From NCBI RefSeq assembly GCF_900141895.1, contig NZ_FQYT01000002.1, forward strand, positions 62,001-126,000: a stretch of DNA of 64,000 nucleotides. The letters run 5' to 3'. A model generated the notes under the pieces. The model searched no databases. It saw only the letters and a list, made by a program, of their open reading frames with translations, and had not been told where the DNA came from. Of this stretch, positions 1 to 64,000 are shown in pieces; position 1 is the first letter of the stretch; each line of letters opens with the position of its first letter. Origin of the DNA: Parasporobacterium paucivorans DSM 15970 (GTDB lineage: Bacteria; Bacillota; Clostridia; Lachnospirales; Lachnospiraceae). The position numbers were made by a program, and so were the translations under genes.

Positions 1-78
1 GGAATTATCCAGAATTGTCCTGAGATTCTTCCTGATGTACATTAATCTGCGGTTAAAAGTAAAAATGTTAACGTTCAT
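1..78 (-). CDS. YqeK-like HD hydrolase, N-terminal fragment (cut by window start)
   Basis: An open frame of 26 codons runs from an ATG at 78 to the window edge, preceded by a GGGGTG ribosome binding site that lies just after the nadD stop. The residues (ending ...YIRKNLRTILDNS) resemble the start of YqeK-type HD-domain proteins, which hydrolyse diadenosine tetraphosphate and usually follow nadD in Firmicutes. The catalytic HD motif lies outside the window, so the call rests mainly on gene order. Co-transcription with nadD is likely given the 15-nt gap. Confidence 0.6.
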   Translation of the reverse strand, partial: MNVNIFTFNRRLMYIRKNLRTILDNS

Positions 79-93
79 AATGCACCCCTTTTC

Positions 94-699
94 TTATTTG
101 TATAGGTGATTATCCTGGATATATCGTTCCACTTCCATCGGAACATAATAACGTATTGTCTCAGATGCCTTGATTTTACGGATGATCATCGTGGAAGAAA
201 TTCCTATGTTCGGTATTTCCAGTTCAAATACGTGGGCATTGAATTTAGACTTGAGATAGTTGATTTGCCCTTCCAGATCGGCAAGAATCAGATCCTCGCG
301 TCTGGCCGCCAGTATTGTCGCATGTGAAAAGATAACTTCCGGTGATTTCCACTGTTCAATGGAAAACAGGGAGTCTGCGCCAATTATAAAGAAATAATCG
401 TTCTCCGGATGCAGCTCAGAAAACATAACTAATGTCTCACAGGTAAAACTGGGCCCTTCCCTTTCCAATTCAAATCCGCAATATTCAAAATGTGGATTAT
501 TTTGGATGGCCAGATTCACCATTGCTCCCCTGTGGACGGATGACGTCACGTTGTTTTTGTGGGGCGGCTGATTATCAGGCATAATCCAGACTGTATCCAG
601 TTCAAAAGAATTGTAGGCATTTTCTGCCAGAATGAGATGCCCGATATGAATCGGGTCAAAAGTTCCGCCCAAAATGCCGACTCTTTTCCTTTTAGACAT
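94..699 (-). CDS. nadD: Nicotinate-nucleotide adenylyltransferase NadD
   Basis: Cytosolic enzyme that transfers AMP from ATP to nicotinate mononucleotide, making deamido-NAD in NAD synthesis. The 201-residue protein opens with the nucleotidyltransferase signature GGTFDPIHIGHL (about residues 10-21) and has the C-terminal GISSTMIR-type motif (as GISSTMIIRKI) that binds the adenylate. Length is normal for the family. It overlaps the upstream yhbY by 8 nt and is followed by yqeK, the usual Firmicutes arrangement. Confidence 0.95.
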   Translation of the reverse strand: MSKRKRVGILGGTFDPIHIGHLILAENAYNSFELDTVWIMPDNQPPHKNNVTSSVHRGAMVNLAIQNNPHFEYCGFELEREGPSFTCETLVMFSELHPENDYFFIIGADSLFSIEQWKSPEVIFSHATILAARREDLILADLEGQINYLKSKFNAHVFELEIPNIGISSTMIIRKIKASETIRYYVPMEVERYIQDNHLYK

Positions 700-1030
700 T
701 TCGCCTCATGCTCCCTTGTTTCTTAAATGGCTTTCTTTCCGGCTTCTTTTCGGTCTTCTTCTCGGTTTTCTTTATTTCTTTATATAACACAATTTTTCTG
801 CCGATTACCTGTACAACCTGCGATAATGTACGTTCAGACAGCGTCTGGGCAAGTTCCCTGGGATCTTCCGTGCAGTTGCTCAAAACATTTATCTTAACCA
901 TTTCCCTTGCATCCAGTGCTTCCCGGACTGCTTCGGTAAATTCCGGCGTCAGACAGCTTTTCCCTAAGGATAATATCGGATCAATTGCACTTGCTCTGGC
1001 TTTTAAAAGCGCTCTTTCTTTGCTTGTCAC
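692..1030 (-). CDS. yhbY: YhbY-family RNA-binding (CRM domain) protein
   Basis: A 112-residue protein with a CRM-type RNA-binding fold over roughly residues 1-90, including the conserved LKARASAIDPILSLGK start and the basic GRKIVLY strand. YhbY proteins associate with pre-50S ribosomal particles. The C-terminal 25 residues are a Lys/Glu/Arg-rich tail built on a TEKK/PERK repeat, which looks disordered and may add RNA affinity. It lies 12 nt after obgE and overlaps nadD by 8 nt, consistent with one ribosome-assembly operon. Confidence 0.9.
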   Translation of the reverse strand: MTSKERALLKARASAIDPILSLGKSCLTPEFTEAVREALDAREMVKINVLSNCTEDPRELAQTLSERTLSQVVQVIGRKIVLYKEIKKTEKKTEKKPERKPFKKQGSMRRNV

Positions 1031-1042
1031 TTTTTTCCTCCA

Positions 1043-2329
1043 TTATTTATAATAATCAAACTCGTGTCCGTAAATTTTGACGGTGTCCCCGTCCATTATG
1101 CCGAGATTTTCAAGTTCCTCCAGAATTCCATTCTCTTTAAGGAACTTCTGGAAAAATTGGAATCCCTTTTCTGTATCCAGATTAGTATATCCAAGCATAC
1201 GTTCAATTCTGGGACCTGATATATCGAATAATCCCTCTTCGGTTTTAGCTACTGTGTACGGTTCGGTTGGATCATCATAATTCACATTTGGATCCATCTC
1301 TTTTTCGAAAATATGAATTTCTTTTTCCATACCGTCCAGAAGATCGCCCAGATAATAGAGCAGTTCTTTCACCCCTTGTCCGGTAACGGCCGATATCGGG
1401 AAAACCTTTATTCCCGAAGGTTCATATTCCGCTTTGATTTTTTCGATAACTGATTCGTCTCCATCATATAATGCATCAATCTTGTTGGCTGCGATAACCT
1501 GGGGTCTTTTCATCAGTTCCGGATTATAGGCCTCAAGTTCACTATTAATGATTCGAATGTCCTCAACCGGATCCCGTCCTTCAACAGCAGCCGCATCTAC
1601 GATATGCAGTATTATCTTTGTTCTCTCTATATGTTTTAAAAAGTCATGTCCAAGACCCACCCCTTCGGATGCGCCTTCGATTAGTCCTGGAATGTCAGCT
1701 ATTACAAAACCCCTGTCCCCGTCAAGGTCAACCACCCCGAGGTTCGGGTTAAGTGTTGTGAAATGATAATTCGCAATCTTTGGTGTTGCATTAGTTACCC
1801 TGGACAGAAATGTCGATTTTCCTACATTTGGAAATCCAACAAGGCCAACATCTGCGATTACTTTCAGTTCCAATCTCACCCACAGCTCCTTGCTTTTCTG
1901 TCCGGGCTGGGCAAACATGGGTACCTGCATGGTAGCCGTAGCGTAATGTTGGTTTCCTTTGCCGCCGCGGCCTCCTTTTAATATGACTTCTTTTGTATTC
2001 TTACCGGACATATCGGCAATGACTTTGCCCGATTCATCATCAAAAATGATAGTTCCAGGAGGAACTTTCACTATAAGGTCCTGTCCGTCCTTGCCATGGC
2101 ATTTCTTCTTGCCGCCGTCGTCGCCATTATCGGCAATATATTTGCGTTTATGACGAAAATTCGTCAGGGTATTCATCCCTTCATCCACGACAAAAATAAC
2201 ATTGCCGCCCTTCCCACCGTCGCCTCCATCAGGCCCTCCGTTGGGAACGTAAATCTCTCGTCTGAAACTGACATGGCCATCGCCGCCTTTTCCAGATTTA
2301 ATAAATATTTTTGCACTGTCTGCAAACAT
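1043..2329 (-). CDS. obgE: Obg-family GTPase ObgE/CgtA
   Basis: Essential GTPase of late 50S assembly and stress signalling. Domains in order: Gly-rich OBG fold (about 1-158, with the GGDGGKGGNV pattern), the GTPase domain (P-loop GFPNVGKST, switch with DIPGLIEGA, specificity motif NKID), and a C-terminal OCT domain (about 345-428). The length of 428 matches Firmicutes Obg. It is downstream of rplU-prp-rpmA, but a hairpin with a U-run separates it from rpmA, so its level may be set apart from L27. Confidence 0.96.
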   Translation of the reverse strand: MFADSAKIFIKSGKGGDGHVSFRREIYVPNGGPDGGDGGKGGNVIFVVDEGMNTLTNFRHKRKYIADNGDDGGKKKCHGKDGQDLIVKVPPGTIIFDDESGKVIADMSGKNTKEVILKGGRGGKGNQHYATATMQVPMFAQPGQKSKELWVRLELKVIADVGLVGFPNVGKSTFLSRVTNATPKIANYHFTTLNPNLGVVDLDGDRGFVIADIPGLIEGASEGVGLGHDFLKHIERTKIILHIVDAAAVEGRDPVEDIRIINSELEAYNPELMKRPQVIAANKIDALYDGDESVIEKIKAEYEPSGIKVFPISAVTGQGVKELLYYLGDLLDGMEKEIHIFEKEMDPNVNYDDPTEPYTVAKTEEGLFDISGPRIERMLGYTNLDTEKGFQFFQKFLKENGILEELENLGIMDGDTVKIYGHEFDYYK

Positions 2330-2350
2330 TGTTACACGCTCCTAATTATG

Positions 2351-2388
2351 GAAAAAATAGGCTTCAATCCATAGGATTTGAAGCCTTA
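2351..2388 (-). terminator. Hairpin plus U-run between rpmA and obgE
   Basis: Read on the minus strand, AGGCTTCAA and TTGAAGCCT form a stem (2359-2386, extended by ATCC/GGAT with a small bulge), followed at once by ATTTTTT. This is the form of an intrinsic terminator. It sits inside an otherwise conserved operon, so partial read-through into obgE is likely unless obgE has its own promoter. Confidence 0.65.
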
Positions 2389-2406
2389 GTAGTATTACTG
2401 GTTGTG

Positions 2407-2697
2407 TTATTCTGAAACAACAGGCACGATGCTGACCTGTTTCTTGTCTCTGCCTTTTCTCTGGAATCTTACGACTCCGTCTGTCAAAGCAAAAAGTGTA
2501 TCATCTCCGCCACGTCCTACATTAAGACCTGGATGAATTTTTGTTCCACGCTGTCTGTAAAGTATATTGCCTGCTTTAACAAACTGTCCGTCTGCTCTTT
2601 TAGCTCCTAATCTCTTGGATTCTGAGTCCCTGCCATTTCTGGTGGAACCGACTCCCTTCTTATGAGCAAAGAACTGAAGGTTCATCTTCATCATCAT
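2407..2697 (-). CDS. rpmA: 50S ribosomal protein L27
   Basis: L27 of the large subunit, whose N-terminus reaches the peptidyl-transferase centre. The mature sequence begins [15 protein letters not shown], and it is preceded by the leader [10 protein letters not shown]. That leader is the Firmicutes-type extension which must be removed by the protease Prp, encoded immediately upstream. The 96-residue length is standard. Any of the first Met codons could be used; all lie within the removed leader. Confidence 0.97.
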
Positions 2698-2700
2698 TTG

Positions 2701-3027
2701 TCACACCTCCTGAAAATATATGGAAATATATTTTTTGTTTTCATTGCTTCTTATCCCTTCTAAGCCAAGGACAAGCGCATCCATTAGTAATTTTGCTTCA
2801 TTTGTATTTTTCGACAGGAAATCCAGCTTAATGATTCCCTTATCTTCATCTGAATCTACCAAAAACCTGTCACTCGTAAATTTATCCAGTGCGTTGATTG
2901 TATTAATAACCAGCACGGAAACAGATGCGCAGATGACGTCTTTTCCGTATTCTGCAAATCCTGCGTGGCCGGTAACGGTAAATCCCTTATAATCTTCTTT
3001 TGATTTGAAAAATACAGCTTTTATCAC
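2701..3027 (-). CDS. prp: Ribosomal-processing cysteine protease Prp
   Basis: Cysteine protease that cuts the N-terminal leader off L27. The 108-residue protein has the catalytic pair in the expected context: His in GHAGFAEYGKD and Cys in VICASVSVL, about 12 residues apart. It sits between rplU and rpmA with a 3-nt gap to its substrate gene, the conserved Firmicutes order (formerly YsxB). The presence of the matching cleavage leader on L27 supports the assignment. Confidence 0.93.
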   Translation of the reverse strand: MIKAVFFKSKEDYKGFTVTGHAGFAEYGKDVICASVSVLVINTINALDKFTSDRFLVDSDEDKGIIKLDFLSKNTNEAKLLMDALVLGLEGIRSNENKKYISIYFQEV

Positions 3028-3042
3028 AGCGCTACCTCTTGA

Positions 3043-3351
3043 TTAAGCGTTGATTTTGTCAATCTTAATTTCAGTAAACTGCTGTCTGTGGCCGTTTTTC
3101 TTATGATATCCGCTTTTTCTTTTATACTTATAAACGATTATCTTTTTCGCTTTGCCTTCTTTGACTACAGTAGCTTCAACGCTTGCACCGTCAACTGTAG
3201 GGCTTCCGACTTTAGCGTTGTCTCCGCCTACAAAAAGAACCTGGTCAAAACTAACTTTTTCTCCGGCTTCTTTGGAAAGTTTTTCAACTCTTAAAATTTC
3301 GCCTTCAGATACTTTGTACTGTTTACCACCTGTTGCTATAATTGCGTACAT
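3043..3351 (-). CDS. rplU: 50S ribosomal protein L21
   Basis: L21 of the large subunit, 102 residues, with the family start [14 protein letters not shown] and the C-terminal [17 protein letters not shown]-binding region. I place the start at 3351 rather than the upstream in-frame codon at 3372, because AGGAGGTGCC lies 4-5 nt before it and the family begins with MYAII. It heads the rplU-prp-rpmA operon and is preceded by an L21 leader and a good promoter. Confidence 0.97.
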
Positions 3352-3440
3352 ATGGCACCTCCTATTTCTCATTACTCGCCGACTTTGGTGCTTATCCTAT
3401 ACATTCAGGATAAATCTTACAACCTCATCGTGCGGCACAC
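3352..3440 (-). ncRNA. Ribosomal protein L21 leader RNA
   Basis: The 5' leader of rplU on the minus strand contains GTGCCGCAC near its start, a TTATCCT...AGGATAA hairpin, then AAGCACC and AAGTCGGCGAGT just before the ribosome binding site. GCCG and CGGC can pair around the internal hairpin. This layout, and particularly the AAGCACC/GTCGGCGAG segment, matches what I recall of the L21 leader family used for autogenous control in Firmicutes. A covariance-model scan would settle it. Confidence 0.65.
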
Positions 3441-3446
3441 TGAATT

Positions 3447-3475
3447 ATATTAGCATTTTTGGAAGCATTTGTCCA
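3447..3475 (-). promoter_or_regulatory. Vegetative promoter of the rplU operon
   Basis: On the minus strand, TGGACA (-35, 3470-3475) and TAATAT (-10, 3447-3452) are separated by exactly 17 nt. Transcription would start near 3440, which gives a leader of about 90 nt before the rplU start. Confidence 0.7.
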
Positions 3476-3514
3476 GTATTAATTGAACAAATCAAACTAT
3501 TATCCATGGTTATT

Positions 3515-4474
3515 TCATTCCTGTACAGGAACTTCTGTATTTGCTGTTGTATCTGTCACTGATGTTGCAGCTGTTGTTTCCGGTGCTGCTGTTGTTTCTG
3601 GTACCGTAGTTGTTTCTGGTACTACTGTTGTTTCTGGTACTACTGTTGTTTCTGGTGCTGTGGTTTCTGATGCTGCTGTCTCAGAAGCTGCCGTGCCGCC
3701 AAAACCTGTGCCTGTTATCCAGGGATTTGAAGGGTTCGGATCCGTAGGATCCCAGGTGATACCGTACGGGATGATGGCTGCCGACGGCTTGCCAAGCGGG
3801 CCTGGCGAGGAAGCGTCATCGTAGATGATTACAGTTGTTCCTTTTGGAGTGTTTTCCATAAGCCATTTTGAATCCGCAACTGTAAGCCGTATGCAGCCGA
3901 GTGATGCAACATTTCCAAGTTTATTATACTCCTCCGTTTCAAGATCAGAATTGTTTTTCGAATAATAAGGCACTGAGTGAAACATAATCTGCCCGCTGAT
4001 GCGGTAGGCATATTGGCCCCACACGCCGCCAACGAGGTTTCTCCAGCTATATTTATCACTGGTTTTATATATTCCCAAAGGTGTTTTCGACCCGCCCGTG
4101 GAGCACACCATAGCTTTAACCGGTACGGTATATTGGCGATTTTCATCCAGTGCGTATACTGTGACACAGTTCATCACCCTATTTACTTTAATCAGATAAG
4201 GATTTTGGATTTTTTTCACGGATGATGCGGAGGCAGTGCCTTCTGTTGTAGCGGTGGTCCTGTCTGTTTCTCCCATCTCCACACTCGTTCCATCAGTCGT
4301 CTCTTCAGACAAAACTGTTTCTTCTGACGTCGCTGAATCCGATTTTTCACCTTCAGTCCCCAGGGTTTCTGTTCCTGGATTGCTTTTTGATTCGCCAAAT
4401 ATAGTTGTTCCTACAACTACGGATGCGATAAACATGACAAGAATTATAGATGTTACAATAAATTTGATTTTCAT
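3515..4474 (-). CDS. L,D-transpeptidase (YkuD) with Thr/Pro-rich C-terminal tail
   Basis: Cell-wall enzyme forming 3-3 peptidoglycan cross-links or anchoring proteins. A hydrophobic N-terminal segment (about 5-26) is a signal or anchor, followed by a Ser/Thr/Glu-rich stretch (about 28-88). The YkuD domain (about 93-220) has His166 and the SLGCIR motif with nucleophile Cys194. After it comes a WDPTDPNPSNPW segment, then a tail (about 260-319) of repeated PETT units. The tail looks extended and surface exposed. It starts 4 nt after rng, so it is probably on that transcript. Confidence 0.88.
   Translation of the reverse strand: MKIKFIVTSIILVMFIASVVVGTTIFGESKSNPGTETLGTEGEKSDSATSEETVLSEETTDGTSVEMGETDRTTATTEGTASASSVKKIQNPYLIKVNRVMNCVTVYALDENRQYTVPVKAMVCSTGGSKTPLGIYKTSDKYSWRNLVGGVWGQYAYRISGQIMFHSVPYYSKNNSDLETEEYNKLGNVASLGCIRLTVADSKWLMENTPKGTTVIIYDDASSPGPLGKPSAAIIPYGITWDPTDPNPSNPWITGTGFGGTAASETAASETTAPETTVVPETTVVPETTTVPETTAAPETTAATSVTDTTANTEVPVQE
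3573..3662 (-). repeat. Five 18-bp tandem repeats coding the PETT tail
   Basis: Five consecutive 18-bp units (3573, 3591, 3609, 3627, 3645), two of them identical, encode the Thr/Val/Pro/Glu repeats at the C-terminus of the L,D-transpeptidase. The unit length is a multiple of three, so gain or loss of units would change tail length without a frameshift. Confidence 0.9.
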
Positions 4475-4478
4475 ATTT

Positions 4479-5675
4479 TCATTCCCATTCGTTTCTTAAT
4501 TGTTCATTTATCGATCTTCTGATTTTCTTCCTGGTCATTTCAACCAGACCAAGTTTTGTAATATCCACGATTGTGGTTTTAATCCTGTCTTCCTCCAGAT
4601 AAGCTCCAAACTCAGAAAGGAGTGTCTTTTCCTGTTCCGGATTCCCCATATTGATAAAGTCCACTATAATAATCCCCGAAAGATTCCTCAGACGGATCTG
4701 ATATGCAATTTCCCTGGCCGCTTCAATGTTGATTTTCAGAAATAAGTCTCTTGTTTTCTTTGAAGCAATATTTTTTCCCGAATTGATATCGATGGAAACA
4801 AAAGCTTCCGTTGGCTGAATTATGATATAGGCCCCAGATTTAAGCCACACCTTCTCTGACTGGACTTCCCGCAGGCATTTTTCCAGACTGTAAAGCTTAT
4901 ACAGGGGAAGCAGCTCATCCTTATAATATTCAAGCTTGCCCGCATCACTTGGCTGGAACATCTCCAGGTATATTTTAATTTTATCATAAATTTCCGTGTC
5001 ATCTGTAATGATTTTTTTGATGTTGGTGTCATTCAGATCTCTGATGTGGGAAATATATTCCTCCGGTCCGCTGTACAGCCGGCTGAAGGCAGGTCTATAG
5101 GGAGCAGTCCGCATTATTTCATCAAACGTGGATACAAGACTCCGGATATCTGAAATCACATCCTGGGCATCTGCATAAAGGGCATTTGTCCGGATGATGA
5201 CACCAAAATTTCCTAATTCCATCGCATCTGTCCGTTTTTGCAGGTCTTCCCGTTTTGTTTTGTCAGTAAATTTTTTGGAGAAAGCAACGCCCGTGGCTCC
5301 CCTAGTAACGATGGCATATTTCCCCACAAGTTCGATGTTGGACGTGATAACCGGTTCCTTTGATTTCAAAGCTTCCTTTTCGATCTGTACTACCAGTTCA
5401 TCGCCGATGCAGAGCCTGCTACTGTTTCCTGAAAGTGTAACCATGGGATTCAGATTTTTTTCCAGTGGCAGGTATCCGATTTTGTCATTCTCATACTCGA
5501 TGAATGCCGCGTTAATATTCTTGACGATATTCTTGACTTTTCCAATATAAATATTTCCTATGACAGACTGGGAATTTTCCCTCGTGCAGCCCAATTCAAG
5601 GTATCTCCCCTTGTCGTTCAATACGGCACTGATAATGCAATCATTGAATTTTGTTACCAGTAATCTGTCATTCAC
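4479..5675 (-). CDS. rng: Ribonuclease G/E family protein (short form)
   Basis: Endoribonuclease for rRNA and mRNA processing. An S1-like RNA-binding region (about 30-115) is followed by the catalytic domain with the two metal-binding Asp motifs FVSIDINSG and IIIVDFINMG. The protein ends soon after the DNase-I-like core and lacks the CPxCxG zinc-link and small domain of E. coli RNase G, a short form I associate with Clostridia. I prefer the GTG at 5675, because GAGGTG lies 7 nt before it; the alternative is a TTG at 5690 overlapping the upstream stop. Confidence 0.88.
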   Translation of the reverse strand: MNDRLLVTKFNDCIISAVLNDKGRYLELGCTRENSQSVIGNIYIGKVKNIVKNINAAFIEYENDKIGYLPLEKNLNPMVTLSGNSSRLCIGDELVVQIEKEALKSKEPVITSNIELVGKYAIVTRGATGVAFSKKFTDKTKREDLQKRTDAMELGNFGVIIRTNALYADAQDVISDIRSLVSTFDEIMRTAPYRPAFSRLYSGPEEYISHIRDLNDTNIKKIITDDTEIYDKIKIYLEMFQPSDAGKLEYYKDELLPLYKLYSLEKCLREVQSEKVWLKSGAYIIIQPTEAFVSIDINSGKNIASKKTRDLFLKINIEAAREIAYQIRLRNLSGIIIVDFINMGNPEQEKTLLSEFGAYLEEDRIKTTIVDITKLGLVEMTRKKIRRSINEQLRNEWE

Positions 5676-5686
5676 TGTCCCACACC

Positions 5687-6367
5687 TCAATCCATTTGTA
5701 ATCCCATATCTTCAAGAGATACAAAGTTTTCGCCAAATTGTTCCACCCGTTTGATCCGGATGCAGTGCTCCGGAATATCTAACCCTATATAAGAAAAATA
5801 GGCTTTCATGACAAGATCCGGTTTTAGGTTCTGCACGCTTCCCGATGCAAGTCTCATAAAAATCACTCCGTCATCTTCATGAAGCGAATATATCAGGGGC
5901 TTGATATCTATTTCCGTTTCTGATTTTTTTGTTTTGCGGACAATATGGATTTCTTCCTGGGAATAAAACGCATCCATCCGGGAAAGGTCCATATTCTCGA
6001 TGACATCGTTTCGTACAATCACCTCATAGTCTGCAGCGGCCAATACTGTCATGGCCGATTCTGCGTCGTCCGGGAGAAGGGTGATGCTTAATATATCCAT
6101 ACCCGGAACCATCTGTTTTTGTAAGATATCCTTCAGCCAGGCGGCGGAAGGAAGACTGTTCAATGTAATGTCCATGTACTCAGCCAGACTTTCTATTCCC
6201 AGTGAAAGGGGCGCGGAAAACGACATTTTCTGATGAGGATTATACCCCTGGGAATAGGCGATATCCACCCCTGCTCTGCGAATGGCCTTTTGAAAATATC
6301 TCATGATATCCAAATGACCCAGATATACCATTCTTCCAGTTTTAGAAAATTTAACTCTTATTTTCAT
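5687..6367 (-). CDS. TIGR03936-type radical-SAM-linked protein
   Basis: A protein of about 226 residues beginning MKIRVKFSKTGRMVYLGHLD, typical of the DUF2344/TIGR03936 family, whose molecular function is unknown to me. The start at 6367 follows GGAGGAGG by 8 nt. It overlaps the 3' end of the large radical SAM gene by 17 nt. In many Clostridia this protein lies next to, or is fused with, that radical SAM partner and lies upstream of RNase G, as here, so a joint role in RNA modification or processing is plausible but unproven. Confidence 0.85.
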   Translation of the reverse strand: MKIRVKFSKTGRMVYLGHLDIMRYFQKAIRRAGVDIAYSQGYNPHQKMSFSAPLSLGIESLAEYMDITLNSLPSAAWLKDILQKQMVPGMDILSITLLPDDAESAMTVLAAADYEVIVRNDVIENMDLSRMDAFYSQEEIHIVRKTKKSETEIDIKPLIYSLHEDDGVIFMRLASGSVQNLKPDLVMKAYFSYIGLDIPEHCIRIKRVEQFGENFVSLEDMGLQMD

Positions 6368-8216
6368 GGCAGACACCTCCTCCAAACGCAGCAGCCCCGC
6401 AGCCTTCGCATTTTTCTCTGCAGTTAGGCGTGACCATGGCATTCATGGCATTATTATATTCCCTCAGGAGGAAGTTTTTGGTAACTCCGGTATTTATGAA
6501 ATCCCAGGGCAATATTTCTGTTGTTTCCATACCCCTGACCGTGTAAAAATCAATATCGACGCCTGTTTCCTCACAGGCCTCCATCCATTTTCTGAAACTG
6601 AAATTTTCTGTCCAGGCATCGAATATACAGCCCTTCTTATAGGCTGCAAGAATCGCTTTACCGACCCTCCGGTCTCCTCTTGCGAACAGACCTTCCAATA
6701 TGGTCACATCCGCGTCATGCCAATTGTATTTGATGCTTTTCTTGTTATGGGATCCCTTGATGGCATGGTTGACCGTTCTGGCCCTGTCCATGTATTCCTT
6801 TAATGGCAGCATCTTGGACCACTGAAAAGGTGTGAATGGTTTCGGGACAAAAAAGGAAGTGCTTGCCGTAATCTGCAGCCGGTTGCTTCTCTGTTCTTTT
6901 GGGATTCCATAAAATTTATTTGCTATTGCATTGCAGATATCGGCGATGCCTTTAATATCTTCTTCCGTTTCCGTGGGAAGTCCAAGCATAAAATACAGCT
7001 TAACTCTGTCCCAGCCGCCTTCAAAGGCAAGGGCCGAGCCATTCAGTATGTCTTCTTCCGTCAAGCCTTTATTGATTACATCTCTGAGTCTCTGGGTGCC
7101 GGCCTCCGGGGCAAAAGTCAGGCTGGTCTTTTTTACATCCTGAACCTTGCTCATTACATCCAGAGAAAAGGAATCAATTCGGAGGGATGGAAGGGAAATA
7201 TTGACTCCATTGCTGCCTAATTCCTCGATAAGAAAATTCACCAGCTCACCAAGATACGGGTAATCGCTCGTGCTCAATGAAATCAGGGAAATTTCGTCGT
7301 GTCCAGTGTTTTCTATCAGCGTTTTTGCTCTTTCACGCAGGAACTCAAGACTCCTCTCTCTCACGGGACGATACACCATGCCCGCCTGACAGAACCGGCA
7401 GCCTCTTATGCACCCTCTCTGCACTTCCAGAACCGCCCTGTCCTGCGTCACCTTAATGTGCGGAACAATGGGTTTCTCCGGATAATACGTGTCATCCATT
7501 TCAAGCACAACCTGTTTGATTATGGTTTCCGGCACAGCGGGATTGTTTTTTGACCGGGAGCGAATAGTACCGTCCGGATTATATTCCACATCATAAAAGA
7601 GCGGCGCGTAGATACCTGGTATATTGGCCGCCTTTTCCAGAAAATCTTTTCTTGTTCCATTAACAGCTTTATTTTCTTTGTAGGCATCCAGGAGTTCAAA
7701 GTATGAAGTCTCGCCTTCGCCTATATAGAACAGATCAAAAAAATCCGCCAGAGGTTCTGGATTATATGTGCAGGGACCTCCTCCAATCACGATCGGATCG
7801 TCCTCATTCCGTTCCGAGGACAGCAAAGGTATCCCGCTCAATTCCAATACCTGAAGGATATTCGTGTAACACATCTCATACTGGATGGTGATTCCAAGAA
7901 AATCAAAATCCTTTATCGGATCCTGCGACTCCAGAGCAAACAGCGGAATATTATTCTGCCGCATGAGTCTATCCAGGTCTGTCCATGGTGAGTATACTCT
8001 TTCACAATAGACATCTTCCCGCTGGTTGAACATGTCATAAAGAATCTGTATACCCAGATGGGACATTCCGATTTCGTAGATATCCGGAAAACACATGGCA
8101 AATCTTATTTCCACTTCCTCCGGATTCTTAAGTACAGTATTGAATTCATTTCCAATATACCTGCCTGGTTTTTCTACCCGCAGCAGAATATCTTCTGGTA
8201 AAGCTAATTTTTTCAT
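6351..8216 (-). CDS. B12-binding-like radical SAM protein (TIGR03960 family)
   Basis: A 621-residue protein with an N-terminal Rossmann/B12-binding-like region (about 20-190) and a radical SAM core. The cluster motif is CIRGCRFCQAG (CxxxCxxC spacing) near residue 270. A C-terminal CRENCEGCG-type Cys cluster (seen as NCREKCEGCG) may bind another metal centre. Substrate is unknown. It is translated 15 nt after the histidine operon and overlaps the TIGR03936 gene, which supports a two-protein unit. Confidence 0.87.
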   Translation of the reverse strand: MKKLALPEDILLRVEKPGRYIGNEFNTVLKNPEEVEIRFAMCFPDIYEIGMSHLGIQILYDMFNQREDVYCERVYSPWTDLDRLMRQNNIPLFALESQDPIKDFDFLGITIQYEMCYTNILQVLELSGIPLLSSERNEDDPIVIGGGPCTYNPEPLADFFDLFYIGEGETSYFELLDAYKENKAVNGTRKDFLEKAANIPGIYAPLFYDVEYNPDGTIRSRSKNNPAVPETIIKQVVLEMDDTYYPEKPIVPHIKVTQDRAVLEVQRGCIRGCRFCQAGMVYRPVRERSLEFLRERAKTLIENTGHDEISLISLSTSDYPYLGELVNFLIEELGSNGVNISLPSLRIDSFSLDVMSKVQDVKKTSLTFAPEAGTQRLRDVINKGLTEEDILNGSALAFEGGWDRVKLYFMLGLPTETEEDIKGIADICNAIANKFYGIPKEQRSNRLQITASTSFFVPKPFTPFQWSKMLPLKEYMDRARTVNHAIKGSHNKKSIKYNWHDADVTILEGLFARGDRRVGKAILAAYKKGCIFDAWTENFSFRKWMEACEETGVDIDFYTVRGMETTEILPWDFINTGVTKNFLLREYNNAMNAMVTPNCREKCEGCGAAAFGGGVCHENKS

Positions 8217-8230
8217 ATTTTTCCCATCTT

Positions 8231-9454
8231 TTATCTTCTGTTTAATTCATCGGTGATTTCTTCCCAGGTGACACCTTTTTCAGCCATCAGTACCATCATA
8301 TGATACAGAAAATCGCTGATTTCATATTTGATTTCCTCGGGATCCGGGTTTTTTGCTGCAATAACGATTTCCACAGCCTCTTCTCCCAGCTTTTTCAGGA
8401 TTTTATCGATTCCTTTATCAAAAAGATAATTCGTGTACGAGCCATCCTTTGGATTTTCTTTTCTATCCTGAATTACGCGGAAAACATCCTGGAATACCTC
8501 GAAAGGATTCGAAACTTTATATTCTTTTTTTGCAACCGGTGTATAAAAACAAGAGCGGTTTCCTGTATGACAGGCAGCCCCAACCTGAAATACCCTGGCA
8601 AGCAGGGTGTCTTTGTCACAATCAATGCTTAATTCCCGGACATACTGAAAATGTCCGGAAGTGAGCCCCTTTATCCAAATTTCTTCACGGCTTCTGCTGT
8701 AATAGGTCATGCGCCCGGTTTCAATTGTCTTATCAAAGGCTTCCTGGTTCATGTATGCCATCATAAGAACCTCGCTGGTTTTATAATCCTGCACTACAAC
8801 AGGAACCAGACCGGCTTCGTCCGACTTGAAATCCGAAAACTTCATATTCGATTCAAGCACAAACACTTCCAGTCCGGCATCCTTGAGTCTTTTTTTGTAG
8901 GATATGATGTCATCCGGACTGTTCAGCAAAGGGATAATCCCATAAATATTGCCGGCTGTCTTTATGCGGGCTTCTATATCCGTTCCAGCGGACAGCAAAT
9001 ACTCGGTCCCGGACAGCTGCCTGCCTGCATATTTTGACCTTTCACCTTCCAGTACCAGTGAAAAACAGCCTGGATTCAATTGGCTGTATTCTTCCTCCTG
9101 GGTAGCCCCAGAAATATAAACGGCAATTTTTTCTTTTCCAAATCTTTCGGAAGCTTCTGTAACGAGGGCGAGGGATTTTTCATCCTTTATTTCAATAAAT
9201 ACTTTTTGTGCGCCGGCATACAGATATTTTTTCACGTCTTCCAGTCTCAGCGTATGACCGCCCGCAATGAAAGGAACGTCCACCTTGGCATTGATGTTTT
9301 TGAGCAGGGATATGTTCGCATCATGATCAGCATCATTTCCGGAATTATCAAACAGCAAGAGGCCGTCAGCCCCCTTGTTCGCATACTCCTCGCAACGCAG
9401 CAGTGATTCTTCTCCCTCCAGGATGATGGCAGGTATCATTTTAATGGTATTCAT
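8231..9454 (-). CDS. HisA/HisF-like domain fused to HisI-HisE
   Basis: Trifunctional-looking histidine enzyme of 407 residues. Residues 1-200 resemble a HisA/HisF (beta-alpha)8 barrel. Residues 205-305 are phosphoribosyl-AMP cyclohydrolase, with [18 protein letters not shown] and [12 protein letters not shown] carrying the metal-binding Cys residues. Residues 318-407 are phosphoribosyl-ATP pyrophosphatase, with [13 protein letters not shown] and [11 protein letters not shown]. The barrel part lacks the catalytic Asp expected in strand 1 (PAIILEG) and in strand 5 (IAVYISG), so it is probably not a working isomerase or cyclase. Last his gene of its operon. Confidence 0.88.
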
Positions 9455-9476
9455 AATCTGTCCTCTGATTTCTATT

Positions 9477-10067
9477 CTATAATAGTATTCCTTTGGTCGA
9501 TGGGATTCCTGTTATCCTGTCATCTTTCCGGGTGGCATCGTCCAAAGCCCGTGCAAAGCTTTTAAAGGCGGCCTCTATGATATGGTGGCAATTTTCCCCG
9601 CTGAGCTGCCTGATGTGCAGGTTCATACCGGCGCTATAGGTAACTGCGTAGAAAAACTCCTTGAGCATTTCTGTATCAAAATCCCCCACAGCCGGCGCCA
9701 AAAGGGAAGCTTCATACCCAAGATAAGGCCTTCCCGAAAGGTCCAGGGAGCAGAGCATGAGCGTCTCATCCATGGGAAGGATGCAGCTGCCATATCTGCG
9801 GATCGATTCTTTGTCTCCAAGAGCTTCACGGACTGCAGTACCGAGCGCAATCCCGGTGTCCTCAATCGTATGGTGGCTGTCTATGTGCAGATCGCCTGTC
9901 ACCTTGACTCGCAGATTAAACAAGCCATGTTTTGCAAAACTGTTGAGCATATGGTCAAAAAAGCCAATCCCGGTATCCACCTCTGAAATTCCGGTTCCGT
10001 CAATATCCAGGGTAATACTGATATCCGTTTCACTTGTTTTTCTATTTACCTGAGATGTCCTTGACAT
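9477..10067 (-). CDS. hisB: Imidazoleglycerol-phosphate dehydratase
   Basis: Dehydratase that makes imidazole-acetol phosphate in histidine synthesis. The 196-residue monofunctional form has the two metal-binding repeats, [10 protein letters not shown] and ENCHHIIEA, and the C-terminal GIPSTKG motif. No HisB phosphatase domain is attached. It lies 12 nt after hisD and 22 nt before the HisI-HisE fusion, within one operon. Confidence 0.96.
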
Positions 10068-10078
10068 AATACCCTCCT

Positions 10079-11371
10079 TTATTCAAAGCGGACTTTAATT
10101 GAGTTGGCGTGTGCCGTCAGCTTTTCCTGCGTTGCAAATTTTATTATATCATCTTTTATTGGTGCGAGCGCTTCTTTAGAATACGAAATCAAACTGGTCT
10201 TCTTTATAAAGTCATCTACACCCAGGGGTGAAAAGAATTTTGCAGTTCCATTGGTAGGCAGGACATGATTGGGACCGGCAAAATAGTCGCCCAGCGGCTC
10301 ACTGCTGTATTCACCTATGAATATGGCACCGGCATTTCTTATCTTTGTCATGATATTATACGGATCCCTGGTCATGATTTCAAGATGTTCGCTGGCAATT
10401 TCATTGGCTGCTGCAATTCCTTCCTCCATTGTATCCACCAAAAGGATATAGCCATAATTTTCCAGTGACTTTTCAATGATGTCACTTCTGGACAAAACTT
10501 TCAGGAATCCCTGGATTTCCTCTTTTACCTTCTCAGCCAGATCCCGTGAAGTAGTCACCAGAATGGAAGAAGCCATTTCATCATGCTCCGACTGGGACAG
10601 GAGGTCTGCCGCAACAAAGCGGGGGTTGGCTGTCTCATCTGCCAGGACCAGAACCTCGCTGGGACCTGCAATGGAATCAATGCTTACATTACCATAAACG
10701 GCTTTTTTTGCCAAGGCTACGAAAATATTTCCAGGTCCCACGATCTTATCGACCTTGGGTATGGATTCTGTGCCGAATGCGAGAGCTGCTATAGCCTGTG
10801 CGCCTCCGACCTTATATATCTCATCTGCGCCTGCCTCGTGGGCTGCCACCAGAGTTGCCGGATAGATCCTGCCATTACTGTCCGGCGGTGTTGCCATTAT
10901 GATCCTGTCCACTCCTGCTACCTTTGCAGGCAGGATATTCATCAGGACCGATGAAGGGTATGCCGCTTTCCCCCCTGGTACATATACGCCGGCTTTCTCT
11001 ATTGCAGTAACCTTCTGTCCGAGAATGCTTCCATCTTCTCTCGTTTCGATCCAGCTGTTCACTTTCTGTCTCGCATGGAAATCCGTGATGTTTTTTTTGG
11101 CCCTGCGTATAATTTCTATCATTTCCTTATTATCCAGGTTCTCATATGCTTCTTTAATTTCTTCATCGGTAACACGGATTGTATCCGCAGTCAACCGAAC
11201 CTTGTCGAATTTTTCGGAATATTCAAAAACAGCCTTATCGCCATTGTTCCGTACATTCTCTATGATTTCCCTGACTGTATTTTCGTATTCCCCGTAATTA
11301 TTGGGGCTTCTTTTCAAAAGGCTGTTCAGGATATCCTTCTTGGTGGTCTCATCCAGTTTGATAATTTTCAT
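10079..11371 (-). CDS. hisD: Histidinol dehydrogenase
   Basis: Zinc enzyme for the last two oxidation steps to histidine. The 430-residue protein has the NAD-binding and substrate motifs VPGGKAAYPSSVLMN and IAGPSEVLVLAD, the zinc/catalytic SQSEHDE, and the C-terminal GPNHVLPT motif. Normal length. It lies between hisG and hisB in the his operon. Confidence 0.97.
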   Translation of the reverse strand: MKIIKLDETTKKDILNSLLKRSPNNYGEYENTVREIIENVRNNGDKAVFEYSEKFDKVRLTADTIRVTDEEIKEAYENLDNKEMIEIIRRAKKNITDFHARQKVNSWIETREDGSILGQKVTAIEKAGVYVPGGKAAYPSSVLMNILPAKVAGVDRIIMATPPDSNGRIYPATLVAAHEAGADEIYKVGGAQAIAALAFGTESIPKVDKIVGPGNIFVALAKKAVYGNVSIDSIAGPSEVLVLADETANPRFVAADLLSQSEHDEMASSILVTTSRDLAEKVKEEIQGFLKVLSRSDIIEKSLENYGYILLVDTMEEGIAAANEIASEHLEIMTRDPYNIMTKIRNAGAIFIGEYSSEPLGDYFAGPNHVLPTNGTAKFFSPLGVDDFIKKTSLISYSKEALAPIKDDIIKFATQEKLTAHANSIKVRFE

Positions 11372-11390
11372 TAAGGCACTTCCTTTCTGA

Positions 11391-12029
11391 TTATTTTAGT
11401 ACATCATTTAAATCATGTATGATTTTTGTGATTCTTTCGTTTTCCATCTTCATGCTGACCTGATTGACAACCATCCTGGCGGAAAGTTTGCAGATTTCCT
11501 CCAGTACAATCAGTCCGTTTTCTTTAAGCGTAGACCCGGTTTCTACGATATCTACGATTACTTCGGCAAGACCTACAATAGGCGCCAGTTCTACGGACCC
11601 GTTCAGCTTAATGATTTCAACGGTCTGGTGTTTTATATTATAAAAATAATCTTTTGCAATATTCGGATACTTGGTCGCAACACGTATTAATTCATGATGC
11701 TGCAGGAGGGCGCCTGCCGATTCCGGACCGCAGATGCACATGCTGCATTTCCCGATTCCCAGATCAACCACCTCATATAATTTTCTGCCTTCTTCCAGGA
11801 TGGTATCCCTTCCAACGATTCCGATGTCCGCCGATCCGTATTCCACATAAGTCGGCACATCACTGGCTTTCGCAAGGAAGAATTTAAGTTTCAGCTCCTC
11901 GTTGACAAACACCAGTTTTCTGGTTTTTTCGTCGTGCATCTCCTCACAGGTGATTCCAATCTGGTTGAATATCTCCATGGATTTCTTTGCCAGCCGTCCT
12001 TTTGCCAGCGCAAATGTCAAGTAGTTCAT
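11391..12029 (-). CDS. hisG: ATP phosphoribosyltransferase, short form
   Basis: First committed enzyme of histidine synthesis, joining ATP and PRPP. At 212 residues it is the short form, which lacks the C-terminal regulatory domain and needs HisZ as activator and feedback sensor. The signatures FALAKGRLAKKSM and SADIGIVGRD, and the PRPP loop ETGSTLKENGL, are present. It overlaps hisZ by 4 nt, consistent with translational coupling of the two subunits. Confidence 0.95.
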   Translation of the reverse strand: MNYLTFALAKGRLAKKSMEIFNQIGITCEEMHDEKTRKLVFVNEELKLKFFLAKASDVPTYVEYGSADIGIVGRDTILEEGRKLYEVVDLGIGKCSMCICGPESAGALLQHHELIRVATKYPNIAKDYFYNIKHQTVEIIKLNGSVELAPIVGLAEVIVDIVETGSTLKENGLIVLEEICKLSARMVVNQVSMKMENERITKIIHDLNDVLK

Positions 12030-13303
12030 TTTGCAGCCTCCTTGCCTGTCAATAGTTCGGTCATAGGCACCAGTGTTTCTTCCCTGGATTGAACCTGTAT
12101 GGATTTCACCAGATGGGGATCATCCAGATATAATATGTGAGCCGTATTGAGGCTGTCAGCCAGGCGTATATAATCCTCAATCTCCCGGACCCTGCTCTTC
12201 TTAATCAGTTCAATCCGTTGTCCAGTCAGGCGAAGCCGCCCGGCCAGCTGGATTGCAGTTTCCCTTTGTCCGCTCCTGTACAAAATCATGGTGTTGGAGT
12301 ATTGGAAAGGTATTTCGATTTTCTGTCTTCCAAGGGCAATCATCAGCTGATCTACATTGATGGCAAATCCAACGGAAGGCGCCGTCTTGCCAAAACGTTT
12401 CAGCAGATTGTCATAGCGTCCGCCGGTAACAATGGTATCTCCTGTTCCATACGTATACGCCATAAATATGATTCCCGTATAATACTTATATTTGCTCAGC
12501 ATACCCAAATCAAAGGAAACATACTTCTGTAAACCATATATCCCAAGGATTTCATATAGTCTCTCCAGACTTTTTACAGCTTTCTGTGTCTTGGGGTTCT
12601 TCGCAAGCGAACCTGCAATTTCAATAATTTCCGTTCCTCCAAAAAGTTCTGGAAGTTTCAGAAACACGTTTTTCAAGTCCTCGTCAATGTTTTGTGTAGA
12701 AAGGAGTTGTTCGACTCCGAAATAATTCTTTCTTTCAATCAGTTCCCGGAGATATTCTTCCACCTCTTCTTCCAGACCGGCCTCTTCCACGAGTCCTCGG
12801 AAGAAATCCACCTGGCCCACCTCCACCTGGAATTCCGTAAGCCCTGCTTTCAGAAGGGCTTCTATAACCATGGCGATGATTTCAGCATCGGCATCGGAGG
12901 AGTTGTCATTAATCAGCTCACACCCGATTTGGGTAAACTCTTTTAATTTCCCCTGAAAACCTGAATTATTTATAAAGGTATTGCCCATATAGCAAAGGCG
13001 CAGGGGCAGTTCCTCTTCAGAATAATACTTGGCCGCACATCTTGCTATAGACGGCGTGATGTCCGGCCGGAGTACAAGTGTATTTCCTTCTCTGTCAAAA
13101 AATTTATACTGGTCTTTGGAAGGCACGCTTCCCATTTCTTTATTGAAGATGTCAAAAAACTCAAACGTTGGCGTCTGAATGTCATGGTATCCATACCGTG
13201 ATAAAATCTCATGTATATTCTGTTGAACAGCTAACTTCCCTGCGCATTCCTTACCATAAATATCCCGGACTCCTTCCGGTGTATGAAACAGCTTTCTTTC
13301 CAT
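12026..13303 (-). CDS. hisZ: ATP phosphoribosyltransferase regulatory subunit HisZ
   Basis: Class II histidyl-tRNA-synthetase-like protein without the anticodon domain function, which activates short HisG and senses histidine. Motifs FHTPEGVRDIYG at the start, a motif-2-like LRPDITPSIAR, and GGRYDNLL support HisZ; pairing with short HisG decides against HisS. I choose the ATG at 13303, which follows AAAGAGGTT; an in-frame TTG lies at 13318. It leads the his operon behind a strong promoter. Confidence 0.93.
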   Translation of the reverse strand: MERKLFHTPEGVRDIYGKECAGKLAVQQNIHEILSRYGYHDIQTPTFEFFDIFNKEMGSVPSKDQYKFFDREGNTLVLRPDITPSIARCAAKYYSEEELPLRLCYMGNTFINNSGFQGKLKEFTQIGCELINDNSSDADAEIIAMVIEALLKAGLTEFQVEVGQVDFFRGLVEEAGLEEEVEEYLRELIERKNYFGVEQLLSTQNIDEDLKNVFLKLPELFGGTEIIEIAGSLAKNPKTQKAVKSLERLYEILGIYGLQKYVSFDLGMLSKYKYYTGIIFMAYTYGTGDTIVTGGRYDNLLKRFGKTAPSVGFAINVDQLMIALGRQKIEIPFQYSNTMILYRSGQRETAIQLAGRLRLTGQRIELIKKSRVREIEDYIRLADSLNTAHILYLDDPHLVKSIQVQSREETLVPMTELLTGKEAAK

Positions 13304-13320
13304 AATAACCTCTTTCAAGA

Positions 13321-13344
13321 AGCACTTTAACGTGATAACGTGCT
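13321..13344 (-). promoter_or_regulatory. 24-bp dyad operator in the his leader
   Basis: The sequence AGCACnTTAnCnnGnTAAnGTGCT is a near-perfect palindrome lying about 24 nt downstream of the -10 box and just before the hisZ ribosome binding site. A dyad here could block transcription. Clostridial his genes are reported to be controlled by a TrpR-family repressor (HisR), but I cannot confirm that this is its site. Confidence 0.55.
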
Positions 13345-13367
13345 ATCAAAGTAATAAATTAAAATGT

Positions 13368-13396
13368 ATTATAAGTAATTAAGCGAATTTTGTCAA
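13368..13396 (-). promoter_or_regulatory. Consensus promoter of the his operon
   Basis: On the minus strand, a perfect TTGACA (13391-13396) and TATAAT (13368-13373) are spaced 17 nt apart. The -35 box overlaps the recU stop codon. A promoter this close to consensus would be expected to need a repressor, fitting the dyad just downstream. Confidence 0.85.
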
Positions 13397-13926
13397 TCTC
13401 TCTGACCCAAATCCTTCTGAATTCCTTCCAGATAATGAACCGGAACACCCATACAGTTCCTGAGCTCCATAATCATATCCAGTTCCTCCACGCTGAAACT
13501 CTTTAAACCGCCATCCTTGGACCGGTTCCAGAATTCCATCAGTTTCCGGAATGTGAGGTAATAATACATATTCATTTCGCTGTAATAAATGATAAGAAAA
13601 GCAATCCCGTCCTGCCGCTCAAAATCCTCCATGAATTGAATCTGATGGGCATGAATGTTGCTAAGAGGAAATCTGGACGTATTGCATTCCTTGACATCAA
13701 AACACACGGGAACCCCTTGGACGACTCCTATGTAGTCAACAGTGCTTTTTTTCTCAAAATAAGCCAGCGTGATATGCCTGGATGCCGAATCAATGCGTAT
13801 AGGCTTTATAGGTGTCGGGACCTTCTGCACCAGAGCAACCCCTTTTTCCCTGTATTTTTCATTAACCAGATTAATAAGGTCTTCCAGACCTGAACCGCGG
13901 AGACCTCTTGTACCCCAGGTTGGCAT
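13393..13926 (-). CDS. recU: Holliday junction resolvase RecU-like nuclease
   Basis: Nuclease of 177 residues that resolves recombination intermediates. It shows the RecU pattern GSGLEDLINLVNEKY, then STVDYIGV, FDVKECNTSRFP and NIHAHQIQFME, containing the PD-(D/E)xK-type acidic and Lys residues. It partners functionally with RuvAB and RecA in Firmicutes. Its start overlaps the stop of the upstream pseudouridine synthase gene by one base (TAATG). Confidence 0.85.
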   Translation of the reverse strand: MPTWGTRGLRGSGLEDLINLVNEKYREKGVALVQKVPTPIKPIRIDSASRHITLAYFEKKSTVDYIGVVQGVPVCFDVKECNTSRFPLSNIHAHQIQFMEDFERQDGIAFLIIYYSEMNMYYYLTFRKLMEFWNRSKDGGLKSFSVEELDMIMELRNCMGVPVHYLEGIQKDLGQRD

Positions 13927-14906
13927 TAAAATTCCCCTTTCACTATCCGGTCAAACTCTTTCGGAAGACCGGCCGTAAACCTTTTTTCAGATATTCCGGA
14001 AAATTCGTCATCCATTTTGGGAAATACCAGGACATGCGAATGCAGAAGCTGATGGGATAAACGGTACTTTTTTCTGAAATACTCGTTGATCTCCCTGCTG
14101 CCATATTTTGTGTCACCCACCACCGGATGACCGATGGATGCAAGATGCGCCCTGATCTGATGGGTTTTTCCGGTTATAAGCTTAACCTGCAGCAGTGTAG
14201 TAAATGGCTCTGTCCGGCTGATTTTCAACGGTTTGTATTCTGTCCTTACGAAAGAAGCTTCTCCGTCCTCTCTGTCCGAAAAAGAAACCATGTTTGTCTC
14301 AGGATCCTTGACCAGAAATCCTTCTAGTGCAGATGGATTTTCGACCCTTCCCATAACCAGGCAGAGATAATACTTATCTGCGGTTCTGTCACGGAACATG
14401 GCTGATAGCGTCTGAAGGCCAAGCAATGTCTTTCCCGCAGCCATCAACCCGGAAGTGTTTCTGTCCAGCCGGTTACAGACGGAGGGTCGGAAGCTTTTCA
14501 TTTCATCCTGGGTAATCTGCTTGCCTTCCAGCATATAGGAAAGAATGTGTTCAACAATGGACACATCGCTTTCTGAAGCTTTTTGTGAAAGCATTCCGGC
14601 CGGTTTGTTGACCAGGAGTATATGCTTATCTTCATATATGATATCCAGACTTCTTTTGTCGTTCTCCAAAATTTTGACTGGTCTGTTTTCCGTAAATTTT
14701 TCAATCGTCTCTTCCGATAAAAAAAGCTTGATAGAGTCATTCTCAACAAGTTTTTCCGAACCATCCGCCTTGGAGCCGTTCAGTGTGATGTTTTTCTTTC
14801 GAAGCATTTTATATAGAAAGCTCTTGGGGGCCAGGTTTAAATACTTTGTCAGCAGCTTATCCAGTCTCTGGCCGGCTTCATTTTCCGATACGGTTATTTC
14901 CTTCAT
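13926..14906 (-). CDS. RluA-family pseudouridine synthase (S4 domain)
   Basis: RNA pseudouridine synthase of 326 residues. An S4 RNA-binding domain (about 1-60, GQRLDKLL) precedes the catalytic domain with the NRLDRNTSGLM motif (His of the usual HRLD replaced by Asn), whose Asp is the nucleophile, and KTHQIRAHL. It belongs to the RluC/RluD group, but the exact uridines it modifies cannot be read from sequence. It is co-directional and tightly spaced with the RelQ-like gene upstream. Confidence 0.9.
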   Translation of the reverse strand: MKEITVSENEAGQRLDKLLTKYLNLAPKSFLYKMLRKKNITLNGSKADGSEKLVENDSIKLFLSEETIEKFTENRPVKILENDKRSLDIIYEDKHILLVNKPAGMLSQKASESDVSIVEHILSYMLEGKQITQDEMKSFRPSVCNRLDRNTSGLMAAGKTLLGLQTLSAMFRDRTADKYYLCLVMGRVENPSALEGFLVKDPETNMVSFSDREDGEASFVRTEYKPLKISRTEPFTTLLQVKLITGKTHQIRAHLASIGHPVVGDTKYGSREINEYFRKKYRLSHQLLHSHVLVFPKMDDEFSGISEKRFTAGLPKEFDRIVKGEF

Positions 14907-14922
14907 TTACTTGTCCATTCCT

Positions 14923-15723
14923 CTATAAATCCTGGGCTTTATAACTTTCGGCCAAAAGATCCAGTTCTCTTCCGAATTTCATCAAAGCCTCCTGATCGTC
15001 TTTTCTGTAAATTTCATAAAACTCTTCCTGAATCTTGATGATTTCCCGCTTATTTGCTATCTTAAAGAGATTCTGGATATTATTCAGAATGTCCCTGACG
15101 ATATTTGCCTGTTTCCTGAAGGAGCTCTGGGACTCCCTTATTTCCTGGTGAACGGAGGACATCTCATTATCCAGTTTGATTATGGCCGCCGATGCTGCCG
15201 AGAGCCGCTCCCTGATTTGCGGCGGTATGTTGTATTTATATTTGTATTGGAGGGAATGCTCTATGGTTGCCCAAAAATCCATGCCCATGGTACGAATCTG
15301 AATTTCAACCTGGATGACTTTGGGTCCATTCAGAGTCTCAACATTGTAATACACAATCATATGAAAGCTCCGGTATCCGCTCTCTTTAATATCATTCACG
15401 TAATCCTTCTCGAGCTTAACAATCATGTCATTACGGTTGTGGATCATTTTTACAATATCATAAATATCTTCCACAAACTGACAGATAATCCGGATTCCCG
15501 CAATATCCTCGATTTTTTCATCAATTTCGCTGGAATCCAGCTTCTTTCTCTGAACTTTATCTAATATACTGGAGATTTTCTTAACCCGCCCCTCAACGGA
15601 CTCAATCGGAGAATACCTCCCGCTGTTCTTGCACTCATCAATGATATGATTGAATTTGACAAGCAGCTCATTTACCCCCAGCTGATAGGGTTCTAATATC
15701 TCCCTCCAAAATTGTATCTCCAT
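14923..15723 (-). CDS. Small alarmone synthetase (RelQ/YjbM-like)
   Basis: Makes (p)ppGpp from ATP and GDP/GTP during the stringent response. The 266-residue protein has only the synthetase domain: RVKKISSI, ESGYRSFHMIVYY for GTP binding, and VEIQIRTMGMDFWATIEH with the catalytic Glu. There is no HD hydrolase domain, nor TGS or ACT domains. A C-terminal helical part (about 185-266) is typical for tetrameric RelQ. Confidence 0.9.
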   Translation of the reverse strand: MEIQFWREILEPYQLGVNELLVKFNHIIDECKNSGRYSPIESVEGRVKKISSILDKVQRKKLDSSEIDEKIEDIAGIRIICQFVEDIYDIVKMIHNRNDMIVKLEKDYVNDIKESGYRSFHMIVYYNVETLNGPKVIQVEIQIRTMGMDFWATIEHSLQYKYKYNIPPQIRERLSAASAAIIKLDNEMSSVHQEIRESQSSFRKQANIVRDILNNIQNLFKIANKREIIKIQEEFYEIYRKDDQEALMKFGRELDLLAESYKAQDL

Positions 15724-15736
15724 GCTGTTCCTCCCC

Positions 15737-16327
15737 TTAAAACGTTTTCAAAATTTCCTGTACCTGCTTCCGGGTCTCGTCGATATCGTGGCTGTTGTCA
15801 ATCACAAAATCGCTGGCTGCCCGGAATTCATCGTCGCTCAATTGATTTTCCGCAATTTCCTCTATCTTGTCCTCTGTGTAATTCCTGGATTCCATAAGAC
15901 GCCTTTTTCTTACGTCAAAGTCGCTGTACACATACCAGAATTGATCACATATATCCCGGTATCCTGCTTCAATCAGCAATGCTGCTTCCACTACTATCAG
16001 GGCTTCCGGGCTGGCGGCTTTAATCCTGGCAATTCTGTCTTCGATCTCCCTGCGGACAGCCGGATGTATGATTCCATTTAATTCTTCCAGTTTTTTGGGA
16101 TCATTGAAAACGATGTTTCCCAGTAATTTCCGGTTTATGCTTTCATCCGGATTCAGGATTCCCTTGCCAAAAATGGAAATAATCTGTCTGTAGGCATCTG
16201 TGTTTTTGGACATTACCTCGTGTCCCACTTTATCTGCCTCGATCACATGGGCATCATATTCCCGGTTCAAGATACCGAGAATCATGGATTTTCCTGTTCC
16301 TACACCACCTGTCAATCCGATTACCAT
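15737..16327 (-). CDS. coaE: Dephospho-CoA kinase
   Basis: Last enzyme of coenzyme A synthesis, phosphorylating the ribose 3'-OH of dephospho-CoA. It begins with the P-loop GLTGGVGTGKS (residues 4-14), and has the HPAVRREIEDRI CoA-binding region and a LID segment near VRKRRLMESR. The length of 196 is standard. It lies 16 nt after polA with AAGGAGGT before its start; a polA-coaE pair is common in bacteria. Confidence 0.95.
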   Translation of the reverse strand: MVIGLTGGVGTGKSMILGILNREYDAHVIEADKVGHEVMSKNTDAYRQIISIFGKGILNPDESINRKLLGNIVFNDPKKLEELNGIIHPAVRREIEDRIARIKAASPEALIVVEAALLIEAGYRDICDQFWYVYSDFDVRKRRLMESRNYTEDKIEEIAENQLSDDEFRAASDFVIDNSHDIDETRKQVQEILKTF

Positions 16328-16343
16328 TGTCTACCTCCTTGAA

Positions 16344-18980
16344 TTAATGGGCATCATACCAGGAATAGCCTTCATCAATACCAATTTCCAACGGCACGCT
16401 CATACGGGCTGCGTTGGTCATTTCTCTGTTCAATATTTCGTACACATTTTCTTTTTCTTCAATGGCCGCCTCTACAAGAAGCTCATCGTGGACCTGCAGT
16501 ACGATTTTTGATTTAAGGCCTTGCTTCTTCAACTCACGGTTTACGTTGAGCATGGCAATCTTAATGATGTCTGCCGCCGTTCCCTGTATCGGAGAGTTCA
16601 TGGCTACCCTTTCTCCAAAGGATCTCTGCATGAAATTGCTGGATTTCAGCTCAGGTACAGGTCTTCTTCTCCCGAACATCGTTACTGCATATCCATTCTT
16701 CTTGGCATCCTCCACCGATTTATCCAGAAATTCCTTAACTTTCGGATAGGTCTTGAAATACTGTTCGATATATTTGGCCGCTTCCTTTCTGGTGATACTA
16801 AGTCCCTGACTTAAGCCAAAAGAGCTGATACCGTATACAATCCCAAAATTCACGGCCTTGGCATTGTTTCTCTGGGTGTTTGTCACTTCCTCCAGCGGAG
16901 TATTGAACACCTTCGCCGCCGTTATCCTGTGGATATCACTTGCCTCTTTATAGGCCCTGATCAGGTTTTCATCACCGGATAGGCTGGCCAGAATTCGGAG
17001 TTCTATCTGAGAATAATCCGCATCCACGAAGATATATCCAGGCTCCGGGACGAATACTTTTCGGATGATTCTGCCCATTTCAACCCTTATAGGAATATTC
17101 TGCAGATTCGGTTCTGTGCTGCTGATCCTCCCTGTTGCGGCAATGGTCTGGTTGAAGGTTCCATGGATTCGGTTGTCAGGTCCAATATAGCCGGCCAATC
17201 CATCTGCGTAGGTCGACTTCAATTTTGTAAGCTGCCTGTATTCAAGAATTTTGCTGACAATGGGGAATTCTGTCGCCAGTTTTTCCAAAATATCCGCCGA
17301 GGTGGAGTAGCCCGTTTTGGTTTTCTTCGCAAATGGAAGCTTCAGCTCGTTGAAAAGGATTTCTCCCAGCTGCTTTGGAGAATTAATATTGAAATCGCGG
17401 CCTATTTCTGTATGGATTTCTTTTGTCAGTCCCTCAATTCTTACACCGAGTTCATGTCCATATTCTTCCAAGGCTTTCTTTTCCACGCGGATTCCTACCT
17501 TCTCCATTTCATGGAGTGCATAAAGCAGCGGCATCTCCATATTCAGATACAGGTCAAGCATACCGGATTCCTCCAGACGCTCCAGCAATGGTTTGCAGGC
17601 TGCCAGGCTTACATAAGCGCAGTAGCATGCATATTTGGCAAATTCCTCTGGTTTTTGAACGGCTGCTGCTTCCGGTGAAAGCTTTCCAATCAGTCCTTCA
17701 CTGGCCGGCACCGTCATCTCCAGGTAATCTCTGGCCAGATCGTCATGATGGTAGGTGTCCTTCAGGGGATTCATAAGGTAGGCGCCAATTCCCAAATCAT
17801 AAACATTATCCGAATACTCCAAATCCAGATATTTCAGCTGTTCCTTAAGATTCGTGGTGGCAATTTTTATACCGCTCGCAAACAGGCTTTGCAGCATTTC
17901 CGATAGAAAGGATCTGTTTTCATCCGTTACCGGGATATAGTAAATATTTTCTTCCGTGGCAGCTATGGCCGCCCCATACAGACCGGACCCCGTGGCGAAT
18001 GCCCTGACTCCCGCTGAGGGCTGTTTTTCTGCCTGTTCAAATACCGCACGGATTTCATCCATGCTGAGAATAGTCTTAAATGATTCTTCAATGTCGTTTG
18101 TGTCGGCGTGTTTAAAATCAAACCGGGACAGCAGTCTTTTAAACTCAAGATCCTTGAATATCTGATAGGCTTCCTTTGTTAACAGATTCTTGAGTTTGAA
18201 GTCCTCAAAATCATAATTTAACGGCACTTTCGTATCAATGGCGGCAAGCTTCCTGGACATGCGGGCCGTCTCCATGTTGTCCCCCAGAAGATTGGATGTC
18301 CGGGCTGGCTTGATTTCCTCACGATGTGCGTAAGCATTTTCGATGTCTTTAAACTCTGTGATAATTTTCAAGGCTGTTTTTTCACCTATGCCGGGAACCC
18401 CTGGAATATTGTCAGACGCATCACCCATCAGGGCTTTCACCTCTATTAGTTCCTCCGGTGTCACCCCATATTTTGAAACAACGTCATCTGCATAATAGTC
18501 TTCTATCTCAGTGCTGCCGAATTTCGTCTTGGGTATCCGGATCAAGGTATCGTCCGTAGCCAGCTGCAGCATATCCCGGTCACCGGATACCAGAGATACA
18601 GCAAATCCCTTTGTTTTTCCAATCTTCGCCAGAGTACCGAGGACATCGTCGGCTTCATAACCCGGTTTTTCCATGATTTGTATTCCCATGGCAGCAAGCA
18701 GTTCCTTCACAATTGGAAGCTGTTCCTGGAGTTCCGGCGGCATGGGTTTTCTCGTTCCTTTGTACCCCTCATACATATCATGGCGGAAGGTCGGCATTTT
18801 CACATCAAATGCAACGGCCAGATACTCCGGTGATTCTTCATCCAGAATTTTAAAAAGGATGTTCACGAAGCCATAAACCGCATTTGTATGAATACCCCTG
18901 GAATTGGTCAACTCCGGGAGTGCATAAAATGTCCTGTTCAAAATACTGTTTCCGTCGATTAATACCAGCTTTTTCTTCAT
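16344..18980 (-). CDS. polA: DNA polymerase I
   Basis: Repair and Okazaki-fragment polymerase of 878 residues. N-terminal 5'-nuclease domain (about 1-290; GYKGTRKPMP, GDASDNIPGVPGIGEKTA), a middle exonuclease-like domain (about 300-470), and the family A polymerase domain (DADYSQIELRILA motif A, the O-helix region NNAKAVNFGIVYG, QVHDELLVEA motif C). The middle domain has no recognisable DxE metal motif, so 3'-5' proofreading is probably absent, as in many Firmicutes PolA. Confidence 0.96.
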   Translation of the reverse strand: MKKKLVLIDGNSILNRTFYALPELTNSRGIHTNAVYGFVNILFKILDEESPEYLAVAFDVKMPTFRHDMYEGYKGTRKPMPPELQEQLPIVKELLAAMGIQIMEKPGYEADDVLGTLAKIGKTKGFAVSLVSGDRDMLQLATDDTLIRIPKTKFGSTEIEDYYADDVVSKYGVTPEELIEVKALMGDASDNIPGVPGIGEKTALKIITEFKDIENAYAHREEIKPARTSNLLGDNMETARMSRKLAAIDTKVPLNYDFEDFKLKNLLTKEAYQIFKDLEFKRLLSRFDFKHADTNDIEESFKTILSMDEIRAVFEQAEKQPSAGVRAFATGSGLYGAAIAATEENIYYIPVTDENRSFLSEMLQSLFASGIKIATTNLKEQLKYLDLEYSDNVYDLGIGAYLMNPLKDTYHHDDLARDYLEMTVPASEGLIGKLSPEAAAVQKPEEFAKYACYCAYVSLAACKPLLERLEESGMLDLYLNMEMPLLYALHEMEKVGIRVEKKALEEYGHELGVRIEGLTKEIHTEIGRDFNINSPKQLGEILFNELKLPFAKKTKTGYSTSADILEKLATEFPIVSKILEYRQLTKLKSTYADGLAGYIGPDNRIHGTFNQTIAATGRISSTEPNLQNIPIRVEMGRIIRKVFVPEPGYIFVDADYSQIELRILASLSGDENLIRAYKEASDIHRITAAKVFNTPLEEVTNTQRNNAKAVNFGIVYGISSFGLSQGLSITRKEAAKYIEQYFKTYPKVKEFLDKSVEDAKKNGYAVTMFGRRRPVPELKSSNFMQRSFGERVAMNSPIQGTAADIIKIAMLNVNRELKKQGLKSKIVLQVHDELLVEAAIEEKENVYEILNREMTNAARMSVPLEIGIDEGYSWYDAH

Positions 18981-18995
18981 ATGTTCATCTCTTTC

Positions 18996-19343
18996 TCATT
19001 GTAATATATTAAACCATCTTAAAAATGCAATAGCTAATGCAGCTAACACGACTATGTTGGCTGTATTGGTTATTGCACACACTGTTTTATGCTTCATATC
19101 CAAATGATGTATCTGTTTTTCGTAATCATTGATCAGAATATCCATCTGTCCCTGGAAGTCATAGGACTGTGCTTCGTCCCTGTCCACCTTCGCCAGGGCC
19201 GTATTAACGATAAAATAGATTCCCAATTCATCATAACATTCGGGGCATCCGTGCAGATGCTCAACAAACCCTCTCAACTGGGAAGGGTCTATCGAACCAT
19301 CGATAAAATGTCTGATTTCTGTTTCAAATTCATTGCAGTTCAT
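18996..19343 (-). CDS. Membrane protein with putative zinc finger (zf-HC2)
   Basis: A 115-residue protein with an HLHGCPECYDEL segment near residues 29-40, the HxxxCxxC pattern of zf-HC2 anti-sigma-like domains, and a single C-terminal transmembrane helix (about 92-110). No sigma factor gene lies beside it, so an anti-sigma role is only a possibility. The start at 19343 follows GGGAGGA by 4-5 nt; the Met at 19355 lies before that site. It is 15 nt upstream of polA. Confidence 0.75.
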   Translation of the reverse strand: MNCNEFETEIRHFIDGSIDPSQLRGFVEHLHGCPECYDELGIYFIVNTALAKVDRDEAQSYDFQGQMDILINDYEKQIHHLDMKHKTVCAITNTANIVVLAALAIAFLRWFNILQ

Positions 19344-19424
19344 TTGTCCTCCCATGCATCGGGCAAGTCTGCCACACCATTGATTGTACTATATTTTCAG
19401 CCAATTTAACAGTATATTTTTCCG

Positions 19425-19453
19425 TTGACAATTCGAAGCCAAAATGATATTAT
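19425..19453 (+). promoter_or_regulatory. Promoter of the tRNA-Leu gene
   Basis: A perfect TTGACA (19425-19430) and TATTAT (19448-19453) are separated by 17 nt and end 21 nt before the tRNA. Confidence 0.8.
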
Positions 19454-19474
19454 CTTATTCGTGCTATAGAGTCT

Positions 19475-19557
19475 GCGGATGTGGCGGAATGGCAGACGCA
19501 TCAGACTCAAAATCTGACGCTCGCGAGGGCGTGTGGGTTCAAGTCCCACCATCCGCA
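19475..19557 (+). tRNA. tRNA-Leu(CAA)
   Basis: An 83-nt class II tRNA. The acceptor stem GCGGATG pairs with CATCCGC, the T-arm is GTGGG TTCAAGT CCCAC, and the anticodon stem CAGA/TCTG encloses CTCAAAA, giving anticodon CAA for UUG. The long variable arm (CTCGCGAGGGCG region) fits leucine. The 3' CCA is not encoded. It has its own promoter and a strong terminator, so it is a single-gene unit. Confidence 0.96.
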
Positions 19558-19597
19558 TTAAAATTAATTATTTTTGCCAATCGCACCACAAGGGGCA

Positions 19598-19644
19598 CCC
19601 GCCAGATTAATTGGAATTCCACTTAATCTGGCGGGTCTTTTTTT
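19598..19644 (+). terminator. Intrinsic terminator of tRNA-Leu
   Basis: CCCGCCAGATTAA and TTAATCTGGCGGG form a 13-bp perfect stem (19598-19635) followed by TCTTTTTTT. It lies 40 nt after the tRNA on the plus strand. Confidence 0.9.
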
Positions 19645-19660
19645 ATGTCCCGAGTAAAAC

Positions 19661-19682
19661 AGCACCTACAAATGTAGGTGCT
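19661..19682 (-). terminator. Hairpin terminator of the zinc-ribbon gene
   Basis: AGCACCTACATTTGTAGGTGCT is a 10-bp perfect stem on the minus strand, followed by GTTTTAC. The U-run is short, so termination may be partial. It lies 10 nt after the 19693-19917 gene. Confidence 0.6.
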
Positions 19683-19692
19683 GTCAGAACAA

Positions 19693-19917
19693 TTAATCAA
19701 AATTAGGTTTGTCGTTATTAAATTCTTCTAATTTATTCTTCTCCATCTTTTGATGAAGCATGCCGCAGTCACAGCACAAAAATTCAGAAACCGAATACCC
19801 GTGCCTACTCGTTGAAGTTGAATTTTCTTCAATCTTTTTCATTTCTCTTCTGACTTTATCAAAAATTATGGTAAGTTTTTCTGTATTATTGCTTTTACAA
19901 AATGGACATTCATTCAT
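19693..19917 (-). CDS. Small protein with two CxxC zinc knuckles
   Basis: A 74-residue hypothetical protein. CPFC near the N-terminus (residues 4-7) and CCDC near residue 50 together look like one zinc ribbon with an approximately 40-residue insert, rich in charged residues. The start at 19917 follows AAGGGGGT; the ATG at 19941 lies before that site. It is monocistronic and points away from the U32 operon. Related short 'YgiT-type' zinc-finger proteins occur as antitoxins, but there is no toxin gene beside it, so I assign no function. Confidence 0.6.
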   Translation of the reverse strand: MNECPFCKSNNTEKLTIIFDKVRREMKKIEENSTSTSRHGYSVSEFLCCDCGMLHQKMEKNKLEEFNNDKPNFD

Positions 19918-20075
19918 TTGAATTACCCCCTTATTTCTCACAAGTATACGCCTTTAGATATAATAATACAAGGTCACTCTCTGGTTACTCCAAACTAAAG
20001 GTTAAACATCCCGTTTAAATGCCCCTTCAAACATCATATTACTTCTATGTCAGTTTGGCATAGATTTTTGTTGTT

Positions 20076-20117
20076 TTGGATTAATATTTCAGTTTACATA
20101 TGATAATATTTATGTAA
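20076..20117 (+). promoter_or_regulatory. Promoter with overlapping inverted repeat, U32-aroF operon
   Basis: TTGGAT (20076-20081) and TATGAT (20099-20104) are 17 nt apart. A perfect inverted repeat TTACATA-10 nt-TATGTAA (20094-20117) covers the -10 box and the likely start site, the usual position of a repressor operator. The mRNA leader would be about 80 nt. The rest of the 19918-20190 gap shows no other clear element. Confidence 0.6.
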
Positions 20118-20190
20118 CCTATACAGGTCCACAAAAATCAAGTTACTTTGTTCAAGAAATATAACCAAACCATGAAAGGGGCTCCCGGAA

Positions 20191-21540
20191 ATGAAATACA
20201 AAATATTCAAAAATCCATCCACTGTTTTTTCACAAGTAAATGAAGCTGATGTACGCCTGTTGACAGTAGAAGGTACTACCCTTGAATTTGAATGTGGAGA
20301 CGAGATTCTGTTTCCCTGCAAAATGATGATTGCTGTGATGGATCTGGACAATTTCGAATTCAAGGAATTCATATTCAACAACTGCCATCTTATTGAAAAA
20401 TGTGCGGAGGAATTAACGAATCATTACATTATTTCCACAGATGAAGGCGAAAAGCAGCTGCCTGTTTTGAACGGACTTCTAGGCAAACTGACTGACGTCG
20501 AAAAAATATTCAATGAAACCAGAAATTCGCAAAATTCAATCCTGAAAGCCAAAAGACCTGATGTGCTCCCCTATCCCTATTCAAAAGATAATGAATATTA
20601 TGAGAGCTTTGAACAGCAAAAGAAGGATATTTTCGATTCCGTCAACTGCAGTCTCGACGTGCCGGAAAACATAGAGCTGGCTTTGGTCGTGAATGAATTC
20701 AAGTATTACAACAAAGTACTGCAATCCGGATTTAAGGAGGCATTCAATCATTATATTGCCGATTCAGGTCTGGCAAACAGCAGGTTGTTTTCCAGAACGC
20801 TATCAAGAGTATATATCGGCAGCGATTTCTGCAACCAGCTGTTCCCTAATGATATTCTCCTGCAAAAACTGCTCACCCAGGCATATGAGGAAAATTTGAA
20901 TATAACGGTATCCTACCCTGTTTTAATCCAAAGGAATTTAGCTCCCCTTAAACAATCAATTAATATAATAAATGCGTTTTGTTTGGAGAAGGATATTGAA
21001 ATTGAACTTACAATCAATGATTATGGCATGCTGCAGATGCTTCAGGAAGGAAAATTTTCAGGCATTAAACCGGTATTAGGACGACTTCTGAATAAAAGGA
21101 AAAAGGATCCACGTTTAAAATACCGTATGGCATACGACACCTACAAAGAAAAATTAGGAATCAACAATCTGAACGTCGAACATTATTTGAACTTTTTAGC
21201 AAAATACAACGTAACTCGCTTTGAATTTGAAACCTGCGATTTCCTGAACGAGATACCAGAAGGCGCACATACACTGCATTTCCCTTTTTATCAGATAAGC
21301 ACTGCAACGAACTGCCTTTTGTATGCAAACTGCAAAAATCATACGGTCGCCAAACAGGAGCTACCGGAAAACTGCCCACATTATTGCAGTGAATTTTACT
21401 TCAGTTATCCGAAACACCTGAACATGATTGGGAAAAACAATTCCATCTTCGGTGTAGACAAAGAATTTCTATCCAAACAGGAAATAATCGACTACTATGC
21501 TGAAGCAGGAATCGACCGACTGGCATTTACTCCGCTATAA
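20191..21540 (+). CDS. UbiV-like U32-family Fe-S protein with N-terminal extension
   Basis: A 449-residue protein whose second half resembles the U32 'peptidase' family, specifically UbiV: SRVYIGSDFCNQL around residue 214 and a C-terminal Cys group C375, C381, C395, C399 (spacing 14 and 4 in the last three). E. coli UbiV binds [4Fe-4S] through C39, C180, C193 and C197, a comparable layout if about 175 residues are added in front. That extension (residues 1 to about 170) is not recognised. It is first in an operon with a UbiU-like gene and DAHP synthase. Peptidase activity is unlikely; O2-independent hydroxylation is inferred from the family. Confidence 0.7.
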   Translation: MKYKIFKNPSTVFSQVNEADVRLLTVEGTTLEFECGDEILFPCKMMIAVMDLDNFEFKEFIFNNCHLIEKCAEELTNHYIISTDEGEKQLPVLNGLLGKLTDVEKIFNETRNSQNSILKAKRPDVLPYPYSKDNEYYESFEQQKKDIFDSVNCSLDVPENIELALVVNEFKYYNKVLQSGFKEAFNHYIADSGLANSRLFSRTLSRVYIGSDFCNQLFPNDILLQKLLTQAYEENLNITVSYPVLIQRNLAPLKQSINIINAFCLEKDIEIELTINDYGMLQMLQEGKFSGIKPVLGRLLNKRKKDPRLKYRMAYDTYKEKLGINNLNVEHYLNFLAKYNVTRFEFETCDFLNEIPEGAHTLHFPFYQISTATNCLLYANCKNHTVAKQELPENCPHYCSEFYFSYPKHLNMIGKNNSIFGVDKEFLSKQEIIDYYAEAGIDRLAFTPL

Positions 21541-21567
21541 ATATCAACTATGAAAGGATTTGAACGT

Positions 21568-22596
21568 ATGAAAGTATTAGCTCCATTATCACGTATAGAA
21601 AACTATGAGCCCTTGGCAGAGGCCGGAGCAGATGAGTTTTTCGCAGGCTTCATATCATATGAATGGGTGAAGAAATACCATGCCGTGTTCCCTATAAACA
21701 GAAGAGAATACATGTTTGGCGATTTTCATCTGGTCTCTTTAAACGCAATGAAAGAATTAAGAAAAAAAGTTGATAAATACGGCTCCAACATTAAAATAAC
21801 GCTCAATGGGCATTATTATCTGCCTGAACAGCTCGAACTGGTGGCTGAAACCATCAAAATGCTTATGGATATCGGATACGATACCTTTATCATTTCTGAT
21901 TTGGCTCTGCTCATTTATCTGCGGGAAAAAAACATTAACTGTATAATCCACCTCAGCGGCGAAATGCAGATTCTGAATGAACACACAGCAAAGTTTTTAG
22001 ACCAATTTGACTTCACTCGGATCATATTTCCCCGCCTCGCAACAATGGAAGACATGAAGAACACGATAGACGGGAGCGGTCTGATCAACAAGGAATATGA
22101 GGCGTTTATCATGAACAGCTTCTGCCCTATGGACGGCGGACTTTGTAACGGAATCCATTGCGAAGAGATACCAAAATTGTGCTGGGTCAAAGCACAATGC
22201 CGGTCATTTGGCGATAGTCCCAAAGCATTCCTCCAGGAGTATAATTCTTTACCAAAGCACCCCCAGCCCATGCAGCTTGTAGACGCAGGAATCACTGGAC
22301 CGGGGCGAGAGGGATGTGGATTGTGTGCCATAAGAAAACTGGGCAATATCGGAATAACAAATCTCAAGATTGTAGGACGTGGTGAAAACCTCGACGGGCT
22401 GATCCGGGACGTAAAGACGGTAAAAGAAATTGTCACTTTATCGAAGCAAACAAAAGACAATGAGAAATTCGTTGAAAACGTCCTTGATAAATACTATAAT
22501 GGGGATTGTTCTGGCAGACTATGTTATTACCCGAACGAAAAGGCGCAGCTCTTGCACAAGAGTCAGAAAAGTATCTTGTCTAAACAAGGTAAGTAG
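21568..22596 (+). CDS. UbiU-like U32-family Fe-S protein
   Basis: A 342-residue U32 protein beginning MKVLAPLSRIENYEPLAEAGADEFFAGF, the family's barrel start. Cysteines C186, C193, C211 and C250 have spacings 7, 18 and 39, very close to C169, C176, C193, C232 that hold the [4Fe-4S] cluster of E. coli UbiU. The CGLCAIRKL and LKIVGRG motifs are typical of U32 proteins. I choose 21568, since AAAGGA lies about 10 nt before it and within the longer frame starting at 21550. It follows the UbiV-like gene by 27 nt, so the two probably form a heterodimer. Confidence 0.75.
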   Translation: MKVLAPLSRIENYEPLAEAGADEFFAGFISYEWVKKYHAVFPINRREYMFGDFHLVSLNAMKELRKKVDKYGSNIKITLNGHYYLPEQLELVAETIKMLMDIGYDTFIISDLALLIYLREKNINCIIHLSGEMQILNEHTAKFLDQFDFTRIIFPRLATMEDMKNTIDGSGLINKEYEAFIMNSFCPMDGGLCNGIHCEEIPKLCWVKAQCRSFGDSPKAFLQEYNSLPKHPQPMQLVDAGITGPGREGCGLCAIRKLGNIGITNLKIVGRGENLDGLIRDVKTVKEIVTLSKQTKDNEKFVENVLDKYYNGDCSGRLCYYPNEKAQLLHKSQKSILSKQGK

Positions 22597-22606
22597 GGAG
22601 TTAATT

Positions 22607-23635
22607 ATGAATTGTGATTTCAAAAGAAAGTTACCTGTTCCAATGGAAATTAAGGATATGTATCCATTAACGCATGAGATGGGAAAGGTAAGAGAAAAAC
22701 GCAACATTGAAATAAAGAAAATATTAAGCGGAGAATTAAACAAACTGCTGCTGATCATCGGACCATGCTCCGCAGACAACGAGGATTCCATTCTGGATTA
22801 CGTGTCCAGGCTGCGGACGGTTCAGGACAAGATCAATGATAAGATTTGTATCATCCCGAGAATTTATACCAACAAGCCGCGAACAACCTGCGATGGTTAT
22901 AAAGGAATGCTGCATCATCCGGATCCTATGAGCGAATCAGATATGCTCAAAGGGGTGACACAAATCAGGAAAATTCACATGAGAGCCATCCAGGAAACCG
23001 GACTGACCTGTGCCGACGAAATGCTGTATCCCGAGAATTACAGATATTTATCTGACCTGTTGTCTTATGTGGCAGTTGGCGCCCGTTCTGTAGAAAATCA
23101 GCAGCACCGGCTGACAGCAAGTGCATTGGATATTCCTGTCGGAATGAAGAATCCAACCAGCGGCGATTTATCGATAATGTACAATTCCATTACCGCGGCA
23201 CAGAACCCCCACACATTCATTTATCGAGGCTGGGAGGTAGACAGCAAAGGCAATCCTTTTGCCCATGCAATTTTGAGAGGGAGCACGAACAGCAAAGGAA
23301 AAGCGGAATCCAATTACCATTATGAAACTCTGGTACATGTTCATGAAGAATATATGAAGCTTCCACTTGTGAATCCGGCAGTAATAATAGATACGAACCA
23401 TGCAAATTCCAACAAGAAGTTCATGGAACAGATCCGGATAAGCAAGGATGTGATGCATAGCCGCAGGCAAAATCGTGATGTCGAGCAGCTGGTTAAAGGC
23501 CTGATGATTGAAAGCTATATCGAAGACGGCTGTCAGAAACCAGAAGAGAATGTCTACGGAAAATCCATTACCGATCCATGTCTTGGTTGGGAAAAAACCG
23601 AAAAATTGATATACGAACTGGCAGATCTGGTTTAA
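22607..23635 (+). CDS. 3-deoxy-7-phosphoheptulonate (DAHP) synthase, AroFGH type
   Basis: First enzyme of the shikimate pathway, condensing PEP and erythrose 4-phosphate. The 342-residue protein is the type I-alpha form of E. coli AroF/G/H, with IIGPCSADNE, PRIYTNKPRTTCDG and the GMKNPTSGD metal/substrate motif, plus DTNHANSNKK near the end. The start at 22607 follows GGGAG and lies 10 nt after the UbiU-like stop; longer in-frame starts would overlap that gene. No other shikimate gene is nearby, so its place behind two U32 genes is notable. Confidence 0.93.
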   Translation: MNCDFKRKLPVPMEIKDMYPLTHEMGKVREKRNIEIKKILSGELNKLLLIIGPCSADNEDSILDYVSRLRTVQDKINDKICIIPRIYTNKPRTTCDGYKGMLHHPDPMSESDMLKGVTQIRKIHMRAIQETGLTCADEMLYPENYRYLSDLLSYVAVGARSVENQQHRLTASALDIPVGMKNPTSGDLSIMYNSITAAQNPHTFIYRGWEVDSKGNPFAHAILRGSTNSKGKAESNYHYETLVHVHEEYMKLPLVNPAVIIDTNHANSNKKFMEQIRISKDVMHSRRQNRDVEQLVKGLMIESYIEDGCQKPEENVYGKSITDPCLGWEKTEKLIYELADLV

Positions 23636-23649
23636 TCATAACAGAACTT

Positions 23650-23689
23650 AAAAAGCTTCAGAATCCATAACCGGATTCTGAAGCTTTTT
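23650..23689. terminator. Bidirectional terminator between DAHP synthase and CNNM gene
   Basis: AAAAAGCTTCAGAATCC and GGATTCTGAAGCTTTTT form a perfect 17-bp stem with a 6-nt loop, so it has a U-run in either direction between convergent genes. Confidence 0.92.
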
Positions 23690-23705
23690 AATCAGATAAT
23701 ACCCG

Positions 23706-25034
23706 TTATTCCTCCGGGTTTTTCAGTTGAATCATCACTGACTTGATCTTATTATTGCTGACTTCCTTCACATGGAACAGCATATTTTCATATTCCACAG
23801 TAAAAAGCTTTCCATCCTGGGGAATCACCCCGATAAGATGGATGATGAATCCGCCCAGGGTATCATAGTCATTATTGGTTTCATCGATTTGCGTTCCCAG
23901 ATTAAAGTTCAGTTCCTTGATGGAAAGGGTTCCCATTGCCCAATACTCCCAGTCATCTATTTTTTTGAGCTCTGGTTCATCATGATCGAATTCATCGTCA
24001 ATATCCCCGATGATTTCCTCAATAAGGTCTTCCATTGTAACAATTCCGGAAAACCCTCCATATTCATCTATAAGGATAGCAATATGCTTGTTTTCCGATT
24101 GAAGTTCGTTGAACAGTGTGCCGATCTTTTTCTTTTCCGGGATGAAGTAGGCAGGTCTCAGAATCTTGCGGATATCCACGTTCGAAAAGCCTTTTTTATA
24201 ACTTTCCAGAAGATAATCCTTCAGGTACAGAATACCGATTATATTGTCAACTCCGTCTTCGTACACAGGTATTCGGGAATACTTGAAATGCAGCATATCA
24301 CTGATATACTCTTTCGAATCCTCATCAATGTCAATCATAAAGACTTCCCTGCGGGGAGTCATAATCTCATCGCAATGCTTGTCATTAAATGTGATAACGG
24401 AACGAATCATCTCGCTTTCCACAGGGTTGATTATACCCTGGGTACGGCCGACCTGTATCAGGGCTTTGATATCATTAAGGGATACTTCTTCTTCCATTCC
24501 CTCTGTGTTGATTCTCAGCAGTTTCAGAACTCCGTTGGTACTGGCTGAAAGAAGCTTTACAAAAGGGAAGAAAACGACTGCAAATACTGTAAGAATTCCT
24601 ATGGCACCCCTGGAATATTTCTCTGCCGCCGTAAGGGCAAAGCGCTTGGGTACAAGTTCTCCAAAAACGATGGTAAAAAACGACAAGAGAATCGTGATCA
24701 GAATTGTTGAAACTGTATACGCACTTGGAATACCTTTTTCAGCAAGGGAAGCCCCGATAACCCGAGATATTCCTGTTGCTGCAGACGCCGAATTCAAAAA
24801 ACCGGCCAGTGTAATACAAAGCTGTATAGTAGACAGAAAGCGTGATGGATCTTCCAGGAGCTTTAAAATCTTAATCGCTTTCCGATCCCCTTTTTCCTTG
24901 CTTTCATCCAGCCTGTGCTTATCCAGTGAAACCATGGCCATTTCGGTTGCCGCAAAAAATGCATTCATGAGTGTCAGAATAATTATTAAAACAATTTGCC
25001 ACGCTATTTCCGAGGCCGATGTCGTTGCGCCCAT
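23706..25034 (-). CDS. CNNM/HlyC-CorC family membrane protein
   Basis: A 442-residue protein of the hemolysin C/CorC family. The N-terminal DUF21 region has about four hydrophobic segments (residues 10-30, 65-85, 95-120, 130-155), followed by a CBS pair (about 210-335, with MTPRREVFMID and IPVYEDGVDNIIGIL) and a C-terminal CorC/HlyC transporter-associated domain. Related proteins act in Mg2+ or Co2+ transport. The haemolysin label is historical. It ends at a bidirectional terminator and follows a 73-residue gene by 22 nt. Confidence 0.88.
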   Translation of the reverse strand: MGATTSASEIAWQIVLIIILTLMNAFFAATEMAMVSLDKHRLDESKEKGDRKAIKILKLLEDPSRFLSTIQLCITLAGFLNSASAATGISRVIGASLAEKGIPSAYTVSTILITILLSFFTIVFGELVPKRFALTAAEKYSRGAIGILTVFAVVFFPFVKLLSASTNGVLKLLRINTEGMEEEVSLNDIKALIQVGRTQGIINPVESEMIRSVITFNDKHCDEIMTPRREVFMIDIDEDSKEYISDMLHFKYSRIPVYEDGVDNIIGILYLKDYLLESYKKGFSNVDIRKILRPAYFIPEKKKIGTLFNELQSENKHIAILIDEYGGFSGIVTMEDLIEEIIGDIDDEFDHDEPELKKIDDWEYWAMGTLSIKELNFNLGTQIDETNNDYDTLGGFIIHLIGVIPQDGKLFTVEYENMLFHVKEVSNNKIKSVMIQLKNPEE

Positions 25035-25056
25035 CTATGTCCTCCCTGTTTCCCGG

Positions 25057-25278
25057 TTATATCTGTTTAATGTCTTCAACGGTAATGTAATCTCCTTCTT
25101 TGCCAAATTCAGACCAGTCAAAAGGAAATTTTTCCCTGTGTTTGTTTTCAAGGGCCATCTTGATAATCGATCTGACCTTTGTCTCGATATCGTAAACGTC
25201 TCCAGAAACACTGATTGTGGATATCGTTGAATCTGAATTTTTGTTTTTCCATGAAATCAATCTGAAAATGTCATCCAT
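25057..25278 (-). CDS. Hypothetical 73-residue protein
   Basis: Small acidic/basic soluble protein without Cys, signal peptide or membrane segment; it contains an alternating VSGDVYDIETKVRSI pattern suggestive of a small alpha/beta fold. AGGAGGT precedes the start at 25278. It lies 14 nt after the thioesterase gene and 22 nt before the CNNM gene, so all three are probably co-transcribed. I do not recognise the family. Confidence 0.65.
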   Translation of the reverse strand: MDDIFRLISWKNKNSDSTISTISVSGDVYDIETKVRSIIKMALENKHREKFPFDWSEFGKEGDYITVEDIKQI

Positions 25279-25292
25279 TTTCCTACCTCCTG

Positions 25293-25697
25293 TTATACGG
25301 CTTTCCCGTCTTTCCGCAGATAATGATAAACGGCAATCATTTTTGCAATCAAAATTCCGTTGTTATCCGTAATTGAAGTCTCAACTGTACTCATTCTTTT
25401 ACCGTGCTTTATCTCAACGCTGTGAGCAACTATTCTCTTTGAATTCATTGTCGGATTCAGATAGTGGATTTCGCTGCTTATTGTCGCACAGCCTCGTCCG
25501 TCTGATGACGCTGCAAGGCCTCCAATACTGTCTGCCAGTGTAAAGAGTACTCCACCGTGCACCGTACCGGCAGGATTCAGATGATTAAGCTGTATTTCTA
25601 TTTCACCTTTTGCAGAACCCTGTCCCGTCTCCAGTACCTTGATACCGGTCATGCCAATAAATCCATCATAAAAAAAATGTTTATTAATTGATGTCAT
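25293..25697 (-). CDS. PaaI-type hotdog thioesterase
   Basis: A 134-residue hotdog-fold protein that likely hydrolyses acyl- or aryl-CoA thioesters. The motif LNPAGTVHGGVLFTLADSIGG carries the HGG helix-start typical of the PaaI/YdiI group, and SSEIHYLNP forms the central strand. Substrate cannot be told from sequence. It starts the short operon with the 73-residue protein and the CNNM protein; the upstream 140 bp contain no clear promoter. Confidence 0.85.
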   Translation of the reverse strand: MTSINKHFFYDGFIGMTGIKVLETGQGSAKGEIEIQLNHLNPAGTVHGGVLFTLADSIGGLAASSDGRGCATISSEIHYLNPTMNSKRIVAHSVEIKHGKRMSTVETSITDNNGILIAKMIAVYHYLRKDGKAV

Positions 25698-25840
25698 AAA
25701 AATCCATCTCCTTTATCTTTAACTAAGCACATTTTACCATAATGGCATTATAAATGCGACACAGAAGTTGAATTCTTTGCTACTTTAGTGAATTCCCACA
25801 AAACAGCCAGACTTGACCCGTCGAAACAGCATCACATGTA

Positions 25841-26578
25841 TTATTTCATGCCGGCAAGGCAGAATGGAAGTTCTAAGCTGTTTGCTTCAAGCAGTTCCTT
25901 GTCAGTGAGTATCTCCCTGGCCGGTCCTTCACAGACAATCCGACCACTTGACATCAGTATTACCCTGCTGCAGGTTTCCAGTATCATGTCCAAGTCATGA
26001 GATGCAATGATTTTTACATATTTCAGGCGATTCAGTATATTAATGATTGTTCTTCGGTTCTTCGGATCAAGAGCAATGGAAGGCTCATCCATTAAGAGAA
26101 CATTTGGCTTCATAGCCAGAATGGTCGCTATGGCCGCCATCTTTTTTTCTCCTCCGGACATTTTATAGATTTTTTTATCCTTCAGATGTAAGATACCGGC
26201 CGTAGATAAAGCATCCATCGTCATTTCATGTACTTTTGCCTCATCCATTCCGTAATTCCGCAGTGCAAATGCAACATCATTATAAACATTCTGTGTAAAC
26301 AGCTGGTTATCTGAATTCTGAAATAAATACCCTGCCTTTTCCCGTATATCCGGAAGATTCTTTTTGGTTACCGGCATCTGATTCATAAGTACTTCTCCCT
26401 TGAAATCCAGTTCCAGTCCAACCAGAATACGCAACAAGGTGGATTTACCTGCTCCGTTGGCTCCTATAATTCCCACAGATTCATCGTCTCCTACCCGGAA
26501 GGAGATGTCCTTGAGAACCTGCGTTGCATCTTCATACGAAAACGAAAGATTGTTACATTCAATATAATTTTTCTCCAT
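25841..26578 (-). CDS. cbiO: Ni/Co ECF transporter ATPase CbiO/NikO
   Basis: ATP-binding subunit of the energy-coupling factor importer. The 245-residue protein has Walker A GANGAGKST, the Q-loop FQNSDNQLF, the signature MSGGEKKM, and Walker B VLLMDEPS with the switch His in ASHDLD. The start at 26578 follows a GGGTAAGGGT site; longer in-frame starts would run deep into cbiQ. The true start overlaps nothing and leaves the cbiQ stop at 26614 a 35-nt gap upstream. Confidence 0.92.
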   Translation of the reverse strand: MEKNYIECNNLSFSYEDATQVLKDISFRVGDDESVGIIGANGAGKSTLLRILVGLELDFKGEVLMNQMPVTKKNLPDIREKAGYLFQNSDNQLFTQNVYNDVAFALRNYGMDEAKVHEMTMDALSTAGILHLKDKKIYKMSGGEKKMAAIATILAMKPNVLLMDEPSIALDPKNRRTIINILNRLKYVKIIASHDLDMILETCSRVILMSSGRIVCEGPAREILTDKELLEANSLELPFCLAGMK

Positions 26579-26613
26579 ACCCTTACCCTTCCAAAACCGG
26601 TTTCTAAATGTAT

Positions 26614-27411
26614 TCAAAGTAAAACGGCAATAATTCCTGCGATGTTGACGATCCGAAGTCCCACGATAATTCCCAGCCAAAGAAACAGGTAAATATAATC
26701 CGTCTGTGTGCACCTGCGGCGGTCGGAATAATAAAATTCGCCGTTGAATCCCCTAAGAAGCATACTGTCAAAAATATTCTCAGCTCTGTCGATACTCCTT
26801 AACAGAAGCTGCCCGATGAGCGATCCCCAAATTTTATATTTCACCCCTTTTTGATTCGGCGCACGCATCGAATAGGCTTCAATGACGGCATTTGCTTCTC
26901 CCATCAGAAGCGTTATATAGCGATAGACCAGAAGAATCTGCGTAACGATGATTCCGGGGATATGCAGCAGCCTCAGCGCATAACATATCTTCTCGATTCC
27001 GGTTGTCGCTACCAGAAGATAGGTAGCCACTAGCGTATATATACCCTTAATCACTAACGTCAGCATGGAAATCACTCCGCCCGTTATCACGACTCCACCA
27101 ATATGAAGAAGCGGAGTGTGATCAAACAATGGGTTGAACAGCCCCACAAAGCATACAAGCGGAAGTACAACGCGGAGTTTTTTAAAGCATGATTTTATTG
27201 AAATTTCCGCAAGGTTAAAAATTATCAGCGGGTACAGAAGCATAGGAAGAAGTCCAAAAATATCGTATTTATCAAAGGAAACGACACAGGTGATATAAAC
27301 AACTGTAAGTATCAGTTTAACCAGCGGATGGATCCGGTTTATGTTTGTATTTTTGTCTGCCATCTCATCCATCTCATGGATTTCATAAATAGCTTTATTG
27401 ATTTTACTCAA
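26614..27411 (-). CDS. cbiQ: Ni/Co ECF transporter transmembrane subunit CbiQ
   Basis: Coupling membrane protein of the ECF importer, 265 residues with about five to six hydrophobic helices. The cytoplasmic SMRAPNQKGVKYK and LLLRSIDRAENIFDSMLLRGF segments are the ATPase-contacting coupling helices of CbiQ/EcfT. The first codon appears to be TTG at 27411, preceded by GGGAGTGTGAG. It lies between cbiM and cbiO. Confidence 0.9.
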   Translation of the reverse strand: MSKINKAIYEIHEMDEMADKNTNINRIHPLVKLILTVVYITCVVSFDKYDIFGLLPMLLYPLIIFNLAEISIKSCFKKLRVVLPLVCFVGLFNPLFDHTPLLHIGGVVITGGVISMLTLVIKGIYTLVATYLLVATTGIEKICYALRLLHIPGIIVTQILLVYRYITLLMGEANAVIEAYSMRAPNQKGVKYKIWGSLIGQLLLRSIDRAENIFDSMLLRGFNGEFYYSDRRRCTQTDYIYLFLWLGIIVGLRIVNIAGIIAVLL

Positions 27412-27444
27412 AATCTCACACTCCCATGCTAATCAATTTAAAAT

Positions 27445-27485
27445 CAGGCAGATTTCCCGAACCACACATTCGAAAAACCTGCCTG
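27445..27485 (-). terminator. Imperfect hairpin between cbiM and cbiQ
   Basis: CAGGCAG...CTGCCTG with inner TTCGAA/TTCGGGAA pairing forms a long imperfect stem, followed by ATTTTAAATT on the minus strand. It could reduce read-through from cbiM to cbiQO or protect the cbiM mRNA end. Confidence 0.45.
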
Positions 27486-27506
27486 TCAATCCGCTCGAAA
27501 GCCCGG

Positions 27507-28514
27507 TCAGGCTTCTTTCGGGGTTTTGCCTGTCTTCTTGAAAAGTTTGAACAGAACCGCACAGCCTATACATATGATTGCCACAAAAACCGATCCCAGT
27601 ACTCCCGAAAAAGTTGTTCCGGTCTTTGAATCACTGTCCTTAAAAGAATAATTCGGGAAAAGTGCTGTTTTATTCTGAATTTCAGCCGCCTGATCAATCG
27701 CTCCTGAATTTACTGTGTCCGATTCGATTTCTGTGCTGCCAGTCACTTTAAGGATCGACCATTCCAGTCCGTCCGGGTTGCTGGATGCTGTCAGGGACAG
27801 TCCTCCTCCAATTAAAACAACCACAATCGAAAGAATCACCAGGAATTTTTTGAATTCCATTTTATTATTGGCTTCCCCCATATTCAGGAGCTCTGGTCTT
27901 GCATTCTTAATGAAAATCACAACTGCTGATGTAATCAAACCTTCGATTACTCCAATTGCAAGATGAATCGGCTGCATCATTGCAAGAAACTGAACGAATG
28001 AAAGTTCTGTGACGCCTGAGGCCAGTGTCTGCAATGTAACACTGAACGCACCCAGCTGCAGGCTGATTACGCTTGCAAGCACTGTTGCGAAAATAATCCA
28101 TTGCGGCTTTGTGTTTTTCTTCACCATATTCCGGTAAATAAGAAAATACCCTATGAAGCAGGCATAAAAAGCCATGTTCCATATATTGCATCCCAATGCG
28201 AGAATTCCACCGTCCGCAAAAAGAAGGCATTGTACCGTCAGAATGGAAATCATGGACAGAAAGCCGGCATAAGGTCCTAACATGATCGCAAGCAGCAAAC
28301 CTCCGGAAAAATGTCCGCTGGCTCCGGTTCCTGGAATTGTAAAGTTTATCATCTGAGCCGCAAATACAAATGCCGCCATAATCCCCATAACTGGAATCTT
28401 CTTTATGTCATTCTCCAGTTTCACTTTTTTTATCGAATATCCTGCCGTTACCGCCGAAGCAGCATACATAGTTGCCGCAACTGCCGGTACGATAAGTGCG
28501 TCTGCCATATGCAT
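27507..28514 (-). CDS. cbiM: Ni/Co ECF transporter substrate subunit CbiM with CbiN-like tail
   Basis: Substrate-capturing membrane subunit of a nickel/cobalt importer. The 335-residue protein begins MHMADAL, and the N-terminal Met-His are metal ligands in NikM/CbiM; a further His lies in GASGHFSGGLL. About six helices (1-210) are followed by a second membrane unit with the PDGLE motif (about 260-335), the CbiN/NikN role in the same chain. Which metal is preferred cannot be read reliably, but nickel fits the adjacent CODH/ACS genes and cobalt fits the corrinoid protein. Confidence 0.9.
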   Translation of the reverse strand: MHMADALIVPAVAATMYAASAVTAGYSIKKVKLENDIKKIPVMGIMAAFVFAAQMINFTIPGTGASGHFSGGLLLAIMLGPYAGFLSMISILTVQCLLFADGGILALGCNIWNMAFYACFIGYFLIYRNMVKKNTKPQWIIFATVLASVISLQLGAFSVTLQTLASGVTELSFVQFLAMMQPIHLAIGVIEGLITSAVVIFIKNARPELLNMGEANNKMEFKKFLVILSIVVVLIGGGLSLTASSNPDGLEWSILKVTGSTEIESDTVNSGAIDQAAEIQNKTALFPNYSFKDSDSKTGTTFSGVLGSVFVAIICIGCAVLFKLFKKTGKTPKEA

Positions 28515-28546
28515 ATGCCATTCCTCCTACTTCATTGCTTTTTTTA

Positions 28547-28575
28547 AGTATAAAATAAATTTATTTTCGCCACAA
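28547..28575 (-). promoter_or_regulatory. Promoter of the cbiMQO operon
   Basis: On the minus strand, TTGTGG (28570-28575) and TATACT (28547-28552) are spaced 17 nt, with transcription starting about 25 nt before the cbiM start codon. No cobalamin or NiCo riboswitch fits in so short a leader. A CCCCCCCTACGG tract lies just upstream. Confidence 0.6.
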
Positions 28576-28642
28576 GCCGTAGGGGGGGATAAAAAACCCA
28601 TAATATTTAAATTTATTTTTTAACAAAAGCAAGGTAGAATAA

Positions 28643-28679
28643 GGAAAAGCGGCAATGAATCTCTTCACCGCCGCTTTCC
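28643..28679 (-). terminator. Hairpin after acsB1
   Basis: GGAAAGCGGC and GCCGCTTTTCC form a GC-rich stem 9 nt after the acsB1 stop. The following U-run (CTTATTCT) is weak, so efficiency is uncertain. It separates the cooS-cooC-acsB1 operon from cbiMQO. Confidence 0.55.
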
Positions 28680-28687
28680 GTCACTAT

Positions 28688-30814
28688 TTAAATTATTGAT
28701 TCCATCTCCAGAGCCGGATGCCCTTTTTCCGACAAATACTCCAGTACACCTTCTGAATCGGTGGCTATTGTTTCATCACATATCATATCCGTGAAATTAT
28801 CAATATCATAGAGCTCTTTTGCCGTTTTGTTCAGTCTCTCGGCAACATCATTTTTCAATTCTTTAGGCATCCATACGATCCTGGCTATTCCGCCCTCAGA
28901 GTATAGGAATTTCTTCGAACCGATAAAATGTCTTCCGTGACCCATAAATCCAGGAGTCTGTACACCCCCGCCTGTCATGGATGCCAGTTCCCCAAAGGTC
29001 ATTCCGGTTGGAGTTATCTCCCCAAATTCCCTGTTGACGATTACAACACCATTCGCTTCCGGCATGATGCCGCATATACATTCAAAGCAGCCGCAGCTTG
29101 TCATCGGATCTTCCAATATTGAATACAGCGATACGTTTGTAACGGCTCCCTGAGATATTTCAGCCACAGTCTTGCTGACTTCCGTCCAGATTCCTTTTTT
29201 CTCGTCAAGACATCCCTCTTTAGGGACAGGCTGGGCGGAACCATGAGGATCCAGTTCCTTTGTTGCCTTGGCATCCAGCCAGCTTACTGCACCGCACAAG
29301 CCGAGACGTTCCGGTGTGACGATGCACACATGGGCCGGAGCAAAGGATTGACAAAGTTTACATGAGTAGAAAGTATCCACGCTTTCATCCGTGAGGGACG
29401 CCAGTCTCCGGTCGCGGGACACGTACTTGGGAAATGCGATTTTTTCCTCGAGTTCAGCAACTTTTTGGGCATCTGTATATATCGTGACCTGACATTTATC
29501 CACAACGGTATCGAACTCATCCCGCATTTTTGCATATATGACTTCCCCGAGATGTTTCAGACGGAATCCTTTCTCGTAAGCTTCTTTTCCAATCCGAATC
29601 CAGGAAATGTTTCTCTGCCCTACATGCATCACTCCCTCGATATAATTCAGAAAATAATGAAGCCTTCTTTCTAAAACCGGTTCGAAATCCTCCTGCATCA
29701 GCTTGCCGGCCACATCAATAACCAGAGCCAGAGGAAGCCTGTAAGGAATAGAATCTGCCGTGTCGATATCCGGACCAATAATTTCAATCTTGTGATCCTC
29801 CACCTCGGACAGATCGACCATTCTGACCAATTCGAAAGCCTTTGTCTTGTTTCCTCCAAATTCAGCGTACATATCTGCTTTTCGGATTCGCTCTCCTTCA
29901 AATGCGGAAGAAATTCCTACTGGGGCGTCTATTTTAGTTACTTTTATCTTGATTTTTCTGGCTTCCAGGGATGTATCCACTGTTTTTTCATTGTCCGGCT
30001 GGTGAAGAAGGAGCGTCGGAACTTCATTGATATATGTTTCTGTTACCGCCGGGAATCCCAGTTCAATGGCTGCAGCTCCAGCTGCAATAATCTTGTCGTC
30101 CCAGTCAGAAAATACATTGACAAATGCTTTCACCCTGTCTTTTGTATACTGTTTATGTGCCTGGTAATCACCTGGCTGGACGTTTCCAAAAATCAGGCTT
30201 GCCCGGATTGCCACCGACACAACATGGATTACGGATTCTATCTCATAGCCCAGTGGGATCACCCGAAGATCGATGCCCATTTTAACGCCTTCCGCAATAC
30301 ATTGATCGATTACTTTTCCAACCAGAAATGTCAGCATACCCTTTTCCTGATAATCCTTAACAATGGAAGCTGCAGTATGGCTGTCTTTGCATTCACCGAT
30401 GATAACCGGAACTCCAGGAATATCCTGGGTTACCAGGGCTACACCAAATGCCCTTATCTGTGCGTCAGTAAGATGCCCCTGCAAAGGTTCTGGATATGGA
30501 TTTTCTTCCAGAGTATATTTGACTGCCTCAATGATTTCACAGTACATGGCTGATGCCGTACCTGCATCCAATGCCTGCTGGAGGGTTTTTCCCTGATGGA
30601 CAAATCCTCCGGCCAAAGCCAGTGCTTCCTCCAGACCGCCTACCGTTATAATCTTCTTGCCTGTTATTGCATATATCACCGGTAATGCATAAGCTGTCTG
30701 CGGCAGTTTGACTCCGGCATCTCTGCCTTTCTGCATTATTGCCTTTTGAACTGCCTTTTCGGCTTCATCTTTATACTTATCCATTCCGGAATAGATTATC
30801 TTAAATAGATTCAT
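28688..30814 (-). CDS. acsB: Acetyl-CoA synthase (CO-methylating), first copy
   Basis: ACS joins CO, a methyl group from the corrinoid protein and CoA at the Ni-Ni-[4Fe-4S] A-cluster. The 708-residue protein has all three domains expected of bacterial ACS. The A-cluster ligands appear as SCKLCQSFAP, then GLCGAVSWLDA and SCGCFECICG. It overlaps cooC by 14 nt and lies behind cooS, so it probably forms the CODH/ACS complex with that CooS. A second full copy lies at 37183, clearly diverged at its N-terminus but near-identical around the A-cluster. Confidence 0.97.
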   Translation of the reverse strand: MNLFKIIYSGMDKYKDEAEKAVQKAIMQKGRDAGVKLPQTAYALPVIYAITGKKIITVGGLEEALALAGGFVHQGKTLQQALDAGTASAMYCEIIEAVKYTLEENPYPEPLQGHLTDAQIRAFGVALVTQDIPGVPVIIGECKDSHTAASIVKDYQEKGMLTFLVGKVIDQCIAEGVKMGIDLRVIPLGYEIESVIHVVSVAIRASLIFGNVQPGDYQAHKQYTKDRVKAFVNVFSDWDDKIIAAGAAAIELGFPAVTETYINEVPTLLLHQPDNEKTVDTSLEARKIKIKVTKIDAPVGISSAFEGERIRKADMYAEFGGNKTKAFELVRMVDLSEVEDHKIEIIGPDIDTADSIPYRLPLALVIDVAGKLMQEDFEPVLERRLHYFLNYIEGVMHVGQRNISWIRIGKEAYEKGFRLKHLGEVIYAKMRDEFDTVVDKCQVTIYTDAQKVAELEEKIAFPKYVSRDRRLASLTDESVDTFYSCKLCQSFAPAHVCIVTPERLGLCGAVSWLDAKATKELDPHGSAQPVPKEGCLDEKKGIWTEVSKTVAEISQGAVTNVSLYSILEDPMTSCGCFECICGIMPEANGVVIVNREFGEITPTGMTFGELASMTGGGVQTPGFMGHGRHFIGSKKFLYSEGGIARIVWMPKELKNDVAERLNKTAKELYDIDNFTDMICDETIATDSEGVLEYLSEKGHPALEMESII

Positions 30815-31619
30815 CCCGTTTTCCTCCTTCGCATTCCTGCTCCACTTTTATATTGACCAATAATTTATCTGCAATCCCATCGATCGTTTCACGAAAATCG
30901 CTGCTTATCTTGTATGCAGATGTGTTCTCCCGGTCGGAGACGCTTATGGCTTTGTCGTATTTTATGAATCCCAGACAATTTTCTTCGCTGACATGTTTTT
31001 TGATAAAGTCGATATCGGCTTCATCCGTAATTTTATTGCCGATTACCATAACATTTGAAACACCCAGATCTGCTGCAAGTTTTTTTACTCTGTCATAGGT
31101 CTGGACGCTTCTCTCCCCAGGTTCGACAATAACGATAAACGCATCGACTGACCCGGCCGTTCCACGTCCCAAATGTTCAATCCCGGCCTCCATATCCATT
31201 ACCACAATGTCGCGGCTGTACAATATCAGATGGGACATGAGCATTTTCAGCAGAACATGTTCAGGGCATACACACCCGGAACCGCCGATATCTACGCTTC
31301 CCATGGTCAATACCTTCACGCCTTCAAACTCCTGAGCATACTTTTCCGGTATGTCAGCAACTTTGGGGTTCAACTTAAAGGTTGAACCGTACATTCCTTT
31401 TTGAGCACCAGTTCTTTCTTCAACCAGATCTCTCATTTCTGAGATTGGAATGATTTTGGCCGCATCTTGCGCGCTCATTCCAAGCGCCAGTGCCAGGTTC
31501 GCATCCGGATCTGCATCGACTGCCAGCACGTTGTATTTTTTTGCTGCGAAACTTTTGCATAATGCGGCTGATATTGTGGATTTACCGACTCCGCCTTTAC
31601 CTGAAATGGCTATTTTCAT
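30801..31619 (-). CDS. cooC: CooC-type nickel-insertion ATPase
   Basis: MinD-like ATPase that matures nickel enzymes, here most likely CODH. The protein of about 272 residues has the deviant Walker A GKGGVGKST, DADPDANLALALG, and the Cys pair in GSGCVCPEH that binds metal at the dimer interface. Two ATGs lie in a row; the second (31619) has the better distance to AGGTGAG. It sits between cooS and acsB1, only 8 nt after cooS. Confidence 0.92.
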   Translation of the reverse strand: MKIAISGKGGVGKSTISAALCKSFAAKKYNVLAVDADPDANLALALGMSAQDAAKIIPISEMRDLVEERTGAQKGMYGSTFKLNPKVADIPEKYAQEFEGVKVLTMGSVDIGGSGCVCPEHVLLKMLMSHLILYSRDIVVMDMEAGIEHLGRGTAGSVDAFIVIVEPGERSVQTYDRVKKLAADLGVSNVMVIGNKITDEADIDFIKKHVSEENCLGFIKYDKAISVSDRENTSAYKISSDFRETIDGIADKLLVNIKVEQECEGGKRDESI

Positions 31620-31627
31620 CATCTCAC

Positions 31628-33520
31628 CTATATTCCTAATTTTTCTCGTTTTTCTTCAATTCTCTCTAAGATTTTCCTTGCACATTCCGTAGGATTTTCT
31701 TCAAAGTAGAATTTTGCTCCTACATTTTCTTCAACACGGTTAGTCAGCAGATCAACAAAATATTCTGATCCGGTAACCTGTGGAGTAATTCCAAGGAATG
31801 TATCTATACCGGACGCAACCACATACGTGCCGATTGCCACTGCCTTTTCACTCATCCACTCGGGGGCTGCGCCAACAACAGGAAGGTCTCTGTTGTCCAG
31901 ATCTTTTTCTTTCGCAACCCGGCTGACAATATCCAGAATCCTGCTTATATCTACGCACGAGCCCATATGGAGCACTGGTGGGATTCCCACCCTCTCGCAC
32001 ACTTCTTTCAGTCCTCTGCCGCACAGTTCTTTTGCTTCCATCGTCATAAGACCTGCCTTCGCAGCAGCCTGGGCTGCACAGCCTGACGCCACAACGATGA
32101 CATCATTTTTGATCAGTTCCTTCATGATAGTGATATGACTTTCATCATAACGGACTTTCGGATTATTGCAGCCGACAATGCCTGCTGCGCCCCGAAGCAC
32201 TCCTGCCCATATGACGTCAGCAAGTGGCTTGACCGTATTAAACTCATCCGTGTAGCTGTTCACGACTCTATCCAGACACTGGATGATTGTCTCAACGCTG
32301 TATCCCACATTGGCATGGCTCTTGTTATCAGGTATCAGTACGTTTTCCATATCCCTGTTCTTGAAATTCAATACGGCTTCCTTGATTATTCCCTTGCAGG
32401 TTTCCAAAGCTTTTTCTTCCACGAATTCAATATATTCGGCTCCGGTAATCTTCGCTTTCGGTGAGGTAGCTATGAATTTCGTATGGTACAGATCAGACAG
32501 GTCAGCCAGAGCAGGGAAAATACACTGCACGTCTACAATGGCCGCTTCAATGGCTCCAGTAATGATGGCCAGCTCCTGCTGATAAAAATTTCCTGCAATA
32601 CGGACACCATGACGCATAGTGATCTCATTGCCCGTACAGCACATTCCTACAAGATTGATTCCATCAGCTCCGTTTTCTTTTGCCAGCTTTACAAGTTCTG
32701 GATCTTCGGAGGCGTATACCATCATTTCGGAAAAGCTGGGGTCATGCCCATGCAGAAGGATATTTACCATATTTTTCTCGATTACGCCCAGATTTGCCTG
32801 TGTAGCGCATGCCGTCGGCGTACCAAATAATATGTCACTGAGCTCGGTTCCTATCATCGAGCCTCCCCATCCGTCTGAAAGCGCCGTCCTCATGGATAGC
32901 TCAAATATACTGTCGGGATCGGATGCACATCCAATATGGGTTGAATGCATGAGGGATGTAACTTCCCGGTCAATAGCCCTCGGTTCAATCTTCTGCTCGG
33001 ACCAGACCTGCTGCCTCTGATATGGTGCTCTTTTTAAAAACTTCAATGTTCCGAATGGTTTTCCAAATTCATTCAGTGCGGTTTCCGCGACTTCATGGGC
33101 GATGTCATAAAGATCTCTGTTTTCTGTCTTGATATCCCATTCCTTCGCAAGATTCATCAATTTACCGGCATCTTTAACCTTGTAATTCCCATCTTCGCTG
33201 GCCATATAAAGTACATGGGCAATATCTCTGGCATGATCGGAATGCGCTGCAGTTCCCGCTGCCACCATTCTGGCAAAATTCCTGGCTACAATGGTATCCG
33301 CAGTTGCCCCGCATAACCCCTTCTGGGCACCCTTGTCTTTTGTCGGACTGATTCTGCATGGTCCCATGGCGCATATCCTGCAGCAGATCCCTTTTTCACC
33401 AAAACCGCACGGGGTCTTCATGGCGGCTTTTCTGTCCCATATCGTATCAGCACCGTCTTTCTTGCCTTTTTCCAACAACACTTCCGTGTTAGAGTCCATT
33501 ACCTGAATCTCTTCACTCAT
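31628..33520 (-). CDS. cooS: Anaerobic Ni-Fe carbon monoxide dehydrogenase catalytic subunit
   Basis: Reduces CO2 to CO (or oxidises CO) with low-potential electrons, feeding ACS. The 630-residue protein has the B/D-cluster Cys motifs near the start (GICCRICAMGPCRI) and the C-cluster region HIGCASDPDS, as well as GCNNPKV and CVDISRILD further on. The start at 33520 follows AGGAGG by 7 nt; the Met at 33538 lies before that site. It leads the operon with cooC and acsB1 behind a dyad-bearing promoter. Confidence 0.97.
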   Translation of the reverse strand: MSEEIQVMDSNTEVLLEKGKKDGADTIWDRKAAMKTPCGFGEKGICCRICAMGPCRISPTKDKGAQKGLCGATADTIVARNFARMVAAGTAAHSDHARDIAHVLYMASEDGNYKVKDAGKLMNLAKEWDIKTENRDLYDIAHEVAETALNEFGKPFGTLKFLKRAPYQRQQVWSEQKIEPRAIDREVTSLMHSTHIGCASDPDSIFELSMRTALSDGWGGSMIGTELSDILFGTPTACATQANLGVIEKNMVNILLHGHDPSFSEMMVYASEDPELVKLAKENGADGINLVGMCCTGNEITMRHGVRIAGNFYQQELAIITGAIEAAIVDVQCIFPALADLSDLYHTKFIATSPKAKITGAEYIEFVEEKALETCKGIIKEAVLNFKNRDMENVLIPDNKSHANVGYSVETIIQCLDRVVNSYTDEFNTVKPLADVIWAGVLRGAAGIVGCNNPKVRYDESHITIMKELIKNDVIVVASGCAAQAAAKAGLMTMEAKELCGRGLKEVCERVGIPPVLHMGSCVDISRILDIVSRVAKEKDLDNRDLPVVGAAPEWMSEKAVAIGTYVVASGIDTFLGITPQVTGSEYFVDLLTNRVEENVGAKFYFEENPTECARKILERIEEKREKLGI

Positions 33521-33583
33521 TACTGATCCTCCTATCATTTTTTACGACCGATATTTTATCCAATTTGCTTGTTTTATCTATTG

Positions 33584-33628
33584 TATTGTTATATTATTAA
33601 CAATATCATTTTCATTTTTTTTTGTCAA
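33584..33628 (-). promoter_or_regulatory. cooS promoter with Rex-like 22-bp operator
   Basis: On the minus strand, TTGACA (33623-33628) and TATTGT (33600-33605) are 17 nt apart. The -10 box is one arm of a perfect dyad, TATTGTTA-6 nt-TAACAATA (33584-33605). The inner 18 bp match the Rex consensus TTGTTAAnnnnTTAACAA at 13 of 14 fixed positions. A closely similar module precedes the ACS/corrinoid operon (43296-43339). Confidence 0.65.
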
Positions 33629-33668
33629 TAATATTGTTGTATTTTTATTGATGCATGCAGTATATTTT

Positions 33669-33683
33669 GGATATTTTTGTGCA
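33669..33683. repeat. 15-bp element shared by the two C1 promoters (copy 1)
   Basis: GGATATTTTTGTGCA occurs here and at 43380-43394. In each case it lies 63-64 bp from the near edge of the operator dyad on the upstream side, i.e. at about -75 to -90 relative to the expected transcription start. This constant position suggests a site for an activator. Confidence 0.6.
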
Positions 33684-33734
33684 ATGTGTTTAAATCTTCA
33701 AGTTGTAAAGCTCGTAATTATTCACGAACCAGGC

Positions 33735-33763
33735 TTGACATACATTTTTGCTTTTGTTAATAT
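33735..33763 (+). promoter_or_regulatory. Promoter of the divergent CxC/CxxC gene
   Basis: TTGACA (33735-33740) and TAATAT (33758-33763) are spaced 17 nt, about 18 nt before a GGAGGTGG ribosome site. A small palindrome GTTAATATTTAAC (33756-33768) covers the -10 box. Confidence 0.7.
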
Positions 33764-33786
33764 TTAACTATAATGGAGGTGGAAAT

Positions 33787-34188
33787 ATGGGAAAAGTATT
33801 TTTTGATTATCCATACGTAATACTGGGAAAGTGCGAATGCACAAAGCAAAACCGTATCGACAGTTTTCAGATTGAAGAAACCAGTCATGGTGTCACCCTG
33901 AAAACCGGATTTACATGTGATTTATGCGGAAAGGAGACAGAATTCGCCTCTGATATCTCAAGGGAATCCGCGCTGAATTTAAGCCCGGATTTTAATGCTT
34001 ACAAAATCATCCCTTCCATCAAGGACGAAGTCTCGCTTGTCAGACTGGATTCATTCAATGCACGTATCAAGAATAACAAGCTTGCATTTTACGGAAACTA
34101 TAGCAATCTGAGATTCTTTGATGATGTCATCGAAAATCTGGTTATCCCGATTTCCTACAGGGCTGTTCCGCTGCTGAAATTAAAATAA
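33787..34188 (+). CDS. Hypothetical CxC/CxxC protein divergent from cooS
   Basis: A 133-residue soluble protein of unknown family. CEC near residue 15 and CDLC near residue 44 could form one zinc or iron-sulfur site; the remainder is predicted alpha/beta without membrane segment or signal. The start at 33787 follows GGAGGTGG; the upstream in-frame ATG precedes that site. It is monocistronic, shares the intergenic region with the cooS promoter, and ends at a bidirectional terminator. The setting suggests a role in CODH/ACS metal handling or regulation, but nothing in the sequence proves it. Confidence 0.75.
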   Translation: MGKVFFDYPYVILGKCECTKQNRIDSFQIEETSHGVTLKTGFTCDLCGKETEFASDISRESALNLSPDFNAYKIIPSIKDEVSLVRLDSFNARIKNNKLAFYGNYSNLRFFDDVIENLVIPISYRAVPLLKLK

Positions 34189-34233
34189 CGAAAAAATCCT
34201 GACTGTCCACATGGTAGTCAGGATTTTTTCGTT
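34187..34233. terminator. Bidirectional terminator between convergent C1-island genes
   Basis: AACGAAAAAATCCTGACT and AGTCAGGATTTTTTCGTT form an 18-bp perfect stem with an 11-nt loop and T-runs within both arms. It overlaps the ends of both flanking genes. Confidence 0.9.
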
Positions 34234-35242
34234 ATTTTATGAATCTGTCTATTGCAAAATTCAGTTCCTCAATGGCTGATTTATCCCCAGATTCAACCGC
34301 ATCCACGATACAGTTTTCGATATGGTCCTGTAAAATCACCTTTCCGGTATTATTCAGGGCTGATTTCACGGCCGACAGCTGGATGAGGACTTCGCTGCAA
34401 TCACGGCCATCTTCCACCATTTTCTTTATGGCTTCCATATGTCCAATAGCACGCGACAGCCGGTTCAGTACAGCCTTCGTGTTTTTGTGATGGTGTTTAT
34501 GCTCTTCGTGGTGCTTGTGCTCTTCGTGGTGCTTGTGCTCTTCGTGGTGCTCGTGCCCTTCAGGGTGCTCGTGCTCTTCCGGCTCTTTGCGCTCGAGTCT
34601 GTTGGCGACAACTTTCAAAAAATCCAGGGAAACATCGCCGACGACCGCCATATCCTCGGCCGTAAAAGCCAACGAGAAATTGTCACTGAACAAAATCTGG
34701 GCTGAAGCGGAAAATTCTTCATCTCCCTGCCATAGAACCAGTTTAATCTGCAGATTGTTGATGAACTCGAAAATGTAGCTAAAATCCCCTGCCGCGCTTT
34801 CCTCCGCACCCATATTTGTCATTACATCTCTGAACTTTTCCGGTGTCTTCCCAAACATCCTGACCAGACGCTGAATGCATCTGCCATAAAAATTGGAGTA
34901 GTAGACTTCCCCCCAGGGCATTTCATGATAGGAGAGGAATTTCCCCGTGGAGGGAAGATTATTTCCTTCCAGCAGATACCGAATCAAAAGAATTTTGAGG
35001 GAGGGATTCTGAACATTGTAATTGTCATGATTTACATCATCATTGTCCCGCTGAACAGAAAAATCAGGGAAAGAAACAAGATATGCCGCTCCCATAATGC
35101 GGATCCTGAAGCTTCTTGACTGTTCGTCAAATTCCACACCGCATCTGTTTGCCGTTTCACGCGGTTCAAGCTGTTTGTAAAGCATCAGGTAGTGAGAAAA
35201 AGGCGCCTCTGTTTTATTGTCTTTGAAAATTTTATTATCCAT
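34232..35242 (-). CDS. DUF3786 :: His-rich linker :: CsoR-family metal sensor fusion
   Basis: A 336-residue protein in three parts. Residues about 15-210 resemble DUF3786, a domain seen in Wood-Ljungdahl gene clusters. Residues 223-252 hold 15 His among Glu and Lys, a likely Ni-binding store. Residues 254-336 are a complete CsoR/RcnR-type DNA-binding domain (LNRLSRAIGHMEAIKKMV). Its ligand positions are H250, C282, H307 and C311, spacing 32-25-4, the same residues and spacing as the nickel sensor InrS (H21, C53, H78, C82). The start at 35242 follows GAGGAGAAG. Last gene of the acsF-acsD-acsC-acsE-acsB-acsV operon. Confidence 0.85.
   Translation of the reverse strand: MDNKIFKDNKTEAPFSHYLMLYKQLEPRETANRCGVEFDEQSRSFRIRIMGAAYLVSFPDFSVQRDNDDVNHDNYNVQNPSLKILLIRYLLEGNNLPSTGKFLSYHEMPWGEVYYSNFYGRCIQRLVRMFGKTPEKFRDVMTNMGAEESAAGDFSYIFEFINNLQIKLVLWQGDEEFSASAQILFSDNFSLAFTAEDMAVVGDVSLDFLKVVANRLERKEPEEHEHPEGHEHHEEHKHHEEHKHHEEHKHHHKNTKAVLNRLSRAIGHMEAIKKMVEDGRDCSEVLIQLSAVKSALNNTGKVILQDHIENCIVDAVESGDKSAIEELNFAIDRFIK
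34501..34554 (-). repeat. 18-bp tandem repeat encoding the His-rich linker
   Basis: Three consecutive 18-bp units (34501, 34519, 34537; the last differs at one base) encode HHEEHK-type hexapeptides in the DUF3786-CsoR fusion. In-frame unit gain or loss would tune the number of metal-binding His residues. Confidence 0.9.
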
Positions 35243-35243
35243 T

Positions 35244-37169
35244 TTACTTCTCCTCAAAAAGATTTATGTCGGTATGCGGAATAAAGCATGCTGCCATGAA
35301 TTCATCCATGTACCCTGGATTTGAACTCAGTTCTATATATGTCATATTCCTTCCGATCTCAACAACCTTTTTAAACACTTTATCCGAAAGAACGGAAGCA
35401 TAGGCTCCGCTTAGGGACGAATTTCCGATATAATGGTAGCAATCCGCAGGCAGTTTCGGAAAAAGACCTATATTCATGGAATTTTTAATATTAATTCCGC
35501 TTCCAATTCCGCCGGCAACATATACACTTTCAATCATCGACATTTTCATGTCCAGAGATTCTGTCAGTGTCTTTATAGCCGAAAATATGGCTCCTTTAGC
35601 CCTGATAAAATTATCAATATCCACTTCGTTTATGAATACTCCCTTGATTGTGCCTGAGTCTTCCGGCTTAACCAGCATATAGGTTCCCATTCCAAAAGCA
35701 TCCCTGGTAACCCTGTTGTTTCCATCAATAAAAATACCCTTTGAATCGATAATCTTGCATCGATACAGTTCACTAACCAGATCTATGATTCCAGAACCAC
35801 AGATTCCGACTGGTTTTGTCTTCATTTCGCCGATAACAGACAGCACGGATTCTCCTGTCACTTCATTGATTTTTACAGCCTCAATCGCTCCATCAGTGGC
35901 CCGCATTCCGCAGCTTATATCTCCGCCTTCAAATGCCGGTCCTGCCGAGCAGGCGCAGGTCATGAGGAAATCTTTGTTGCCGAATACGATTTCTCCATTG
36001 GTTCCCAGGTCAATGAACAGGGATAATTCTTCTTTGTTCCAGATCATACTGGAAAGTGCTCCGGCGGTTATGTCCCCACCGACGTAGCTTCCCACGTTTG
36101 GAGCAAAGATGATATCCGCATTCGGATGGATATGGACATTTACATCGGATGCTTTAATATTTCTCAGTTCAAAAAAGCACGGAATATATGGTTCCCGCCT
36201 GATATGATCCGCATTAATGCCAAGAAAAAGATGGTTCATCGTCGTATTGGAGGCTATACACATCTTGACGATATCATTCCTTGAAATTTGAGCGAAACTG
36301 GCCATTTCATCAATCATCTGATTGATGGTTTCATCCACAATGGCCTTCTGAAGATTTTGAATACCGCCCGGCTTACAGGATTCCACTATCCGGTTGATTA
36401 CATCTGCTCCATATCTGATCTGTGCATTTCCTGCAGAGGATTTTGCCAGTATTTCTCCGTTTTCCAAATTTACCAGCAGAGCCGATACAGATGTGGTTCC
36501 GATATCAACCGCTATACCGGCAATAACAGGGTTAATATGTTCAGGATATATCCCATATAATATGACGCAGTCCTTCTTCTTTTGAAGAACACATTTCACA
36601 GTGAATTCATTATTACGGAGAATGTCAGGCAGAATCCTGATTACCGAAAATGGAATCATAATATGGATATCCGGAAATCCAGTCACCTTTTTGACAGCCC
36701 GTATCAGCCTTTCATTATCCGGCATAGTATCATCCAGTGTCGGAATATCCATAAAACAGGTGATTACATGCCAGTCATTTTTCAAATCCAGCCCGGCAGC
36801 CTTGATATTCTGCCTGGTCTCCTCAAAGATGGCCAATTCATTTTCTGAACTCAGGTCCGTAATCTTCATCCGACTCTTATATGCAGAGGAAATGTCTGGT
36901 ACCAGAACTTCCACATCCTCATGGATTTTACTGACGCATGCCAACCTGTACCCATCGGCATATTCCAGTTCCGAAATATGACGGGTTACAGCCGACTCCA
37001 GTTCACCCTTAATGAGCCTGACCTTGCATTTTCCGCAGGAAGCATTTCCTGAACAGGGCGCATCAATAGGTACATTGGCTTTTCTTGAAGCTTCAAGCAC
37101 CGTATCACCGGAAGAGGCAAAGAAAATTAATTCTTTGCCGTCCTCCTGAATAAAAGTTATTTTGGGCAT
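35244..37169 (-). CDS. acsV: Corrinoid protein reductive activator (RACo/AcsV-like)
   Basis: ATP-dependent activator that reduces accidentally oxidised Co(II) corrinoid protein back to Co(I). The protein of 641 residues has an N-terminal [2Fe-2S] ferredoxin domain (APCSGNASCGKCKV with a further Cys in RLACVSK), a linker domain, and an ASKHA-type ATPase domain (VDIGTTSVSALL, DLGTNGEIV, AGGIGSGINI). I choose the ATG at 37169, since GGAGGAGA precedes it; a TTG lies at 37181. It follows acsB2 by 13 nt. Confidence 0.93.
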   Translation of the reverse strand: MPKITFIQEDGKELIFFASSGDTVLEASRKANVPIDAPCSGNASCGKCKVRLIKGELESAVTRHISELEYADGYRLACVSKIHEDVEVLVPDISSAYKSRMKITDLSSENELAIFEETRQNIKAAGLDLKNDWHVITCFMDIPTLDDTMPDNERLIRAVKKVTGFPDIHIMIPFSVIRILPDILRNNEFTVKCVLQKKKDCVILYGIYPEHINPVIAGIAVDIGTTSVSALLVNLENGEILAKSSAGNAQIRYGADVINRIVESCKPGGIQNLQKAIVDETINQMIDEMASFAQISRNDIVKMCIASNTTMNHLFLGINADHIRREPYIPCFFELRNIKASDVNVHIHPNADIIFAPNVGSYVGGDITAGALSSMIWNKEELSLFIDLGTNGEIVFGNKDFLMTCACSAGPAFEGGDISCGMRATDGAIEAVKINEVTGESVLSVIGEMKTKPVGICGSGIIDLVSELYRCKIIDSKGIFIDGNNRVTRDAFGMGTYMLVKPEDSGTIKGVFINEVDIDNFIRAKGAIFSAIKTLTESLDMKMSMIESVYVAGGIGSGINIKNSMNIGLFPKLPADCYHYIGNSSLSGAYASVLSDKVFKKVVEIGRNMTYIELSSNPGYMDEFMAACFIPHTDINLFEEK

Positions 37170-37182
37170 TCTCTCCTCCAAA

Positions 37183-39318
37183 CTACATAATTGGATCTGA
37201 AGATAGCGCAGGATGGCCTTTTTCCGTCAGGAATTCCAATACTCCTTCCGAATCCTCAGAGATGGTTTCATCACAGATCATATCCGAGAAATTATCAATA
37301 CCGTATAATTCTTTAGCTGTCTTGTTCAGCTTATCGGCAACAGCATCCTTAAGTTCTTTTGGCATCCAGACGATTCTTGAGATTCCGCCTTCCGCCCTGA
37401 TGAATTTTTTGGAGGATATGAAACTTCTTCCATGTCCCATAAATCCAGGAGTCTGAACACCTCCACCAGTCATCGATGCAAGTTCACCAAATGTCATGCC
37501 GGTAGGTGTCATTCCCTTATGTTCTCTGTTTACGATAACCACACCATTTGCTTCAGGCATGATACCGCAGATGCATTCAAAACATCCACAGCTCGTCATC
37601 GGATCTTCCAGAATAGAATATAATGTTACATTGCTGACGCTGCCATGTGTCGACTCTTCCACAATCTTGTTGACTTCTGTGTAGATTCCCTTCAGTTCGT
37701 CCAAACAGCCTTCTTTTGGAATAGGCTGACATGGACCTGTCGGAGTCAGTTCCTTGGTCGCTTTGGCATCCAGCCATGAAACAGCACCGCACAGACCTGT
37801 TCTCTCAGGTGTTACTACGCAGCAATGTGCTGGAGCAAAGGACTGGCAGAGGATACAGGTGTAGAAGGTATCCACCGTCTCATCATTCAGGGACTCAAGT
37901 CTCTCATCACGCTTACCGTATGTCGGCATAGCAATTGTACTTAAAATTTCTTCGACTTTATCTTTTTCGGTATAGATAGTCACCTGGCATTTGTCAACAA
38001 CGTTGTCGAATTCATCCATTACCATATAGTAGATTACTTCGCCAAGATCTTTCAAACGCAGCCCTTTTTCAAAAGCTGCCTTATCGATACGAATCCTGAG
38101 AAGGTTTCTCTGGCCTGTATGCATGACGCCTTCCATGTAATTGAACCAGTGATGGATTTTTCTTTCGATTACCGGTTCAAAATCCGGCTGCATTTTTTCA
38201 CCAAAAACTTCAACAAGAATGGCAATTGGCATCTCCACTGGTGCTGTGCTGCCGTCAATATCCGGACCGTTGACTTCAACTTTATGATCCGTTATTTCAT
38301 CTTTGCCTCTTGAAAGAACCAGCTCACAGGTCGGATTCTTGTGTGAACTGAATTCTGCGTGCATGTCGTTTTTGCGGATGATTTCCCCTTCAAAAGCAGA
38401 AGCGAAAGCGACAGGAACTGGTATCTCTTTCATCTTGATCTTGATTTTTCTCAGTTCAAGAGATTTTGCTACGGTCTGTCCGTGATCTGTTACAGATTCC
38501 AGTGCTCCTGGTACCTGGTTTTCTCCCAAATCAACATCCACGACTACCGGGAATCCCAGTGCAATTGCTCCAGCTCCCGCTGAAACGGTCACGGCATCCA
38601 ACGGTCCGAATGTATTTACAAACGCCGGTACTCTTTCTTTTGTATAGGCAAGGAGCCCTGCCAAGTCGCCAGGAGTTGCATTTCCAAAAATCAGTGCTGC
38701 TCTTATTGCAACAGTCACAGCGTGGATTACGGAAGTAACGTCATGTCCCAAAGGAACAACACGGAAATCCAATCCCACCTTAACTCCTCCGTCAATAGCC
38801 TGTTCAATTAAATCGCCAACAAGAAAGGTCATAATTCCCTTGTTCTGGTAATCCTTGACGACCGCCACAACATCCGCAGGATTCTCTGCTTTACCCAGAA
38901 CGACTGCTACTCCAGGGATATCCCCCGTTACGAGAGGAACGCCAAGAGAACGGATAATCGGATCCGGCACAAAACCGATTCCTGAGTCCTGAGCATATGG
39001 ATCTCCGCCTTCTACATACTTAAGTCCTTCGATGATTTCTGCACCGACAGCTGTTGCAAGGCCGGCATTCAAAGCATCGCCCAGATCTTCCTTATTGGTT
39101 ATGAGGCTTTTCAATACGCCGACGCAGGCAGGGAGATCCCCAAGTGTCTTAACCTTCACTCCAGTAGCTGCATATATCGTCGGAAAGAAATAGGCGGTAT
39201 CCGGGAAAGCAAGCTTTTTGTCTGCACCGTACTTGGCGATTGCATCATTTACGGCACCTTCGGTGAGGCCTGCTACTGCATTGGAGCCTCCATAAATTAA
39301 ATCAGTTAAAACACTCAT
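37183..39318 (-). CDS. acsB: Acetyl-CoA synthase (CO-methylating), second copy
   Basis: Full-length ACS of 711 residues in the corrinoid-protein operon, with A-cluster motifs TCILCQSFAP, GLCGAVSWLDA and SCGCFECICG intact. Its N-terminal domain differs from copy 1 (SVLTDLIYGGSNAV versus NLFKIIYSGMDKYK) while the C-terminal domain is nearly the same, so the copies may bind different partners or have diverged except for the active site. It follows acsE by 22 nt. Confidence 0.97.
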   Translation of the reverse strand: MSVLTDLIYGGSNAVAGLTEGAVNDAIAKYGADKKLAFPDTAYFFPTIYAATGVKVKTLGDLPACVGVLKSLITNKEDLGDALNAGLATAVGAEIIEGLKYVEGGDPYAQDSGIGFVPDPIIRSLGVPLVTGDIPGVAVVLGKAENPADVVAVVKDYQNKGIMTFLVGDLIEQAIDGGVKVGLDFRVVPLGHDVTSVIHAVTVAIRAALIFGNATPGDLAGLLAYTKERVPAFVNTFGPLDAVTVSAGAGAIALGFPVVVDVDLGENQVPGALESVTDHGQTVAKSLELRKIKIKMKEIPVPVAFASAFEGEIIRKNDMHAEFSSHKNPTCELVLSRGKDEITDHKVEVNGPDIDGSTAPVEMPIAILVEVFGEKMQPDFEPVIERKIHHWFNYMEGVMHTGQRNLLRIRIDKAAFEKGLRLKDLGEVIYYMVMDEFDNVVDKCQVTIYTEKDKVEEILSTIAMPTYGKRDERLESLNDETVDTFYTCILCQSFAPAHCCVVTPERTGLCGAVSWLDAKATKELTPTGPCQPIPKEGCLDELKGIYTEVNKIVEESTHGSVSNVTLYSILEDPMTSCGCFECICGIMPEANGVVIVNREHKGMTPTGMTFGELASMTGGGVQTPGFMGHGRSFISSKKFIRAEGGISRIVWMPKELKDAVADKLNKTAKELYGIDNFSDMICDETISEDSEGVLEFLTEKGHPALSSDPIM

Positions 39319-39340
39319 TTTTCTTCCTCCTTGTTATTTA

Positions 39341-40126
39341 TTATATCTGAAGATAAGAATCAGCATAAAGGCTGTTATTCTTAATCACATCACATGATTT
39401 TATGGTTTCCATAAGCCTCTTGTCACAAGGATTAATGATTGCAGAAGTAAGCCCGTTGGCCATGGCCATAGCCATCATGGCTGCGTCCATAATCGGTCTG
39501 ACTTCTTTCGGCATTCCATTGGATACATTGGATAGGCCGCCAGTTGAATTCAAGCCCATTTCGCTGATCATTCTGATTGCATCCAGAACGTCCATCTGTT
39601 TGTCCTGCATTCCCTTGATTACGAGAAACAGCGGGTCAAACCACAGATCTTCCGGCTCCATTCCATGCTCCATACCTCTTTCCAGAAGTTCCTGGCAGTA
39701 CATCATTCGTTCATCATTGTCAGCTGGAACACCAGCCTTGGAGCAAAGGGCGATGCACATCGCATCGTTGGCTCCAGCCAGGTCGATGTACTCGATTCTG
39801 TCGCCTGCATCAGCCGAGTTTACGATTGGTTTTCCCTTTGAGCGGTTATAAACAGATATACCGGCTTCGATGGCCTTTTTATTTGCAGTGTCCAGACAGA
39901 GCGGTACATTGTCGAAATTTTCCTGCAGGAGACGGACAGCCCATTTCATTAACTCTACACCGGTGCTTTCAGCTGGTCCGATGTTTACATCCAGATACAC
40001 TGCGCCTGCGTCAAGCTGTTCCTTCGCCCTCAATAAAATTGGTTCTGGATTCTGTGTGTTCATGGCCTCCCGGATTACAGGAGATATACAGTGAATCCTT
40101 TCTCCGATTGTGATAAACTTTCCCAT
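39341..40126 (-). CDS. acsE: Methyltetrahydrofolate:corrinoid/iron-sulfur protein methyltransferase
   Basis: Transfers the methyl group from 5-methyl-tetrahydrofolate to the Co(I) corrinoid of AcsCD. The 261-residue TIM-barrel protein of the pterin-binding (DHPS-like) family has GERIHCISPVIREA at the start, YLDVNIGP with the pterin-binding Asp, and the substrate strand motif PIVNSADAGDR and TGGLSNVSNGMP. The length is standard. It lies 14 nt after acsC. Confidence 0.96.
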   Translation of the reverse strand: MGKFITIGERIHCISPVIREAMNTQNPEPILLRAKEQLDAGAVYLDVNIGPAESTGVELMKWAVRLLQENFDNVPLCLDTANKKAIEAGISVYNRSKGKPIVNSADAGDRIEYIDLAGANDAMCIALCSKAGVPADNDERMMYCQELLERGMEHGMEPEDLWFDPLFLVIKGMQDKQMDVLDAIRMISEMGLNSTGGLSNVSNGMPKEVRPIMDAAMMAMAMANGLTSAIINPCDKRLMETIKSCDVIKNNSLYADSYLQI

Positions 40127-40140
40127 TATTGAATCCTCCT

Positions 40141-41484
40141 TTATTTGTAGTCCTGTAAGAATTTTACGATCTGAACAGCTTCATTTGAACCAACTACAAT
40201 ATCCCAGCCTGGAAGTTTTTCCTGGATTTCGCCCTTAAGCACGGCCACTTTACCAGGAATTACCAGTGTTCTGTTTTTGATCTGGCCTTCAATATCATTT
40301 TCTTCAAAGAATTTTGCCAGGGAGGATGCGCTGAGTTTTCCAGCAGCCCAGGCAGTCAAAACAGAGTATCCGCCAGCATCGCTTATCAGAAGATTACACG
40401 GAACTCCTGAACGTTCTATTTCACCCGAAACTATGAAATACGTAAGGGCAAAGTCGACGGTGGTCATACATACGGAATTCTCATCAGCACCATTCAGGCG
40501 GTAGATTCCCGGTTCAACCTTCATCGGCTTCTGTGGATCCGTAAATATGTTCTGCCTTAATCCATAAAGTGGGAGTGCCTGGGAATATGACATGTTCTCC
40601 ATCACAACAATAGAACCGTATTTCATAGTGAACAAGGATGCCAGTGCAGTCTCAAGAACCCGGTTTCCTTTTGCCAGCCCGCCTACATCTGCTATAGATG
40701 GGTAGCCAAAGCTTCTGTCCTGGCCGAGGATTGCTCCTCTTCTTATGAGGACTGCGTTTGCGAATGCATCTTTGATGGATTTGGTTCCAAGGTCAATCAG
40801 CAGGTTTTTGTTGCCGTCCGCCTCAATTTTTTCGATGGTATCATGAAGTTCTTCAATTCCGTTACCTGCTACACCCAGCACGACATCGTATTCTTTGGCA
40901 AGTGCACTCATTTCCGCATAGTTTTCTGCATTTGCTCCGTTAAGAACCGGTTTCGTATCTTTGATCAGTTCCAGGGCTGCCTTTGCAACTCCGGTATCTT
41001 TGCAGTCGATTATTACCAGACGTTTCGTATCTGCGGCCTTTTTGACCAGTTCAAGATAAAGTTCTTTTGAGCCTTTTTCGTCATATTTGGCAAAAACAGC
41101 TTCTATGTACATTCTTTCACTAATTCTGCTGTAATCGATTGCTTCTACCGAAGCAAACACTTCCTCGTTTTTCGCACCTTCCGCATTGGAGACAGTTACT
41201 GCGTAAATGTTCTTGTTTACAAATGTCTTCTCGTGTCTTTGCAGTACAGTTTCCCCACCGAGATTATGTTCATTCTCACCCGTACCGACCTTTATGGTTT
41301 TCATCGGCGGAGCGGTTGCATCCGAAACCTGGGCAAGCACATCTTCCGTAAGATAAGGACATTTTTCAATTGGAATTGCTCCCTGCGCCACCTTCATGGA
41401 GAAGGCCATACAAGTCGGATTCCCACATTCTTTACAGTTTGTCTTTGGTGTTAACTTGAATATATCTAACCCTTTTAATGCCAT
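40141..41484 (-). CDS. acsC: Corrinoid/iron-sulfur protein large subunit
   Basis: Gamma subunit of the CFeSP that carries methyl from AcsE to ACS. The 447-residue protein has the N-terminal [4Fe-4S] motif CKECGNPTCMAF with a further Cys in IEKCPYL, a TIM-barrel middle, and a C-terminal B12-binding domain (LLISDAGGYSVLTAWAAGK region). It forms a heterodimer with AcsD, encoded 18 nt upstream. Confidence 0.96.
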   Translation of the reverse strand: MALKGLDIFKLTPKTNCKECGNPTCMAFSMKVAQGAIPIEKCPYLTEDVLAQVSDATAPPMKTIKVGTGENEHNLGGETVLQRHEKTFVNKNIYAVTVSNAEGAKNEEVFASVEAIDYSRISERMYIEAVFAKYDEKGSKELYLELVKKAADTKRLVIIDCKDTGVAKAALELIKDTKPVLNGANAENYAEMSALAKEYDVVLGVAGNGIEELHDTIEKIEADGNKNLLIDLGTKSIKDAFANAVLIRRGAILGQDRSFGYPSIADVGGLAKGNRVLETALASLFTMKYGSIVVMENMSYSQALPLYGLRQNIFTDPQKPMKVEPGIYRLNGADENSVCMTTVDFALTYFIVSGEIERSGVPCNLLISDAGGYSVLTAWAAGKLSASSLAKFFEENDIEGQIKNRTLVIPGKVAVLKGEIQEKLPGWDIVVGSNEAVQIVKFLQDYK

Positions 41485-41502
41485 GATTAAACCTCCCGAA
41501 TT

Positions 41503-42444
41503 TTAGATTAATTCTTTTATCATTTGTGAAATGGCCTCTACTGTAGAAGGATGCCTGAGTATTACTGCATTGGATCCTGCAGCAAGACATGCGGCTGCTG
41601 TAGCCACCTCCATATCGATGATTCTGTTTTCCCGTGAACCCCACTCAGGCATATCTTCCTGTTCAAGCAGGGATTCCTTAACGGACCACGTTTCGGATGA
41701 GACAGGAGTTACAATCGGCATCTGCAGTGCAGTATCATTCTGCCCAAGTGCAGCCATTTTTACTCTGTCCATTGTGGAAACGACATATTCAAAACCATAA
41801 CCAGCTGTAGCAGAACCTAGATTCATGATTATGTTTTTATTGTTTACACCGAGCTGTGTCAACAGTACATTCAGCTGTTTGGCAAGATTGATGTCTACGG
41901 ATGATTCCGCCCCGACCTTCTGTCCATATGCAAGGCCTGCCGACGCGCCAACGTTTTTGTAGTTCTCTTCTTTTGCTGAAAGAATCACAATATTCTTTCC
42001 TTCCAATGCCTCGGAGATTTTTTCAAAAAGCACTGTATCCTTCTCCGTGTTCCCGCATCCCATAACCATCAGGGGCAGGGTTGCAGCTTCTTCAACTGAT
42101 TTCACCATTGCAACACAATCTTCTACGGATCTGTTTTCACCATCAGGATCTGCACTGTCAAGAACGAGACAGATGAACTCAGCACCCGGCATGCCGGAAG
42201 CTTTTTTAACCAGTTCCACTACATCCTGTGTATCCCCGTAAAAATTCAGCATTCCTGCAAGTTTGTCATTCATTCCTAAATCGGAAATTTCAACTCCTAC
42301 TCTTGGCGGATTCAATATAGGTCCGTCAAAGGAATAAAATGGAAGTACATTTTCTCCTCCTAATGCCAATGTCTTATTACCGGTTCCGATTTCAACGCTG
42401 TTTATGGCAGCATTGAATTTTTGTGATGTTTGCTTGTAAGCCAT
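41503..42444 (-). CDS. acsD: Corrinoid/iron-sulfur protein small subunit
   Basis: Delta subunit of the CFeSP, 313 residues with a TIM-barrel fold that caps the corrinoid held by AcsC. The start NSVEIGTGNKTLALGGENVLP and the core PFYSFDGPILNPPRVGVEI are typical of CdhD/AcsD. The gene follows cooC2/acsF by 11 nt and precedes acsC by 18 nt. Confidence 0.95.
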   Translation of the reverse strand: MAYKQTSQKFNAAINSVEIGTGNKTLALGGENVLPFYSFDGPILNPPRVGVEISDLGMNDKLAGMLNFYGDTQDVVELVKKASGMPGAEFICLVLDSADPDGENRSVEDCVAMVKSVEEAATLPLMVMGCGNTEKDTVLFEKISEALEGKNIVILSAKEENYKNVGASAGLAYGQKVGAESSVDINLAKQLNVLLTQLGVNNKNIIMNLGSATAGYGFEYVVSTMDRVKMAALGQNDTALQMPIVTPVSSETWSVKESLLEQEDMPEWGSRENRIIDMEVATAAACLAAGSNAVILRHPSTVEAISQMIKELI

Positions 42445-42455
42445 CTTCTTTCCTC

Positions 42456-43226
42456 CTATAAATCAAGTTTATCAACAATTTCTCTAAACGCCTTCTTTAC
42501 CGGTGAATCATCCGGCAAATCCACTAACGGCTGGCCATTGCTGTCATATTCATAAACGCTGTCATCCTGGGGAAGGACTCCAGCTAACGTAAGGTTGTAT
42601 TTTTCTATTTCAGCTTTCGTGCCTTCGTTCAAAATCCCATTCGGTGCCCTGTTGACGACAAGCTGTACCGAATTTACTTTCATTTTCAGATCTTTAATCA
42701 TTTCCGCTATTCTTCCGACTGCCTGTATTCCTCTGGCTGAACAGTCACTGACAAGTATAATGGTATCTGCGGAAGGGAGTACGCCTCTGCTTATATGTTC
42801 CATTCCCGCTTCATTGTCCACAACCATGTACGCATATGATTTCGAAAACTTATCAATCTGTGTCTTCAAAATATCATTCACGAAACAATAGCATCCTTTG
42901 CCCTGCGGTTTTCCCATTGCAAGAAGGTCGAAATCTGTTCCCTCCGCAAGCGCACCCGCCATCTTGAAATCTGCATATTCCTGTTTGCTCATTCCCAGAG
43001 GAATCGGATTTATGCTGGCATTCTCTGCCGTTGCTATCTCTTCTCGTACATCTCCCAGAGTTGTTTCGAGTTGAACACCCAAGACTTCATTCAGGTTAGA
43101 GTTTGGATCAGCATCTACGGCCAATATCGGGGTCTTTCCGGCTTTTGCAAGGTATTGGACCAGTAATCCGCAAAATGTGGTTTTTCCTGTTCCTCCTTTG
43201 CCGGCTACAGCAATTATTTTTGCCAT
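42456..43226 (-). CDS. Second CooC-type ATPase, probably AcsF (ACS nickel insertion)
   Basis: A 256-residue MinD/CooC-family ATPase: Walker A GKGGTGKTT, DADPNSNLNEVLG, and a Cys pair in GKGCYCFVND. It differs clearly from CooC at 30801, which pairs with cooS. Because this copy leads the ACS/CFeSP operon, I infer that it is the AcsF type that loads nickel into ACS; sequence alone cannot exclude CODH maturation. It is preceded by an 80-nt leader and a Rex-like operator. Confidence 0.85.
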   Translation of the reverse strand: MAKIIAVAGKGGTGKTTFCGLLVQYLAKAGKTPILAVDADPNSNLNEVLGVQLETTLGDVREEIATAENASINPIPLGMSKQEYADFKMAGALAEGTDFDLLAMGKPQGKGCYCFVNDILKTQIDKFSKSYAYMVVDNEAGMEHISRGVLPSADTIILVSDCSARGIQAVGRIAEMIKDLKMKVNSVQLVVNRAPNGILNEGTKAEIEKYNLTLAGVLPQDDSVYEYDSNGQPLVDLPDDSPVKKAFREIVDKLDL

Positions 43227-43295
43227 GTAACTCTCCTTTCATATTCCTATAATATTCTGCACAAATCGAAATTGACTTTGACTACATTTTGTCGT

Positions 43296-43339
43296 GATTG
43301 TTACAATAATAACAATATCACTTTGCACCTTTTTGTCAA
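43296..43339 (-). promoter_or_regulatory. ACS/CFeSP operon promoter with Rex-like operator
   Basis: On the minus strand, TTGACA (43334-43339) and TATTGT (43312-43317) are spaced 16 nt. A dyad ATTGTTA-6 nt-TAACAAT (43297-43316) covers the -10 box; its inner 18 bp match the Rex consensus at 12 of 14 fixed positions. The whole region aligns with the cooS promoter for about 100 bp with one 1-nt length difference. Confidence 0.62.
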
Positions 43340-43379
43340 TATATCTGTTGTACTTTAATCAATACAAACTACATTATAG

Positions 43380-43394
43380 GGATATTTTTGTGCA
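43380..43394. repeat. 15-bp element shared by the two C1 promoters (copy 2)
   Basis: GGATATTTTTGTGCA, identical to 33669-33683 and at the same distance from its dyad. The rest of the 380-bp divergent gap 43227-43606, from about 43395 to 43543, is AT-rich and shows no other element that I can support. Confidence 0.6.
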
Positions 43395-43543
43395 TATTAT
43401 ACATTGTCTTTAAAATAACCTTGCCTGAGTTTTATTATAAGGACACATCGAAGAAATGTAAACAATAGTTAAAATATAAACATCTAAGTTTGATAATTAA
43501 CGCACATTTACATATCTTTTCACTTTTTTATTCCATGGCAGTA

Positions 43544-43572
43544 TTGAACGTTTGAAGTATTTCATATATAAT
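43544..43572 (+). promoter_or_regulatory. Promoter of the His-rich protein and cooT genes
   Basis: TTGAAC (43544-43549) and TATAAT (43567-43572) are spaced exactly 17 nt, giving a leader of about 28 nt with GAGGAGG just before the start codon. Confidence 0.8.
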
Positions 43573-43606
43573 ATAATAACAAACAACATATCGAGGAGGT
43601 AACAAC

Positions 43607-43987
43607 ATGCACGAGGATATCAAAGAGAATGGCGGCAACAATCACGAGCACAATCATGAGCATGCACACACACATACCCATACACATGAATATCCGGACG
43701 GTATGCAGTTCACTCATGAACATACGCATATGCACGAGGGTTCTGATGCTTCAGCACATTCACACACCCACGAAAAAGTGACCAATAATACAGAATCCCA
43801 AAAAATCATTTCAATCCTGGACTATACTGTTTCGCATAATATTCATCATGCCGAAGAACTATCAAGAATTGCAGACAATCTTGAAAGCTCTGGAATGGCT
43901 GAAAGTGCACAGCTCATCAGAGAAAGCATCCCTCTGTACAACCAGGCGAATGCAAAATTGTCAGAAGCGTTGGCAAAAACGAAGTAG
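43607..43987 (+). CDS. His-rich metal-binding protein
   Basis: A 126-residue soluble protein. The first 57 residues contain 16 His, mostly as alternating HxH in HTHTHTH and HEHTHMH runs, a pattern typical of nickel or cobalt storage and delivery proteins. The C-terminal part (about 62-126) is a helical domain without Cys. It lies 9 nt before cooT and diverges from the ACS/CFeSP operon, so a role in nickel supply to CODH/ACS is the simplest inference. No signal peptide, so it acts in the cytoplasm. Confidence 0.82.
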   Translation: MHEDIKENGGNNHEHNHEHAHTHTHTHEYPDGMQFTHEHTHMHEGSDASAHSHTHEKVTNNTESQKIISILDYTVSHNIHHAEELSRIADNLESSGMAESAQLIRESIPLYNQANAKLSEALAKTK

Positions 43988-43996
43988 GAGGCAGAT

Positions 43997-44188
43997 ATGT
44001 GCTTAATAATCGCGTATAAAAAATTCAGGTCACCTGAAAACGTTATTGCGGAATACATCAATAAAGCAAGAGTTGAAGGAAATGAAGTCATTCTTACTGA
44101 TATCATGAACCAGGACTATTCCGTAAAAGGAAAACTGTCATCCTTCAATTTAGAGAAAAACGAACTTATAATTGATTCCGATGAATAA
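43997..44188 (+). CDS. cooT: CooT-family nickel-binding protein
   Basis: A 63-residue protein beginning MCLIIAYK. In Rhodospirillum rubrum CooT, the homodimer binds one Ni(II) through the Cys at position 2, which is present here. The remaining sequence (EVILTDIMNQDYSVKG, ELIID) fits the small beta fold of the family. It follows the His-rich gene by 9 nt with an AGGAGG site. It probably helps deliver nickel to CODH. Confidence 0.88.
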   Translation: MCLIIAYKKFRSPENVIAEYINKARVEGNEVILTDIMNQDYSVKGKLSSFNLEKNELIIDSDE

Positions 44189-44196
44189 CTCACTGC

Positions 44197-44243
44197 AAAA
44201 AACTGCTGAAGGGGCCTAAAATTGGCATCTCAGCAGTTTTTTT
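44197..44243 (+). terminator. Intrinsic terminator after cooT
   Basis: AAAAAACTGCTGA and TCAGCAGTTTTTT form a 13-bp stem with a 20-nt loop and a T-run, 9 nt after the cooT stop. It can act in both directions and also lies downstream of the convergent gene at 44290. Confidence 0.88.
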
Positions 44244-44289
44244 GATTATTTTATTCTGAATTTGGAATTCCAATCCCTCCGTGTTTTCT

Positions 44290-45387
44290 TTATTCCTGCT
44301 TATCCTTCCCATTGTAAGACTGGAAAAGCAGCTTCAGAGTTGTAGCAATCATATCCCTTGTATCCGGCTCCAAAGCGGCTATCGTCCTGAAGACAGACAT
44401 GGCGCTCTTTAACCGGGACCGATTTAAATCCTCAATAGTTTTTGCACCCGTCTCGTCAATGATGGAGAACAAAGAATTGATGAACTCCTCCCTCTGTTTC
44501 AGGTCCAGTTTTCCAGTCCAGGACTTCAAGGTTGCATCCAGAATCTTGCTGGATTTCGCCAGATCATCCACCTCCAGAAGCTTATCCCCCATGACCTCCC
44601 AGTTTAGCATATCGTGCTGTACGATGCCGGGCTTTTTGCTTTTGACAACGATATAGTCCTCTTTGTGTTCCATCAGCATTCCCACTACAGAGTTCTGAGG
44701 AATATATGTAATAATTTTCTCTATCGTTTCCTTATATTCATCTGTCTCGGTCACCTCCGGGGGGAATCCGGGCCCGTCATTGTTGTATATTTTTATGATT
44801 TGTTTTTTGATTTCCGGTTTTGATTTGATGGCCGCATAAGCAGCCAGATTCCCTCCTTTGGAATGTCCTCCTGCCAGAATATCTCCCTTTTCTTTTTCAG
44901 CGATGATTTCCAAATATTTTACTGCCTTCACCTGGGAAGGGACAGGTGTCATAAAACTCATATTGAAATCTTCTTTCCAGCCGATGATAGAGGTGTCCGT
45001 CCCCCGATATGCGATAAAGGAAGTATCTTCCTCCAAGGAAATGACTAAAGCCGAGAACTGAAATTCCTGTTCGTATTCGATTTTGTTGATATAATTCGAA
45101 AGACGCAGATTTTTATAACGGTTGCATCCCGACATTTTTTTCAAAAGAAGCGCAGAGTCCCGGACTAAATAAATATCCTTTTTTAGTTCCTTCATCGGAT
45201 TCTTCTTGAAAAATTTTCTGGATGCCTCCCAAAGCGCAATGCTGCCATCTTTGTATATTCCCGGAATGATATCCTCAAAATCGACATAGGCCATTTCCGA
45301 AAAAATCAGGTTGTCCACAGCATTAAAGGCAGATTGCTTAAAAGTCAGGTCCCCGCGCCAGTCCAGGTAATCAAAAACATTTGACAT
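44290..45387 (-). CDS. Mbeg1-like (DUF2974) alpha/beta hydrolase
   Basis: A 365-residue lipase-like protein. The nucleophile elbow is GGHSKGGNLAAYAA, with the Ser in GHSKGG, and YNNDGPGFPPEV and AYRGTDTSIIGWKEDF match the DUF2974 family, common in Lachnospiraceae and related Clostridia. No signal peptide, so probably cytosolic. Substrate unknown. It is monocistronic and convergent with cooT. Confidence 0.82.
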   Translation of the reverse strand: MSNVFDYLDWRGDLTFKQSAFNAVDNLIFSEMAYVDFEDIIPGIYKDGSIALWEASRKFFKKNPMKELKKDIYLVRDSALLLKKMSGCNRYKNLRLSNYINKIEYEQEFQFSALVISLEEDTSFIAYRGTDTSIIGWKEDFNMSFMTPVPSQVKAVKYLEIIAEKEKGDILAGGHSKGGNLAAYAAIKSKPEIKKQIIKIYNNDGPGFPPEVTETDEYKETIEKIITYIPQNSVVGMLMEHKEDYIVVKSKKPGIVQHDMLNWEVMGDKLLEVDDLAKSSKILDATLKSWTGKLDLKQREEFINSLFSIIDETGAKTIEDLNRSRLKSAMSVFRTIAALEPDTRDMIATTLKLLFQSYNGKDKQE

Positions 45388-45455
45388 AGCCCTATCTCCG
45401 TTTCTTTTTTATAATTTTACCATTATTATTCAAAGAAGTAAAATCCAGTCACAGA

Positions 45456-45484
45456 TTGTAAAATTCCGTTTGATTTTGTATAAT
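45456..45484 (+). promoter_or_regulatory. Promoter of the NYN-LOTUS gene
   Basis: TTGTAA (45456-45461) and a consensus TATAAT (45479-45484) are spaced 17 nt, about 20 nt before the ribosome binding site. Confidence 0.75.
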
Positions 45485-45510
45485 GAAGAAAAGAATACAT
45501 GGAGGTTAAC

Positions 45511-46233
45511 ATGATAGAAGACAGAAGATTTGCCGTATTGATTGATGCTGATAATGTTTCGGCAAAATATATAAAATATATCCTTGAGGAAATGACAAAT
45601 TATGGGGTCGCCACCTATAAACGTATTTATGCGGACTGGACTAAGCCATCCGCGTCATCCTGGAAAGATGTATTGCTGGACAACTCAGTTACACCCATCC
45701 AGCAATATGGCTATACCGTAGGCAAAAATGCCACTGATTCAGCCATGATCATCGATGCCATGGACATTCTGTATTCCGGGAATGTGGAAGGTTACTGTCT
45801 GGTTTCCAGCGACAGCGACTTCACGAAGCTTTCTTCCCGACTCAGGGAGTCAGGCATGTTTGTTGTCGGAATGGGGGAAAAGAAAACTCCCAAACCATTT
45901 ATAGCCGCCTGCAACCAGTTTAAATATCTAGATGTTCTTGCCCAACAGGAAAAAGAGAAAAAAGAAACAACGGACAGCTCCGAGACTGCCGATCTGAATG
46001 CCATCAAAAATACCATCGTAAAAATGCTTGGGGAGATTGATGCTGAAGATCAGAGCATGAGCATGGGAGAACTGGGTAACCGCCTGGTGAAAAGATTTCC
46101 GGATTTTGACGTCCGAAATTATGGGTACAACAAACTTTCCCTGTTCTTAAAGAAGGAATTCAATTTTGTGGATATCAAAACAAAAGGCAAAGATGGAACA
46201 GCCATGTGGGTTTCCCTCAAAAAAGAAAAATAA
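45511..46233 (+). CDS. NYN-domain (LabA-like PIN) nuclease with OST-HTH/LOTUS domain
   Basis: A 240-residue putative RNase. The NYN/PIN domain (about 1-140) has the acidic set AVLIDADNVS, NATDSAMIIDAMD and LVSSDSDFTKL, the typical metal-binding Asp residues. After a Lys/Glu-rich linker comes an OST-HTH/LOTUS-type winged helix (about 170-240) that could bind RNA. The start at 45511 follows GGAGG; the ATG at 45499 precedes it. Bacterial members are poorly characterised. Confidence 0.85.
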   Translation: MIEDRRFAVLIDADNVSAKYIKYILEEMTNYGVATYKRIYADWTKPSASSWKDVLLDNSVTPIQQYGYTVGKNATDSAMIIDAMDILYSGNVEGYCLVSSDSDFTKLSSRLRESGMFVVGMGEKKTPKPFIAACNQFKYLDVLAQQEKEKKETTDSSETADLNAIKNTIVKMLGEIDAEDQSMSMGELGNRLVKRFPDFDVRNYGYNKLSLFLKKEFNFVDIKTKGKDGTAMWVSLKKEK

Positions 46234-47145
46234 TCAGCCTGTTGAATTGATTTGCTGGTTTTTTACATTGTTTCTCAGCCCGGCTGCCGCGACACCTGCA
46301 ATGATAAGAACGGCACCCGCAATGCCCATTATACTGATATGCTCATCCAGTATCAGTTTACCCGCAACCATAGTTATAAAAGGACTAAGATATATATAGT
46401 TATTGGTGGCAACAATACCCAGCCTGCCGACTGCCATGTTCCATGTAACATAACAGATTCCGCTTCCCAAGACACCCAGAAACAACAGACAGCCTATCAT
46501 TGTTGAATTTTTAAGATCCTGCAGTGGAAACGATGCATTCTCTGCAAAAAGGATTGGCAGTGTTGTTATAATCGAATAAAAAACAACCTTTCTGGTCAGA
46601 TATATGGAATCATACCGGCCAACATACTTCTTCAGGATGATGGAATAAACTGCCCAGCTGAGAGCTGCTCCGATTGAAAGGACATCGCCGGCCGGACTCA
46701 GCTTCAGCATTATTGTTCCATTGAATACGACCATTGCCACGCCCAAAAATGCTATAATGGCTCCCAGGATAACATAGCGGTTGATTTTTTCGTCCCGGGT
46801 AAAGATATGAGCCAAAATCACTGTAAAAACCGGGGCGACCGACAGTAGAATGCTGACATTGGATGTATTGGTTATGGTCAGGGCTTTGTTCTCAAACAGG
46901 AAGTAAATAGTGGTTCCGGTTATAGCTAGAAGCAGAAAACCCATTTCCTCCCTCAGGCTGGTTTTTTGGATTTTATGGTTCAATATCCAAAGAACCAGGT
47001 AGGCAATAAAAAACCGTAGAATCATGACCTGTACCGGCGAAAAATCCCGCAGCATTATTTTGCTGGCAATAAACGTGGTTCCCCATATGATTATCGTAAA
47101 AGCGGCCAGAATATGGCCGGTTATTTTATCTGTAGTTACAGTCAT
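46234..47145 (-). CDS. EamA/DMT-family exporter
   Basis: A 303-residue membrane protein with about ten hydrophobic helices in two EamA repeats (about 10-140 and 155-290), including WGTTFIASKIMLRDFSPVQ at the start, a family signature. Members export amino acids or other metabolites; the substrate is unknown. It lies 26 nt downstream of the threonine aldolase gene, so an amino-acid-related function is possible. Confidence 0.88.
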   Translation of the reverse strand: MTVTTDKITGHILAAFTIIIWGTTFIASKIMLRDFSPVQVMILRFFIAYLVLWILNHKIQKTSLREEMGFLLLAITGTTIYFLFENKALTITNTSNVSILLSVAPVFTVILAHIFTRDEKINRYVILGAIIAFLGVAMVVFNGTIMLKLSPAGDVLSIGAALSWAVYSIILKKYVGRYDSIYLTRKVVFYSIITTLPILFAENASFPLQDLKNSTMIGCLLFLGVLGSGICYVTWNMAVGRLGIVATNNYIYLSPFITMVAGKLILDEHISIMGIAGAVLIIAGVAAAGLRNNVKNQQINSTG

Positions 47146-47171
47146 TTCAATTCTTCTTTCTTTTCATTAAA

Positions 47172-48191
47172 TTACCTCAGGTCGTTGATAAGCCGCTCCA
47201 CGTCCTCTTCCTTTGTTGCCCAGGAAGTAACAAATCGGACACTGGAAAAACCCTCCGCCGTTCTTTTATCTACTGAAAAAACATATTCTTCTTTCAGTTT
47301 TTCAATGAGACTATCCGGGAGCTCAACGAAAATCTGATTTGTACTGGAATCGCTGACCAGTTTATATCCGGCAGTGCGCAGGGTATCAATAATTTTTTCA
47401 GCCATTTCATCTGCATGACATGCCATCTCATAGTAGAGTCCACCTTCAAACAGCATTTCAAACTGTATGCCCACGATCCAGCCTTTTGCCAGCATGGCAC
47501 CCTTCTGTTTGATCAGATACCGAAAATCTTCCTGCAGTTTTCTATTTGTAATGACAAGGGCTTCTCCCAGCAACGCCCCATTCTTCGTTCCGCCTATATA
47601 GAAAGCATCTGTGTATGCGGCCATATCGGCCATTGTAAGATCATTTCGTTTTGAACACAGGGCATGTCCCAACCGCGCCCCGTCCGCATAGAGGAGAAGG
47701 TCATGGGTCAGGCAGCAGGCACGCAACGCCTTCAGTTCTTCCTTCTGGTAAATGGTACCCAGTTCCGTCGCATTTGAAATATATACTAAACGGGGTTTAA
47801 CCATGTGCTCGTCCTTATGTTCCTGCAGGATGCTCTCGATCATTTCCGGATTCACTTTTCCGTCCTCAGATCTGACGGAAAGGACTTTGTGTCCTGTATA
47901 TTCAATGGCGCCTGTTTCATGAACATTAATGTGGGCGCTGTCTGCAGCAATCACCGCCTCATGGGGTTTAAGAAAAGAAGAAATCACTGTCAGATTCGTC
48001 TGGGTTCCTCCAGTAAGATAATGGATGTCCGCCTCACTGCATTTTATGTGTTCCTTTATGATCCTGGATGCATTTTCCGAATGCCTGTCCAGTCCATATG
48101 GATTATTCTGCATTAAGTTGTCTTTTTGAAGTGCCTCCAGAATCATCGGGTGGCATCCCTCGCTGTAATCATTATTGAAGCTGCGCATCAT
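47172..48191 (-). CDS. Low-specificity L-threonine aldolase family enzyme
   Basis: PLP enzyme that cleaves threonine or allo-threonine to glycine and acetaldehyde, or a related beta-eliminating lyase. About 339 residues, with NDYSEGCHP at the start, the cofactor-stacking HINVHETGAIE, YADGARLGHAL and YIGGTKNGALLGE with the PLP Lys. GAGGAAAG precedes the ATG pair at 48191/48188; a longer frame starts at 48224. Likely co-transcribed with the EamA gene. Confidence 0.85.
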   Translation of the reverse strand: MMRSFNNDYSEGCHPMILEALQKDNLMQNNPYGLDRHSENASRIIKEHIKCSEADIHYLTGGTQTNLTVISSFLKPHEAVIAADSAHINVHETGAIEYTGHKVLSVRSEDGKVNPEMIESILQEHKDEHMVKPRLVYISNATELGTIYQKEELKALRACCLTHDLLLYADGARLGHALCSKRNDLTMADMAAYTDAFYIGGTKNGALLGEALVITNRKLQEDFRYLIKQKGAMLAKGWIVGIQFEMLFEGGLYYEMACHADEMAEKIIDTLRTAGYKLVSDSSTNQIFVELPDSLIEKLKEEYVFSVDKRTAEGFSSVRFVTSWATKEEDVERLINDLR

Positions 48192-48332
48192 ATCTTCTTT
48201 CCTCCTCATAAAACTTGAATTCATTCTAACTCAAACTTATAAAAGTATCAATAAATCTTCAAAATAATTTTATATCACTATTATTTTATCTCTGATATAA
48301 TTAGGAAAGAAACGCATAAAGGGGACATTCAA

Positions 48333-49688
48333 ATGACAAAAATTATAGACTCTTTTTTCAAGCTTAAGGAAAACAAAACCAGTATACGTACGGAAATCCT
48401 TGCCGGAATAACAACCTTTGTGACTATGGCATATATACTGGCTGTAAACCCGGGAATGCTGTCTTTGACCGGTATGAACGCAGGCGCCGTTTTCACGGCA
48501 ACGGCACTGGCATCTGCGATCGCCACCTTATTGATGGGATTATGGGCGAATTATCCAATTGCCCTTTCGGCAGGCATGGGACTGAATGCGTACTTCACTT
48601 TCACGGTCTGTCTAGGGGAACTCAAAGGAATTGAAGATCCCTGGAAGATTGCTTTAACAGCTGTACTGGCGGAAGGAATTGTTTTTCTTATTCTCTCTTT
48701 CTTCAAAGTACGGGAAACACTTATTACCATGATACCTCTTAACCTAAAGTATGGTATCACGGCAGGAATTGGTTTGTTTATCGGTTTCGTAGCTTTTCAG
48801 CAGGCTGGTATTATTGTATCGGAACCGGCCACCCTGGTTACACTGGGCAGCTTCGGGCATTTTCCGGTTATTCTGTGTTTCATAGGAGTAGTTGTAATAA
48901 CGGTTCTAACCCACTTCAGGGTACGGGGTGCCATTATACTTGGAATATTCTCAACCTGGATACTTGGCATTATTGCTGAATTGACCGGACTTTACACTCC
49001 GACAGCTTCACTCATTCCAGCCTTTTCCATGAGCAATATTATTCCGCCTTCCATTTCAACGACCTTCTTCGCTTTCAATTTCACTTGGATCGCGGATAAT
49101 CTTATTGCATTTATATCGATTGCGTTTGCATTACTCTTCGTCGATCTGTTTGATACAATAGGATTTGTTATAGGCCTGGCAGATTACGCCGGGTTTCTGG
49201 ACAAAAAGGGGAATCTCCCAAGAGCAGGACGTGTCCTCACCTCCGATGCAGTAGGAACTGTGGTCGGATCTGTACTCGGCACTTCCACTGTAACCAGCTA
49301 TATGGAGTCAAGCGCGGGCGTATCAGCAGGGGGGAAAACGGGACTGACCTCTGTAACCACAGGCTTGTGTTTTGTACTTGCCCTGTTCCTGTCTCCCCTT
49401 TTTCTGGCCATACCTGCCTTTGCGACGGCACCGGCCTTGATATTTGTAGCCTTCAACATGTCTGCATCTATAGTGAAAATAAACTTTAAAGATGACATTG
49501 CCGATGCAATAGGCGGCTTCTTTTCCTTTATAATGATGCCTCTGACTTATTCAATTGCTAACGGAATTATGTTCGGCATTCTTTTCTGGGTTACCATAAA
49601 GGTGCTGACAAAAAAAGCCAAGGAAATCCATCCTCTCCTCTGGGTGATATCCCTGCTATTTGTAATAAGGATCATATCTTTGGCTTAA
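48333..49688 (+). CDS. NCS2-family purine permease (AzgA/PbuG-like)
   Basis: A 451-residue permease with about 12 to 14 hydrophobic segments. The motifs LAGITTFVTMAYILAVNPGML near the start, ALSAGMGLNAYFTFTVC and VDLFDTIGFVIGLA are those of the guanine/hypoxanthine/adenine permease branch of NCS2. AAAGGGGAC lies before the start. A TATAAT at 48296 is a likely -10 box; the short leader contains no purine riboswitch. Confidence 0.9.
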   Translation: MTKIIDSFFKLKENKTSIRTEILAGITTFVTMAYILAVNPGMLSLTGMNAGAVFTATALASAIATLLMGLWANYPIALSAGMGLNAYFTFTVCLGELKGIEDPWKIALTAVLAEGIVFLILSFFKVRETLITMIPLNLKYGITAGIGLFIGFVAFQQAGIIVSEPATLVTLGSFGHFPVILCFIGVVVITVLTHFRVRGAIILGIFSTWILGIIAELTGLYTPTASLIPAFSMSNIIPPSISTTFFAFNFTWIADNLIAFISIAFALLFVDLFDTIGFVIGLADYAGFLDKKGNLPRAGRVLTSDAVGTVVGSVLGTSTVTSYMESSAGVSAGGKTGLTSVTTGLCFVLALFLSPLFLAIPAFATAPALIFVAFNMSASIVKINFKDDIADAIGGFFSFIMMPLTYSIANGIMFGILFWVTIKVLTKKAKEIHPLLWVISLLFVIRIISLA

Positions 49689-49719
49689 AACAGTGATTTA
49701 TACGGAAAGGAGTGATACC

Positions 49720-51039
49720 ATGTCCATTGTGCAGACATTTATAGTACCTCATCCGCCCCTAATTATTCCTGCAATCGGGGAAGGCCGGGAAACAGAAATT
49801 CAGGCAACGATTGATGCTTATCATGAAATTGCCAGGGAAATTGCCCGGATCAAACCGGACACAATCATCCTCACTTCTCCCCACTCTGCCTTTCTCCCGG
49901 ACTATATCCATATCTCCCCGGGGGAATCCGCAAGCGGAGACTTTAGTCAGTTCGGTTGCCCAAAAGTACGCATGAGCGTCCAGTATGACTCGGATTTCGC
50001 ATGGAAGCTGTCTTTACTGGCTGAATCAAAAGGAATCCCTGCCGGAACACAGGAAGAAAGGGATCCTTCCCTGGATCACGGCGTTCTGGTTCCGTTATTT
50101 TTCGTCAACAAGTATTATAAGGATTACAGGCTGGTCCGGATCGGCATATCAGGCCTTTCCTATGAAACACATTATGAACTCGGTATCTGCATTGCTGAAA
50201 TTGCAGAACAATCGGACAAAAAAACTGTCTTTATTGCCAGCGGAGATCTGTCACATGTTTTGAAAAAGGACGGACCCTATGGCTACCAAAAAGAGGGTCC
50301 TGCATTTGATAAACAGGTTACAGACATCATCCGGTCCGGAAAAATACATGAATTCTTGGATTTCCCGGAAGATTTCAGCAGCAGGGCAGCGGAATGCGGC
50401 CTCAGAAGTTTCATCATGATGGCAGGAAGTCTTGATGGCAGAAATCTGGTCTCAAAGCTCCTTTCTTATGAGGGACCTTTCGGCGTCGGATATGCCGTAG
50501 GCTCCTTCAAGCCTGAACAGGATGTGGTTGAAGATGAATATGCCCGTCTGGCCAGGATGTCATTGGAACATTTCATACTATCCCACAAAAAAATGTCCCG
50601 GCCAAAGTCTTTGAGTCCGGAACTCACACAAAAAAAAGCAGGGGTCTTTGTTTCCCTTAAGATTGATGGTGCACTGAGGGGATGCATCGGAACCGTTGCG
50701 CCAACTACGGATTGCATTGCCGATGAAATCATTCAAAATGCCGTCAGTGCTGGGACAGAGGACCCTCGGTTTTACCCGGTGAGCAAAGAAGAACTGGATC
50801 AGCTGTCCTACAGCGTCGATGTACTTTCTCCTTTCGAGAAAGTATCTTCCACGGATGATCTGGATCCTTTACGTTACGGAGTCATGGTGACATATAAGGA
50901 GAGACGCGGTCTTCTTCTTCCCCATCTGGATGGGGTAAATACAGTCGATGAACAGCTGGAGATTGCGCTTCGCAAAGGTGGAATCCAGCCTCACGAGAAT
51001 TACAGAATCGAAAGATTTGAAGTTGTGCGTCATCAATAG
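49720..51039 (+). CDS. MEMO (AmrB) :: AMMECR1 (AmrA) fusion of the AmmeMemoRadiSam system
   Basis: A 439-residue two-domain protein. Residues about 1-265 are a MEMO/LigB-like domain with potential metal ligands in VPHPPLIIP, LDHGVLVPLFF and SGDLSHVL. Residues about 270-439 are an AMMECR1 domain with the hallmark LRGCIGT. These two usually occur with a radical SAM enzyme (AmrS) in the AmmeMemoRadiSam system; none is encoded nearby. The start at 49720 follows AAAGGAGTG. It is followed 44 nt later by a flavoprotein gene. Biochemical role unknown to me. Confidence 0.88.
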   Translation: MSIVQTFIVPHPPLIIPAIGEGRETEIQATIDAYHEIAREIARIKPDTIILTSPHSAFLPDYIHISPGESASGDFSQFGCPKVRMSVQYDSDFAWKLSLLAESKGIPAGTQEERDPSLDHGVLVPLFFVNKYYKDYRLVRIGISGLSYETHYELGICIAEIAEQSDKKTVFIASGDLSHVLKKDGPYGYQKEGPAFDKQVTDIIRSGKIHEFLDFPEDFSSRAAECGLRSFIMMAGSLDGRNLVSKLLSYEGPFGVGYAVGSFKPEQDVVEDEYARLARMSLEHFILSHKKMSRPKSLSPELTQKKAGVFVSLKIDGALRGCIGTVAPTTDCIADEIIQNAVSAGTEDPRFYPVSKEELDQLSYSVDVLSPFEKVSSTDDLDPLRYGVMVTYKERRGLLLPHLDGVNTVDEQLEIALRKGGIQPHENYRIERFEVVRHQ

Positions 51040-51083
51040 TATAATAGACTAACACACAATACACATTCGAAAGGAACCATATT

Positions 51084-51947
51084 ATGTCAAATGTTATTAT
51101 TATCGGAAAAGGGCCTGCCGGGATTTCCGCATCCTTGTATACTGTGCGGGCCGGCATCAAAACAACCATCATCGGCAAGGATGGGGGCGCCTTAAGTAAA
51201 GCACCCAAAATCGAAAACTATTTTGGTTTCGAAGAACCTGTAATCGGGAAAGAACTTCTGGAATCTGCCACAGCCGGGGCTAAAAGGCTTGGAGTAGACA
51301 TTATAGATGGAGAGGTTTTAAGCATAGAATTCCAGGACAAGCTGACAGTCATCACTAAGGACGGCAGTTATCCAACCGATTGCATAATCATAGCTACAGG
51401 CACATCCCGTTCCACTCCGAATATCAAAGGCATTAAAGAATTGGATGGACACGGTGTAAGCTATTGCGCCGTGTGTGACGCTTTCTTTTACAGAGGACTA
51501 GATATTGCCGTGCTTGGAGATGGGGAATACGCCCTTCATGAGGCCCTGTCCCTGAAGCAGACCTCTGGAAAAGTGACCATCCTTACAAACGGGAAAGAGC
51601 CCTCCTTTGAAGTACCAGAGGGAATCTTCGTCAGAACCGACCCCATTGAATCTTTTGAAGGAGTTGACAGCATGGAACGGGTTATCTTTAAAGACGGCAA
51701 CAGTCTCCCTATTGCGGGGCTATTCATTGCTGTGGGGGTTGCGGGCAGTACAGCTCTCGCGAATAAGATTGGTGCCATCACTGAAAACAATTCCATATCT
51801 ACCGACGAAAATAATGCAACAAATGTTCCGGGGGTTTTTGCAGCCGGCGATTGCACAGGTGGACTCCTCCAGATATCCAAAGCTGTAGGAGACGGAGCTG
51901 TGGCAGGAAACGCTGCCGTAAAGTTCATTCGTTCTTTAGCCAAATAA
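51084..51947 (+). CDS. Thioredoxin-reductase-like FAD oxidoreductase
   Basis: A 287-residue flavoprotein with an FAD-binding GKGPAGISASLY at the start, the redox-active CAVC motif in SYCAVCDAFFYRG, an NAD(P)-binding LGDGEYALHEAL, and GVFAAGDCTGG at the C-terminus. The layout is that of low-molecular-weight thioredoxin reductase but 20-30 residues shorter. No thioredoxin gene lies beside it, so its partner is open; a ferredoxin- or flavin-dependent variant is possible in anaerobes. Confidence 0.85.
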   Translation: MSNVIIIGKGPAGISASLYTVRAGIKTTIIGKDGGALSKAPKIENYFGFEEPVIGKELLESATAGAKRLGVDIIDGEVLSIEFQDKLTVITKDGSYPTDCIIIATGTSRSTPNIKGIKELDGHGVSYCAVCDAFFYRGLDIAVLGDGEYALHEALSLKQTSGKVTILTNGKEPSFEVPEGIFVRTDPIESFEGVDSMERVIFKDGNSLPIAGLFIAVGVAGSTALANKIGAITENNSISTDENNATNVPGVFAAGDCTGGLLQISKAVGDGAVAGNAAVKFIRSLAK

Positions 51948-51993
51948 AAAACAAGAGAGAGACAGGTTCGCGCCTGTCTCTCTCTTGTTTTTT
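51946..51993. terminator. Bidirectional terminator after the flavoprotein gene
   Basis: A 20-bp perfect stem (AACAAGAGAGAGACAGG and its complement) with a short TTCGCG loop, A-run before and T-run after, between convergent genes. Confidence 0.95.
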
Positions 51994-53713
51994 AGCTGTT
52001 TATAAGATATGCCTCAATGGCATCCCCTGGGTATAGTCCAACTGTGCCCGGCACCACTTCCCCAATCAGGTCGCAACCCATCAGGGAAGATATCGCCCCG
52101 TTTTTCTGTTTTGAAATGGTTTCAAAGCATGTCTTGCCATCTTCAAATACCATCCTCCCCTCCAGATACCGTCCATTGGGACAAGGCTTGTCATAACTGT
52201 TTTTCATAAATACTTTGATTTTCTTTAAGCCGATCTGTTTTTTGCCCATAAGCTTATGGATATAAGGCATCCCAAGCAGCTGCAATGCAATGGCCGCTGA
52301 AGTGGGATTTCCCGAAAGCGCCAGTATAACCTTGCCGTTCAACTGTGCTGCTACAAGAGCAGCACCCGGCTTTATATTGATTTTCCAAAATAGTATCTGT
52401 GCTCCAAGGCTTTCCAGCGCCGGAATAACCAGATCATAATCTCCTACAGACACTCCGCCAGTCGAAATAACCATATCAGACTCCCCAAGAGCCTTACGGT
52501 ATAATTCCGCAATCTCCACCACGGAATCCTTTGCAATCCCCCCCTGGACAACCTCTGCTCCGGCCTCCCGCAAAAAAGCACTCAGCGTATATCTGCTGCT
52601 GTTTCGTATTTTTGCAGGTGCAAGCGGCTCATATGCTTCAATCAGTTCATCCCCTGTGTTCACGATTGCTATAACCGGTTTTTTAGCCACCAGGACTCTG
52701 GTTCTTCCAAGAGAGGCCAGCAGTCCGATTACAGATGGATTGATTAAGCTTCCTTTTTGAATTATTTCTTCCCCTATGTGAATATCTTCTCCCGGCGGTA
52801 CAATATTGGTATTCGGTGCAGCCGGAAAAGACAGGGCTACTGTTTCAGCATCGAACACTGTATCTTCGAACCGGATAACCACGTCTGCCCCCTCCGGAAT
52901 CGGACCTCCAGTAAGTATCTTGGCTGCCATGCCTGACTCCAGTTTGTATATGGGCTGCCGGCCGGCGGGTATTTCTTCGGTAATTTTCAATATGACGGGA
53001 GTGTCCTGGGATGCGTGAATAATATCCTCGGAGCGCAGGGCATACCCATCCAGTGGTGATTTTGCAAAATGGGGTATGTTTTCGTCTGCGTTGATATCTT
53101 CTCCGCAAATTCTGCCATCCGACTCATCAATGGAAATGTATTCAAAAACAGGCCAACTGGGAACAGCAAGCAGCTGTGCAATACCCTCTTCCAGGGCAAT
53201 ACCCTCTGGATACCCGGCCTTCTGAAGAAAATGACTTATCACATACTGCGCAACACCTCCCACATCATCCAGACTGAAGCAAGGCAATTCCTCATCAATC
53301 GGCACATCAGCCACAGCTGCCGTCAGTTCCTCAATTGGAAGCACCAGCTCCATCCCTTCTGTTTTTCGGTATACGCCGATTTTAGGGAAGTCCCCCCCCT
53401 TATATCCCTCCATAATGATTAGATCCACATCCCGAATGTAGCCAAGGAGTTCTTCTAAGGATGGCTCCACTTCCCGTTTTTCAATCCATGCAATTTTATT
53501 TTTTGAGGTTACAGAAACAAGGTCAGCACCAGCCTGGGAAAAGCGCTGTGTGTTTCCTTCCTGCAGATTTTCCATATCTTCGGCAGAATCATGTTCTACT
53601 ACTGCAACCCTTAATTTTCTGGATTTCAATTCCGGTATTAACTTCTCAATAAAAGTAGTCTTTCCTGATCCTGAATATCCCACAAAGGATATCACCGGTA
53701 TTTTACGGGCCAT
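51992..53713 (-). CDS. MobB :: MoeA fusion (molybdenum cofactor synthesis)
   Basis: A 573-residue fusion. Residues 1 to about 160 are MobB, a GTP-binding protein (P-loop GYSGSGKTTF, DLIIMEGYKGGDFPK). Residues about 170-573 are MoeA, which inserts Mo or W into adenylylated molybdopterin: GEDINADENIPHFAKSPLDGYA, GGPIPEGADVVIRFE, STGGVSVGDYD and ALSGNPTSAAI. Molybdo- or tungsto-enzymes such as formate dehydrogenase would need it in an acetogen. No other moa/mob gene is in the window. Confidence 0.92.
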   Translation of the reverse strand: MARKIPVISFVGYSGSGKTTFIEKLIPELKSRKLRVAVVEHDSAEDMENLQEGNTQRFSQAGADLVSVTSKNKIAWIEKREVEPSLEELLGYIRDVDLIIMEGYKGGDFPKIGVYRKTEGMELVLPIEELTAAVADVPIDEELPCFSLDDVGGVAQYVISHFLQKAGYPEGIALEEGIAQLLAVPSWPVFEYISIDESDGRICGEDINADENIPHFAKSPLDGYALRSEDIIHASQDTPVILKITEEIPAGRQPIYKLESGMAAKILTGGPIPEGADVVIRFEDTVFDAETVALSFPAAPNTNIVPPGEDIHIGEEIIQKGSLINPSVIGLLASLGRTRVLVAKKPVIAIVNTGDELIEAYEPLAPAKIRNSSRYTLSAFLREAGAEVVQGGIAKDSVVEIAELYRKALGESDMVISTGGVSVGDYDLVIPALESLGAQILFWKINIKPGAALVAAQLNGKVILALSGNPTSAAIALQLLGMPYIHKLMGKKQIGLKKIKVFMKNSYDKPCPNGRYLEGRMVFEDGKTCFETISKQKNGAISSLMGCDLIGEVVPGTVGLYPGDAIEAYLINS

Positions 53714-53786
53714 ATCATCATCTCCTGATCATTTAGTATGTTCATACTAGTATTTTATCCTATAAGATGATGGTTTACAACATTTA

Positions 53787-53835
53787 CAAGAATAAAAAAA
53801 ACACAGCGCTGAACTGCTGTGTTTTTTTATTCTTG
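53787..53835 (-). terminator. Intrinsic terminator after etfA
   Basis: CAAGAATAAAAAAACACAGC pairs with GCTGTGTTTTTTTTATTCTTG-type sequence around an 8-nt loop, 2 nt after the etfA stop. The U-run lies within the 3' arm. Confidence 0.9.
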
Positions 53836-53837
53836 AA

Positions 53838-54851
53838 TTATTTATTTGCTGCAAATTCTGTTTTGATTTTTTCCGTAAGTATTGGGAGGATTTTATTCAA
53901 ATCACCTACAATGCCCACGTCTGCTACGTCAAATATCGGCGCAGATTCATCTTTGTTGATGGCAATTATCAGATCTGATTCCTCCATCCCTGCCAGATGC
54001 TGAATGGCACCGGAAATGCCGCAGGCAAAGTATACAGAAGGACGTACAGTTTTGCCCGTCTGCCCAACCTGAATATCCTTTTCTGTCCATCCTGCATCTA
54101 CGCTGGCTCTGGAAGAAGCCACTTCTCCGCCGATTGCATCTGCCAGATCTTTCAGTAATTTAAAGTTTTCAGGTGAGCCAACACCGCGGCCCCCGGATAC
54201 GAGAATTTTGGCATCCATAATATCCACTTTGTTGCTGACTTTTTTGATGATTTCTACAACTTCAACATATTTATTGTTTAATTCGAATCCAGGATTGAAT
54301 TCATCTACGACTGCTTTTGCCCCCTCAATTGGAAGGATTTTCTTCATTACTCCCGGACGGACTGTTGCCATCTGAGGACGGAAATCCGGGCAAAGAATTG
54401 TTGCCATGATATTACCGCCAAAGGCGGGTCTCGTCATCCTGAGAAGCTTCGACTCTTCATCTATTTCAAGCTTGGTACAATCTGCCGTCAGACCTGTATG
54501 AACCCTCGCAGAAACGCGCGGTGCAAGATCTCTTCCAATTGCTGTAGCGCCAAAAAGAAAGATTTCCGGCTTATATTTTTCAATAACGGAATGCACAGCA
54601 TGGGTATATGGTTCCGTGGTATAGGTTTCAAGTGCAGCATCATCCACAAGTACAACTTTATCTGCGCCGAAAGAAGCCAGTTTGTCGCATAATCCGCCTA
54701 CATTATGTCCCAGCAGGACGGCTGTTACGTCTGAATTCAGTTTCTCGGCTAATTCCCTACCCTTTCCAAGCAATTCATAAGAAACTCCTGTGACCTTTGC
54801 ATCTATCTGCTGGATAAACACAAATACTCCTTTATATTCCTGTATGTTCAT
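53838..54851 (-). CDS. etfA: Electron transfer flavoprotein alpha subunit
   Basis: A 337-residue ETF alpha subunit with an N-terminal ETF domain and the C-terminal FAD-binding domain containing SGGRGVGSPENFKLL, SRASVDAGW, QVGQTGKTVRPSVYFACGISGAIQH and INKDESAPIFDVADVGIVGDL. It carries electrons to or from the acyl-CoA dehydrogenase encoded upstream. Clostridial EtfAB-Bcd complexes bifurcate electrons between crotonyl-CoA and ferredoxin; this is plausible but not proven here. Confidence 0.95.
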   Translation of the reverse strand: MNIQEYKGVFVFIQQIDAKVTGVSYELLGKGRELAEKLNSDVTAVLLGHNVGGLCDKLASFGADKVVLVDDAALETYTTEPYTHAVHSVIEKYKPEIFLFGATAIGRDLAPRVSARVHTGLTADCTKLEIDEESKLLRMTRPAFGGNIMATILCPDFRPQMATVRPGVMKKILPIEGAKAVVDEFNPGFELNNKYVEVVEIIKKVSNKVDIMDAKILVSGGRGVGSPENFKLLKDLADAIGGEVASSRASVDAGWTEKDIQVGQTGKTVRPSVYFACGISGAIQHLAGMEESDLIIAINKDESAPIFDVADVGIVGDLNKILPILTEKIKTEFAANK

Positions 54852-54878
54852 CTATTTTTCACCACTTTCTCCTATATG

Positions 54879-55661
54879 TTAGAATACAAATTTTTCTTTT
54901 AATTTGTCTACAATGTATTGAGCAGATTCTTCCGGATCCAGCTTCACTTTTGTGCCGGATGGCTTCAGGCTCTTAGGAAAAGATTTTGCTACCCTTGTAG
55001 GAGAACCCTTCAAACCGATATCCCCCATATCGATGGTGATATCTGACAGTCCCCAAACGGTAATTTCTTTTTCCCGATACGCATCAAATATTCCGCCAGG
55101 AGTCATATATCTTGGGTTATTCAGCTCGGATAATGCTGTAATGAGGCAAGGTGTCTGCACTTTTATGACATGATATCTGTCCTCGAACTGTCTCTTTACT
55201 ATAACAGCCGTTCCTTCCATTTTTACTTCTTCTGCATAACTGACGTTTGGAATGCCAAGATGCTCCGCAATCTGCGGTCCTACCTGAGCAGTATCTCCGT
55301 CAATCGCTTGACGGCCTGTAAAAATAAGGTCGTACTCCACATTTCGAATTGCGGCTGCTAAGGTTGAGGATGTGGCCCATGTGTCGGCACCCCCAAAGGC
55401 CCTGTCCGTCAGAAGAATGGCTTTATCTGCACCCATAGCCAGCCCTTCCCTAAGTACGGCATCTGCCTGGGGAGGACCCATGGAAATAACGGTTACTTCA
55501 GCACCAGTCTGGTCTTTTATTCTTAATGCTGCCTCAAGTCCTGCTTTGTCATCAGGGTTCATAATGCTCGGAACCCCTTCCCGGATGAGTGTACCTGTAA
55601 CAGGATCTAACTTCACTTCATTGGTATCCGGCACCTGTTTTATGCAAACTATAATTTTCAC
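54879..55661 (-). CDS. etfB: Electron transfer flavoprotein beta subunit
   Basis: A 260-residue ETF beta subunit: KIIVCIKQVPDTNEVKLDP at the start, the MNPDDKAGLEAALRIKD segment, and the FTGRQAIDGDTAQVGPQIAE motif. I choose the GTG at 55661, because AAAGGAGTG lies about 8 nt before it and the family begins there; an ATG at 55685 would include the ribosome site. It lies between the acyl-CoA dehydrogenase and etfA genes. Confidence 0.94.
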   Translation of the reverse strand: MKIIVCIKQVPDTNEVKLDPVTGTLIREGVPSIMNPDDKAGLEAALRIKDQTGAEVTVISMGPPQADAVLREGLAMGADKAILLTDRAFGGADTWATSSTLAAAIRNVEYDLIFTGRQAIDGDTAQVGPQIAEHLGIPNVSYAEEVKMEGTAVIVKRQFEDRYHVIKVQTPCLITALSELNNPRYMTPGGIFDAYREKEITVWGLSDITIDMGDIGLKGSPTRVAKSFPKSLKPSGTKVKLDPEESAQYIVDKLKEKFVF

Positions 55662-55684
55662 TATTTTTTCACTCCTTTTATCCA

Positions 55685-56821
55685 TTATAAGATATTTGCG
55701 GAAATAACCATTTTCTGTACTTCGGATGTTCCCTCGTATATCTCTGTTATTTTTGCATCCCGCATCATGCGCTCTACATCATAATCCCTGATATATCCAT
55801 AACCGCCATGGAGCTGCACTGCCTTGGTTGTGATTTCCATTGCCACTTCTGATGCATATAGTTTCGCAACTGCTGCTTCAAGTGAAAAACTCGACTGTGT
55901 ATCTTTTGCCAAAGCTGCTTTGTAAACCAGAGCCTGCGCTGCCTGCACCTTTGTGTACATATCGGCAAGTTCAAACTGAGTATTCTGGAATTTGGATATG
56001 GATCTACCAAACTGTTTTCTTTCCTTAACGTAAGCAATCGTAGTCTCAAGAGCACCTTCTGCCAGTCCAAGTGCCTGTGCGGCAATGCCTATACGGCCGC
56101 CGTCCAGGGTTCCCATTGCAATACCAAAACCTTTTCCCTCTTTTCCAAGAAGATTTTCTTTGGGTACGATACAGTCCTGGAATATAAGCTCTGTGGTAGC
56201 AGATCCACGTATACCCATTTTCTTTTCTTTCGTTCCAATTGAAAATCCAGGGTAATCCTTTTCAACAATGAAAGCGGATATGCCGCGATTCCCCTGAGCT
56301 TTATCCGTCATGGCAAATACAATGTAAATGTCTGCCTGCCCGCCGTTTGTAATGAATATTTTAGTACCATTTAATACATAATGATCTCCATCCAATACAG
56401 CTTTTGTCTGCTGTCCAGATGCATCCGTGCCGGCTCCCGGTTCCGTGAGTCCGAAAGCACCAAGCTTTTCACCTTTTGCAAGGGGAACCAGGTATTTCTG
56501 TTTCTGATCTTCTGTTCCATATTTTCTGATTGGTTCACAGCAAAGTGAAGTATGTGCTGAAACGATTACACCTGTAGTACCGCATACTTTGGACAATTCC
56601 TCCACGCACATAACGTAACTCAGGGTGTCACAACCTTGTCCGCCATATTCTTTGGGTACTGGAATCCCCATAAATCCTAATTTGTTCATTTTTTTCACTG
56701 TTTCAACCGGAAAGCGTTCTGTTTCATCCACCTCCTGGGCAAGCGGTTTAACTTCCTTCACTGCAAAATCACGGAAAAGGTGTCTCACCATTTCATGTTC
56801 CTTGCTTAACATAAAATCCAT
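55685..56821 (-). CDS. Acyl-CoA dehydrogenase, butyryl-CoA dehydrogenase type
   Basis: A 378-residue FAD enzyme that reduces crotonyl-CoA to butyryl-CoA (or acts on related short acyl-CoAs) with EtfAB. Motifs: AFGLTEPGAGTDASGQ, FITNGGQADIYIVFA, the HGGYGYIRDYDVERMMRDAK helix region, and IYEGTSEVQ, whose Glu is the catalytic base. The neighbours hbd and etfBA point to the Bcd role in butyrate-type metabolism. Length and motifs are complete. Confidence 0.92.
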   Translation of the reverse strand: MDFMLSKEHEMVRHLFRDFAVKEVKPLAQEVDETERFPVETVKKMNKLGFMGIPVPKEYGGQGCDTLSYVMCVEELSKVCGTTGVIVSAHTSLCCEPIRKYGTEDQKQKYLVPLAKGEKLGAFGLTEPGAGTDASGQQTKAVLDGDHYVLNGTKIFITNGGQADIYIVFAMTDKAQGNRGISAFIVEKDYPGFSIGTKEKKMGIRGSATTELIFQDCIVPKENLLGKEGKGFGIAMGTLDGGRIGIAAQALGLAEGALETTIAYVKERKQFGRSISKFQNTQFELADMYTKVQAAQALVYKAALAKDTQSSFSLEAAVAKLYASEVAMEITTKAVQLHGGYGYIRDYDVERMMRDAKITEIYEGTSEVQKMVISANIL

Positions 56822-56840
56822 TGTTTATTCCTCCTGATTA

Positions 56841-57677
56841 TTATCTGTAATCGTAAAATCCGATTCCTGTTTTCCTGCCGAGTTTTCCCCCACGAACCAT
56901 TTTCTTTAGCAATGGTTCCGGTCGGTATTTCATATCTCCTGTTTCCGCCTGCAAAACTTCCATGATGGCAAGTACGACATCAAGACCAATCAGATCTCCT
57001 AATTCTAACGGTCCCATTGGATGGTTGGCCCCCAGCTTCATCGCCTGGTCAATTCCTTCCGCTGTCGCAGTCCCCGATGCGAGGATGCCGACTGCTTCAT
57101 TTATCATCGGCACAAGAATCCTGTTGACTACGAATCCTGCTGCCTCGTTCACCTGCACCGGCACCTTGCCCAGGTCTTCTGATATGGTTTTAATCTTATC
57201 TACTGTTTCCTGAGGCGTATTTAATCCTGCTATTATCTCAACCAGCTTCATGACTGGTGCCGGATTAAAGAAATGCATCCCAATGAGCGGCCTGTTCAAT
57301 CCCGTGCCCATCTCCGTTATCGAGAGAGCAGATGTATTTGATGCAAATATGCATTCTGGTTTACAGATTGTCTGCAACTCCATGAATGTGTGTTTTTTAA
57401 TCTCCATGTTCTCGATGGCAGCCTCGATGATCAAATCACATTCTGAACAGATTTCGATTGTTCCTGTTTCAATCTTTGCGAGTATTACATCCGCTTCGGC
57501 CTGGTCCATTTTCCCTTTTTCAATTCTTTTAGCGAACCCTTTTTCAATTCTTTTCTTTCCCCCGGCTGCGAATTCATTACTGATATCACATAATGCAACA
57601 TTGTATCCTTCTGATGAGGCAAATACCTGTGCGATGCCTGTTCCCATTGTGCCTGCTCCGATAATACCGACCTTCAT
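56841..57677 (-). CDS. hbd: 3-hydroxybutyryl-CoA dehydrogenase
   Basis: Interconverts acetoacetyl-CoA and 3-hydroxybutyryl-CoA with NAD(P)H. The 278-residue protein has the nucleotide-binding [14 protein letters not shown], the catalytic His in [17 protein letters not shown], and [26 protein letters not shown] precedes the start. It leads the operon hbd-acd-etfB-etfA. Neither crotonase nor thiolase is encoded next to it. Confidence 0.95.
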
Positions 57678-57704
57678 ATTGAATATCCTCCTTATAAAAT
57701 ATTA

Positions 57705-57722
57705 ATGTTAATATTTTAACAT
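57705..57722 (-). promoter_or_regulatory. Rex-like operator upstream of hbd
   Basis: ATGTTAA-4 nt-TTAACAT is an 18-bp palindrome matching the Rex consensus TTGTTAAnnnnTTAACAA at 12 of 14 fixed positions. It ends 28 bp before the hbd start codon. Rex is known to repress bcd-hbd type operons of clostridia when NADH is low, which supports the reading. Confidence 0.6.
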
Positions 57723-57801
57723 TGCCAGGAAAAATTAAATCCATTTCAGTCTGAATTTTTCATTCTCAGACATTCAGGATTCTCTGACTTGAATAGGTAC
57801 G

Positions 57802-57840
57802 ATTTAACTACTTGGTTAAATTATTAACGATATAGTTAAT
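57802..57840 (-). promoter_or_regulatory. Two tandem inverted repeats in the hbd promoter region
   Basis: ATTTAAC-6 nt-GTTAAAT (57802-57821) and ATTAAC-6 nt-GTTAAT (57823-57840) share the form TTAACnnnnnnGTTAA. Their centres are 20 bp apart, two helical turns, as for cooperative binding by a dimeric regulator. The half-sites are arranged differently from the Rex site. A possible promoter TTGAAA-16-TATATC (57829-57856) overlaps them. Confidence 0.55.
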
Positions 57841-57940
57841 TTTAGCACATTTTCAAGTCTTTTTGTAGTATTTTCTTATGTTTTTTATGATTTTTTATAA
57901 AAAATCACCAGTAATAACTGAGCCGATGAATCCGTACACT

Positions 57941-58555
57941 TTATTTCATTTTTGAATATACGCAGCCACAATAATCCTGGCGGTATAAATCATAAGCTTC
58001 GGATAGCTCAACAGAACGCTTGTAACCATTTTTCTTCTTGAAATCTGATTGAAGATAGGAAACACCTTCCTCGGCACCAATTTTCAGCCCCAAATCATTG
58101 ATCATGGCAGCTTTTTTTAGAGGGCTTATGGTCAGAGTCGTTGTAAAATACTCCGCCCCGATTTTTTTTGCCATCTTTGCCGTTTCCCGGAGTCTTAATT
58201 CGTAGCATTTCAGGCATCTGGCTCCGCCTTCGGGTTCATTTTCCAGTCCTTTTATGGCTCCGTAAAACTCAGATGTATTAAATTCCCCCTGAATGAACGT
58301 TACGGGATGCTTATTAGACATGGAATCAATAAGTCTTTGCTGTTCGGCTTCCCGGTATGCATATTCCTCTGGCGGATATATGTTCGGATTGTAATAAAAA
58401 AGATGAATTTCAAAGTAATCAGACAGGTATTCCAGCACATAGCTGCTACAGGGTGCACAGCAGCTGTGCAGCAGCAAAGATGGTACCTCTCCGTCACGGT
58501 TTAGCTCTTTGATTTTATTATCCAGAATTTTCTGGTAATTCCTATTCTCCATCAT
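57941..58555 (-). CDS. queH: Epoxyqueuosine reductase QueH
   Basis: Converts epoxyqueuosine to queuosine in tRNA by the QueG-independent, QueH (DUF208) route. The 204-residue protein has SCCAPCSSYVLEYL near residue 30, YYNPNIYPPEEYAYREAEQQ, ARCLKCYELRLRETA, and a C-terminal YRQDYCGCVYS; these Cys residues bind an Fe-S cluster and a second metal. It follows the Nudix gene by 3 nt. Confidence 0.93.
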   Translation of the reverse strand: MMENRNYQKILDNKIKELNRDGEVPSLLLHSCCAPCSSYVLEYLSDYFEIHLFYYNPNIYPPEEYAYREAEQQRLIDSMSNKHPVTFIQGEFNTSEFYGAIKGLENEPEGGARCLKCYELRLRETAKMAKKIGAEYFTTTLTISPLKKAAMINDLGLKIGAEEGVSYLQSDFKKKNGYKRSVELSEAYDLYRQDYCGCVYSKMK

Positions 58556-58558
58556 GGC

Positions 58559-59014
58559 TTAATAATAATATTTCCTGGCTCCCCAGAGATTGCTTTTTTT
58601 TAGTTCCAGATATTCATTATAGCATTTCTCCAGGATATTTTTTTCGTTTTCAAATTTCAACAGATGATATGCTTCATGTATCTTATAGTATCCCGAATCA
58701 GTGAAAAATTCCTCACGCTGAGGTTTACTGTAGTAGCTGTCCGCCATCATAAGGTACCAGTGTACATCCTTTTCGACCACATCCTGAGGTACTGAAAAAG
58801 TATAGCTGCTCGTACCAACATATTTGATAATGGAAGCTTCTACACCGGTCTCTTCCCTAACTTCCCTTAAGGCTGTCTGCTTGAAATCTTCCCCTGCTTC
58901 TACCGTTCCCTTTGGCAATACCCATCCTTCATATCTGTTTTTGAAATTTTTATAAAGCACAAGAACCTTGCCACGAAAAATCACCACACCACCACAGCTC
59001 GTTGCCTCAATCAC
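58559..59014 (-). CDS. Nudix hydrolase
   Basis: A 151-residue pyrophosphohydrolase. The Nudix box GTVEAGEDFKQTALREVREETGVEA (about residues 36-60) is complete with the REVREE metal ligands. The fold around it (GWVLPKG) resembles bis(5'-nucleosyl)-tetraphosphatase-like Nudix proteins, but the substrate cannot be fixed. It precedes queH. Confidence 0.9.
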   Translation of the reverse strand: MIEATSCGGVVIFRGKVLVLYKNFKNRYEGWVLPKGTVEAGEDFKQTALREVREETGVEASIIKYVGTSSYTFSVPQDVVEKDVHWYLMMADSYYSKPQREEFFTDSGYYKIHEAYHLLKFENEKNILEKCYNEYLELKKSNLWGARKYYY

Positions 59015-59100
59015 CGCAATCCCTCCTGTCTTTCAGTGTGCACCTAAATTGAATTCAGTATAGCGCAGAAGAATCGTAAAATCAAGCAAATTGAAGACAT

Positions 59101-60516
59101 CTACCTGAAATAATAGTCAAGGACGCTTTTTGCGGCGTTTACAGACCATTTTGTGCCAGAGGGCATTTCCTCGAACAGTACACATATAGCTATTTTTTTA
59201 TCGCCATTTTCTGCAAAACCTACGAACCAGGAATGAGCCTTGTCTCCGGAATCCACCTGGGCCGTTCCTGTTTTTCCATACGCTGTGTAGCTGTCTGATT
59301 TCAGTTCGGATGCGGTCCCCTCCGTTACCACGGCTCTCATGTATTCCTTTAAAACAGATGCTTCATCTGAGGTTATAAGATTTCCATATTCCTGTGACCG
59401 TATCGTCTTCACAGTATTGCCGGTATATGACTCTATTCGGTCGACAAACCTGGGTGTTACCAATACACCTTCATTCGCTATGGCAGAAACAGTCATAAGC
59501 ATATGCATGGGGGTAACCAAGGTTTCTCCCTGTCCCATGGATGTCTGCATGACATCAAAAATCCCGGAATCTTCATTAAGCGTGAAGCTGCTGCGTTTAT
59601 ATGGGATGATAATTGGCAGATCTGCATTAAACAGCAGGCTTCCACAACTCTCTCTGAAAGATTTCAGGTTAAGTCCCAGTCCAATATTTACAAAAGAACT
59701 ATTGCAGGAATTTGCAAAGCTTTCCATGAGATTCTGGTGCCCATGACTTTTCCCGTTAAAACAACTGACCGAATACTCTCCATTTGTATATGATCCGTTA
59801 CAATCGTAGGCATAATCGGAATAACCCGGATTTTCCCGGATATATTCAAGGAGTGTGAATATTTTGAATATGGACCCGGGTGTATACAGCCCCTGGGTAG
59901 AGCGGTTTATCAAAACAGCCTTCTCCGTATCGCTGCTCAGAGAAGCCCAGTCCGTATCCGCCAGGTTCGGGTCGTAATCTGGTTTGGAAACCATAGCAAG
60001 TACCTTTCCGGTGTCCGGTTCCATTGCAACAATAACGCCCCTGTTTGTACCCAGGGCATCACTGGCTGCCTGCTGGAGACCCACTTCCAGGGTAGTGCTT
60101 ATGTTGTCGCCAATGTTTTTCACTCCCTTAAATTCATTGAATATCTTTTCTACCGTATCTGCATTTGATGTCAGAAGGTCAAAATTATAAGCAAGCTCAA
60201 GACCGGCCCGACCATGTGAATTGATTCCGATTACGTGGGCAAAAAGATTTCCAAATGGGTATACCCTGGTTTCGTTGCCCTCTGCATCCGTTTCTGTCAC
60301 GGCTAGTTCTTCTCCTCCACTTGCATATATTGTTCCCCGTACAATTTTCTCTGTAAAAGAATCCTGTCTCTTATTATAACTATTATTGATCACATCTCTG
60401 CTCTGAAAAACCATGAAATATACAAAGTATCCAATCATGGCCACAAACAGGGCAATAAAGACGTAAGTGATTTTCATTATTTCATTATTTGGATTTTTCT
60501 TTCGCTTTTTTCCCAT
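59101..60516 (-). CDS. Penicillin-binding protein, transpeptidase only (class B-like)
   Basis: A 471-residue peptidoglycan transpeptidase with an N-terminal membrane anchor (about 12-35). The active site motifs are SIFK (in TPGSIFKIF), SCN (in FANSCNSSF) and KTG (in YGKTGTAQVD). Compared with PBP2/FtsI the dimerisation domain is short. It overlaps the FtsW/RodA gene by 32 nt; such pairs form SEDS-bPBP glycan polymerase-transpeptidase complexes. Confidence 0.92.
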   Translation of the reverse strand: MGKKRKKNPNNEIMKITYVFIALFVAMIGYFVYFMVFQSRDVINNSYNKRQDSFTEKIVRGTIYASGGEELAVTETDAEGNETRVYPFGNLFAHVIGINSHGRAGLELAYNFDLLTSNADTVEKIFNEFKGVKNIGDNISTTLEVGLQQAASDALGTNRGVIVAMEPDTGKVLAMVSKPDYDPNLADTDWASLSSDTEKAVLINRSTQGLYTPGSIFKIFTLLEYIRENPGYSDYAYDCNGSYTNGEYSVSCFNGKSHGHQNLMESFANSCNSSFVNIGLGLNLKSFRESCGSLLFNADLPIIIPYKRSSFTLNEDSGIFDVMQTSMGQGETLVTPMHMLMTVSAIANEGVLVTPRFVDRIESYTGNTVKTIRSQEYGNLITSDEASVLKEYMRAVVTEGTASELKSDSYTAYGKTGTAQVDSGDKAHSWFVGFAENGDKKIAICVLFEEMPSGTKWSVNAAKSVLDYYFR

Positions 60517-61852
60517 TATCTTTCTCCGTTAATTTTCCTGTATTATTCTTCATTCCAATCGCCAGGATTATGCCAAAAATGATTATAGTGGCTACCAGGG
60601 AACTCCCTCCATAGCTTACAAGCGGGAGTGTAACACCAGTGGAAGGAATTAGTTTTATGGCTCCCCCTATCGTAAGAAAGACCTGAACCACATAGACCAG
60701 AGACAGCCCCAATACGACCGTCTTATAAAACCGCTCTCCCTGTTCCATGGAAATCCTTATGAAACTGAGGAAGCAGCAAAGACACAGGAAAATCAGGCAG
60801 AGGGCAAAAAAGCCCCCCAGCTCCTCGGAGATGGCCGAAAAGACAAAATCCTGCTCCACCACAGGTATATCCGAAGGTCTTCCCTGGAAAAGCCCCATAC
60901 CCAGCCATCCTCCGGTTCCAATCGCAAACAGGGACTGCGTTATCTGATATCCTTCATTGTCAAGAACGGACCACGGATTCAGCCACGCCAGTACCCGAAT
61001 TCTGACATGGGAAAACAGCTTATAACCGATAACGGCCGCCACCGCCCCCCCCAGGGTTCCAGAAAGAAGGTATAAGCGCTTTTGGGTTACAGAATACAGT
61101 ACAAAAAGATAAACCACAAACAAGATCAGGGCACTGCCCAGATCTCTGGAGAGAACGAGAAGAATTACATGAGCTCCTGCAAATACTGCCGAAATAATGA
61201 CATTTTTGAAGGAAGTGGACTTTTCAAAAAGTGCCGCAAGAAAAAACACAAAAAAGATTTTCACGAATTCCAATGGCTGAACAGAAAAAAACTTCAGGTC
61301 GACGGACAGCTTTGCTCCATTGCTCGTATCTCCCATTACCAACACAACCAGAAGAAGCCCCAATCCCAGGACACAATACAGCCAGGTAGCGCGAGGCCAG
61401 GATTTTATTTTGTTAAAAAGAAAAAGCACAAGGAAGAATATCACGGTAGCTGCCAGCAAAATAGCAAACTGTCTGAATGCCTTGTCCAAGGAAAGTCTGG
61501 TCAGAATAATCAGACTCATACAGAGCATCATACTCATGCTGTTTACGAGCGGTCTGCTTATCCTGCCATCAAAAAAAACTCCGGTCAGACCCAAAAAGAA
61601 AATAAAATACAGCAGCTGGCAGCCGTAAAATATTATCACCTGGTAAACCTTGTCCGAGTTGTTTATAAGAATCAAAATAAAAGCCATAAAATGAAGGATA
61701 TACAGAATAGCCCTTTGTCTTTTCAACAGCTTGTTTTTGTATTCTTCCGGGGTATTCCGGAGTGTATTGAATGCAAAATAGGTAAAGAATGCAAACAATA
61801 TGATTAGAATGTATTTTGTTGAAGTTATATATATATTTAACAAATCTGCCAC
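60485..61852 (-). CDS. SEDS-family glycosyltransferase (FtsW/RodA/SpoVE)
   Basis: A 455-residue membrane protein with roughly ten to twelve helices. SEDS signatures include SRDLGSALILFVVYLFVLY with the catalytic-type Asp, the QITQSLFAIGTGGWLGMGLFQG loop, and the EQDFVFSAISEELG motif, then GVTLPLVSYGGSS at the C-terminus. It is coupled by overlap to the transpeptidase PBP. Elongation versus other roles cannot be decided. Confidence 0.92.
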   Translation of the reverse strand: MADLLNIYITSTKYILIILFAFFTYFAFNTLRNTPEEYKNKLLKRQRAILYILHFMAFILILINNSDKVYQVIIFYGCQLLYFIFFLGLTGVFFDGRISRPLVNSMSMMLCMSLIILTRLSLDKAFRQFAILLAATVIFFLVLFLFNKIKSWPRATWLYCVLGLGLLLVVLVMGDTSNGAKLSVDLKFFSVQPLEFVKIFFVFFLAALFEKSTSFKNVIISAVFAGAHVILLVLSRDLGSALILFVVYLFVLYSVTQKRLYLLSGTLGGAVAAVIGYKLFSHVRIRVLAWLNPWSVLDNEGYQITQSLFAIGTGGWLGMGLFQGRPSDIPVVEQDFVFSAISEELGGFFALCLIFLCLCCFLSFIRISMEQGERFYKTVVLGLSLVYVVQVFLTIGGAIKLIPSTGVTLPLVSYGGSSLVATIIIFGIILAIGMKNNTGKLTEKDNGKKAKEKSK

Positions 61853-64000
61853 CTACTCAATTCCGCGATTAAAATGCCCTCTTGTAAAGCCCGTGATTTC
61901 GAGTACTTCTGTATCCCCTCCGCAAAAGACCTTCACAAAGTCCTTTGCGATACGAGCGGTTTCTTCCGCCGTTTCTTTAGTAAAATCCAATCTTAAAGCA
62001 GCCACTCCAAGGCCTTCCACCTTATCCGACACCCCAAGAAGAGAAAGCGGCTGGCTGTTATAAATCGTATTATAGCACAGACCACAGCTGCTTTTCACTG
62101 TAAAATATTTATTATACCGGTCCTTCAGAAAAACATATTCCTGCTTTTTATCGCATTTTCCAAGAGTTTTTTTCACACAACCGGCAGAAATCATGAGAGG
62201 GATGTATCCGTAAACGACCAGCTCTTCGTCCCCTGTGATACGCCTTTTCAGTTCCCTGTGGTTCAGCTCATAAGGAAGTGCGATACTTTCTGCCCCCCAC
62301 TCTTTATACATCCTTTCAGCCTCCGAATTCAGAGAATACATGGACGCGTCGAAGACAAGAGTTTTACTGGTTCTCTTATCGAGATATCCATATTCATCCA
62401 GGCTCTTGACCAGGTAACCGTCGAGACAGCTTTGTTCCATATTCTCAAAGTGCTTCTCAAAGAGATTGGCCGCAGCACTCCTAAAGACCGGAGGCAGGGA
62501 CAAAAACAATTGTTTTCTTTTGGCATGGCATCTGTCGGCAATGGCGTTAATATGACTTAAATCGGTTGATTCATAATCCAGATATATCCTGTCAATTTCC
62601 GGGATAGACATGACTTTTTCAAATTGTTCCAGGGTTGTGACCATACAGTTCAATTTCATTCCCGGCTTGATGCGTTTTTCTGTTTCTGATTCAGCCTTAA
62701 TTTCCGGACTATTGTGCAGGATCCGTCTGTATTTTTTTAAAAGTTCCTGGGTAAACATTTCCAGTGCATTCCTGCGCAGTCCATTCAAATCCCCGACCGG
62801 GATAAAGAGTCCGTCATCCAGCTCAACTTCCACCTCCTGAAAACAATAGCTGCTGCCTCCCGTCTTCATCATCTGACGGACTACGTTTTCAATGGTCAGC
62901 GGTTTATTCTGTGCAGGATATGGTCTGCCACCCATATAAATGATGTGATGGGTGTCATCAAAAATTTCCACCCGGACTTCTTTATCCTGCTGAATTGCCA
63001 TCCTGCAATGAATCTTTTTGTGGATATCCGGCATCTCATCTTTTTCATTTTTTATGTCTTTGTCGGAGGAATACGTGGATTTATTCAGGGTAATCATGTT
63101 TCTGCTGTTATGCTGCCGGTAATATCCCTCACTAAAACCATTTCGGGAATAAAGGGCTTCCAGATACTCCAGATCGTTTTTTTCCACATGATAGCCCTCT
63201 GTTCCATTCTTTTCGTACAGATCAAGGTATTTCCGGTATATTGCCGTAACCCCACCAGAATAGGCTGGACTCTTCATTCTTCCTTCGATTTTCAAGGAGC
63301 CCACCCCTGCTTCCAGTATTTCCGGCAATAGCCGCAGGGTGCATATGTCCTTGGGGCTGATCGGATAAGCTTCCTCCTTTTGGGAAATCGTTTTCTCATC
63401 TTTCATGGCTGTGTATGGGAGCCTGCAGGGCTGTGCACATCTTCCCCGGTTGCCGCTTCTGCCTCCCAACATGCTGCTCATCAGGCACTGACCAGAATAC
63501 GAATAGCAAAGAGCCCCGTGAACAAAGCTTTCAATTTCGATGTCAGAATCGTCCCTGATTTCCCTTATTTCCCCTAATGACAGCTCTCTCGGTGTTACAA
63601 TCCGGCTGATTCCATTATCTTTCAGGATTCTGGCTCCATATTTTCCCATTACAGCCATTTGGGTGCTTGCATGAATGGCAATATCCGGGAAATGCCTCCT
63701 CACAAAACGTACTGCTCCCCAGTCCTGCACAATCAGTGCATCCAGTCCCTGCCTGTAATAAGGAAGCAAGTAATCATACAGTTTTTCTTCTATTTCTTCC
63801 TCCTTAAGGAGGGTGTTCAGCGTCATGTATATCTTCTTGCCATGAACGTGTACGTAATCTATTGCCTTCAAAAGATCCTCTCCGGACAGATTCTGGGCAA
63901 AAGCCCTGGCCCCGAACATAGAACCTCCCAGATAGACCGCATCAGCCCCCGCATTGACAGCCGCTCTCAGTGATTCATACGAACCTGCCGGGGATAGTAA
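61853..64000 (-). CDS. U32-family protein with DUF3656 (RlhA-like), 5' end beyond window
   Basis: The frame stays open from the Met at 63919 back to the window edge, and the added residues (LLSPAGSYESLRAAVNAGAD) are the typical U32 start, so the gene is cut at its 5' end. The U32 barrel has HGALCYSYSGQCLMSS and GRCAQPCRL, whose Cys residues bind an Fe-S cluster; a DUF3656-like and a second barrel-like part follow (to residue about 715). E. coli RlhA, with this layout, hydroxylates 23S rRNA C2501. It is adjacent to the FtsW/RodA gene. Confidence 0.85.
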   Translation of the reverse strand, partial: LLSPAGSYESLRAAVNAGADAVYLGGSMFGARAFAQNLSGEDLLKAIDYVHVHGKKIYMTLNTLLKEEEIEEKLYDYLLPYYRQGLDALIVQDWGAVRFVRRHFPDIAIHASTQMAVMGKYGARILKDNGISRIVTPRELSLGEIREIRDDSDIEIESFVHGALCYSYSGQCLMSSMLGGRSGNRGRCAQPCRLPYTAMKDEKTISQKEEAYPISPKDICTLRLLPEILEAGVGSLKIEGRMKSPAYSGGVTAIYRKYLDLYEKNGTEGYHVEKNDLEYLEALYSRNGFSEGYYRQHNSRNMITLNKSTYSSDKDIKNEKDEMPDIHKKIHCRMAIQQDKEVRVEIFDDTHHIIYMGGRPYPAQNKPLTIENVVRQMMKTGGSSYCFQEVEVELDDGLFIPVGDLNGLRRNALEMFTQELLKKYRRILHNSPEIKAESETEKRIKPGMKLNCMVTTLEQFEKVMSIPEIDRIYLDYESTDLSHINAIADRCHAKRKQLFLSLPPVFRSAAANLFEKHFENMEQSCLDGYLVKSLDEYGYLDKRTSKTLVFDASMYSLNSEAERMYKEWGAESIALPYELNHRELKRRITGDEELVVYGYIPLMISAGCVKKTLGKCDKKQEYVFLKDRYNKYFTVKSSCGLCYNTIYNSQPLSLLGVSDKVEGLGVAALRLDFTKETAEETARIAKDFVKVFCGGDTEVLEITGFTRGHFNRGIE

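Follow-up and report, generated by a model that had tools for sequence, protein, structure and literature searches.

An InrS-like CsoR domain fused to DUF3786 at the end of the acs operon of Parasporobacterium paucivorans, and a predicted cbiMNQO operator linked to its family

The closest described systems to the protein considered here are sensors of the CsoR/RcnR family, and in particular InrS of Synechocystis (PDB 5FMN). InrS combines a Cys-His-Cys ligand set with a W-position His located in an N-terminal, His-containing extension, and carries a Glu at the B position and no Tyr at the A position (numbering deduced from its alignment with the protein studied here and from the account given in PMC4235346). 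A role in nickel import is reported for InrS, which enhances nik expression according to a review (PMC7055735). RcnR of E. coli is described in the same review as a nickel/cobalt homeostasis regulator with a G-tract operator (TACT-G6-N-AGTA) and a His as Z ligand (PMC7055735). The Cu(I)-sensing CsoR proteins are reported to have Cys-His-Cys at the X, Y and Z positions, an RLXR motif and G-tract operators, and in S. lividans CsoR the RLXR motif and a conserved Gln are reported to matter for DNA binding (PMC3902906).

The protein studied here is encoded in a 64,000-nucleotide stretch of the P. paucivorans DSM 15970 genome (hereafter the window) by a single unbroken ORF of the reverse strand (34232-35242; ATG at 35242, stop at 34232), giving 336 aa. 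In agreement with the initial annotation, this ORF joins a DUF3786 domain that includes an LWQGDEEF stretch (residues 27-204, 34631-35164, reverse strand; Pfam PF12654, E 5e-53, 179.6 bits for a gathering score of 27), a His-rich linker (residues 224-253, 34484-34573, reverse strand) and a complete CsoR/RcnR-type domain (residues 255-332 according to Pfam, 34247-34480, reverse strand; PF02583, E 6e-27, 94.4 bits for a gathering score of 22.8). The linker contains 15 His among its 30 residues and is encoded by an 18-bp tandem repeat of 4.9 copies. Its translation and that of the CsoR-type domain confirm the ligand set H250-C282-H307-C311, with the InrS-like spacing (32-25-4) that had been noticed, and H250, the W-position ligand, does lie inside the linker. 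The protein also carries the RLXR motif (R261-L262-S263-R264) and the Gln Q288, an Asp (D281) in place of Tyr at the A position and a Glu (E326) at the B position.

By its sequence, the CsoR half is a member of the CsoR/RcnR family with the InrS ligand type, and its closest solved relatives are 6ahx, then InrS 5fmn. It shares with InrS the family, the ligand types and their spacing, the position of the W His in an N-terminal extension, and the residues at A and B; it differs from it by its location behind DUF3786, by a linker far richer in His, by its helix 1 (RAIGHME in place of RIEGHIR) and by a predicted operator at cbiMNQO, not nrsD. With RcnR it has in common the family, a predicted role in nickel/cobalt homeostasis and a predicted G-tract operator, but its Z ligand is a Cys, and it scores 31.5 bits against the NCBIfam RcnR equivalog, whose cut-off is 138. 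Finally, X-Y-Z ligands, RLXR motif and predicted G-tract operators are shared with the Cu(I) CsoR proteins, from which the fusion protein differs by having no Tyr at A, by the uptake and nickel genes that adjoin its family and by the existence of a separate, canonical CsoR in the same genome, adjoining a copper-translocating P-type ATPase. In a phylogenetic tree, the His-rich CsoR proteins form a large group of their own, with support values of 0.05 to 0.96 along the path.

No description of this fusion was found in the literature searched, which covered topics around CsoR, nickel, acetogens and LarC, in line with what had been presumed; DUF3786 appeared there through a mention in PMC12666383, an article that by its title concerns another subject. 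The same domain order had been hoped for in other acetogens, and this was not borne out. Exactly one fused ORF, that of the window, was obtained by whole-protein search among the matches listed from 809 distinct genomes (overlapping searches of the order, 196, the family, 250, the genus, 1, and the class, 391), in tables shortened at their low-scoring end, far from where any fused protein would be placed, and no DUF3786-CsoR fusion was present in 23 further contig loci. The genus is sampled by the window's genome alone. Relatives encode the CsoR part on its own, with a His-rich N-terminus. A different fusion was found in genome G416 (locus L162, 4011-5264, reverse strand), where one 417-aa ORF, located between larB and larE, combines LarC1, a His-rich stretch and a CsoR domain; it is alone of its kind among the matches listed from 397 genomes of the family.

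Conservation was assessed over 85 of 93 non-redundant CsoR rows, ungapped and with at least 55% identity, the window's own protein being excluded and L055, L056, L057, L165, L166, L021 and L167 being dropped (six with less than 55% identity, plus the canonical CsoR of the window's genome or of distant ones). The four ligands are almost always kept (H250 in 82/85, C282 in 84/85, H307 and C311 in 83/85 each). A W-position His within one His-rich linker would by itself be weak evidence, but its presence in 82 of the 85 relatives indicates that H250 is constrained and meaningful; its neighbours H248 (76/85) and H252 (58/85) are less conserved. The initial annotation had singled out a loss of the DNA-binding residues in homologs as the finding that would speak against it. 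These residues are retained in the fusion protein as in its relatives, R261 and Q288 being invariant (85/85 each) and R264 being either an Arg (66/85) or a Lys (19/85). The B-position Glu is found in 54/85 relatives, an Asp replacing it in 18.

His-rich CsoR proteins (at least 76 bits) are encoded by 29 of the 32 AcsB-positive genomes versus 41 of the 218 others, the 29 including the fusion itself, a weak copy in G405 (76.6 bits) and a copy in G425 that has neither the X Cys nor the Y His; AcsB without a strong His-rich CsoR is found in G286, G343 and G389. When the neighbours of the family were surveyed in 75 loci, over about 4 kb on each side where the contig allowed, nik, cbi, lar or NiFe-hydrogenase genes were found in 18 loci, the other 57 having none of these within the stretch read. 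The former comprise nik permease genes in eight loci (L008 and L011, both of Acetobacterium genomes, L102, L145, L151, L152, L156 and L165), cbiMN in four (L116, L135, L163 and L166; L134, with cbiQ and cbiO only, was left out of this count), larB and larE in three (L152, L154 and L162) and hydrogenase genes in three (L148, L153 and L161), L099 being counted as a nickel locus through a solute-binding gene alone. A Mrp-type ATPase is present in 16 of the 75 loci and an EamA transporter in four, and a CopA-like ORF in none of them within these approximately 4 kb. Neighbour clusters were named via representatives, with LarB, LarE, LarC1 and one nickel permease over their cut-offs, the models for the nickel solute-binding and Mrp-like proteins under theirs, and EamA and the nickel-dependent hydrogenase large subunit named by Pfam. 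These neighbours point to nickel as the metal concerned by the family. A methyltransferase-domain gene was also seen to recur, both beside nik genes and behind the operators described below (L253, L257, L263, L240 and L251).

A predicted operator of consensus TAWCCCCC-N5-GGSTT, TATCCCCCCCTACGGCTT, lies on the reverse strand of the window (28574-28591), 5.6 kb from the fusion gene. No other exact match occurs in the whole 2.44-Mb genome; 0.01 would be expected in the window. The site is less symmetric than most (CCCCCCCTACGG). Its last two bases are overlapped by the -35 box of a predicted cbiMNQO promoter (TTGTGG, 17 nt, TATACT; 28547-28575, reverse strand), which a generic promoter scan omitted because this -35 box is too poor. 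The predicted target genes, all on the reverse strand, encode a cbiMN-like transporter component (27507-28514; matches to CbiM and CbiN models, each below its cut-off), CbiQ (26614-27411; TIGR02454 over cut-off) and a cbiO-like ECF transporter ATPase (25841-26713; models under cut-off). The cbi promoter was also examined for known RNA elements, but all seven Rfam matches fell far short of their gathering scores; in the window, Rfam recognizes a single tRNA and nothing else.

An early count of tracts over all genes gave a weak signal (6/35 for CsoR versus 0.95 expected; 1/25 for the window versus 0.35), and the deciding test was made on cbiMN promoters alone. The 200 bp upstream of cbiMN were compared in 30 loci, from the window's own genome, 15 genomes with the His-rich CsoR family (at least 80 bits) and 14 without it (at most 61 bits). 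A gap-free site abutting the -35 box of cbiMNQO is present in 15/15 genomes with the family and in 0/14 without it (Fisher p 1.3e-8, a value that overstates independence, as the compared genomes share ancestry). Thirteen of these 15 sites match the consensus exactly and two with one change, among them that of G229, a genome without any exact site. The lone tract seen in the 14 genomes without the family, a GGGGG at -14, was set aside as a ribosome-binding site by its position. In the 16 cbiMN promoters, the best -10 box matches 4-6 of 6 positions with spacers of 15-18 (15-19 being sought), for a mean of 4.9 versus 3.4 in shuffles, and the -35 box is poor (mean 3.25/6).

Genome-wide, the 15 genomes that have the family contain 25 exact sites and the 14 that do not contain two, the reversed pattern giving one match over all 33 genomes searched. 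The 25 sites consist of the 13 cbiMN sites and 12 others, eight of which stand ahead of genes for nik permeases (L254, L255), for solute-binding-like proteins (L239, L262) or for methyltransferase-like proteins of the type that recurs at nik loci (L253, L257, L263 and, judged by eye, L249). The LarC1-CsoR genome G416 likewise retains the exact operator, ahead of a methyltransferase gene. With up to one mismatch, 1.05 Mb of loci contain 23 sites versus none for the reversed pattern; in the window's genome, the corresponding numbers are 17 and 13, and weaker targets are therefore indistinguishable from noise there. Some sites speak against a strict link between site and family: the remaining four of the 12 (L242, L244, L246 and L259) and the two of the genomes without the family (G222 and G238) are not followed by any gene start within the stretch read, and a one-mismatch site precedes the CooC-like gene opening the acs operon of L169, in G389, one of the genomes without a strong His-rich CsoR. 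All in all, the proposal of an InrS-like sensor is upheld by the retained ligands and DNA-binding residues, by the nickel genes neighbouring the family and by the family-linked operator predicted at cbiMNQO.

The fusion gene closes a same-strand run composed of a CooC-like ATPase gene, acsD, acsC, acsE, acsB and acsV. Models for acsD, acsC and acsE are over cut-off; the CooC-like ATPase is named from its position, its own models being under cut-off. One base separates the stop of acsV (35244-37181, reverse strand; corrinoid activation protein, NF040756) from the ATG of the fusion gene, and a hairpin followed by a T-run, read from the sequence, lies directly 3' of the latter. The fusion gene is the last one of the acs operon, as had been stated. 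Control of this operon by the protein had also been envisaged, with four proposed target promoters; only the promoter at 28547 has the site, while those at 33584, 43296 and 43544 are without it, and the window's acs and CODH promoter stretches (43220-43620 and 33530-33760) contain no G tract. Control of the acs operon is thus not borne out so far in this genome, and neither is the proposed contact of the protein with ACS or CFeSP. In relatives, one of the sites with up to one mismatch precedes a lone acsB in L171, and another lies in L172 between acsB and a divergent gene; both of these acsB genes, located apart from other acs genes, are 77-78% identical to acsB copy 1 of the window (37183-39318, reverse strand), and nickel may directly control ACS there. 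The window contains a second acsB copy in the same region (28688-30814, reverse strand), 60% identical to the first and followed by a terminator-like hairpin (28644-28679) ahead of the cbi promoter. Divergently to the acs operon, a gene of the forward strand (43607-43987) encodes a His-rich, 126-aa protein without any Pfam or NCBIfam match. Genes resembling it lie beside CODH/CooC in L168 (8509-8886) and, in L092 (11430-11960), in the vicinity of DUF3786/AcsV-like genes, and its product could possibly be a small nickel-binding accessory protein like CooJ.

The DUF3786 part occupies its usual place. A DUF3786 gene directly follows acsV in 10 loci (L094, L095, L097, L100, L104, L106, L089, where the genes overlap, L169, L170 and L176), which is the slot of the fusion gene here; in other acs operons it stands alone and encodes about 210-260 aa, in contrast to the fused form described here. 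DUF3786 genes have no adjoining acs gene in L173 and L091, and the one of L092 lies ahead of an AcsV-like gene. It is this usual position behind acsV that says most about the function of DUF3786. The LWQGDEEF stretch is invariant in an alignment of 15 proteins (window and 14 of 17 DUF3786 loci; L020, which is masked, L023 and L024 were left out), which suggests a binding or active site. The structural model of the domain is confident (pLDDT 89.4); attempts at naming its fold were abandoned as too weak (Foldseek best E 0.12; Z 6.7 over 93 residues in a second comparison), and a sequence search of solved structures found no relative. DUF3786 was observed in other associations as well. In L104 (5303-6607, forward strand) it is fused to an FchA-like cyclohydrolase in a 434-aa protein (FchA model under cut-off), an FchA-like gene directly follows it in L094 and L100 and lies two genes on in L106 (by eye), and the DUF3786 proteins of deltaproteobacterial records (L019, L025, L026 and L027) have an N-terminal, Cys-rich CGINCxxC region.

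Several other readings of the fusion have to be weighed. An assembly or sequencing error joining two neighbouring genes would account for a fusion seen in one genome only, the sole representative of its genus, but it is very improbable: the frame is open throughout, and between residues 185 and 274 in-frame start codons occur solely at 191, 198, 209 and 269, leaving the linker without any, which makes it unlikely that a lost stop hides the start of a second gene. The linker is moreover a tandem repeat of its own, without the EDGTVxEH stretch found in many stand-alone CsoR N-termini, and the genome search gave the fusion gene as the only His-rich CsoR. We give hardly any credence either to an ordinary Cu(I)-sensing CsoR fused by chance. 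Cys-His-Cys at a 25-4 spacing is indeed common to Cu(I) CsoR proteins, and InrS itself is reported to bind Cu(I) tightly (PMC4235346); however, the Asp at position A replaces the Tyr of copper sensors, the operators lie at uptake genes, and BLAST relates none of the genes neighbouring the 75 family loci to the copper-translocating ATPase that adjoins the canonical CsoR elsewhere in the genome.

The choice between nickel and cobalt is less clear-cut. A sensor of cobalt, serving the corrinoid protein and B12, would fit an operon that encodes a corrinoid protein and its activator, as well as a transporter whose CbiMN component has nearly all of its hits to cobalt-transporter models, though all under cut-off, and whose CbiQ exceeds the cut-off of a cobalt ECF model; in addition, RcnR and DmeR are reported to answer both metals (PMC7055735). 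We nonetheless consider cobalt alone as a serious but less likely rival, given that relatives adjoin larB/C/E, NiFe-hydrogenase and nik transporter genes, that operators precede nik permease genes, and that the Cys-His-Cys and W-His set is that reported for InrS; the metal sensed is most likely nickel. It could also be imagined that the CsoR half is no regulator and forms, with the linker, a nickel store or a donor to ACS acting via DUF3786, in the manner of a maturation factor. The fusion to an acs-operon protein, the 15 His among 30 linker residues and the joining of a like domain to the nickel insertase LarC1 in L162 would all suit such a role. It is rather improbable all the same, the DNA-binding residues being intact and both fusion genomes, in neither of which another strong His-rich CsoR was found, retaining an exact operator ahead of a gene that belongs to metal uptake or is nik-linked. 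As the other CsoR of the genome is canonical and adjoins a copper ATPase, the cbi site has its best candidate reader in the fused protein, which argues for a working regulator; and as the acs promoters are without the site, the most likely role of the CsoR half is to regulate metal uptake in response to nickel (or nickel and cobalt), and not the acs promoters.

Taken as a whole, our results are best explained by a CsoR/RcnR sensor of the InrS kind fused to DUF3786 and adjusting metal uptake at cbiMNQO, a reading to which we assign a probability of about 0.7. The gene of such a sensor would have merged with the acs-operon gene for DUF3786. The CsoR half, assumed from its family to be tetrameric, would bind the predicted operator at the -35 box of cbiMNQO and adjust the uptake of nickel, possibly of nickel and cobalt, and metal binding at H250-C282-H307-C311 would release it from the operator. 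The apo-protein would more likely switch uptake on than off, since the site abuts a weak -35 box in the way of an activator's and since an enhancing effect on nik import is reported for InrS. In L012, L147 and L157, however, csoR itself has a similar site shortly upstream and an EamA transporter gene behind it; repression would be more natural there, and this counts against the activator reading. The His-rich linker might add metal buffering, and the position of the sensor as last acs cistron would tie its amount to the production of ACS. In a bolder version of this scheme, which is conceivable and rather doubtful, DUF3786 would dock on ACS or a partner, linker and CsoR domain would hand over nickel, and the empty sensor would call for more at the cbiMNQO operator. 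If this were true, LarC1-CsoR would represent a second, independent case of the same sense-and-metallate logic, for another nickel enzyme.

Acetogens have to meet the heavy nickel demand of their CODH/ACS by a matching supply. The fusion may tie nickel supply to the nickel-dependent enzyme of the acs operon, and the family-linked operator provides a concrete candidate regulon, made up of cbiMNQO, nik genes and perhaps acsB in some relatives. Finally, two single-case fusions, one with a domain of unknown function linked to the Wood-Ljungdahl pathway and the other with LarC1, hint that the sensor domain has been repeatedly joined to accessory proteins of nickel enzymes, and they offer a functional lead for DUF3786.
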